From positions 1 through 37,496 of the forward strand of contig DATAUW010000032.1 in the NCBI GenBank assembly GCA_036268055.1: a DNA stretch of 37,496 nucleotides, written 5' to 3'. The notes below the pieces were generated by a model. The model saw only the letters and a list, made by a program, of their open reading frames with translations. It was not told where the DNA came from and made no database searches. This document shows positions 1-37,496 of this stretch, one piece after another (the first letter of the stretch is position 1; the number at the start of each line of letters is the position of its first letter). A program made the position numbers and the translations under genes. The stretch is from Verrucomicrobiia bacterium (GTDB lineage: Bacteria; Verrucomicrobiota; Verrucomicrobiia; Limisphaerales; Pedosphaeraceae).

Positions 1-2
1 AG

Positions 3-131
3 GCAGTCTTGTCCGGCAAGCGACACCTGGGTCAGCAGGTTTTGGAGATAGTATTGCGCGGACCGGAGTCAGACGACGAGGCGATTTCTATTTTCAAGCG
101 AGAACTTCCCAATCTTGTCCATCAGCAATAA
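3..131 (+). CDS. 3' end of an unidentified gene (partial)
   Basis: An open frame enters from before the window and ends at TAA 129-131, giving 42 residues that finish in ELPNLVHQQ. The composition is soluble and charged, with no membrane segment or familiar motif. I do not recognise the family. It is taken as real because the frame is open from the first base and is the only plausible reading here, but 42 residues are weak support. The next gene begins 250 bp downstream behind its own promoter, so the two are probably separate transcription units. Confidence 0.4.
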   Translation, partial: AVLSGKRHLGQQVLEIVLRGPESDDEAISIFKRELPNLVHQQ

Positions 132-324
132 GCTTCGCTACGTTACAAAACGACAACAAGAGCAGGTGCGGGAGTCACAAACGAGCGCCCGTTCTGCAAA
201 CCTAATTTCTTCGCCCGTAAAGTCACTTTCAACCACGTCATTCTTCCCACTTTGAGGAAAAATTGTCCGACTTCGTAAAACTGGCCAGGAAAGTCCGAAA
301 AGTGGAAGCCAGACATGTCGAACC

Positions 325-336
325 AAGTGCTATAAT
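325..336 (+). promoter_or_regulatory. Extended -10 promoter of the first PEP-CTERM gene
   Basis: A perfect TATAAT lies at 331-336, preceded by TGC (328-330), which makes an extended -10 element. No good -35 hexamer lies 16-18 bp upstream, as is usual for extended -10 promoters. Transcription would start near 343, leaving a leader of about 40 nt before the ATG at 382. Confidence 0.5.
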
Positions 337-381
337 GACCGCAAGGACTATTGTGTCCGTTGTCGCGAAGGCAAAATCATT

Positions 382-1128
382 ATGTCGTCTCGTCATTTTA
401 AAATCGGGCTGACGGTCCTCGGCCTATGTGCCGGTAGCGCCGCGCATGCGGACACCCAATTAGCCGTTGGCTATGATACCACCTATAATGCCAACCTATC
501 CCTGTCCGGCGCGCCGGGCAACCTCGGCACCGGTAATGACTTTGTTTATTTAACGGCCTTTCAGGCGACTTACCAGGGCGGCGATGCGCTGCCGTTTTCG
601 GGCAATTCATTTTACACTTTCTGCCTGGACGTCGGGCAGGAATTGGTTCCCAACGGGGCGTCCTGGCAGGCAAAACCTCTGCCGGTCGGCGCCAACGGGA
701 ATTCGATTCCTTACGTGACGGCCGGATTGCAACGCGCCGCGGGCCTGTACGCCGCGAATGTCGGCAACGTGAACATTTCTACAGCCCAGGGGCAACTCAA
801 CGGCGCGGCCTTGCAACTGGCGATCTGGAATGACCTTTATGATGGAGATGCGCAGGTCGAGAGCGGCAACTTCAGCGCCAGCGGCGGCAATGTGGATCAA
901 GTTGTGGCGGCGGCGGATTTACTTTTGCAAAGCGCGGCAAACGTATCCAATCCTAATCTCGACTTTGCTTTTTGGGACGGCAGCAATCCGACCGCCAACC
1001 AGGACCTGATCAGCACCGTTGCCATCGCGCCAGAATCAACTTTATATGGCGCGGGCGTTTCCGTAATCGCGCTCTTTGCTTGCGCCGGCTTTTACCTTCG
1101 AGAAAACCGCAAGCGGCTTTCAGTCTAA
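382..1128 (+). CDS. Exported PEP-CTERM-type protein with Cys/Gln thioester-like motifs (paralogue of 2067-2795)
   Basis: A 248-residue exported protein. Residues 1-23 form a signal peptide ending in AHA before DTQLAVGYD. The C-terminus carries APES, then a hydrophobic stretch (about 218-235) and a basic tail (ENRKRL). This is the PEP-CTERM layout, recognised by exosortases, with Ser in place of the final Pro. The central domain has a conserved Cys81 in FYTFCLD and Gln145 in ALQLAIW. That spacing resembles Cys-Gln thioester domains, which is an inference. It is clearly paralogous to the protein at 2067-2795, sharing VYLTAFQATYQ, FYTFC and QGQLNGAALQ. AAGG about 9 nt before the ATG can serve as ribosome binding site. 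A probable role is a surface-anchored or secreted matrix protein; no enzyme activity is evident. Confidence 0.85.
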   Translation: MSSRHFKIGLTVLGLCAGSAAHADTQLAVGYDTTYNANLSLSGAPGNLGTGNDFVYLTAFQATYQGGDALPFSGNSFYTFCLDVGQELVPNGASWQAKPLPVGANGNSIPYVTAGLQRAAGLYAANVGNVNISTAQGQLNGAALQLAIWNDLYDGDAQVESGNFSASGGNVDQVVAAADLLLQSAANVSNPNLDFAFWDGSNPTANQDLISTVAIAPESTLYGAGVSVIALFACAGFYLRENRKRLSV

Positions 1129-1162
1129 TTTTTTTGAACTCACCTCAAAATATTTTCCAATC

Positions 1163-1813
1163 GTGAAATCGTGGTTGTACTTTTTAATTGTGTATTCCGT
1201 ATTCGGATTTGGTTTTCATTTGCGGGCCGAGTCCGCCAATGCGAAGCCGGAAACCACCGGACGATCCTCCGGGTTTTCTGAAGTGAATCACACGGCCACG
1301 AACCTGCTCGCCGAGGTAGATCGAGAGGAGTATGGCTATCACAAAACCGACGATAGCTCTCGTCCAGACGATACGCTGACTTCGCATGTCAATGATTCTG
1401 CGTTTCAAACAGGCTACGTAAACAGTTCCAACCAATTCGCCGCGACCTTTTCTGACGCGGGCGCGGGTGGCGCGGACCCGAAGGCCTTGGCGGCATTAAC
1501 CTCCATCAGCGGAGGTTTTGACGCCGGCGGCGGCGGCGGCGGCGGTTCGGGCGGCAGCGGCTCCGGGGCGGGAGGGACCCTCACTTTTCACAGCCCGCCG
1601 CCGGGTGGTGGTTCAGGCAATGGAACCGGGCCAATCCTTACCTTTAATGGCCCCGGCGGAGATGGCGGTGGAACTGTTGCTTCCGGTGGTGGAGACGGGG
1701 TAGATAGCGTGCATCCGGGTTTTGCGCCAGAATCACCGGCCTTCGCGGTGGTGTCTTCGATCTGCGCCTGCACGGCATTGTGGGTCTGCCGCCGAAAACG
1801 CGCACACGATTGA
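1163..1813 (+). CDS. Exported glycine-rich protein with a PEP-CTERM-like tail
   Basis: A protein of about 216 residues, starting at GTG 1163 (VKSWLYFLIVYSVFG). This start puts a hydrophobic signal segment at the N-terminus. The earlier in-frame ATG at 1076 would add 29 residues translated from the end of the preceding gene and bury the signal peptide. After a polar region (residues 30-110) come two runs rich in Gly and Ser (about 120-190), including an uninterrupted run of glycines. The end carries APES, a short hydrophobic segment and a basic RRKRAHD tail, matching its neighbours' PEP-CTERM-like sorting signal. The low-complexity body suggests a flexible extracellular or matrix protein. No known domain is recognised. 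The 34-bp gap to the gene upstream suggests co-transcription. Confidence 0.7.
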   Translation: MKSWLYFLIVYSVFGFGFHLRAESANAKPETTGRSSGFSEVNHTATNLLAEVDREEYGYHKTDDSSRPDDTLTSHVNDSAFQTGYVNSSNQFAATFSDAGAGGADPKALAALTSISGGFDAGGGGGGGSGGSGSGAGGTLTFHSPPPGGGSGNGTGPILTFNGPGGDGGGTVASGGGDGVDSVHPGFAPESPAFAVVSSICACTALWVCRRKRAHD

Positions 1814-2055
1814 AATTTTGTTACAGTTGCGCTACGACACCTTAATCAGACTTTTGCCGGCGATCTCTGTCCGGTGATAACCAGCGATTTGCTGGCACTT
1901 CCCTCCGGTGACGGCCCCGCCGCGAAGTTCCTAAAAATGTGTGTACAAGTCCTGAAACTTAAAGCTCATCCTCCGATTGATGCATTAACCTCGCTAAGTA
2001 AGTGAAAGCGCGGATTACCATCGGTGCCTAAACAACAACCAATCAAACAACCATT

Positions 2056-2062
2056 CAGGAGG
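2056..2062 (+). promoter_or_regulatory. Strong Shine-Dalgarno sequence
   Basis: CAGGAGG ends 4 nt before the ATG at 2067. It is the clearest ribosome binding site in the window; most other genes here have weak or no such sequence. Confidence 0.75.
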
Positions 2063-2066
2063 AAAA

Positions 2067-2795
2067 ATGACATCGGGGCGGAAAAATATTCTTTTGGTAA
2101 TCGTGGCCGCGGGGAGCATGGCGGCAGTTTCAACCCACGCGGCGACACAGTTGGGCATCAACTATGACACCGCTTACACCGGCTTCGTGAGCGTCACCGG
2201 CGGCGCGGGCGCTCTCGGCACCCCGGGCGGTGAGGATGTTTACTTGACCGCGTTTCAGGCGACCTATCAGAGCGGAGATTCCTTGCCCTTTCCAACCACC
2301 AATCCGTTCTACACGTTCTGTGTGGACATCATGCCAACGCTGGTTTCTCCCGGATCATGGCAGGCGTCGAATTTTCCGCTGGGCAACAATGGAAATTCGC
2401 TCCAATACGTGCCGGGCGGAATTCAAACTGCGGCAAACTTGTATAACACTTACGTCAGTTTGGTGGATATTTCGACCCCCCAAGGCCAGCTCAACGGCGC
2501 GGCCTTGCAAGTTGCGATTTGGTCGGCGCTCTACGGCCCCGCTTTTAGCGTGACGGGCGAGGACCCAAATGTAGCGGCGATCACGGCGCAAATGCTAGGC
2601 GGTCCGGCGAATTTCCCGAACCCCGCCCTCACTTCCACCTTTTGGAACGCCGTGGATCCATTGGAAAATCAGGACCTGATCGGGCCGCAGATGAACACGG
2701 CTTTTGCGCCTGAACCCGCCTCGTACGCCGCCGCGGTTTCCTCATGCGCGCTGATGAGCCTTTGGGGTGTCAGCAAGAATCGCCGCAAAAAATAA
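2067..2795 (+). CDS. Exported PEP-CTERM protein with Cys/Gln thioester-like motifs (paralogue of 382-1128)
   Basis: A 242-residue exported protein. The signal peptide is residues 1-25 (ending STHA before ATQLGINYD). The C-terminus has a canonical PEP (FAPEPASY), a hydrophobic segment and the basic tail KNRRKK, a full PEP-CTERM sorting signal. The central domain matches the protein at 382-1128 along its length, with Cys85 in FYTFCVD and Gln148 in ALQVAIW. The pair probably arose by tandem duplication, with the glycine-rich gene between them. A perfect terminator hairpin follows about 120 bp downstream. An exosortase would be needed to process it, and none is in the window. Confidence 0.88.
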   Translation: MTSGRKNILLVIVAAGSMAAVSTHAATQLGINYDTAYTGFVSVTGGAGALGTPGGEDVYLTAFQATYQSGDSLPFPTTNPFYTFCVDIMPTLVSPGSWQASNFPLGNNGNSLQYVPGGIQTAANLYNTYVSLVDISTPQGQLNGAALQVAIWSALYGPAFSVTGEDPNVAAITAQMLGGPANFPNPALTSTFWNAVDPLENQDLIGPQMNTAFAPEPASYAAAVSSCALMSLWGVSKNRRKK

Positions 2796-2913
2796 TCTGC
2801 CAATCGCGAAACAGGACAACTTGGCATTGATTGGCATCACGACGTATTTAGGCTGTATTTATTGAATGAAAGAGCATTAAAAATTTTTGGGTCAGGTTGG
2901 ACAGTTGGAACAT

Positions 2914-2948
2914 AAAATCATGGGCTTGGGTGGCCCATGATTTTTTTT
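2914..2948 (+). terminator. Rho-independent terminator after the PEP-CTERM cluster
   Basis: A perfect 12-bp stem (2914-2925 with 2933-2944; core ATCATGGGC) with a 7-nt loop, running into eight T residues (2941-2948). It separates the PEP-CTERM cluster from glnB. Confidence 0.88.
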
Positions 2949-3034
2949 GCCTTTGATTCACTCCGCAAATCCCTAGCCGATGCCTTGTTGCAAGCAAAAT
3001 TTTTTTCCCCGTCGCGCGAAAAAAAATATTCCTG

Positions 3035-3425
<391 letters not shown>

Positions 3426-3543
3426 GTTGTAACCTTCCGCAAGGACGCGGGACGGCAGGGATCAAAGACTGATCAAATGATATAAACACGCATGCGCGGT
3501 TTTTTTCGCGCGGCGATAATTTGAAAGAACAGAAAATAGTGTC

Positions 3544-3572
3544 GGCGCCCGAGGATCGGGGCGCCATTTTTT
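3544..3572 (+). terminator. Terminator after glnB
   Basis: GGCGCCC (3544-3550) pairs with GGGCGCC (3559-3565) around an 8-nt loop, followed by A and six T residues (3567-3572). Confidence 0.75.
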
Positions 3573-3916
3573 GTCGGAAAAATGTGAAAGAAATGCTTGA
3601 TTTCATTCAATGAAATCCAGTTGTGAATAACTCGTGAACAAGAGTTAATATGTTGTCCTAGTCACGGCGGGGTGTTTGGACTAAAAACAATCACCTCAGT
3701 TAAATTCGCAAATCGCAGGTTAGAAATTGTCCCCGGGTAAAATAGACGCGGGTAAATGCTGGCAACATAAGTTTCTGCTGCATAGTTAGTTGCGGTTCAT
3801 TTTAAATTGCTGAAATATTATGATTATGAAGTCAGCCAATCATTTCAAAATTCGAGACGCCCGCGCCGCCGCGCTCATAACTGCAAATCTGTGTTACACC
3901 CTCGTTACAAGCCAAG
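3573..3916 (+). other. AT-rich region upstream of dnaA, possible regulatory or origin region
   Basis: A gene-free stretch. It contains a perfect odd palindrome at 3599-3617 (arms GATTTCATT and AATGAAATC around a single C), a DnaA-box-like TGTGAATAA at 3622-3630 (one mismatch to TGTGGATAA) and two direct CGGGTAAA repeats near 3734-3756. A single degenerate box is not enough to call a replication origin. The palindrome could be an operator, and autoregulation of dnaA by DnaA is common. Confidence 0.4.
3599..3617. repeat. Perfect 9-bp palindrome, operator-like
   Basis: GATTTCATT, a central C, then AATGAAATC. It lies directly after the glnB terminator and about 300 bp before dnaA. The symmetry and length fit a dimeric regulator's site; no such regulator is encoded nearby. 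Confidence 0.5.
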
Positions 3917-5320
3917 GTGAATAAAATGCCCGCAAACGGCCCCGCCGGGCCATTATTGATGCAAGCTTCCGCCGAAAAGATTTGGACTGCGGCCCAGCAG
4001 CAATTACGGGGCATGTTGAGCCCGGATACCTTCAATCTTTGGTTCGCTCCGCTTCGCGCGCACGCTCTTGAAGGCGATAATATTTTCCTCGAAGTCGCCA
4101 ACGATTTTTGCGAAGTCTGGCTCAAGGATAATTACATGGGGTTGCTTCAGGATGTGCTCACCCGCGCCGCCGGCCAGCCCACGCTCGTGAAATTCAAAGT
4201 CGTCACGGCGAATACACTCACCAATCCCGCGACGGTTGCCATTGCCACTGCGAAAGCCGCCAAGCCTCTCGAACCCACTTCCGAAAAGCCCGCCGGCGAA
4301 ATCGGCTTCAACCCCAAAAATACTTTCGAATCCTTCGTGGTCGGCAATAATAATAATTTTGCCCATGCCGCCGCGCTCGCGGTCGCCCAGGCTCCCGGCA
4401 AATCCTACAACCCGCTTTTCCTCTATGGCGGAGTCGGGCTTGGCAAAACCCATTTGCTTCACGCCATCGGCCAGCATGTCGGCGCGAGCAAAAAAGGCGC
4501 GCGCGTCGCCTATGTTTCGTCCGAGAAATTCACGAACGAATACATTGACGCCATTCAAAACAACCAGCTCGTGCGTTTCCGCAAGCGTTATCGCCAGACG
4601 GAAGTGCTGTTGATTGACGACATCCAGTTTCTCGCCGGCAAGGAGCGCATTCAGGAGGAATTTTTCCATACCTTCAACGCCCTGCACGAATCCCACAAAC
4701 AAATCGTGCTCACTTGCGACCGTCCCGCGAGCGAAATCCAGAATCTCGAGCAACGCCTCGTGTCGCGCTTTGAATGGGGTTTGGTCACCGACCTCCAGCC
4801 GCCAGACATCGAAACCCGCGTCGCCATTCTCCGCAAAAAGGCCAAATCCATGGGCGCGGAGTTGCCCGAGGAAATAATCAATTTCCTCGCCCAACGCATC
4901 CGCGCCAACATCCGCCGCATGGAAGGCGCATTGATCCGCGTGGCGTCCTACGCTTCGCTGACCGGCCGCAAACTGACCATCGAAGTCGTCGAAGGTTTGC
5001 TGCGCGAAGTGTTGCATGAGGAAGGCCGCTGCTCCGTCAACATCGAGGTCATCCAAAAACGCGTGGCCGAACATTTTGACATCCGCCTTGCCGACATGAC
5101 CAGCAAGCGCCGACCGGAGAACATTGCGTTCCCGCGCCAGATCGCCATGTTCCTGTCCCGCCAGATGACCGAAAGCTCGCTCAACACCATCGGCGAAGCT
5201 TTTGGCGGACGCGACCACGGCACGGTTCTTCATGCTTGCCGCCTAGTCAAAGACCGCATGGAAGTGGATCCCTCCGTTCGCCAGGTCGTTTGCTATTTGG
5301 AAAAACAGTTGTTACGCTAG
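3917..5320 (+). CDS. dnaA: Chromosomal replication initiator protein DnaA
   Basis: A 467-residue AAA+ initiator that binds DnaA boxes at the origin, opens the duplex and loads the helicase. N-terminal domain I is residues 17-95, followed by a variable linker (about 100-135). The AAA+ core has Walker A GGVGLGKT (171-178), Walker B LLIDDIQF (231-238), sensor 1 VLTCDRP and the RLVSRFEWG box (280-288). The C-terminal DNA-binding signature is GRDHGTVLHA (431-440). GTG 3917 was chosen; an in-frame ATG at 3926 (MPANG) is an equally possible start, three residues in. dnaA follows glnB here, not the dnaA-dnaN-recF arrangement, and dnaN is not in the window. Confidence 0.97.
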   Translation: MNKMPANGPAGPLLMQASAEKIWTAAQQQLRGMLSPDTFNLWFAPLRAHALEGDNIFLEVANDFCEVWLKDNYMGLLQDVLTRAAGQPTLVKFKVVTANTLTNPATVAIATAKAAKPLEPTSEKPAGEIGFNPKNTFESFVVGNNNNFAHAAALAVAQAPGKSYNPLFLYGGVGLGKTHLLHAIGQHVGASKKGARVAYVSSEKFTNEYIDAIQNNQLVRFRKRYRQTEVLLIDDIQFLAGKERIQEEFFHTFNALHESHKQIVLTCDRPASEIQNLEQRLVSRFEWGLVTDLQPPDIETRVAILRKKAKSMGAELPEEIINFLAQRIRANIRRMEGALIRVASYASLTGRKLTIEVVEGLLREVLHEEGRCSVNIEVIQKRVAEHFDIRLADMTSKRRPENIAFPRQIAMFLSRQMTESSLNTIGEAFGGRDHGTVLHACRLVKDRMEVDPSVRQVVCYLEKQLLR

Positions 5321-5441
5321 AGGCGCTCGGCAAAAGCCGGGTTCCCATGAACAACGGAAATCCAAATACGGCTTTGAGGAGATCGCTTGTCACTCCTGAC
5401 GCACTGATCCAATCGAGAATGCCCACATCCGCGATTCTTTC

Positions 5442-5476
5442 ATTCCGCACTCCACACTCCACACTCCGCACTCAAT
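5442..5476 (+). repeat. Short tandem CACTCC-type repeat
   Basis: Imperfect iterations of a 7-8 bp CACTCC(A/G) unit directly upstream of the ABC ATPase start. The copies are too short and irregular for CRISPR, and no function is evident. It leaves no recognisable Shine-Dalgarno sequence in front of the next gene. Confidence 0.5.
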
Positions 5477-5482
5477 CTCCTC

Positions 5483-6496
5483 GTGGAACACTCCCCCATC
5501 ATTAAGGTACAGGGCCTCACCAAAGCCTTCCGCACCTACAAGAAGCAGCCCGGTTTTCGTGGCGCGGTTCGCGGGCTTTTCCACCGCAAATACGAACAGA
5601 CGCTTGCGGTCAAGGACGTGAATTTCTCGGTTGAACCCGGCGAACTGGTTGGTTTCCTTGGTCCCAATGGCGCGGGCAAAACCACCACGCTCAAAATGCT
5701 CGCCGGACTGTTGCATCCCACCAGCGGCAGCGCCAGTGTGCTCGGTTACACTCCTTGGGAACGGCACGACGGTTATCGCCGCCAGTTTGCCTTGCTGCTT
5801 GGCCAGAAAAATCAGTTGTGGTGGGACTTGCCCGCGCGCGAATCGCTGGACCTCAACGCGAAAATTTACGGCATTCCCCGCGACACCTTCAATCGCATCG
5901 TCGGCGATATGACCACGCTTTTGGGCGTGACGGACAAGCTCAACGTCATGGTGCGCGAATTGTCCCTGGGCGAACGCATGAAGATGGAACTCATCGCTGC
6001 GCTGCTGCATCAGCCGAAAGTTTTGCTCCTCGACGAACCGACCATCGGTCTGGATGTCATTTCACAAAAGACCGTCCGCGAGTTTTTGCGCGAATACAAT
6101 GCCCGCCAGAAGACCACCATCCTGCTCACGAGTCATTACATGGCGGACATCCAGGAACTTTGCCGCCGCGTCATCATCATTGATCATGGCGCGATTTATT
6201 TCGACGGCAGTCTCGCTGAAATCATTGATCGTTTCGCCGATTTCAAGATCATCACCATTCAATGTTCGGGCGATCAAACCACACAGCCCGCCGCCAACCT
6301 TGCCCGTTATGGCGAAGTCATCGAACAAACTTCTGGCGCCATTAAGCTCAAGGTAAAACGCGACCGCGTGATTGCCGCGTGCAAAGGATTGCTCGATGAG
6401 TTACCAGTGAGTGATATTGACATCGAAGAAGTGCCGATCGAAGACGTCATCCGCCAGATATTTGCTCGCGAACCCGAAAGCGCGCCCGCCAAATAA
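5483..6496 (+). CDS. ABC transporter ATP-binding protein (COG4586 type), no permease nearby
   Basis: A 337-residue cytoplasmic ATPase that would energise an ABC-2-type membrane transporter. It has Walker A GPNGAGKT (60-67), the Q-loop GQKNQLWWDLP (107-117), signature LSLGE (160-164), Walker B LLLDEP (181-186) and an H-loop LLTSHYM. The N-terminal extension with GLFHRKYEQ and the GQKNQLWWDLPARES block are typical of the COG4586 uncharacterised ATPases, usually co-encoded with two ABC-2 permeases. Here the next gene is on the opposite strand and no permease is seen, so the ATPase is an orphan in this window. The start is GTG 5483, giving the usual N-terminus; no Shine-Dalgarno sequence is apparent. 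Confidence 0.9.
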   Translation: MEHSPIIKVQGLTKAFRTYKKQPGFRGAVRGLFHRKYEQTLAVKDVNFSVEPGELVGFLGPNGAGKTTTLKMLAGLLHPTSGSASVLGYTPWERHDGYRRQFALLLGQKNQLWWDLPARESLDLNAKIYGIPRDTFNRIVGDMTTLLGVTDKLNVMVRELSLGERMKMELIAALLHQPKVLLLDEPTIGLDVISQKTVREFLREYNARQKTTILLTSHYMADIQELCRRVIIIDHGAIYFDGSLAEIIDRFADFKIITIQCSGDQTTQPAANLARYGEVIEQTSGAIKLKVKRDRVIAACKGLLDELPVSDIDIEEVPIEDVIRQIFAREPESAPAK

Positions 6497-6507
6497 TTCG
6501 TAGAAGA

Positions 6508-7194
6508 TTACCGCCCCTCAATTCCGTCGGGCGCCGCGACTGCCACCGCAATATTCGCTTTCAGCGTGCCGCCCTGCACGTGACCGCTGACGAAACGCCA
6601 GAACGACCGGTCCATGGCAATCGTGTCCCGCCAGAACAAATACGGCACATGTCCGCGAAAAAGACTTAATTCTCCCGCCGCCGTATCCGCCGATTTTCCT
6701 TCAACGGAATACAGATATAACGCTCCCACCAACCCCGTCCGGTCCGACCCACTCTTGCAATGGATCAAAATCGGTTTGGGCGCGTGCGACATCGTCTCCA
6801 AAATCTGCTCCATCTCCGTGTCTTTCAACTCATGGCCGGCCAGCAGCGAAAAATCAATATGCTGGACACCCAGTTCCTGCGAGAGATTCGTCTCCGCATT
6901 ATACCAAAGCCCCTTCGTGCCCTCGGCGGGCCCGCGCAAATTCAAGATCGTCTTGATGCCATGCTCCTGCACGATTTGGCGCAGGTTGTCCACATCCATT
7001 TGCCCGGAGCGATAGACTTTGCCGAGTGATACCACGTGAAAATTGCTTTGCCAAAGCAGGTGCAGCACGAAGATGCTCACTACGATCAAACCAGCCGCCA
7101 CCGCCAGCAGGAAGCGCACTCCATAGAACCGCATCCAGCCTTTGGAATTAGCCGCCGGCATTGGCGAAATTTCGATGTTCGATTGCGTGGACAT
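6508..7194 (-). CDS. Membrane-anchored dual-specificity/tyrosine phosphatase-like protein
   Basis: A 228-residue protein with one N-terminal membrane segment (about 26-48) and a cysteine-dependent phosphatase domain facing outward. The P-loop is HCKSGSDRTG, giving the CX5R motif with Cys146 and Arg152. Upstream sits YRSGQ (61-65) and TILNLRG, features of the bacterial DSP family that includes proteins with the GVKTVINLR strand. The substrate is unknown; phosphotyrosine, phosphoinositide or other phosphoesters are possible. It is convergent with the ABC ATPase (11-bp gap) and divergent from the kinase gene at 7383. Confidence 0.85.
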   Translation of the reverse strand: MSTQSNIEISPMPAANSKGWMRFYGVRFLLAVAAGLIVVSIFVLHLLWQSNFHVVSLGKVYRSGQMDVDNLRQIVQEHGIKTILNLRGPAEGTKGLWYNAETNLSQELGVQHIDFSLLAGHELKDTEMEQILETMSHAPKPILIHCKSGSDRTGLVGALYLYSVEGKSADTAAGELSLFRGHVPYLFWRDTIAMDRSFWRFVSGHVQGGTLKANIAVAVAAPDGIEGR

Positions 7195-7382
7195 TAGTAC
7201 GTCATTACTGCGCCGGTCTTCCTGAATATTTCACATTAACCTCTCAACCTCGGCTGCATCCGTCCATTACAAAATGCGTTAAACCGTGTCAGAATAACCC
7301 TGACAATAACAGCGGCATTTCGCCGGACATAATTAAATGTTTTTCATTTCTTTGGTTCCTTTTGTGCCTTAAAATTCCTCTC

Positions 7383-8489
7383 ATGGTTACGCTTGAATCC
7401 TGCGAGCTGTTTCGGCGGATGACTCCCGCGGAGTTGCGCCTGTTGCAGGAATCCGCTCAAGAAAAGAAATTTTCCAAGGATCAGGAAATCTTCAAGGAAG
7501 GCGATACTGGCGACGGGGTTTATCTTGTCAAGGAAGGCGCCGTGCAAATTTCCGGGCTGGTCGGCAAGAATGTCCGCCATGTTTTTTCCATGCTCAAACC
7601 CGGAGAAATCTTCGGCGAGATGGCTGTCCTGGAAAACAAGCCCCGCTCCGCCAGCGCGGTCGCTGCCGCGGCGGACACGACCGTGTTTTTCATCCCGCGC
7701 GATGCCATGTTGCGCCTCGTCGAGATTTCGCCACAACTTTCGCTCGAGTTGCTGCGCGAAATTAGCCATCGCCTGCGTGAGTTCAATCGCCAATACATCC
7801 AGGAAGTTCTCCAGACCGAGCGCCTCGCGCTGGTGGGCCGTTTCGCGCGTTCCATCGTTCATGATCTCAAAAATCCGCTGAACATCATCAGCATCACCGC
7901 CGAGATGGCCGGCATGGAAAAAAGCACGCCCGAATTGCGGCGCCTTTCCAAGCTGCGCATCATGAAGCAGGTGGACCGCATCAGTGAACTCGTCAACGAA
8001 ATCCTCGAGTTCACCCAGGGTTCGCAAGTCACTTTCGTTCCCGCGCCGATGGATTACAGTGTCTTCGTGCAACAACTCATTGACGAGATCCGGCCCGAGA
8101 TTGATCTCAAGTCCGCCACGATCGAATTTGAAAATCAGCCGCCTTCGGTGAAGATGCTATTGAACCCAAAACGCCTGCGCCGTGTCTTTTACAATTTAAT
8201 GCACAATGCCACCGATGCCATGACCGGGGACGGCAAAATCATTTTGCGTTTTTCCATCAAGGACAATGAAGTCGTCACGGAGATCGAAGACACTGGCCCG
8301 GGTATCGCGCCCGAAATCGCCGACCGCCTTTTCGATGCATTCGCCACGTTCGGCAAGGCGCACGGCACGGGGTTGGGATTGTCCATCTGCAAAAAAATTG
8401 TTGAAGACCATCACGGGCGAATCTTCGCGCGCAACGAGCCGGGACGCGGCGCGGTGTTTTTCTTCACATTGCCGATCCATCAAAATTGA
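7383..8489 (+). CDS. Cyclic nucleotide-binding-domain histidine kinase
   Basis: A 368-residue cytoplasmic sensor kinase. Residues 1-125 form a cNMP-binding domain with the phosphate-binding cassette FGEMAVLENKPRSASA (77-92; Glu79 and Arg88 kept), so nucleotide binding is plausible. A HisKA domain has SIVHDLKNPL with His160. The ATPase domain has the N-box NLMHNATDAM (Asn275), G1 EDTGPGIAP (302-310) and G2 GTGLGLSICKK. ATG 7383 was chosen because the domain begins right there; upstream in-frame starts would run into the divergent phosphatase promoter region. No response regulator adjoins; mutL begins 29 bp downstream and may be co-transcribed. It should autophosphorylate in response to a cyclic nucleotide or similar ligand, which is an inference. 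Confidence 0.9.
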   Translation: MVTLESCELFRRMTPAELRLLQESAQEKKFSKDQEIFKEGDTGDGVYLVKEGAVQISGLVGKNVRHVFSMLKPGEIFGEMAVLENKPRSASAVAAAADTTVFFIPRDAMLRLVEISPQLSLELLREISHRLREFNRQYIQEVLQTERLALVGRFARSIVHDLKNPLNIISITAEMAGMEKSTPELRRLSKLRIMKQVDRISELVNEILEFTQGSQVTFVPAPMDYSVFVQQLIDEIRPEIDLKSATIEFENQPPSVKMLLNPKRLRRVFYNLMHNATDAMTGDGKIILRFSIKDNEVVTEIEDTGPGIAPEIADRLFDAFATFGKAHGTGLGLSICKKIVEDHHGRIFARNEPGRGAVFFFTLPIHQN

Positions 8490-8518
8490 CCGGCCCAGCT
8501 TTCGCCGTATCGCATCGC

Positions 8519-10462
8519 ATGAATCGCATCCGCCTCCTGCCGGAACAAGTCGCCAACCAGATCGCCGCTGGCGAAGTGGTCGAGCGGCCTGCCAGTGTGG
8601 TCAAGGAATTGGTCGAGAATGCGCTCGACGCGCGCGCGACGCGCATCACCGTAGAAATCCAAGCCGGCGGCCGTAGCCTCATCCGCGTTACCGATGATGG
8701 CTTCGGCATGAGCCGCGACGACGCTCTTCTTTGCCTTGAACGCCATGCCACCAGCAAAATTCAGCGGGCGGAAGACCTGAGCGCCGTGGCTACGATGGGC
8801 TTTCGCGGCGAAGCCTTGCCGAGCATCGCCAGTGTGAGCCGTTTCGTCCTTACCACGCGCGAGCGCGAAGACGGTTTGCCGGAAGCCACGCAAATCGTCA
8901 TCAATGGCGGAAAAATTCTCGAAGTAAAAGCCGCCGGCAGCGCGCCAGGCACGAGCATCGAAGTGCGCCAGCTCTTTTTCAATTTGCCCGCGCGCCGAAA
9001 ATTTTTACGCAGCGAAGAAACCGAGTTCGCGCACGTCCAGCATTATCTTGTGCTCGCCGCGCTTGCGTATCCCGAAGTCGCCTTCACGCTTTTGAAGGAC
9101 ACCCGGCTCGTGTGGCAACTGCCCGCCGCTAATTTCGGCGCCGATGCCGCGTCCCGTCTCGCCGCTCTCCGCGAACGCATGCGGGCGGTTCATGGCGGCG
9201 AACAAAAACTTTTGGCGGTGGATTACTCAGTCGAACTCAGCGAGTCGAACATTTCGGAAGACATTGAGTCCGGCGTTTCCGTTTTGCAGGAACCGACGTC
9301 CTCGACTTTTCGGATATGGGGTTTTATCGGCGCACCCGGCGTTTCCCGTTCGACGCGTGAAGATCAGCATCTTTTTGTCAATCGCCGCCCGGTCGAAAAT
9401 CGCGGCCTGAATTTTGCGTTGCTCGAAGGTTATCACACTGCCTTGATGAAAGGCCGCTTTCCCGTTTGCTGCCTGTTTATCGAGATCAATCCTGCTTCGG
9501 TGGACGTCAACATCCACCCCGCCAAGCGCGAAATAAAATTTCATCAGGAAGCGCAGGTGCGGCGTCTCATGGCCCAGGCCGTGCGCGAAACCCTGCTGCG
9601 TTTTCACGGCACAAACACGCGCGCGGAAATTTCATCTCCCGTTTCCGCGCCAAAAAGTCCCGCGCCCGCCATCGAACCCGATTTGCCGGAGCCAGCTTTC
9701 TCATTTCCGCCGATGCCGCGACTCACACCCGTTACGCCATCGCTCGCACCACCCACACAGACATCTTCCGCATGGCCAGCGCGCCCACCGGGGGAAACCA
9801 AATCGCCCACGCCGGTTTTTCCGCCTGCGACTATTCCGTCCGCACCACCGCCATCCGCGGCAAGTATTCCGCTGCTCAATGTTCCTTTACGTTTGGTCGG
9901 TGTGATCGGACGGCTCTATGTCGTGCTCGAATCGGATCGCGGCCTCGTGCTGCTGGATCAGCACGCCGCGCATGAAAGAATTTTATTCGAGCAAATGCTC
10001 AGCCGCCTTGAGCAAAAAGGTTTGGCAGATTCGCAAAAATTATTGCTGCCTGAGACGGTGGAACTGTCTGTGCGTGACGCCCATTTTCTTCGCGAACAAC
10101 TTCCCACACTCGGGCGCCTCGGCGTTGGCTTGAGCGAATTTGGTGAGCGCACGTTTCTCCTTGATGCGCTGCCGCCATTTGTGAAAGTCCCCGATGCCCG
10201 CCGCTTCGTACTCGAACTCGTGGACGAACTCAAATCCGCCGGGCAGGAAGTCAACAGTTTGCGCCTCGGTGAACATACGATTGCCAAAACCGTTTGCCGC
10301 CACGCCGTCAAGGCGAACGACCCACTCGCCGGTCCCGAATTGCAAAATCTCGTCGAGGACTTGCGCCGCTGCACCATGCCTTACACCTGCCCGCATGGCC
10401 GCCCCACGCTGATCGAAATGAACTACCGCGAACTCGAGAAAAAATTTGGCCGCACCCAATAG
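8519..10462 (+). CDS. mutL: DNA mismatch repair protein MutL (endonuclease-type)
   Basis: A 647-residue mismatch repair protein that links MutS recognition to strand incision. The N-terminal GHKL ATPase has LVENALDA, DDGFGM and GFRGEALPSIASV. A Pro-rich linker covers about residues 360-440. The C-terminal dimerisation domain keeps the endonuclease motif DQHAx2Ex4E (Asp480 to Glu491) plus VCRHA and CPHGRP (Cys624, His626), so this MutL should nick DNA itself, as in bacteria without MutH. The start at ATG 8519 gives the invariant MNRIRLLPEQVANQIAAGE beginning. Neither mutS nor mutH is in view. Confidence 0.97.
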   Translation: MNRIRLLPEQVANQIAAGEVVERPASVVKELVENALDARATRITVEIQAGGRSLIRVTDDGFGMSRDDALLCLERHATSKIQRAEDLSAVATMGFRGEALPSIASVSRFVLTTREREDGLPEATQIVINGGKILEVKAAGSAPGTSIEVRQLFFNLPARRKFLRSEETEFAHVQHYLVLAALAYPEVAFTLLKDTRLVWQLPAANFGADAASRLAALRERMRAVHGGEQKLLAVDYSVELSESNISEDIESGVSVLQEPTSSTFRIWGFIGAPGVSRSTREDQHLFVNRRPVENRGLNFALLEGYHTALMKGRFPVCCLFIEINPASVDVNIHPAKREIKFHQEAQVRRLMAQAVRETLLRFHGTNTRAEISSPVSAPKSPAPAIEPDLPEPAFSFPPMPRLTPVTPSLAPPTQTSSAWPARPPGETKSPTPVFPPATIPSAPPPSAASIPLLNVPLRLVGVIGRLYVVLESDRGLVLLDQHAAHERILFEQMLSRLEQKGLADSQKLLLPETVELSVRDAHFLREQLPTLGRLGVGLSEFGERTFLLDALPPFVKVPDARRFVLELVDELKSAGQEVNSLRLGEHTIAKTVCRHAVKANDPLAGPELQNLVEDLRRCTMPYTCPHGRPTLIEMNYRELEKKFGRTQ

Positions 10463-10473
10463 GATGCGGCCAA
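10437..10473 (-). terminator. Intrinsic terminator of tig, overlapping the mutL stop
   Basis: TTGGCCGCA (10446-10454) and TGCGGCCAA (10465-10473) form a perfect 9-bp stem. Read on the minus strand, it is followed by AAATTTTTTC, so it terminates trigger factor transcription. The hairpin contains the mutL stop codon. Confidence 0.75.
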
Positions 10474-10498
10474 GGCGAATTTGAATTTTGCGAATTAA

Positions 10499-11821
10499 TT
10501 AAGCGGGCTTCGGCGCTTCGACGGTCACGTCTTCAATCTTCGCGTTCTGTTCGAGCAGCGCGAGCGTCTTTTCATTGGACACCTGGTCGTAGATTTCCAC
10601 TACGCCATTGCGCTTCTGCAAATCCTTGATGAATTTGTCCGGCGGAATCTGATACATCTGCGCAAGCTGCTGGATGCGCGCAAGCACTTCCTCCTGCGAA
10701 ACCTTGATGCCTTCCTTCTCGGCAATTTTCTGCAACAGGAAGCTTGTCTTCACCCGGCTCTTCGCGCTGTCCGCGGCGGCGGAATAGATTTCTTCTTTCT
10801 TCCCTTCGATCAATTCCGTGGGCACACCGCGCTTTTGATTTTCCTGGACGATGTTATAGACCACGTTGCGGGTTTCCTGCGACACCGCCGTTTCCGGCAA
10901 ATCAAACGTCACACTGCCGAGCAACTGTTCGATCACCTGATTGCGCACGCTGCGGCTCTTCTTGAAATTTAATTCGTTCTCGAGGTCCGTGCGCACACCG
11001 GCAAGCAATTTCTCCACACTCTCCGCGCCGTAGGATTTCGCAAACGCCTCGTCCAATGTCGGCAAAACTTTTTCTTTCACCTCAACCAGTTCGACTTCAT
11101 AAACGCCTTTCTTGCCGGCCAGTTGGGGCGTCACAAAATCCGCCGGGAATTCCACATTCACCGTGCGCTTGTCGCCCGCCTTCGCGCCGATGACTTGCGC
11201 GGCAAAACCAGGAATGAAACTGGTGCCGTCGAGATTGACCCAGAAATTCTGTTGCTCAGTGAGACCCTTCGCCGTGGGCGCGATGTCGGTGACCGGCTTG
11301 CCTTCGCAAGTGCCGGTGTAATTCACCACCGCAATATCCGTCGCCTCGGCGGCGCGCTCCGCGGTCTTATAATCCGCCTGCCGCTCGCGCAGCATGTTCA
11401 CCGCGCGTTCCACGTCGGCATCGGTGACGGTCGTGTTCTCGCGCTTCACGGCGAGGCCTTTGTATTCCGGCAGTTGAAAGTCGGGCGCGGTTTCGATGGT
11501 GGCGGCGAATTGCAACGTCTGGCCGCGGCCAAACTGGATTTCCTCGATGTCGGGATAGCCAACGACGTCGAGCTTCTGTTCATCCACCGCCTTGCGGTAA
11601 GACTCGGGGATGAGCTTCTTTTTCACTTCATCCTGGATGTCTTTTTCGTAGCGCTTGGCGACCATGTCCTTGGGCGCTTTCCCCGGGCGGAAACCCGGCA
11701 GCGCGGCATCGCGCTGGAAATTCTTGATCATGGATTCAAACGCGGCATCCACGTCCTTGGACTCCACCTCCACGCGCATCAATTTTTTGCACGGGGCCAA
11801 ATTTTCAACTGTCACGTTCAC
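10499..11821 (-). CDS. tig: Trigger factor, ribosome-associated chaperone
   Basis: A protein of about 440 residues that binds the ribosome exit tunnel and shields nascent chains. The N-terminal domain has the ribosome-binding signature GFRPGKAP (43-50). The middle PPIase (FKBP-like) domain contains NYTG and the strand FIPGFAAQVIGAKAGDKRTV, and a long helical C-terminal chaperone domain follows. GTG 11821 is preferred as the start: GGAAAGG (11829-11835) lies 7 nt upstream. The alternative TTG 11827, two codons earlier, is only one base from that site. There is no ATG. The gene is convergent with mutL, and clpP/clpX, its frequent neighbours, are absent here. Confidence 0.95.
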   Translation of the reverse strand: MNVTVENLAPCKKLMRVEVESKDVDAAFESMIKNFQRDAALPGFRPGKAPKDMVAKRYEKDIQDEVKKKLIPESYRKAVDEQKLDVVGYPDIEEIQFGRGQTLQFAATIETAPDFQLPEYKGLAVKRENTTVTDADVERAVNMLRERQADYKTAERAAEATDIAVVNYTGTCEGKPVTDIAPTAKGLTEQQNFWVNLDGTSFIPGFAAQVIGAKAGDKRTVNVEFPADFVTPQLAGKKGVYEVELVEVKEKVLPTLDEAFAKSYGAESVEKLLAGVRTDLENELNFKKSRSVRNQVIEQLLGSVTFDLPETAVSQETRNVVYNIVQENQKRGVPTELIEGKKEEIYSAAADSAKSRVKTSFLLQKIAEKEGIKVSQEEVLARIQQLAQMYQIPPDKFIKDLQKRNGVVEIYDQVSNEKTLALLEQNAKIEDVTVEAPKPA

Positions 11822-11828
11822 AAGCAAA

Positions 11829-11835
11829 CCTTTCC
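11829..11835 (-). promoter_or_regulatory. Ribosome binding site that decides the tig start
   Basis: GGAAAGG on the minus strand with 7 nt to GTG 11821. It supports this non-ATG start over the upstream TTG. Confidence 0.6.
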
Positions 11836-11954
11836 GTTAAAATTAACCAAGTCATCGCGGCCCGACTTTTCGCCATCGAGCGAGCCCGAAAGCCTACGCA
11901 ACGTGTCCGGGTGCGTCAAGTGCGAGCGTGGGATTATGAGGAGGCACTTTTTTT

Positions 11955-12141
11955 ACCGCGGAGACACGGAGGCGCGGAGAAAAAGCAAAACTTATTAGCC
12001 GCAGATGGAACACGGACTTAAACACTGATTTAGATATTTTTATTAATTCGATCCGTGTTTAATCCGTGTTCCATCTGTGGCTAAAAATTCCTTCTCCAAT
12101 GGCCGTCCGCAAGGACCTCCGCGCCTCCGCGTCTCCGCGGT
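11955..12141. repeat. Dispersed nested inverted repeat, copy 1
   Basis: The outer arms of 25 bp (11955-11979 and 12117-12141) match with one mismatch (core CCGCGGAGAC). The inner arms of 22 bp (11997-12018 and 12061-12082; core GATGGAACACGGA) match with two mismatches. The last 42 bp, to 12142, recur exactly at 16907-16948. It has no coding capacity of its own. It fits a MITE- or REP-like non-autonomous element, and could also act as a terminator for the flanking minus-strand peptidase gene. Confidence 0.85.
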
Positions 12142-12154
12142 TAAAAATGGCCTT

Positions 12155-14224
12155 TCATTTTGCATGTCCTGTGGCCAATTCATTTGCCAGCGATTTCGCG
12201 CCATAGACTTGCTTCAACGCGGCGACGATTGCGGCGGAGTCCACCGAAGTCGCGCGGCCTTGCCGGTCGCTGAACGCATAATCCCACGGCAGACTTTGCA
12301 GGTTGCCGTCGAAGATAATCCCGACGAATTCGCCCGTGCGGTTCACCACCGGACTGCCGGAGTTACCGCCGATGATATCGTCAGTGCTGACAAAATTGAA
12401 CGGCGTCTTCAGATCGAGTTGGCCACGATGCTTTTGCCAGGATGGCATAAGGTTAAAGGGTGGACGTTCTTTCATCATCGCCGCACGGTCATAAAGTCCG
12501 GCAAACGTGGTGAACGCGGGAATAGGACGGCGATCCTCTTCGTAACCTTTTACCGTGCCGAAGGCGAGGCGCAGGGTGAAGGTCGCATCGGGATAACCGG
12601 CGGTGCCAAGAATGGCGTTGCGTGCGCGGGCGATGGCGGCATACGCCTCCTGTTTGATTTCGTCCTGTTCATCGGCCACTTTTCGCATTGCGCGCGCTTC
12701 GGGATCAATGAGCCGCGCAAGTTCAATCATCGGATCATTCGCGGCAGTCACGGCGGCGGCGCCTCCGGCGTAAAGTTTTTTGCGAAAGGCCACATCGCGG
12801 ACCTTGGTGTCATTGATCAATTCAACCGCCCGCTCGTGCGGCGATTTGCCCGCGAGAACTTTTTTGACCGTCGGATCCTTGCCGCCAAACTCCGTGGCGA
12901 AACGCGTCAGCGAATCCGACAAAAGCAAAATTTCCAAATCAGTGTAAATCGGTTTTTCAGAAAACAGCGACAACTCGAGCGATACCTTTCCCGAGTCGGA
13001 AAATTCGCGAAGGCGTTCGCCGTTCGGCTTGGGAAATTCGTCACTCGCGCGGAGCAGTTGGCTGGCGATGCCAAAACTTTGGCAGCGGAAAGCGCCCGCG
13101 CGTTCCAACATCGTGTACCGATGCGATTGCGCCGCCAACGCCCTGGTGGCATCGGCGATTTTATCATACGCCGCCAGCGCATCGGCAAATTCAGGTTTGC
13201 CGGCGAGCTTGGATTTGAACTCCTGCTCGTCTTTGAGCTTCTTCCCGATCAATTCGGGATCGAGCAAGCCCGCGAGGCGTCCGTCGAGCGCCTTCCGGCT
13301 GTTTTGAAGGCCAAACAGAACTCCGCGCGCGCGCCGGGCATTTTCATCGCTGCGCACACTCCAAGTTCCGACGAGAACTTCGAGCCCTTTCAACGTGGAA
13401 AGTTGATACGGCAACCCTTGGTCGCGCAATTCCTCCAGCGCCGCCACCGTCAACAGGCGGCTCGTATGTCCCGGATGGCCGGAGACAAAAACGAGATCAC
13501 CATCCGCAGGGCCGGTCGCGGAGAATTTTAGATAGTTCGTTATCTTCGCAGGTTGGCCGTTTTCATAAGTGCGAAAAAGGCAGATGTCCAAATCGTAACG
13601 GGGAAATTCAAAATTATCCGGGTCGCCGCCGAAGAAGGCAGTTTGTTGTTCGGGCGCAAAAACGAGGCGGACATCCGTGTAGCGTTTGTAGCGGTAGAGA
13701 TGATACGCGCCGCCTTGCCAGAGCGTTACGACATCCGAGCGCAGACCTGTGGCATCCAGCGATTCCTTTTCGATTTCCGCGATAACTTTGCGGCGCGCGC
13801 GAAAAGCCTGTTCGGCGCTCGCGTCTTTCGATACGGCGGCATTGACCTGCGGCGTAACATCCTGGATGGATTGCAACACATTCAGTTCGAGATCGAGGCA
13901 ACGGATTTCCTCGGCCTGCGTGCGTGCATAAAAACCGTCGTGCACATAATTCGTTTTTTCGTTGCTGAGCTTTTGCAACGCATCGGAGCCGACGTGATGG
14001 TTGGAAATCAGCAATCCATCCGCGCTGACGAAACTGCCCGAACCGCCGGAGTTAAAGCGCACGGAAGATTTTTGCAAATGGTCGAGCCAGACGTCGGAGG
14101 GATCAAATTGATAACGCTCGTGGAGAAGTTCGCGCGGCGGTGCATTGAAAAGCCACATGCCTTCATCAGCGCGAACGGACATCACAGCGGCGGTAAGGGA
14201 CAACGCGAGCAGTAAAACTTTCAT
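12155..14224 (-). CDS. S46-family serine peptidase (DPP7/DPP11-like dipeptidyl-peptidase)
   Basis: A 689-residue exported peptidase. The signal peptide is about residues 1-19 (MKVLLLALSLTAAVMSVRA). The S46 fold is shown by SADGLLISNHHVG (catalytic His at 76/77), the PDNFEFPRYDLDICLFR block carrying the catalytic Asp, and IIGGNSGSPV with Ser622, followed by GIIFDGNLQSLPWD. Family members release N-terminal dipeptides in the periplasm and feed asaccharolytic peptide use; the exact specificity (Asp/Glu versus hydrophobic P1) cannot be settled here. The full family length is present. Upstream it diverges from a small UPF0175 gene; downstream lies repeat copy 1. Confidence 0.94.
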   Translation of the reverse strand: MKVLLLALSLTAAVMSVRADEGMWLFNAPPRELLHERYQFDPSDVWLDHLQKSSVRFNSGGSGSFVSADGLLISNHHVGSDALQKLSNEKTNYVHDGFYARTQAEEIRCLDLELNVLQSIQDVTPQVNAAVSKDASAEQAFRARRKVIAEIEKESLDATGLRSDVVTLWQGGAYHLYRYKRYTDVRLVFAPEQQTAFFGGDPDNFEFPRYDLDICLFRTYENGQPAKITNYLKFSATGPADGDLVFVSGHPGHTSRLLTVAALEELRDQGLPYQLSTLKGLEVLVGTWSVRSDENARRARGVLFGLQNSRKALDGRLAGLLDPELIGKKLKDEQEFKSKLAGKPEFADALAAYDKIADATRALAAQSHRYTMLERAGAFRCQSFGIASQLLRASDEFPKPNGERLREFSDSGKVSLELSLFSEKPIYTDLEILLLSDSLTRFATEFGGKDPTVKKVLAGKSPHERAVELINDTKVRDVAFRKKLYAGGAAAVTAANDPMIELARLIDPEARAMRKVADEQDEIKQEAYAAIARARNAILGTAGYPDATFTLRLAFGTVKGYEEDRRPIPAFTTFAGLYDRAAMMKERPPFNLMPSWQKHRGQLDLKTPFNFVSTDDIIGGNSGSPVVNRTGEFVGIIFDGNLQSLPWDYAFSDRQGRATSVDSAAIVAALKQVYGAKSLANELATGHAK

Positions 14225-14358
14225 CGCGCAAGAATAGAAGAAAGCAACGCGGCGGGCGAATAGAAATTATACGTAGCATCAGTACCTGGGTGCGGTGAGA
14301 CAGCGATTGGTAGGTGAGAGCGTTTGACGTTGGAACCGGCACAGAGTAACCTTTGTCT

Positions 14359-14610
14359 ATGACCGAGGTGATGATGCAACTGCCGGAAACGGTATCGCTG
14401 GCTCTTAAAGTGCCAAATGAGGCATTGGGCAAGGAGCTTCTTTTTGCGGCGGCGGTCAAACTTTTTGAGCTGGGCAGACTTTCATCTGGCGCGGCTGCGG
14501 AATTGGCGGGTGTGCCGAAGCCGCTTTTTCTCTCCAAGCTTTCCGAATACGGAGTTTCTACTTTTGACCTGAAGAAGGAAGAATTACGGCGGGAGATGGC
14601 TTTGGCTTGA
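14359..14610 (+). CDS. UPF0175 family small protein, antitoxin-like, without partner
   Basis: An 83-residue protein of the UPF0175 type: the LALKVPNEALGKELLFAAAVKLFELGRLS opening covers about residues 14-42, then SGAAAELAGVPKPLFLSKLSEYGV resembles a helix-turn-helix (43-66). The end is acidic and basic (KKEELRREMALA). Relatives often sit beside a DUF3368 or PIN-like toxin and are regarded as antitoxins or DNA-binding regulators. No such partner is here: upstream is the divergent peptidase and downstream the convergent thrS. ATG 14359 was preferred to TTG 14353, two codons earlier. Confidence 0.8.
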   Translation: MTEVMMQLPETVSLALKVPNEALGKELLFAAAVKLFELGRLSSGAAAELAGVPKPLFLSKLSEYGVSTFDLKKEELRREMALA

Positions 14611-14629
14611 CGTGAAATCTCTAAATACG

Positions 14630-14658
14630 AAAGCCGCTCTTGAGCCAAGAGCGGCTTT
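14630..14658. terminator. Bidirectional terminator between UPF0175 gene and thrS
   Basis: A perfect 13-bp inverted repeat (14630-14642 and 14646-14658; AAAGCCGCTCTTG) with a 3-nt loop. A-rich and T-rich ends on both sides let it work in both directions between two convergent genes. Confidence 0.85.
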
Positions 14659-14680
14659 TGCGATATGAAGTTTTATCGGC

Positions 14681-16645
14681 TTACGCCCGACGTTCTTTGA
14701 TGCTGGCGATTATATCCGCGATGACTTCGGCCTTTGGCTTCGCGCCGAGGTTGCCTTTGCCGTGGAGACGCACGCTCACGTTGTTGGCGTCCATGTCGCG
14801 GCCGCCGATCACGAGCATGGTGTGAACCTTGGCGTGTTCCGCTTCGGAGATTTTTGCCTTGATGGGGTTTGTGCTGTAATCGCCTTCGGCGCGCACAAGA
14901 TTCGCGCGCAACTCGGCCACGATTTTTTTTGCGTAATCCACCAGCGGCGCTTCGTCACCGAGCGTGAGCACGCGCACCTGTTCCGGCGCGAGCCACAACG
15001 GAAAATTCCCCGCGTAATGTTCAATGAGAAATCCGATGAACCGCTCGTGTGTGCCCAGCGGCGCGCGATGGATGCACAACGGCGTTTTCTCGGTGTTGTC
15101 CTTGTCGCGATAGGTGAGGCCGAAACGCGCGGGCACGGCGAAGTCCACCTGATTGGTCGCGAGCGTGAATTCGCGGCCGATGACGCTCCAGACCTGCACA
15201 TCAATCTTCGGGCCGTAGAACGCACCTTCATTGGCCACTTCAACGTAATTGATTTTGGAATCAATCAATACCTGGCGCACCATGTCCTCAGTCTTTTTCC
15301 AAAGCTCAGGTTCGTTGACGTATTTTTTGCCGAGGCCTTCCTTGCCGTGGGTGCTGAACCGCATCTGATATTTCTCGATGCCGAAGATCTTGAAATATTT
15401 GAGATACATTTCGTTCACGGCATTGAACTCCTGCGCGAATTGTTCCTCGGTGCAATAGATATGCGCGTCGTTCATGTTGAGCGTGCGGACACGCATGAGG
15501 CCGAACAATTCTCCCGACTGCTCGTAACGATAACAAGTCCCATACTCCGCGAGGCGCAAGGGCAACTCGCGATAACTGCGCGGTTCCGCCGCAAAAATAC
15601 GGTGGTGATGCGGGCAGTTCATGGCTTTGAGGTAGTAGCGGTCGAATGGCGTTTCCTCTTCGTCAGCATACTCTTTGGCCATCGAATAGAGATTAGTTAA
15701 TGTTCCCTCAGACACGGGGCCTTTCGCGAATAATTTCAAAAGTTCACTAACAGTGATCGATTGGTTATTCTTACCTTCACGAAGTTCCATCGGCGGAAAC
15801 ATACTCTCCGCGTAATAAGGCAAATGTCCTGAAGTGATGTACATCTTCTCACGCGCGAGATGCGGAGTCTTCACCCGCACATAACCGGCGGCGAATTCAG
15901 TTTCCTTCGCGAGCTTCTCGAGTTCTTCCAGAATCGCGGTGCCTTTTGGCAACCAGAGCGGCATGCCGGGGCCGACGTATTCGGTGTCCATCGCGAACAA
16001 GCCCATCTCGTGGCCGATCTTGCGATGGTCGCGGCCCTTGGCTTCTTCGAGCATGGTGAAGTAGGCGTCCATCTCGGTCTTGTTCTTGAACGCGGTTCCG
16101 TAAATGCGCTGAAGCTGCGGATTTTTTTCATCGCCTTTATAATAGGCGCTCGCGACGTGCGTGAGCTTGAACGCGCCGATGTTGCCGGTGCGCATGACGT
16201 GTGGGCCGGCGCACAGATCGAGGAAATCGCCGTTCTTGTAATACGAAATCGGCTCGTTCTCCGGAATATTCTGCACGATGTCCAATTTGAATTTGCTCGG
16301 TGTGCCGCGTTCGCCCAGCGATGCCAGGCGTCCGCTCTTTGCATCGGCCAGCGCCTGTTCGCGAGTCACCACGACTTTTTCGAAGACATTGTTCGCCTTC
16401 GTTTCCTTTTTCATCTCGGCTTCGATCTGCGCGAAATCCTCCGGCGAAATGCGATGTCCAAGCTCGACGTCGTAATAAAAACCGTTTTCGACGGGCGGCC
16501 CAGCGGCGAATTGGGCGTCAGGCCAGATGCGCAGGATGGCCGTGGCGAGAACGTGCGCGCAGGAATGGCGGATGCGCTCGAGGTCGGTCATTTTGTTGCG
16601 ATCGTCGAGAGATTTGCGTTCGGGATTTTGTTGTTCGTCGGGCAT
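14681..16645 (-). CDS. thrS: Threonyl-tRNA synthetase, lacking the TGS domain
   Basis: A 654-residue class II synthetase that charges tRNA-Thr. The editing domain begins at once with HSCAHVL (His27, His31) and continues to DLCAGPHV (Cys145, His149), so the usual N-terminal TGS domain of about 60 residues is missing. The catalytic core has the zinc ligands Cys344 (AMNCPHHH), His395 (NDAHIY) and His526 (CIHRAPLGTHERF), then the anticodon-binding domain. An insertion of about 45 residues (roughly 288-334) precedes AMNCP relative to the enteric enzyme, and the usual NCPGH reads NCPHH. ATG 16645 abuts a hairpin with no Shine-Dalgarno sequence. Met19 (16591) is an alternative start. Confidence 0.96.
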   Translation of the reverse strand: MPDEQQNPERKSLDDRNKMTDLERIRHSCAHVLATAILRIWPDAQFAAGPPVENGFYYDVELGHRISPEDFAQIEAEMKKETKANNVFEKVVVTREQALADAKSGRLASLGERGTPSKFKLDIVQNIPENEPISYYKNGDFLDLCAGPHVMRTGNIGAFKLTHVASAYYKGDEKNPQLQRIYGTAFKNKTEMDAYFTMLEEAKGRDHRKIGHEMGLFAMDTEYVGPGMPLWLPKGTAILEELEKLAKETEFAAGYVRVKTPHLAREKMYITSGHLPYYAESMFPPMELREGKNNQSITVSELLKLFAKGPVSEGTLTNLYSMAKEYADEEETPFDRYYLKAMNCPHHHRIFAAEPRSYRELPLRLAEYGTCYRYEQSGELFGLMRVRTLNMNDAHIYCTEEQFAQEFNAVNEMYLKYFKIFGIEKYQMRFSTHGKEGLGKKYVNEPELWKKTEDMVRQVLIDSKINYVEVANEGAFYGPKIDVQVWSVIGREFTLATNQVDFAVPARFGLTYRDKDNTEKTPLCIHRAPLGTHERFIGFLIEHYAGNFPLWLAPEQVRVLTLGDEAPLVDYAKKIVAELRANLVRAEGDYSTNPIKAKISEAEHAKVHTMLVIGGRDMDANNVSVRLHGKGNLGAKPKAEVIADIIASIKERRA

Positions 16646-16707
16646 AAATTAAAAACGCCCCGAGGGAAAATCGAGGCGTTGGCGTTCACGTTATTGACGT
16701 GAACGCT
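16646..16707 (-). promoter_or_regulatory. Two abutting hairpins ahead of thrS, attenuator-like leader
   Basis: Read on the minus strand, hairpin 1 (16707-16681) has a perfect 10-bp stem, GCGTTCACGT with ACGTGAACGC, and a 5-nt loop. Hairpin 2 (16680-16654) has a 10-bp stem with one mismatch, then TTTTTAATTT and the ATG. Hairpin 2 looks like an intrinsic terminator lying against the start codon. AACGCC occurs at the end of hairpin 1 and again at the start of hairpin 2, so the GGCGTT arm could pair with either. It may control thrS, or simply end transcripts from the upstream genes. Confidence 0.55.
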
Positions 16708-16793
16708 AGAAAGTCGTCGTTGTGTTGCGGCCCAGTGCCATGGTTGCAAGATAGCTGCTTGGATGGGCGTTGGCAATTCAAAAACGTATTTGA

Positions 16794-16948
16794 ACCGCGT
16801 TGCGGAGAAAACAAAAATTCTAGCCACGGATGGAACACGGACTGAACACTGACTGGGAAATTTTTTTTGGTTCAAACTGTGTTTCATTACCACTCCTTCT
16901 CTCATTGGCCGTCCGCAAGGACCTCCGCGCCTCCGCGTCTCCGCGGTT
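16794..16948. repeat. Dispersed nested inverted repeat, copy 2 (decayed left arm)
   Basis: Same orientation as copy 1. The terminal 42 bp (16907-16948) are identical to 12101-12142, and the inner segment GGATGGAACACGGACT is also shared. The left outer arm is reduced to ACCGCG followed by TGCGGAGA, as if its middle were deleted. It sits between thrS and the amidohydrolase gene. Confidence 0.8.
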
Positions 16949-16958
16949 CAAGCTCAGC

Positions 16959-18518
16959 TTACTTCGGCAGCGGGCGGTTCTTGTATTTTTCGTAGAGGCG
17001 GGTGTGGCGGGTTTCGAGGCTGATTTCCTGGCCGGCGATCCAGAGGTGTTTCACGTTGGCGCGGAGGTCGAGGATACTGCCGTCGCAGACGAACAGGGTG
17101 GCTTCCTTGCCGGGTTCGATCGAGCCGAGGCGGTCTGCGACGCGAAGGATTTGCGCGGGATAAAGGGTGAGACCTTTGAGCGCTTCGTCTTCGGGCAGAC
17201 CGAACGCGACGGCTTGCGCGGCCAAGTAGGGAAGATTTTTTGCCATCGGAGCATTGAAGCTGGCCGAGCCCATGCCGAACGCGACTTTCACGCCTGCGTG
17301 ATGCAGCACTTCCGCTGCTTTGAAATTCACATCGTAAGCATCCTGGTCGTGCGCCGGTTGATCGAAGACGCTTTCGAGAATCACCGGCACTTTTTGGGTG
17401 GCCAATTCGTCTCCGACGCGGCAGGCGTCCGCGCCGCCGACGATCACGATTTTATAATCGTTCGTCTTCGCCCAACGCAGCGCGGCCTTGATCTGGCGAA
17501 GGTCATCGGCGTGGACCATGATGGGAATTTGGCCGCGCACGACCGGCAGCATCGCTTCCCACGGCGGATTGACGCCCGGATCCGCGCCACCGGATTTGGC
17601 GAGGGCATCGCGACCGGCGGCATAAGCGCGGGCATTGAGAAAAAATTCGGCGAGCGATTTTAATTTCTCTTCGCGTTCATGCGCCTGATCGTCGAGGGAT
17701 TTGAATTTCTTTGGGTCCTTGAATTTTTCCTTGGGCGTGGTGTCGAGTCCCATACCTGGCCAATAAACATGCAACGCCACCGGTTGTTTGACTTCCATCT
17801 GCTCGATGGTCCAGCCGCTGAGTTGGAGCAAGCCGGACAAGCCCGCGACCACGCCGCCCTTGGGCGCGGGCTCGATGTGGGTGATGCCGTTGACGCGCGT
17901 GACGGGGATGATTTCCGAATCGGGATTCACCGCGATCCACGACTGGACGTCGGACGTGAATTCGCCGACCTCGGTGTTGTCTTGCGTCGCGCGAATGGCC
18001 TCGATCTCACTCAACCCGACGGCGCTGTTCAATGCGATCATGCCGGGATAAACATGCTGGCCATTCAAGTTGATAATCTTGTCGGCCTTCGGCGGTTGAT
18101 CGGTGGCGATTCCGACGGATTGAATTTTATCACCGGCTATCATGACCTGGCCGTTGGTGATGGTTTCACCGGAAATGGTGTGGATGATGCCGTTTTGCAG
18201 GAGGAGGGTTTCGGCAAAACCAATGGACACGAACAGAATATTTATGGAGAGGAAAAATAAAATGGCGAGACCGTGGAGGAAGAGCCGCTGACCGAATGGC
18301 GTCTGCGATTCGCCTCTGTGCGGACCGCGGGTCTGTGATCCGCAGCAATGCGCAAATAATATTGCCGCATTGGGCTGCGTCGAAAGTGGCACGCTTGACG
18401 TGTGTTGCTGCAGGTCATAGACCCGCGGTCCGGTCGGAAGGAAAGGCTTTGGTAAATTGTGCTGGCCTGCTGGCATCAGCTTCCCACTCACTGGATGAAA
18501 TGAAATTTCTTTATTCAT
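16959..18518 (-). CDS. Exported amidohydrolase-like protein without the metal-binding HxH motif
   Basis: About 519 residues if ATG 18518 is used, which overlaps the terminal stop of the upstream frame (ATGAATAA). An internal hydrophobic signal segment, LFLHGLAILFFLSINILFVS at about 79-98, ends in GFA before ETLLLQNG, where the mature protein begins. The fold is the COG1228 imidazolonepropionase-like group: NGIIHTISG near the start, LYPAQILRVADRLGSIEPGK and a closing ATLFVCDG strand. The canonical PGxIDxHxH is replaced by VYPGMIALNSAVG, so the HxH metal pair is absent, and activity is doubtful. Residues about 29-66 are translated from a dispersed repeat, and no ATG, GTG or TTG start lies between the repeat and the signal segment. 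The true start is therefore uncertain. Confidence 0.75.
   Translation of the reverse strand: MNKEISFHPVSGKLMPAGQHNLPKPFLPTGPRVYDLQQHTSSVPLSTQPNAAILFAHCCGSQTRGPHRGESQTPFGQRLFLHGLAILFFLSINILFVSIGFAETLLLQNGIIHTISGETITNGQVMIAGDKIQSVGIATDQPPKADKIINLNGQHVYPGMIALNSAVGLSEIEAIRATQDNTEVGEFTSDVQSWIAVNPDSEIIPVTRVNGITHIEPAPKGGVVAGLSGLLQLSGWTIEQMEVKQPVALHVYWPGMGLDTTPKEKFKDPKKFKSLDDQAHEREEKLKSLAEFFLNARAYAAGRDALAKSGGADPGVNPPWEAMLPVVRGQIPIMVHADDLRQIKAALRWAKTNDYKIVIVGGADACRVGDELATQKVPVILESVFDQPAHDQDAYDVNFKAAEVLHHAGVKVAFGMGSASFNAPMAKNLPYLAAQAVAFGLPEDEALKGLTLYPAQILRVADRLGSIEPGKEATLFVCDGSILDLRANVKHLWIAGQEISLETRHTRLYEKYKNRPLPK
18321..18432. repeat. Inverted-repeat element inside the N-terminal coding region of an amidohydrolase
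   Basis: Arms 18321-18348 and 18405-18432, 28 bp each with three mismatches (core GACCGCGGGTCT). It is a different family from the 11955 and 16794 elements. It is 112 bp long and open in the reading frame of the minus-strand gene. No clear target-site duplication was seen. Confidence 0.8.
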
Positions 18519-18843
18519 CGTCTTCATCCAGGCAATGACGGTCGCGGCCGTCGTAGAGATGTTCCAGTGAGCGGCGGAAGAAAGAATTTTTGCCGGAAGC
18601 ATCTTCGGCTTCGCCATCGCCGGAATCGTCATCGGCAAGTTTCTTTGCCTTGGCGATCAGGGCGTCGCGTTCCTTGGCAAGCGCGGCGGCACGCGCGGGT
18701 GCGAGGGCGATGTCGAAATATTTTTTGCCTTCGATCCAGGTTTGCTGGCAAACCGTTGCCGAGTCCAGCGGCGTTTTTGACCAGATCACGAAATCACCAT
18801 CCTTGCCGGGCTCAAGCGAACCGACGCGATTATCTATGCGGAG
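18511..18843 (-). pseudogene. C-terminal remnant of the tandem amidohydrolase, downstream of an in-frame TAA
   Basis: These 110 codons continue in the same frame as the gene at 18844-21471, immediately after its TAA. They start LRIDNRVGSLEPGKDGDFVI, which is exactly the last conserved strand of an amidohydrolase domain, and end in an acidic/basic tail, EHLYDGRDRHCLDEDDE. The join NPAQ, stop, LRIDNRVGS suggests that one codon, such as CAA, became TAA. No independent start or ribosome site explains this stretch as a separate gene. Either the gene is a recent nonsense mutant, the stop is read through, or the base is a sequencing error. Confidence 0.8.
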
Positions 18844-21471
18844 TTATTGCGCCGGGTTGAGCGTGATGAATTTCAGCGCTTCGATTTCCGGTGTGCCGCC
18901 GAACTTCACGGCCTTGGCGGCTTCGAGATTAAGATGACGCGCGAGTTCGGAGGAGTCAGAATTAAACGAGACATTCACGCCGCGATCGTGCATGAGGCTG
19001 CCGTTGTAAGGGATGGCGTCATACACTTCAAACTTGTAAGCCCACCAATCGGAAAAAGTCGAACCGCCCGCGCCGTGTTTTGCGATTTCGTCGGCGACTT
19101 TATAGCCTTCGAGCACGTGTTGGAATGTCCCGATCTTCACGCCAAAACTTTCCATGAGCCGCATGAGCATGATGATCTCGTCCTGGCGATACGAATGGCA
19201 ATGGATGAGTCGCGTGCCCGAAATAATTTCACCGATGGCTTCCAGTTCGAGATCGCGGCGCGGCGGCACACCGCCGGTTTTTTTTAAATCCTCCCACGCC
19301 TTGAGATATTGTTGCGCAGCGGTGAAACGGTTCGCATAAAAAGTGCGCACGCCCATGCGCGTCTGCGGAAAACGCGTGACGTATTTTTCGCCCCAGTTGG
19401 ATTGTTTCACGTTTTCGCCGAGCGCGAATTTAATGCTACCAGGCGCGCCGGTGATTTTCAGTCCTTCGGGAGATTCGCCATCGCGCAACTTGATCGGGCA
19501 ATTTTGGCCGCCGATGGGATTGGCCGAACCGTGAAGCAAATGCGCGACAGTGACACCGCCGGCGAGTTGTTCATAAATATTTTCCGATTCGGAATTCACG
19601 ACGTCGCCGATGCGCACCATCGCGGACGAGGGCAGGGTGGCTTCGTTGACATCGCCGAGAATCATGCTGTGACTGTGGCAATCAATGATGCCGGGCGTGA
19701 TGCTCAGGCCGGTGCCGTCAATGACCAGCGTGTTCGAGCCGAGCTTGGCTTCAAAATTACCAACCATTTGAATCTTGCCATCGGAGACCAACAGTTGCGC
19801 ATTCGTCAATACGCCTTGGGGGCCACAAGTCCAAATGGTCGCATTGCGAATGAGCACGGCGGGGGGCGACGCGAGCACGCCGCGGCCTTCGAGCGGAGGG
19901 CGGGCGGCGCGTTTTTCCAATGCCTTGCGCTCGGCAAGTTTCGTTTCCTTTTCCGTTTTTTCATCGTCGTCGGACTTCGACGATTTCTTTTTTTCAGCAG
20001 CGATTTTTTTATCGTCCGCTTTCTCTTTCGATTTTTTGCCAGAGCCGTCTTTGCTTTTTTCTTTGTCCTTATCCTTATCGTCACTGGGTAGTGCGTAAAA
20101 ACGGCCGTCAATCCAGACCGATTGAATTTTGGCGTCGGTATCAAAATAATTCGTGCCGGAAACGATGGTGAGATTCGCGCGCTTGCCGGGCTCGATGGTG
20201 CCGAGAAGATTATCCACGCCGCAAAGTTTGGCGGGCACGGTGGTGAGGGCGGCGATGGCGTTGGATTCCGTCAGGCCGCGATCAATCGCCAGCAGCAAGT
20301 TTTTGTGGAAATCCTTTTTGTCGTCGAGGCCGAAGGTCGTGAGCGCGAGCGTGAGCCCCTGGTTTTGCAAAACAGCAGGATTTTCCGGCGCCCAATCCCA
20401 GGCGCGCAATTCATCGAGCGTGACCTGTTCCCAGTCATCATCATCCGGCAGTTTTTGGATCACCGGATAATTCAGTGGCACGATAAACGCCGCGCCGGTG
20501 GCTTTTGCGAGATCGGGACGACGCCATTCCTGCCCGCTGGAGACGAGATAAAAATTCAAATCGAGTTCGCGCGCGACTCGCGCGGCGCGGTCTTCCATCA
20601 AGGCGTCCTGCGGTTCGAACACCACGGGAATTTTTCTCTCAATGGTGGGCGCGAGCGCTTCGAGGCCGAGATTGTAGGCGGGGCGATCGCGTCCGGCGGG
20701 GTGTTTCAAATAATCCGCCTGATCGAGCGCGTAATGTTGCGCGTCGAAAAAAGTTTGGCGCACCACGGCGACCGTGCCCATCAGCGACGCGGGATAAACA
20801 TCACTCTTGGCATGTTGGGTATCGAACGCGACGTGTTGAAAAACGTCCGGCTTAATGATCGCGCGATTCGGTTCGACGTCGGACAATGCAACGAACGCGC
20901 TCGTGCCGCGAATGATTCCCTTGTCCGGCACGATGTTCGCGGAGGTGAAACCCAGCGCGCGCAAATCGGCGAGCGCCTTCGGGTCCGGCGAAAATGTCTG
21001 CGCGGCGCAGCGTTCGGGCGTGACCATCGCGACTTCGTAGCCGGGGCCGGTGATGGCGGTGGCATCGGTTTCCTGTTTGCTGACGCCGAAAAACTTGATG
21101 CCGCCGCCGGTTAATTCGAGTTCGTCCGATTTGGATTTATCATCGTCATCCTTTCCACCGAGCGTGAGGTACGGGTCAATGAACCCGGCGTAAATCGTCA
21201 GGCCTTTCAAGTCCCACACGCGCGCATCCGGCGGCACGGCGGCATTGGTCGCGACGGTTTGGATGAAGCCATCGCGGATGATGACGGTGGCGTTGGAAAT
21301 GGTTTCGCCGGGGCGGATGACGACTTGCGCGCCGACAAGCGCATGCACACGCGGAGGAATGGGCGCAAAGCCCGGCGGCAAAATTTCCGTAGTCGCCGCG
21401 CGCAGGGAGGCGGTCACGAGGAGAGACAGTCCGGCCAAAATGTAGCGCTGTAATTGGGCGAACCTGATCAT
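18844..21471 (-). CDS. Exported tandem-domain amidohydrolase, truncated by an in-frame stop
   Basis: 875 residues from ATG 21471, which starts the signal peptide MIRFAQLQRYILAGLSLLV; an ATG 24 codons upstream would bury it. Domain 1 (about 25-455) is amidohydrolase-like but has YAGFIDPYLTLGG where HxH is expected. A Lys/Asp/Glu-rich linker runs from about 459 to 524. Domain 2 (about 530 onward) has a proper DCHSHS (about 597), HCHSYR (about 756), QHVLEGYK and NSDSSE, so it should bind metal. The frame stops at TAA 18844-18846 after FITLNPAQ, before the final strand of domain 2, and continues open to 18511. Probable role: hydrolysis of a cyclic amide or peptide-like substrate in the periplasm. 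Confidence 0.85.
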   Translation of the reverse strand: MIRFAQLQRYILAGLSLLVTASLRAATTEILPPGFAPIPPRVHALVGAQVVIRPGETISNATVIIRDGFIQTVATNAAVPPDARVWDLKGLTIYAGFIDPYLTLGGKDDDDKSKSDELELTGGGIKFFGVSKQETDATAITGPGYEVAMVTPERCAAQTFSPDPKALADLRALGFTSANIVPDKGIIRGTSAFVALSDVEPNRAIIKPDVFQHVAFDTQHAKSDVYPASLMGTVAVVRQTFFDAQHYALDQADYLKHPAGRDRPAYNLGLEALAPTIERKIPVVFEPQDALMEDRAARVARELDLNFYLVSSGQEWRRPDLAKATGAAFIVPLNYPVIQKLPDDDDWEQVTLDELRAWDWAPENPAVLQNQGLTLALTTFGLDDKKDFHKNLLLAIDRGLTESNAIAALTTVPAKLCGVDNLLGTIEPGKRANLTIVSGTNYFDTDAKIQSVWIDGRFYALPSDDKDKDKEKSKDGSGKKSKEKADDKKIAAEKKKSSKSDDDEKTEKETKLAERKALEKRAARPPLEGRGVLASPPAVLIRNATIWTCGPQGVLTNAQLLVSDGKIQMVGNFEAKLGSNTLVIDGTGLSITPGIIDCHSHSMILGDVNEATLPSSAMVRIGDVVNSESENIYEQLAGGVTVAHLLHGSANPIGGQNCPIKLRDGESPEGLKITGAPGSIKFALGENVKQSNWGEKYVTRFPQTRMGVRTFYANRFTAAQQYLKAWEDLKKTGGVPPRRDLELEAIGEIISGTRLIHCHSYRQDEIIMLMRLMESFGVKIGTFQHVLEGYKVADEIAKHGAGGSTFSDWWAYKFEVYDAIPYNGSLMHDRGVNVSFNSDSSELARHLNLEAAKAVKFGGTPEIEALKFITLNPAQ

Positions 21472-21549
21472 CGGCGCGGCGAGTATGCCAAGGTTAAGGC
21501 TGGGTTCAAGACGGCTTTTGTGACGGAAAAATGACAAACGCATTAAATA

Positions 21550-21577
21550 TTGTTAATTTTCAGAAACTGTGTATATT
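21550..21577 (+). promoter_or_regulatory. Weak candidate promoter of the CotH-family gene
   Basis: TTGTTA (21550-21555), a 16-bp spacer and TATATT (21572-21577), about 20 bp before the start codon, which leaves a very short leader. AGGAAG follows as ribosome binding site. The same 11 bases TGTATATTAGC occur at 28697-28707 ahead of the methyltransferase gene. Confidence 0.35.
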
Positions 21578-21597
21578 AGCGCCTTTACTAGGAAGAT

Positions 21598-24500
21598 ATG
21601 AAATATTTGTGTGTGGTGTTGTTCTTGGGGGCACAGCTTTTTGCGGCTCGGGCTTCGTCATTAATTACCACCAATTCTTTTTGGAAGTACTTTAAGGGGC
21701 ATTCCGAGGCGTCCACTCCCGATACGACCGCGTGGCGAAGCGCGAGCTTCAATGACAGCGCGTGGACGACCAGCCAGGCGCCGTTTTATTACGAGAACGA
21801 GCCCACAAGTTCCACGGCTTACTACGGCAACACCGACCTGACGGACATGGATAGCCATTACACCTGCATTTTCATGCGCCAGAAATTTGTCGTCAGCAAT
21901 CTCACGCAAATCCGCCAGCTAAAACTGAACGCGCTGAGTGATGACGGATTCATCGCGTGGGTCAACGGGACCGAAGTCGCCCGTTTCAACATGCCCAAGG
22001 GCAATGTGGCTTATAACGGCCTGGCTTCCCCCGCTTTGACGGAACCTGTCCCGCCGCAAAACGACGTGCTGACCAATTTTCAGCAATACTTGGTTACCGG
22101 GACTAATGTGATTGCCATCCAGGCTTTCAACTGCGCTCTCTCGACCAGCAGTGATTTTCTGATCCAGGCGGGGTTGAGCACGGTTACCGACGCGTCGTGG
22201 ACCAACATCGGCATCTCAGAGTTCATGGCGACGAATAAAAATACCGTGACGGACGAGGATGGCGACGCCTCACCGTGGATCGAGATTTTCAATCCCACGG
22301 CGAATCAAATCAGCATCAATGGCTGGTCACTCACGACCGATACCAATAATCCCCGCCAATGGGTTTTTCCAAACATAGCGATTAACAGCGGTGATTTCAT
22401 CGTGGTGTTCGCCTCGGGCAAGAACCGCACGTACAACCTGGCGGAATTGCATACGAATTTCCGTTTGCCACTTAGCAATGGTTATCTCGCGCTGGTGAAT
22501 AATCAAAACACCGTGATTTCCGCGTTCACGAATTATCCGGCGCAGACCGAGGATGTTTCTTACGGACGCGATTCAATTTCACCCAATCAGGTGGGTTATT
22601 TCGCAACGCCCACGCCCGATAATGCGAATACCCTGGGCGGTCCGGGCGCGGCGCCGGACGTGACCTTCTCGCGCGCGGGCGGGACATTCCTGAGCGCATT
22701 TAATCTGCAACTCACCACGGTATCCAACGCCGTCATTTATTACACGCTTGACGGCAGCGCGCCCAATGAAGATGCGTTGATTTACACGGCGCCAATCGCC
22801 ATCAGCGGTTCTACGCAGGTTCGCGCGCGCACCTTCCTGCCGGGCGTCCTGCCCGGCGCGGTGCAAAGCCAGACGTTTCTGTTGCTCGATTCGAGTTTGG
22901 TTCATACCAATTCCAACCTGCCCGCCGTCGTCCTCTACAATTTTGGCGCGGGTGCGGTTCCGGTGGATGATTATCAGTTCATGAATCTCGCCATTTATGA
23001 ACCGGTGAACGGCGTGGTGAATCTGACCAATGCACCGACACTGGATGTCCGTTCGGGGATTCATCTGCACGGCTCCAGCACATTGAATTTTCCGAAGAAT
23101 GCCTTCGCGGTGGATTTTTGGGATGACTTGAATGACGACAATAATCTTTCGCCCCTGGGATTGCCGGCGGAATCGGATTGGATTCTCTATGCACCGGATT
23201 ATTACGAACCGGTATTGATGCACAATCCGCTCATCTATCAGCTTAGCAATGACGCCGGCCGTTACGCGTCGCGCACGAAATTTGTCGAAGTCTATATCAA
23301 CACTTCCGGGGGCCCGCTCACCGCCGCCAATTATAACGGCATCTATGTGCTTGAGGAAAAAATCAAGTGGGGTGAAAACCGGGTCAATATCAAGAAAACC
23401 CGTTCGGTGGATGAACTGCACCCGCTGGACAACACCACCAACGTCAGCGGTGGTTACATGATGAAGATTGACCGACTTGGACCGGGCGAAACCGGATTTT
23501 TGGGTGCTGACCAGACGATTGTCTATAACTATCCGAACGAGGCAGACATCAAGACGCCCCAACGCGCACCGCAGGCGGAGTATTTGCAGACATTCATGAA
23601 TGGCTTCAGCAACGCGTTATTTGGCGTCAACTATACCGACCCCACGAACGGATACCGCGCGTATGTGGATACCGCCGCGTGGATTGATTCGCACATCCTC
23701 AACGTCGCCGCGTTCAACGTGGATGCCTTGCGGCTGAGCGGATATTTTTACAAGGATCGCGACGGGATTTTGCAATACGGTCCCATTTGGGATTTCGACC
23801 GTTCGCAAGGCTCGGCGGACGGGCGTGACTTCAACCCGCGCATCTGGCGCGCCGACACGCAAGACGAAGGCACAGACTTTTTCAACATTCTCTGGTGGGG
23901 CACGATGTTCACCGACATTGATTTCTGGCAGCAGTGGATTGATCGTTATCAGGAATTGCGGCAGGGCGCGCTTTCGACGAACCACATTTTTGCGACCATT
24001 GATATGTTCGCGAATCAAGTGGCGCAGCAAGAGCCGCGCGAGGCGGCGCGGTGGCCGGGCTTCACTTCGCCGCGCTCCGGGACGGCCACGACGGATAACT
24101 ACAGTTATACTTTTCCGGGCACGTACCAAGGCGAAGTAGTTTTTCTCAAAAAATGGTACAGCGACCGGTTGAATTTCATGGATACGAACTTCCTGGCGAA
24201 GCCCGTGTTCAGTAACAACACCGGCGCGTTTCTGACGAACGGCACGCTGGCCATCGCCGCGCCAAATCCCGGGACGATTTATTACACCACCGACGGCACC
24301 GACCCGCGCCTTTCGGGTGGCGGGATTTCCGCGAGCGCGAAGATTTACTCCGGAGCCATCGCCTTGACGCCCGGCGTCCTGATCACCGCGCGCGTTTACA
24401 ATCTGGCGCATCACAATCTCACCGGCGCAAATAATCCGCCGCTCAGCAGCCCGTGGTCGGGGCCGGCGGCTTCGAGCTTTGTACTGGCCGACGTGCCGGT

Positions 24501-25488
24501 TATTACTCAAAGCCCGGCGAACCTTGACGCCTACCTTGGTCAGTCGCCGGTGTTCACGGTGACCGCGACCGGTTCACCCGCGCCGAATTATCAATGGTAT
24601 TTTAATGGCGCGCCCATGGTTGGGCAGACGAATGCCCAACTGCCGCTTTCGCTGACCCAGTCGAATCAGGCGGGCGTTTATTCGGTGCTGGTGACCAATA
24701 TTGTCGGGACCAACAGCGCGTCCTTCGTGCTGAATATCACGCCGAAGCCGAACCTGGTGATCACCGAAGCGGAGTCAAGCGAAGCCAAGGGTCCGGACAA
24801 CATCACGAGCGACTGGTGGGAGTTGAGCAATCTCGGCAACTTTCCGGTGAATCTGCAAGGCTACCGTTTTGACGATGACCATGATTCGTTCAGCGACGCG
24901 TTCACCATCACGAATCCTGTGACCATCGCCCCCGGAGAATCCATTGTGCTGGTGGAGCAACTGACGCCGGAACAATTCCGAGCGTGGTGGGGCGAGACGA
25001 ATCTTCCGGCCAATCTGCAAATCATCACTTATCCGAGCATCGGGTTCAGTTCGGACGGTGATTCCATTTATCTTTGGAACGCGGCGGCGGCAACGGAAGC
25101 AGACGTGCTTACCAACGTCATTTTCGGCTCGGCGACGAAAGGAGTTTCGTTCGGCTATAATTTCGCGACGGGAGTTTTCGGCGCGTTGAGCGTGAAAGGG
25201 CAGGGCGGCGCATTTGCCTCGGTGATGAACAGTGACATTGGTTCGCCGGGCACGATCATCACGCCGCTGGACCAATCGCCCGGTGAGTACACAGAACCGA
25301 ATGGATTTGGTTTCAAGTTCAACACGCAATCAGGCTTGAATTATCGCGTGATGTACAAGGATTCCCTGGATTCCACCAACTGGGAAGTGCTGACAAACTT
25401 CAACGGCTCCGGGACGGCATACACGCTGAGCGACCTTTCAGCCGCCACGAATCATGCGCGATACTATCGCGTTGTCGTGGCGCCGTAA
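21598..25488 (+). CDS. Large secreted CotH-family protein with lamin-tail, chitobiase-like and Ig-like domains
   Basis: 1296 residues with a signal peptide (1-19, ending ARA). A beta-sandwich region (20-195) is followed by a lamin-tail domain (about 200-300; ISEFMATNKN, WIEIFNPT), a chitobiase-type C-terminal domain (355-430; IYYTLDGSAPN) and a CotH kinase-like domain (about 434-750). The last has YNGIYVLEEKIKWGENRVNIKK and GPIWDFDRSQGS with Asp732 and Asp734. A second chitobiase-like unit (878-940; IYYTTDGTDPR), an Ig-like domain (967-1048) and a second lamin-tail domain (1055-1190) follow. CotH proteins are secretory protein kinases in spores and cellulosomes, so phosphorylation of surface proteins or carbohydrate-related attachment is plausible. 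AGGAAG lies just before the ATG. It is divergent from the amidohydrolase. Confidence 0.88.
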   Translation: MKYLCVVLFLGAQLFAARASSLITTNSFWKYFKGHSEASTPDTTAWRSASFNDSAWTTSQAPFYYENEPTSSTAYYGNTDLTDMDSHYTCIFMRQKFVVSNLTQIRQLKLNALSDDGFIAWVNGTEVARFNMPKGNVAYNGLASPALTEPVPPQNDVLTNFQQYLVTGTNVIAIQAFNCALSTSSDFLIQAGLSTVTDASWTNIGISEFMATNKNTVTDEDGDASPWIEIFNPTANQISINGWSLTTDTNNPRQWVFPNIAINSGDFIVVFASGKNRTYNLAELHTNFRLPLSNGYLALVNNQNTVISAFTNYPAQTEDVSYGRDSISPNQVGYFATPTPDNANTLGGPGAAPDVTFSRAGGTFLSAFNLQLTTVSNAVIYYTLDGSAPNEDALIYTAPIAISGSTQVRARTFLPGVLPGAVQSQTFLLLDSSLVHTNSNLPAVVLYNFGAGAVPVDDYQFMNLAIYEPVNGVVNLTNAPTLDVRSGIHLHGSSTLNFPKNAFAVDFWDDLNDDNNLSPLGLPAESDWILYAPDYYEPVLMHNPLIYQLSNDAGRYASRTKFVEVYINTSGGPLTAANYNGIYVLEEKIKWGENRVNIKKTRSVDELHPLDNTTNVSGGYMMKIDRLGPGETGFLGADQTIVYNYPNEADIKTPQRAPQAEYLQTFMNGFSNALFGVNYTDPTNGYRAYVDTAAWIDSHILNVAAFNVDALRLSGYFYKDRDGILQYGPIWDFDRSQGSADGRDFNPRIWRADTQDEGTDFFNILWWGTMFTDIDFWQQWIDRYQELRQGALSTNHIFATIDMFANQVAQQEPREAARWPGFTSPRSGTATTDNYSYTFPGTYQGEVVFLKKWYSDRLNFMDTNFLAKPVFSNNTGAFLTNGTLAIAAPNPGTIYYTTDGTDPRLSGGGISASAKIYSGAIALTPGVLITARVYNLAHHNLTGANNPPLSSPWSGPAASSFVLADVPVITQSPANLDAYLGQSPVFTVTATGSPAPNYQWYFNGAPMVGQTNAQLPLSLTQSNQAGVYSVLVTNIVGTNSASFVLNITPKPNLVITEAESSEAKGPDNITSDWWELSNLGNFPVNLQGYRFDDDHDSFSDAFTITNPVTIAPGESIVLVEQLTPEQFRAWWGETNLPANLQIITYPSIGFSSDGDSIYLWNAAAATEADVLTNVIFGSATKGVSFGYNFATGVFGALSVKGQGGAFASVMNSDIGSPGTIITPLDQSPGEYTEPNGFGFKFNTQSGLNYRVMYKDSLDSTNWEVLTNFNGSGTAYTLSDLSAATNHARYYRVVVAP

Positions 25489-25490
25489 CA

Positions 25491-27017
25491 TCACGTCCAC
25501 AACTGCCGGTCGAGCGAGCGATATTGGATCGCTTCCGAAATGTGGTCGCTGCCGATGTTTTCCGCGTCCGCGAGGTCGGCGATGGTGCGCGCCACTTTGA
25601 GAATGCGATCGTACGCGCGGGCGCTGAGATTTAAATCATTCATCGCGAACTTGAGCAATTCCATCGTCGGCGCTTCGAGCACGCAAAACGATTTTAGCTC
25701 GCGGCTGCCCATGCGCGCATTGCAGGTGATTTTGGGTTTGGAGGCGAAGCGTTTTTGCTGGCGTTGACGCGCGGCGATGACGCGTTCGCGAATCTGCGCG
25801 GAACTTTCGCCGGTTTTAGCATTGCTCATCTCGCGAAATTTCACGGCGGGCACCTCGACGTGCAGATCAATGCGGTCGAGCAATGGCCCGGAAATGCGCC
25901 CGAGATAATTTTGGATTTCGCGTTGTGAACTGCGCGATTCGGCGGGCATTTTTCCATCGGGAGTCGGATTCATCGCGGCGATCAGCATGAATTCGCTGGG
26001 AAAAGTCATCGTGCCGGCGGCGCGTGAAATCGTGACGCGGCCTTCCTCAAGCGGCTGGCGCATCGTCTCGAGCACGCTGCGCTTGAACTCCGGCAATTCA
26101 TCGAGAAACAATACGCCGTGATGCGCGAGGGAAATTTCACCGGGTGTGGGATTGATGTTACCGCCAAGCAAACCGGCATCGCTCGCGGTGTGATGGGGCG
26201 AACGAAAAGGACGCCGCGTGACGAGCGCCTGGCCCGCGCGCAACAATCCGACGACACTGTGAATCTTGGTTGTTTCGAGCGCTTCCTCCAGCGTGAGCGG
26301 CGGGAGAATGGTGGCGAGACGTTTTGCCAGCATGGATTTGCCGGTTCCGGGCGGGCCGATGAGCAGGACATTGTGACCGCCGGCAGCGGCGATCTCGAGC
26401 GCGCGCTTGACGGACTCCTGGCCTTTGACCTCGGCGAAATCCATTTCGTCGTCGAAGGATTCGTTGAAAATTTTCTCAACGTCCACCTTTACCGGATTGA
26501 GCTTGATTTCGCCTTCGAGGAACTGCGCCGCCTCGCGCAAATTCTGGACAGGAATGACGCGCAACCCGGACACGACGGCGGCTTCGGCGGCGTTATCGGC
26601 GGGGACGAGCAAACCGGTTTTGCCTTCTGCGCGGGCGCGGAGGGCGATGGCCAGCACGCCCTTGACGGGCCGCACGGCGCCGGTGAGCGCGAGTTCACCA
26701 ACGAGAATAAAATTATCGAGTTGGTCAGTCTCGATCTGTTCGCTGGCGGCGAGGATGCCCACGGCGATGGGCAGATCGAAGCTCGGCCCTTCCTTTTTGA
26801 CATCAGCGGGAGCGAGGTTGATGGTGGTGCGGCCCAGCGGAAATTTGAACCCGGAATTCGTCATGGCCGTGGCCACGCGATCTTGCGATTCGCGCACGGC
26901 GGCATCGGGCAAGCCGACGATGATGATGCGCGTGTCGCCAAACCCGGCGTTGACCTCAACTTCGACCGGATATGCCTCGACACCGTTCACCGCGGCAGAA
27001 CAAACCCTGGCTAACAT
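25491..27017 (-). CDS. comM: YifB/ComM-family Mg-chelatase-like AAA+ ATPase
   Basis: 508 residues. ComM is a helicase-like AAA+ ring that aids branch migration during natural transformation. The N-terminal Lon-like domain has GFGDTRIIIVGLPDAAVRES and NLAPADVKKEGPSFDLPIA. The ATPase has Walker A GPPGTGKSM (about 219-227), Walker B VLFLDELPEF and the RSPHHTAS block, then SGPLLDRIDLHVEV. The usual Cys-rich zinc segment after AAMNP reads NPTPDGKMPAESRSSQ with no cysteines. The stop codon lies 2 bp from that of the convergent CotH gene. No competence genes are seen nearby. Confidence 0.93.
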   Translation of the reverse strand: MLARVCSAAVNGVEAYPVEVEVNAGFGDTRIIIVGLPDAAVRESQDRVATAMTNSGFKFPLGRTTINLAPADVKKEGPSFDLPIAVGILAASEQIETDQLDNFILVGELALTGAVRPVKGVLAIALRARAEGKTGLLVPADNAAEAAVVSGLRVIPVQNLREAAQFLEGEIKLNPVKVDVEKIFNESFDDEMDFAEVKGQESVKRALEIAAAGGHNVLLIGPPGTGKSMLAKRLATILPPLTLEEALETTKIHSVVGLLRAGQALVTRRPFRSPHHTASDAGLLGGNINPTPGEISLAHHGVLFLDELPEFKRSVLETMRQPLEEGRVTISRAAGTMTFPSEFMLIAAMNPTPDGKMPAESRSSQREIQNYLGRISGPLLDRIDLHVEVPAVKFREMSNAKTGESSAQIRERVIAARQRQQKRFASKPKITCNARMGSRELKSFCVLEAPTMELLKFAMNDLNLSARAYDRILKVARTIADLADAENIGSDHISEAIQYRSLDRQLWT

Positions 27018-27146
27018 GGCGCAGATTTATCCATGAGCGATGAGAAAAGTGCAAGGCGGGGTTTTATAACCTGGTAACGATTTTCGAGCGAATCTTGATG
27101 AACGGGAAAAAATAGGGGACGCCGCGTGAGATCAATCCGCGAGGTT

Positions 27147-27893
27147 CTAAGGTCCGGCGGCGATTTTTTCGGAATAGATCCCACTGTGGGGCTTCTGTCC
27201 GATGCGCCCGCCATGACGGTTCCGAAACGAGCGGCTGCTGCGATTAAGCCTGGTTGCCTGTTCCCGAACGAGCGATATTTCTTCACCCACCTTTTTCACT
27301 ACCCGCTCGAATCGTTTGAGATAAATCTCGGCGAGGCCGGTTTCGGTCGCAGCCGTTTCAGGAAAGAAATAACAATCAAAGGCCTTGGGATCACTCGTCT
27401 GGTGATTTGTTTCTATCCATAGTGTGTTTGGATGTTCGGAAACGGCAAAATGAAATGTGCGGAACTGTTCGATCTCCGATTTAAGTTCCAGGGAAAGGCG
27501 CGGGTTTTTTTTGATTTGGAAAATCCGAAATTGACCTGCACCCGGGCGACGAGATTGTGCAAGCTCGGCGACGGCGCTGACAACTCCCGGCGCTGGGGCG
27601 TGCAAAAGATAGTCCACGGAGCATCCTCTTTCCAGCCACACGGATAATTTCTTTGTCCAAATGTATCCGGATTTAGCAAGGCTAGCCCCATCATATCCGA
27701 TGACGCACAGGCGGGAATTCCGTTTTAAAACCTTATCCAGCCGTGGTCCGAGGTCGGTGGCGATATAGGCTATCTTGACCTCCTGAACGTCCTTGTGAGC
27801 GTAGGTGTAAGGCGCGACGAAGCGAATGGCCGTCTTATCCATTTTCGACCATTTCCGAAGGGCAGCCTTCACACTCTTCTCAAGAGCCTTCAT
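27147..27893 (-). CDS. Uncharacterised protein downstream of the ADP-ribosyltransferase gene
   Basis: A 248-residue soluble protein without signal peptide or membrane segment, family not recognised. The core alternates strands and helices: RLCVIGYDG (63-71), then a helix, SVWLERGCSVDYLL (84-97), FRIFQIKK, FHFAVSEHPNTLWIETNH and FDCYFFPE. This recalls a phospholipase-D-like half domain, but the HxK catalytic motif is absent, so that is only a fold guess. The last 25 or so residues (FRNRHGGRIGQK onward) look unlike the rest and may be a frameshifted end. It is 104 bp downstream of the ADP-ribosyltransferase-like gene on the same strand, in a stretch more AT-rich than its surroundings, so the two may work as a pair. 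Confidence 0.65.
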   Translation of the reverse strand: MKALEKSVKAALRKWSKMDKTAIRFVAPYTYAHKDVQEVKIAYIATDLGPRLDKVLKRNSRLCVIGYDGASLAKSGYIWTKKLSVWLERGCSVDYLLHAPAPGVVSAVAELAQSRRPGAGQFRIFQIKKNPRLSLELKSEIEQFRTFHFAVSEHPNTLWIETNHQTSDPKAFDCYFFPETAATETGLAEIYLKRFERVVKKVGEEISLVREQATRLNRSSRSFRNRHGGRIGQKPHSGIYSEKIAAGP

Positions 27894-27997
27894 TTATTCC
27901 AATCTGTGGTCTGTCTTATCCGAAGACAGCCATATAGAGTAATAAGACAGTAAAACGGGGTCATGCAAGATTAATTGATAGTTTTATAGTAAGTATT

Positions 27998-28540
27998 TTA
28001 AATTCTAATGGGTCCAATCACGGTGATTTTCTTGACGCAAAAGCCGTTTTGCATTTTCCCGAAATTTTGGCCGCCAGCTTCTTGCATCGGAAAACGCCAG
28101 GCGACCCCGTCGCTTTTCATTTCTTTAGCAATCGTTGTTCCAATAAAGTGACCGGTGAAATTCTCATCAACTCCGCTGTTTCCACGCATGCTCCGGAGGA
28201 GATTGAATAGCTTCCAAAACAAAGGCCCGTTTACATCATCATTTAGATCCAGGAGAAATATGAAATTTATATCCGCCTGGATAACGATTGGTTGAGGCGC
28301 TTTCTTGAGATGCGTGGCAAAACAAAGGGCAAACTCGTGTCCGGCATAGGGCGCATTATCAAAAAAGTAAATGCCAGTCCCCAGCCAGCAGCCTTTCTCC
28401 CGGGCGAAAGCGAGGTCAAATCCCGCCTTCCTGATTTGCTCGGCGTTTCCCTTGTGTGTGCCGTGAAAGCCAACGCACTTGCGCTTTCGATGCTTGAACT
28501 CAATGCCCTTTAATCGAAGCGCCTGAATAGTGTGGCCCAT
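27998..28540 (-). CDS. Probable PARP-like ADP-ribosyltransferase
   Basis: A 180-residue soluble protein. VGFHGTHKGNAEQIRKAGF (23-41) followed by CWLGTGIYFFDNAPYAGHEF (51-70) is the pattern of the PARP/diphtheria-toxin-like ADP-ribosyltransferase fold: His26 in the first strand and Tyr58 in GxGIYF, both contacting NAD. The third catalytic position may be Gln164 in KMQNGFCVKK, giving an H-Y-Q triad (inference). Such enzymes move ADP-ribose from NAD to protein, DNA or RNA, and many bacterial ones are toxins or anti-phage effectors. No macrodomain or other recognised antitoxin adjoins; the next gene on the strand is unknown. There is no Shine-Dalgarno sequence, and AT-rich gaps lie on both sides. 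Confidence 0.72.
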   Translation of the reverse strand: MGHTIQALRLKGIEFKHRKRKCVGFHGTHKGNAEQIRKAGFDLAFAREKGCWLGTGIYFFDNAPYAGHEFALCFATHLKKAPQPIVIQADINFIFLLDLNDDVNGPLFWKLFNLLRSMRGNSGVDENFTGHFIGTTIAKEMKSDGVAWRFPMQEAGGQNFGKMQNGFCVKKITVIGPIRI

Positions 28541-28719
28541 AGTTATAGATAATGAATGCGCGGAAATGTCGCGATTGGATACTTATTACTTTCATGAGTG
28601 TCGAGGACAATTTTTTGAAACGCGCCAAATTTCTTTGCATGGTTTCATTGAAATTGAATTTTTATTAAAAGGTCGAACCAGGATTTAGAGTTTCAATGTA
28701 TATTAGCCGCATCACCCGT

Positions 28720-28747
28720 TTGACACCCCTAAGTGAATCGTTACACT
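28720..28747 (+). promoter_or_regulatory. Candidate sigma-70-type promoter of the methyltransferase gene
   Basis: A perfect TTGACA (28720-28725), a 16-bp spacer and TACACT (28742-28747, 4 of 6). The predicted start is about 28 nt before ATG 28782. Confidence 0.5.
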
Positions 28748-28781
28748 GTGTGAAACATGGCGTGAATCTCATACTCTTCCG

Positions 28782-29546
28782 ATGAACGATCCCCAATCAC
28801 CAGCACCCGCCGCAAAACCTGTGACCACTCCCGCCGCGCCGTCGCGACCGATGCGCCGCGACGCACTCGATCCCTTGCCGATGATGGCGGAGTGGCCGGA
28901 CTTGCGGTGTTTCACGGGGCGAGTGGATATTCATACGCTTGCGGCTTTTTTTGTGCGCGAGAGCAAAGTGACGGGCGCATATTTCGAATTTGGCGTCGCC
29001 AGCGGGCGATCGGCGATTGCGGCAATTCGCGCGAATGGGCGCGATAATCGCGGGATCGTCACGCCGTTTTTGCTTTTTGATTCGTTCGAGGGCTTGCCGG
29101 AGTTGCAAGGGCTGGACGCGGGGTCGGAACAATTTCACAAGGGCGAATTTGCGTACGGGGTCGAGCAAGTGCTGGCGAATTTGCGCAAGCACGAAGTGTA
29201 TGACGAGGCCACGGTGCATCTCATCCCCGGATGGTTCGATCAAAGCCTGCCGAAATTTCCCGCCGCCGCACTCGGCGTGACGAAGGCGGCGATCGTGCAT
29301 GTGGATGTGGATTTATACACGTCCTGCGTGACCGTGTTGGATTTTATCGAGCCATTTCTGCAAGTCGGCACAGTGATTTTGTTCGACGATTGGAATGCCT
29401 TTTGCGCCAGCAACCACAAGGGCGAACGTGCCGCCACCGCCGAATGGCTCAAACGAAATCCGCAGTGGGCATTGAACGAATACGCCTCGTACGGATGGCA
29501 TGGGCGCGTGTTCATCGTGGATGCAGGTGCTGAAGCGAAAAAATAA
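28782..29546 (+). CDS. TylF/MycF-family SAM-dependent O-methyltransferase
   Basis: A 254-residue cytoplasmic methyltransferase. After a Pro/Ala-rich N-terminus (1-25) comes the SAM-binding loop YFEFGVASGRSA (67-78), FDSFEGLPE (99-107), then VHVDVDLYTSC and VGTVILFDDWN, whose paired Asp residues match the metal site of macrocin-type sugar O-methyltransferases. In other genomes this family also acts on surface glycans and unrelated sugars. No macrolide pathway is present, so glycan or envelope sugar methylation is more likely. The membrane glycosyltransferase lies convergently 61 bp downstream, which loosely supports this. Confidence 0.88.
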   Translation: MNDPQSPAPAAKPVTTPAAPSRPMRRDALDPLPMMAEWPDLRCFTGRVDIHTLAAFFVRESKVTGAYFEFGVASGRSAIAAIRANGRDNRGIVTPFLLFDSFEGLPELQGLDAGSEQFHKGEFAYGVEQVLANLRKHEVYDEATVHLIPGWFDQSLPKFPAAALGVTKAAIVHVDVDLYTSCVTVLDFIEPFLQVGTVILFDDWNAFCASNHKGERAATAEWLKRNPQWALNEYASYGWHGRVFIVDAGAEAKK

Positions 29547-29607
29547 AATTTGTTTTTCAACGGCGATTTTTTTTCACGACCAGACATCAGCCCGCGCGAG
29601 AAAAAAA

Positions 29608-31488
29608 TTAAGGCACTGCGGCGGGAGCTTCCGCCCAGCGATCGCTGTCCGTGAGAAAAAGTTGTTCGGGGAGGAAATGTTCCGGCGCATGCTGGAGCGG
29701 AAATAAATCAGGCAATTCTTTTTTCAATAAGCTGTCGAGCACGAAACTTCCCCAGTTATTTTCGCCCGCGCGCACCCATTGAGTGAGAAATTTGCTGTCC
29801 ATGGTAATGGGTGTGAGATAAAGCGCGCGGACCGGTTTTTTATAATCGGAAACGGCGAAGAACTCAGACTTTGCATTGAGCGTGAGCCAGATGCATTGGC
29901 GGTCGCCGTACCACGCGACAGCCCACGGAACATCGCTCATCATCAACTCGTCCGGCTTCATCCAGTTCGCGGCTTTCTGGATCGCCGGCGGAAAATAGGG
30001 CGGATAGGCGGCCGCCGCCGAGCGAGTGGCAAACAAACTGAAGACGGCAAGCGAACAAAGAAGGACCGCGGGCAAACAAATGATGACACAAAAAACTGCG
30101 ACCACGAGATAGCGCAGTTGAATGATGGGAAATTCAATTTGATCCAGCACGATATAAAACAAGCTCACGCCAAAGATGACAATCAGCGGCGAGACAATCA
30201 CGAGCAGGTTTTCAGTGGTCAAAACGGGCGAGTCATCCGAGAGTTGCGTGCGGCCCATCGCCTGCGCGAGGATCAGAAATGGCAGGCAGAAAAAAACGAA
30301 GTAGCGGAGACGGCTGCGGCGCGGGTCTTTGAAGTTGATGAACAGCCCGACGAAAAAGAAAGCGCCGATCCAACTGCCGCCCAGCTTCGGCAATTCGTCC
30401 TGGAGAATAGACTGGGTATTCGCGAGCAGCTTGTTCCACAACTGCACATAATAGACATTCCCAAGATCGGGGTTGAGCGAGCGTTCAAGCCGGTAATCAG
30501 GAAAGAACGCCGTGTTCGCATAGGGCGCGAAACCCGCCGTGCCGAACAGCGTATGGCTGAGATGATAATTTCGGAAAACCCACGGCGCGATGATCACGAT
30601 AAATACTCCAAGCGTCACACTACAGAGCTGGATTCGTTGCGCGCCCAAAAATAAAAATGAGAACAGCAATACCGGTATGATCAGCCAGCCAAACGAGTAG
30701 CGCGTCAGAAAGCCAATGCCCACGACCGCGCCGGTGCCCGCCGCCAGCAGCGTCAGCTTGCCGGCATCGAGAGTTTTTTCGCGCACGTGTTGTTCCAGCA
30801 ATAACACGCACCAGGCCAGGCCGACAAAAATCAACATCACCAGCATTGTCGAAAGCCCCGACATGCTGAAGCGCCAAAACAAATCCGTCCCAATGAACAA
30901 TGCCGCCGAAGTCCACGCGACGGTCTTATCGAACAATCGGCGCGCCAGAAAAAACATCATGACCGCTGTGAGGAAGAAAAGACCTTGATTGATCAAGCCG
31001 ATCCAAAAATCCGGCGGGTAGATCCAGAAACCGCCGTTATAATTCCAGATGTTCAGATGACGACGTCCGATGTTCAGCGTGGTCGCGCCAGCCGCCGCGG
31101 AGCGGACGCCGGGAAATATTTTCATCACCGCCGCCAGCAGGAACGGATACACCGGCGGATTAGCCAGGTCGGGGTGTGCCGTGCGCAGGCGGCTTCGGTC
31201 CGTCATATCGCGGGCGGCAGCGGAACCGTTTTTGTCCGCGTACGCTTTTTCGACCAGGTAAACACTCAGTGGACGGATAAAGAGAGTCGTGTAACCGCGG
31301 TGCGTGGCGAGGTTGCGGGCGAGTTGCGCCGAGTCCATCGCTTCCTGCGAGTTCATGTCTTTGAACCCGCGATAATTGTAGGTCAACGCCAGCGCTATCA
31401 CGGCCAATCCGAGCAGGCACCATTTCAAGGGACGCAACCCTCCGCCTTCCTCAAGTTTGTGGATGACGCTTTGAATCTGGATCAGCAT
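29608..31488 (-). CDS. GT-C-type membrane glycosyltransferase or related polytopic protein
   Basis: A 626-residue membrane protein with about 10-12 hydrophobic segments, beginning CLLGLAVIALALTYNYRGF (24-42). A large first extracytoplasmic loop carries NSQEAMDSAQLARNLATHRG, matching the acidic loop of the ArnT/PMT (GT39) group, which moves sugars from polyprenyl phosphate donors to lipids or proteins outside the membrane. The C-terminal third is a soluble domain. The start ATG shares one base with the regulator's stop (TAATG), so it is translationally coupled to the kinase/regulator pair and is its likely output. The exact acceptor is unknown. Confidence 0.8.
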   Translation of the reverse strand: MLIQIQSVIHKLEEGGGLRPLKWCLLGLAVIALALTYNYRGFKDMNSQEAMDSAQLARNLATHRGYTTLFIRPLSVYLVEKAYADKNGSAAARDMTDRSRLRTAHPDLANPPVYPFLLAAVMKIFPGVRSAAAGATTLNIGRRHLNIWNYNGGFWIYPPDFWIGLINQGLFFLTAVMMFFLARRLFDKTVAWTSAALFIGTDLFWRFSMSGLSTMLVMLIFVGLAWCVLLLEQHVREKTLDAGKLTLLAAGTGAVVGIGFLTRYSFGWLIIPVLLFSFLFLGAQRIQLCSVTLGVFIVIIAPWVFRNYHLSHTLFGTAGFAPYANTAFFPDYRLERSLNPDLGNVYYVQLWNKLLANTQSILQDELPKLGGSWIGAFFFVGLFINFKDPRRSRLRYFVFFCLPFLILAQAMGRTQLSDDSPVLTTENLLVIVSPLIVIFGVSLFYIVLDQIEFPIIQLRYLVVAVFCVIICLPAVLLCSLAVFSLFATRSAAAAYPPYFPPAIQKAANWMKPDELMMSDVPWAVAWYGDRQCIWLTLNAKSEFFAVSDYKKPVRALYLTPITMDSKFLTQWVRAGENNWGSFVLDSLLKKELPDLFPLQHAPEHFLPEQLFLTDSDRWAEAPAAVP

Positions 31489-32882
31489 TAATAACCCTCC
31501 AAATGGTAGCTATGCAGCTTGCGATGGAGGGTGCGGCGGCTCATGCCGATTTTTGTCGCCGCCTGGGTTCGGTTTCCGTTGCTTTCTTTTAATGCTCGCA
31601 CAATCAATTGTTTCTCCGCTTCTTTGACGGTTATATCGCTCTGTGTCAATACGCGTTGTGGAGAAACGCTGGATGCAGCGCCCCCGCCCGCGCGCGTGGA
31701 TGGCGGCAAGTCCCGCATCGTGATGCGATCGCCGCGGCACAAGACCACCGCATGCTCCATCGCGGTGCGCAATTCGCGGACATTGCCCGGCCAGTTGTAA
31801 TGGATGAGGGCTTCAAGCGCCTCGGCGGTGAAATCATTGATCTGCTTTCCTTGCTCGCGGGCGAACTCGCGCAGGAAAGTTTGCGCAAGCAACGGAATGT
31901 CCCCCGCGCGTTCGCGCAACGGCGGCAGCCAGATTTCCATCACGCGCAAACGGTAATAAAGATCTTCGCGAAACGTCCCGTTGCGGACCATCTCCTCCAG
32001 GTTTTTATTCGTCGCTGCGATCAGGCGCACGTCGGCGGTCAGGGTTTTGTTGGAGCCCACGCGTTCAAAGGTACGTTCGCCCAGGAAGCGCAGCAACTTG
32101 ATTTGAATCGTTGCGTCAATTTCGCCGATCTCATCGAGAAAAAGCGTGCCGCCCTGCGCCTGCTCGAATCGTCCCACGCGCCGCTCATGCGCGCCGGTGA
32201 ACGCGCCTTTTTCGTGCCCGAATAATTCGCTCTCAAGCAGCGTGGAGGACAGCGCGGCGCAATGCACCGTGACGAGCGGCTGCCGATTGCGCGGGCTTAA
32301 CTGATGGATCGCGCGCGCGACCAATTCCTTGCCCGTGCCGCTTTCGCCCAGCAAAAGAACGGTCGTCCGTGCTGGGGCGACCTGTTGCACGATCTCGAAA
32401 ACTTCCTTCATCGGCGTGGATTCGCCGATGATATTTTCCATGCCGAACTTGCTTTCGAGTTGCTTGCGCAGCGTGACGTTTTCGACCTCGAGATTTTGCT
32501 GGCGCAACGCGCGGGCGATGCGCATTTCCAATTCCTCAATCTGCAAACGGCCCTTGGCGATGTAATCGTCCGCGCCGTGTTTCATCGCTTCGACCGCGAG
32601 TTCCTCCGAGCCATAAGCGGTCATCAAAATGCAAATGGGCGGTTTGGAAAGTGATTTGGCGCGCGCGATCAATTTCATCCCGTCCTCGTTCGGCAGGCGA
32701 AAATCCGTGAGCAACACCGCGAAATGTTCGCGCTCGAGCAGTTCCATCGCCGCTTGCGCGTCTTCGGCCACATAGACGTCGTAGCGTTCCTCCAATGCCG
32801 CGCGCAACCCTTCACGCGTGGTCTTTTCATCATCCACGATCAACAACGTCGGCTTCTCGCCATCGGCAGATTGGGTTTTCAT
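31488..32882 (-). CDS. NtrC-family sigma-54-dependent response regulator
   Basis: A 464-residue three-domain activator. The receiver domain has Asp17/Asp18, phospho-acceptor Asp60 ([12 protein letters not shown]), Thr88 and Lys110. The AAA+ domain has Walker A GESGTGKE (179-186), the sigma-54 contact loop GAFTGA (226-231) and Walker B GGTLFLDE (244-251). The C-terminal Fis-like helix-turn-helix is [20 protein letters not shown]. It opens sigma-54 promoters when phosphorylated. ATG 32882 overlaps the kinase's TGA (ATGA), which fixes the start and shows translational coupling; longer in-frame starts upstream are overlaps with the kinase gene. Confidence 0.96.
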
Positions 32883-34138
32883 TTTTTCTCCGGGGTGGCG
32901 GCTTCCAGCAAACGGGGCGGCCGTTCGTGCAGCGGAAACCAAATGCGAAACGTGGTGCCGCGGCCAACATGACTTTCCAATTCGATGCGTCCGCCGTGCG
33001 CGCGCACGATGCGTTGCACGATCATCAAGCCGAGTCCGCTGCCTTTTTTCTTGGTCGTGAAAAATGGCTCGAAGATGCGATTGATCTGCTCCTGCGGAAT
33101 GCCCGGGCCCGTGTCCGCCACGCTCACCCACACGCCTTCCGAACCTTCGCCGGTTTGCAAGGTGAGTCCGCCGCCCTTGGTCATGGCTTGCTTGGCGTTT
33201 TGAATCAGATTCACGAGCACTTGCTGAACTTGCGCGGCGTCCAGCGGAACATCGGGCAAGTGGCGCGCGAGTTTTTCCTTGAGTGACAAACCGCGATTGT
33301 CCAATTCAGGCCGCAGCAATTCGAGCGTGCGCTGGACGATTTCATTGAGCGACGCGGGCTTGAGCTGCGGCGTGGCCGGGCGAATGGCCTGGAGAAATTG
33401 CGTGATGATATAATCGAGCCGGTTGATTTCGCCCTTGGCCACGCCAAGGTATTGTTCCAGTTTTTGCGCGATGTCCGCCGTCTCGTTGCTCGCCGCGAGA
33501 TTCGAGACGCGGCCCGCGCGCCGGCCCGCCATGTGAACGTGACTATTGGAAGCCGACGCCAGCTTTTTGATCTGCCGCTCCATCAGTTGCAAATGGATGT
33601 GAAGCGCGTTGAGCGGATTTCCGATTTCGTGCGCCACGCTCGCCGCCAATAAGGTCAACGCCTGGATGCGTTCGCTCTCGATAGCTTCAAAAGTTTTTTG
33701 GCGCGCCTCGGTGGCGTCGTGCAGAATCAGCGCCAGGCCGGAACTCCCCTTGGCTTCGCCATCCAGCGGCGCGGCGTAAAGGCGCAAGTAACGCGGTCGG
33801 GGAAATTGCACTTCGAACTCGAACCGCGCGACGCGCTGTCCACCGGTCGCGTCCATGTGAAAAAGTTTTCGCCAATCCAACTCGGGCAAATATTCCGTCA
33901 CGAGATGCCCTTCGGAATCGCTCGGCTTGAGACCGATGAGTTGCGTGACCGCGTCGTTGAAATAAAGAATCCGGCCGTCCTCATCCACCACCAGCACGCC
34001 ATCCTCAATCCGATTGAACAGTGTCTCGAGAAAACTCCGCTCGCTCGCGAGACGTTGCACGACCGTCTGCAAACCCTCCGCGTCCAGACGGCCTATGCGA
34101 CCGAGGACTTTGTCGAGGAAGCTGGATTTCGAGGGCAT
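32879..34138 (-). CDS. Cytoplasmic PAS-domain sensor histidine kinase
   Basis: A 419-residue kinase without membrane segments, partner of the downstream NtrC-type regulator. The PAS domain is residues about 36-145 (NRIEDGVLVVDEDGRILYFND). The HisKA domain has SVAHEIGNPLNALH with His170. The ATPase domain has the N-box VNLIQNAKQAM (Asn314), G1 ADTGPGIP (341-348) and GSGLGLMIVQRI. Between the two dimerisation helices there is an extra basic/polar stretch of about 30 residues (roughly 193-222). The signal is unknown and must be cytosolic or come from a bound cofactor. It is first in a kinase, regulator, glycosyltransferase operon and diverges from a PEP-CTERM gene. Confidence 0.94.
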   Translation of the reverse strand: MPSKSSFLDKVLGRIGRLDAEGLQTVVQRLASERSFLETLFNRIEDGVLVVDEDGRILYFNDAVTQLIGLKPSDSEGHLVTEYLPELDWRKLFHMDATGGQRVARFEFEVQFPRPRYLRLYAAPLDGEAKGSSGLALILHDATEARQKTFEAIESERIQALTLLAASVAHEIGNPLNALHIHLQLMERQIKKLASASNSHVHMAGRRAGRVSNLAASNETADIAQKLEQYLGVAKGEINRLDYIITQFLQAIRPATPQLKPASLNEIVQRTLELLRPELDNRGLSLKEKLARHLPDVPLDAAQVQQVLVNLIQNAKQAMTKGGGLTLQTGEGSEGVWVSVADTGPGIPQEQINRIFEPFFTTKKKGSGLGLMIVQRIVRAHGGRIELESHVGRGTTFRIWFPLHERPPRLLEAATPEKK

Positions 34139-34388
34139 GATGATTTAGTGGGCTTTTTGCCCAACCCCCGATTTCCAAATTATATTCATCGCATTGACCA
34201 TAAACAGCCTGCAAACAATAGCGTCAAAGTGTCTCACTTCATCATAAGCGTAATGGGGTTTCTGGCAAGCAAGTTTGTTTTTTGTTTTCTCATTTAGCAA
34301 TCCTTTCGGAAACCGTCGTGTCTGATTTAAGTGACGGTAAATCAGGCACTTGACTTTGGCTAATTTTCTCCGTACAACTGCGGCTGCC

Positions 34389-35402
34389 ATGAAAAACTAC
34401 CATCACGGCTTCTCTGAAAGATCCCTCGCGCGAATGACCAGCATTTCCATGCTCGTTTTCGTTTCCACCTGCGCAACTTCCTTTGCGCAAACCGGCGACC
34501 TGTTCGTTTCGTTTCACGATACCGACACCGTCAGCCTTTACAGCTCCATCACGGGCGGCCTTCTCAACGCCACCTTTGCGTCCGTCTCCAGTCCGACCGG
34601 ACTCACCGTTGGGCCTGACCAAACTCTTTACGTCGGCAGCGACAGCCTGAGCGCCATTCAAGGCGCCGGCATCGCTGACATGACCATCAACGGCACGAGC
34701 GCCGGCCCGATCAATACCTTTGTTGACCACGCCACCGACAACAATCTCAACAACCCCCGCGGCCTCGCCGTGGTGGGCAGCACTCTTTACGCCGCCGACC
34801 TTACCTCCGGCAACGTGCTTGCCTACGATAGTCCCGGCACACCCGGCACTGCCATTCCCAATGGAAGTATTGGCATTGCTTCCGGCCTCTCCGCCTCCGG
34901 CGGCAATCTTTATATTGCCGACATCAACAACGGAAATGTTTTGCGCTACGATGGCGTCAACGTCACCCAGGTCAACACCGTGGATAATGTGTTCATCAGC
35001 GCTCAGGATGTCGCGGTTGGGCATGATGGAAATTTATACGTGCTCAATCCCTCGCAAGGCATTTACCAACTCAATCTGGCCACCGGCACGGCCACGAAGA
35101 TCGTGGATTACAGCACCAGTTTTTTTGAAGCAACGGCTCTGACGGTGGGACCCGATGGCAAGCTCTATGTCGCCGGGCAGGATGCCGACGCTGAAGGCGG
35201 CGTTTTCCAATACAACACCGATGGCACCGGCGGCGGCATCTTCGCGGACACCGGCTTGGAAACCATGCCGGACGCGGTGGCTTTCGGAACACCCGAACCG
35301 TCCACCTGGTCGCTCGCGGTGCTCGGCATTTCGCTCATCGTATTTTCGAAATGGCGGTCTGCTAAACAGTCTCTTAACCATAAAGCCCTCAGCCAGCCAT
35401 AA
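34389..35402 (+). CDS. Exported PEP-CTERM protein with repeated NHL-like beta-propeller blades
   Basis: 337 residues from ATG 34389; an upstream TTG at 34350 would lengthen the signal region. A signal peptide runs to about residue 35 (ending SFA before QTGD). The body repeats a blade-like pattern with GLTVGPDQTLYVGS, GLAVVGSTLYAADL, SGGNLYIADINNG, AVGHDGNLYVLN and LTVGPDGKLYVAGQD, which fits an NHL/SMP-30-type beta-propeller. The C-terminus is a complete PEP-CTERM signal: TPEPSTW, a hydrophobic segment and a basic tail (KWRSAK). It is likely sorted to the surface by an exosortase; ligand or enzymatic role unknown. Its 3' end overlaps the convergent HAD gene by 14 bp. Confidence 0.87.
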   Translation: MKNYHHGFSERSLARMTSISMLVFVSTCATSFAQTGDLFVSFHDTDTVSLYSSITGGLLNATFASVSSPTGLTVGPDQTLYVGSDSLSAIQGAGIADMTINGTSAGPINTFVDHATDNNLNNPRGLAVVGSTLYAADLTSGNVLAYDSPGTPGTAIPNGSIGIASGLSASGGNLYIADINNGNVLRYDGVNVTQVNTVDNVFISAQDVAVGHDGNLYVLNPSQGIYQLNLATGTATKIVDYSTSFFEATALTVGPDGKLYVAGQDADAEGGVFQYNTDGTGGGIFADTGLETMPDAVAFGTPEPSTWSLAVLGISLIVFSKWRSAKQSLNHKALSQP

Positions 35403-36051
35403 TCCCTTCGAGATTCTCTAAAATATCCGCCGGATCCCGATACACCGCGCGACACCCATGCTCGCGCAAATCCTTTTCCGAAAAACCGCCACATAACACG
35501 CCGATGATCGGCAGCCCGGCCTTCAACGCCGCAATCGCATCATAAGGCGTATCGCCCACGACCAGCACCGTGTCGTGCGCCGGCTGGCCGAGCAATTCCA
35601 TCGCTGCGAAAAAAATATCCGGCGCCGGTTTCGATTGCTTCGCTTGATCGGCGGAAGAACTTTTTTCAACCAGGTCGCCAATTTGCGCGATGGTTTTATT
35701 TTCCTCGACCTCTTCCTTTTTCGACGACGACGCCAGCGCGATCCGCGCGCCCGCATCATGAATTTTTTTAAAAAGTTCGCGCACCTTCGGAAACGGTCGC
35801 ACCTGCACTTGATAGTCGCGCTTGAAAATTTCCTCACGCTTCTCAGTGATCGCCTTGCCGATTTTTTTTATTTCCTCGGCGGTGAGAAATTCCGGCAGCA
35901 ACTGATCCGCTCCCTTGCCCAGATGCGGTCGAATATTGTGTGACGACACCGCCTTGCCATTCGCCGCAAAAGCCCGCTCCCACGCGCTGGCATGCAGATC
36001 ATTTGAGTCAACCAGCGTTCCATCAATATCAAAAATAAAAGCTTTAACCAC
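35389..36051 (-). CDS. HAD-superfamily phosphatase (phosphoglycolate phosphatase / beta-phosphoglucomutase-like)
   Basis: 220 residues from GTG 36051, preceded by AAAGGA at close spacing. Motif I is FDIDGT (Asp8 nucleophile, Asp10), motif II LASSS (107-111), motif III the Lys141 in KQSKPAPD, and motif IV VGDTPYDA (Asp167, Asp171). The cap between residues 16 and 80 is helical (C1 type). It hydrolyses a small phosphorylated metabolite in the cytoplasm; the substrate cannot be told from sequence. The frame is open much further upstream, across the antisense of the alcohol dehydrogenase gene, but that part is not credible coding sequence. Confidence 0.9.
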   Translation of the reverse strand: MVKAFIFDIDGTLVDSNDLHASAWERAFAANGKAVSSHNIRPHLGKGADQLLPEFLTAEEIKKIGKAITEKREEIFKRDYQVQVRPFPKVRELFKKIHDAGARIALASSSKKEEVEENKTIAQIGDLVEKSSSADQAKQSKPAPDIFFAAMELLGQPAHDTVLVVGDTPYDAIAALKAGLPIIGVLCGGFSEKDLREHGCRAVYRDPADILENLEGIMAG

Positions 36052-36252
36052 TGATTCCTTTCTTAGGTAGTTGAGGGAAAGATAGCCTGACACGAAAATG
36101 CGAATGCGCAAATTGGCCAAAAACTTTCTTAAATTTTCCCCGCGCCATTTGACGCCACGCACAACCGCGGATAACATGGTCCCATCGAACGCGCCACTTC
36201 TCATTCGGCGCGGGCCTTTTGAATTCAAACGCAAACTCAACGAACTTTTTTT

Positions 36253-37266
36253 ATGCCAACTTTCAACGGCTACGCCGCACTCACCCCCAAAGGCGCACTG
36301 CAACCTTTCAGTTTCGATCCCGGCGAACTCGCCGATGAAGACGTCGAAATCAAAGTCACGCATTGCGGCATTTGCCATTCCGATCTCTCCATGCTCGATA
36401 ACGATTGGGGCATGTCCAAATTCCCGATCGTTCTCGGCCACGAAGCCGTCGGCACGATTGTCGCGCTCGGCAAAGACGCTAAAGGGCTGAAGCTCGGCCA
36501 GCGCGTCGGTGTCGGCTGGTCGGCCCACAGTTGTTTGCATTGCCACGAATGCCTCGGCGGCGATCATAATCTCTGCGCCACGAATCAAGGCACCATCGTC
36601 GGACGCCACGGCGGATTCGCCGACCGTTTGCGCTGTCAATGGACCTGGGCGCGGCCCTTGCCCGATGCGCTTGACCTCGCGAAAACCGGCCCGCTTCTCT
36701 GCGGCGGCATCACCGTGTTCGCTCCGTTTTTGGAACACAAAATTCCCTCCACCGCGCGCGTCGGCATCATCGGCATCGGCGGACTCGGCCACATGGCGCT
36801 CCAGTTCGCCAACAAGTGGGGCTGCGAAGTCCACGCCTTCACCACCAGCGACAGCAAGGAAGCCGAAGCGCACAAACTCGGCGCGCATCACGTTCACAAC
36901 ACCAAAAATCCGGACGCCCTGAAAAAAATCGCCGGTCGTCTCGACCTGATTATTTCCACCATCAACGTCCCGCTCGACGTGCCCGCCTTGCTCGACACCC
37001 TCCGGCCCAAGGGACGCCTTCACGTCGTCGGCGCCGTGCTCAAGCCGCTGGAAGTTCCCGCGTTCGGACTGATCAGTGGGGCAAAATCCGTGTCCGGCTC
37101 GCCCACCGGCAGCCCGACCGCCATCAGCGCCATGCTCGAATTCTGTGCGCTCCACAACATCGCCCCCATCACCGAAAATTTCCCCATGTCCAAAGTAAAC
37201 GACGCCTTCGAGCACCTCCGCTCCGGCAAAGCCCGCTACCGCATCGTGCTCGAAAGCGGCAAGTAA
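36253..37266 (+). CDS. Zinc-dependent alcohol dehydrogenase (YahK/CAD-like, probably NADP-dependent)
   Basis: A 337-residue medium-chain dehydrogenase. The catalytic zinc site is Cys38 (HCGICHSD), His63-Glu64 (LGHEAVG) and Cys150. The structural zinc site is Cys94, Cys97, Cys100 and Cys108 (SCLHCHECLGGDHNLC). The Rossmann loop is GIGGLGHMALQFA (174-186), followed by TTSDSKEAEA, where the Ser after the second strand suggests NADP(H) over NAD. Relatives reduce aldehydes to alcohols broadly. It diverges from the HAD gene with a 200-bp spacer. A hairpin-rich repeat starts about 75 bp downstream. Confidence 0.92.
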   Translation: MPTFNGYAALTPKGALQPFSFDPGELADEDVEIKVTHCGICHSDLSMLDNDWGMSKFPIVLGHEAVGTIVALGKDAKGLKLGQRVGVGWSAHSCLHCHECLGGDHNLCATNQGTIVGRHGGFADRLRCQWTWARPLPDALDLAKTGPLLCGGITVFAPFLEHKIPSTARVGIIGIGGLGHMALQFANKWGCEVHAFTTSDSKEAEAHKLGAHHVHNTKNPDALKKIAGRLDLIISTINVPLDVPALLDTLRPKGRLHVVGAVLKPLEVPAFGLISGAKSVSGSPTGSPTAISAMLEFCALHNIAPITENFPMSKVNDAFEHLRSGKARYRIVLESGK

Positions 37267-37340
37267 TCGCCGAGACAACTGAAATTTATAATATGGCAAG
37301 GTCGAACCGTCGCGGCGCGACCGCGCCGCTCCACCCCTTC

Positions 37341-37476
37341 CTCTAACCTGGCAGGGCTGCGCTGCCGCGCAGCCGTCCGCAGTCCCGCAGGGACGGCAGA
37401 TCTTAGCCCAGCAATTCATTGCTGGGTTTACCTCCGCCACAAACCAAGTCCCTTCAGGGACGAAAGAAATCATAGA
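37341..37476. repeat. Hairpin-rich intergenic repeat
   Basis: A non-coding cluster of short palindromes: GGCTGCG/CGCAGCC (37355-37374), GTCCCGCAGGGAC (37382-37394), CCCAGCAAT/ATTGCTGGG (37407-37426) and GTCCC TTCA GGGAC (37448-37461). The dense, mutually similar palindromes look like a REP/MITE-type dispersed element, different from the other repeat families here. It ends near the window edge. Confidence 0.6.
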
Positions 37477-37496
37477 TTCACCAAGTAACTTCCTTC

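Follow-up and report, generated by a model that had tools for sequence, protein, structure and literature searches.

The nearest solved structure to the interrupted half of the gene analysed here (gene 1) is that of a Thermotoga maritima amidohydrolase (3ooq), to which the second domain of the gene 1 protein (domain 2) can be aligned over residues 4-384 with an E value of 2.4e-48. It is also the best fold match to a model of domain 2, with TM scores of 0.75 by query and 0.88 by target (chain A). Unlike 3ooq, domain 2 forms part of a two-domain protein, as its second half, and the stop interrupts its reading frame with about 43 residues of the core shared by the two still to come. The fold match to 3ooq, an invariant His/Asp pattern and a PF01979 match that runs across the stop together point to membership of domain 2 in the amidohydrolase superfamily, with a putative metal site. 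Among profile models, the best partial matches are the NCBIfam models of Xaa-Pro dipeptidase (NF051886) and imidazolonepropionase (TIGR01224). With 85.5 and 75.8 bits, both remain far below the curated cut-offs of 500 and 298.15, so that no substrate can be assigned to the enzyme.

In-frame stop codons have been surveyed in bacterial genes before. According to that survey (PMC7918605), they are widespread and mostly short-lived, having the age of polymorphisms, and a substantial fraction of the raw cases is expected to be artefacts. The nonsense alleles described there at TAG/CAG sites resemble gene 1 in that a Gln codon is converted to a stop by one transition in a frame that is otherwise open. 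However, the cases retained there are common to two or more species, whereas the stop in gene 1 is found in a single genome. The TAA described below has the appearance of an ordinary nonsense mutation of very recent origin, or of a sequencing error at a single base, rather than of a new decoding trick.

Gene 1, its internal TAA and the same site in relatives

The window, i.e. the whole stretch of DNA analysed, is an entire contig (C32) of 37,496 bases from a draft genome with 41 contigs, 5.1 Mb in size and 96.2% complete. The product of gene 1, which lies on the minus strand, has two amidohydrolase-like halves after a signal-peptide-like start (Table 1). An 899-aa ORF (18844-21543) reads ...FITLNPAQ up to the TAA, and the same frame continues with LRIDNRVGSLEPGK..., then 110 open codons up to the next TAA. 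We chose ATG 21471 (MIRFAQLQRY), which precedes the signal-peptide-like stretch, as the likely start, and 875 codons separate it from the internal stop. The earlier note had described an in-frame TAA that splits a tandem amidohydrolase after NPAQ, with 110 further codons in the same frame and an intact gene of about 985 residues. This description was borne out in the minus-strand frame, in which 986 codon positions are counted from the likely start to the last stop and the 110 codons are homologous to the ends of orthologues. PF01979 was located by a Pfam search where the first half ends; the genome search found it in the second half too, but only across the stop (18724-18993, with one TAA inside). 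The TAA site corresponds to one aligned codon within a conserved helix. Since the 110 codons align in frame to seven other genomes of the same family, with the aligned part free of stops, the arrangement is more than chance.

Table 1. Positions in the window of gene 1, gene 2 and the features discussed in the text.
Feature	Positions	Strand	Remarks
Gene 1, tandem amidohydrolase, complete reading frame including internal stop	18514..21471	-	986 codon positions from likely ATG
In-frame TAA	18844..18846	-	Gln at same site in 90 of 109 distinct loci
110 codons 3' of the stop	18514..18843	-	conserved, without second lesion; the domain 2 model has three strands and one helix here
TAA at the position where gene 1 of relatives ends	18511..18513	-	overlaps the start of gene 2
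Domain 2 as modelled, likely catalytic half, cut by the stop	18514..19866	-	residues 560-1010 from ATG 21543
Imperfect palindrome, 112 nt, other copies in genome	18321..18432	.	in frame in gene 2 leader
Gene 2, second amidohydrolase	16959..18518	-	ATG 18518-18516 overlaps ancestral gene 1 stop by 8 nt

The search for relatives of gene 1 covered 58 genomes, comprising the own genome, seven of the same family and fifty of the same order, with none of the same genus. Matches were obtained in 32 of them, the own genome included. Because the search query ended at the stop, the residue at the site was read in fetched loci instead. A locus was obtained for 29 of the 31 matching relatives, with glutamine at the site in 28 and leucine in one. 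A scan of named genome contigs yielded at least 581 relatives among at least 592 pattern matches, and the best 80 were kept. The 29 loci, the best 80 of at least 581 and the family loci gave 118 rows, in which our own place occurs twice and duplicates are present, and these were reduced to 109 distinct sequences.

Alignment with orthologues had been proposed earlier as a check on the site, and glutamine is found to predominate, with 90 Gln, 14 Leu, 3 Met, 1 Ile and one stop, the last being this window. A sense codon is present in all of the 108 other distinct loci as well as in 7/7 other genomes of the same family. The 110 codons behind the TAA align in frame with the orthologue ends, and the aligned parts have no further lesion. 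Orthologues that end at NPAQ and are followed by a separate downstream gene, the arrangement that would speak for a natural gene end, account for 0 of the 108 other distinct loci. Two naturally separate genes meeting at the TAA were rejected on the same ground, as none of the relatives compared ends there.

It should be mentioned that one TGA was seen in the first-half rows of each of two other genomes, G012 and G054. With open frames as long as 947 and 990 codons in these two genomes, we take this TGA to sit 5' of the real start. One TAA inside the G001 match of the family search lies outside the part aligned in the family comparison and is therefore probably the own end of that gene. In another locus (L038, genome G033), the orthologue halves are in different frames on a short contig, where a frameshift or an assembly break is possible. 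Four loci (L039, L042, L043 and L104) come from binned MAG contigs that encode the gene 1 protein and whose record titles name Klebsiella pneumoniae, Akkermansia muciniphila (two) and Chryseobacterium gleum; the first and last of these labels, at least, look doubtful.

Decoding of the stop codon

A change of the genetic code was rejected from a comparison of domain matches in the own genome. An internal stop is present in none of the 217 matches of four other families (0/62 for PF00005, 0/142 for PF00072, for which 150 of 153 candidates were scored, 0/10 for PF00069 and 0/3 for PF00472), versus 1 of 11 matches of PF01979, the one being gene 1 itself.

A real TAA that is read through often enough to preserve the full-length enzyme would account for the codons behind it being still constrained, and absence of decay fits this reading. 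The survey cited above (PMC7918605) also argues that bacterial genes often tolerate in-frame stops. On the other side, none of the relatives compared has a stop at the site, and none of the 44 tRNA genes found in the draft genome reads UAA or any other stop codon, in a set that is incomplete, as Ala-TGC and Ile-GAT are not among the 44. The three PF00472 matches include two frames of release-factor size, 361 and 395 codons, and an RNA fold behind the stop that might promote readthrough is no better than in shuffled sequences (z 0.74). UAA is generally the least leaky stop codon, which we also count against readthrough. With these observations, readthrough that preserves the enzyme appears very unlikely, and its conserved or programmed form is not supported by the relatives compared, the 44 tRNAs of this draft genome or the 217 other domain matches. 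A literature search found no paper that joins a premature stop codon, a metagenome-assembled genome and readthrough. Less likely still is a genuine TAA that is partly suppressed, giving mostly the 875-residue form and a little full-length protein, with the readthrough ribosomes also driving gene 2, so that the output of the whole operon would be dimmed by the stop.

Age and origin of the interruption

To date the stop, columns without variation among the seven other family members were examined for changes in this genome. Behind the stop, 0 of 48 such columns are changed. The same type of test gave no change for G004, G006 and G001, one for G003 and G002, and three for G007 and G005. In the part of domain 2 before the stop, 6 of 195 invariant columns are changed here (7 of 195 in a second alignment). 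The corresponding value for domain 1 is 24 of 196, exceeding those of all seven other family genomes, and that for gene 2 is 15 of 165, second only to G005. The looser domain 1 and gene 2 indicate that the column test is able to detect looseness in this lineage, although part of this looseness may come from a possibly longer branch of this genus. Zero changes at 48 codons would limit neutral drift since release from selection to less than about 0.028 substitutions per site at 95%, a rough value that assumes a ts/tv of 2. Pairwise dN/dS was left out of the dating because it is near saturation, with pS of 0.54-0.83 in all 20 comparisons. The lack of decay behind the TAA implies that the stop is very young, or not real, or without effect. 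An old decaying pseudogene was rejected, considering that none of the 48 conserved columns indicates relaxed constraint.

With moderate confidence, we propose that the TAA is a recent C-to-T nonsense allele (coding strand), which arose by a single-base change in one environmental bacterium. It may segregate as a polymorphism in the population instead of being a fixed loss. Against this proposal stands that only one genome has the stop, with no second genome of the species or genus found among those searched. The site is located mid-contig, is unique in the genome and lies outside any long homopolymer, by which a real change is mildly favoured. A collapsed repeat was rejected as the cause of the stop, as the genome has no near-identical second copy, the sole other match being weak and to gene 2.

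The main rival is an error at one base of the assembly consensus, with the gene of the organism intact, which we regard as possible but less likely. It agrees with the lesion being an isolated one and confined to one draft genome, assembled in 41 contigs; the absence of decay is equally expected from an error, and both conserved parts of domain 2 look selected as they are in intact relatives. The location of the site, as described above, argues against an error, and so does the absence of internal stops from the other domain matches, which suggests that such base errors are infrequent in this genome. A genuine recent allele would leave the same trace as an erroneous base, namely one lesion with no decay behind it, and the two are not told apart by this pattern. 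Two of the options offered by the earlier note, a fresh nonsense mutation and a base error, thus both stand, while its third, stop-codon readthrough, received no positive support from the relatives, the tRNAs, the RNA fold or the other domain families.

A hexamer-score search for genes split in frame was carried out over 437 kb, consisting of a 400-kb sample and the window. An open continuation of at least 80 codons was found at 59 of 311 coding ORF ends. By eye, most of the 40 top-scoring rows resemble shadow frames or a following gene that has a start of its own. The gene 1 stop ranks 14th of these 40, so that the hexamer score alone does not single it out.

The finding matters little beyond annotation. 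It offers a clear instance of an apparent nonsense change caught before any decay. Gene 1 should be flagged as interrupted in annotation and not be used as evidence of an unusual code.

Predicted effects on domain 2 and on gene 2

Domain 2 was modelled with the stop as a residue, from an alignment of 51 sequences. The model has a mean pLDDT of 84 and a pTM of 0.83, with low confidence for the last approximately 40 residues. In the modelled domain, the stop takes the place of residue 341, which belongs to the helix 336-342, and it is followed by strands 359-362, 373-378 and 381-385 and by a long helix, 386-413. The invariant residues H64, H66, H222, H224, H250 and D304 of domain 2 all precede the stop, and from the His/Asp pattern of the amidohydrolase superfamily we take them to be candidate metal ligands. 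Ribosomes would stop after 875 residues. Domain 1 and the candidate ligands of domain 2 would still be present in the truncated protein, but the last barrel helix would lack its end, and the helical tail would be missing together with three strands from the accessory sheet. Considering that the cut spares the candidate ligands yet removes the closing strands of the accessory sheet, the model suggests that the truncated catalytic domain probably misfolds and that the enzyme is lost. No other match to the gene 1 protein at an E value of 1e-50 or better was found in the own genome, so that there is no close second copy to cover for gene 1.

It is also conceivable that the shorter protein is functional, or that the loss of the enzyme is favoured. 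The position of all candidate metal ligands before the stop would be compatible with such an adaptive truncation, as would domain 1 and gene 2 being already looser than average in this genome. The sense codon at the site in every other distinct locus stands against it, and the strands that would be lost are part of the core common to 3ooq. We consider an adaptive truncation highly improbable and return to the recent nonsense allele for its effect on the neighbouring gene.

Gene 1 is the upstream member of a pair that most relatives in the wider set retain; within its own family, the two genes overlap. An ATG of gene 2 is located at -7 or -10 from the gene 1 end in 7/7 other family genomes, in some of them among further ATGs. 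Among the named loci, the best 80 of at least 581, a relative of gene 2 lies directly downstream in 71, and 9 have none in the available DNA, 2 of these with fewer than 600 bases left. A study of translational coupling (PMC10666635) examined six native gene pairs from two species; for most of them, coupling nearly disappears at distances of about 20 to 38 nt. With the TAA in place, translation of gene 1 would end 325 nt earlier. Since the gene 2 start overlaps the ancestral gene 1 stop, this would remove the translational coupling to gene 2, and from the present distance of 325 nt, compared to those in that study, a lower output of gene 2 is predicted, provided that gene 2 lacks a ribosome binding site of its own. 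A point against uncoupling is that the ATG overlaps or abuts the gene 1 stop in only 31 of the 71 tandem pairs within the best 80 of at least 581 loci. The position of gene 1 upstream in an overlapping pair makes the polar effect on gene 2 a testable prediction.

The palindrome in the gene 2 leader has 28-nt arms that are 89% complementary, and it lies 5' of the hydrophobic stretch of gene 2. A search of the own genome with it gave 86 match rows, many of which are the two strands of one place, and the other near-full-length copies are approximately 70-81% identical. The gene 1-gene 2 junction of the seven family relatives has at best a 17-nt arm (G004). The gene 2 leaders of three other loci (L041, L044 and L054) also read like translated repeats, e.g. 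HPTSNIQHPTSS in L041. Judging from these leader sequences, the gene 1-gene 2 junction may be a recurrent landing site of repeats.

Two further features of the window were noted. A divergent neighbour ORF of 1296 aa on the plus strand (21598-25488) has CotH kinase, lamin-tail, Fn3-associated and Ig-like domains. An Acido-Lenti-1 RNA (RF01687) is located on the minus strand at 37381-37426, with a score of 58.6 bits compared to a gathering score of 37.
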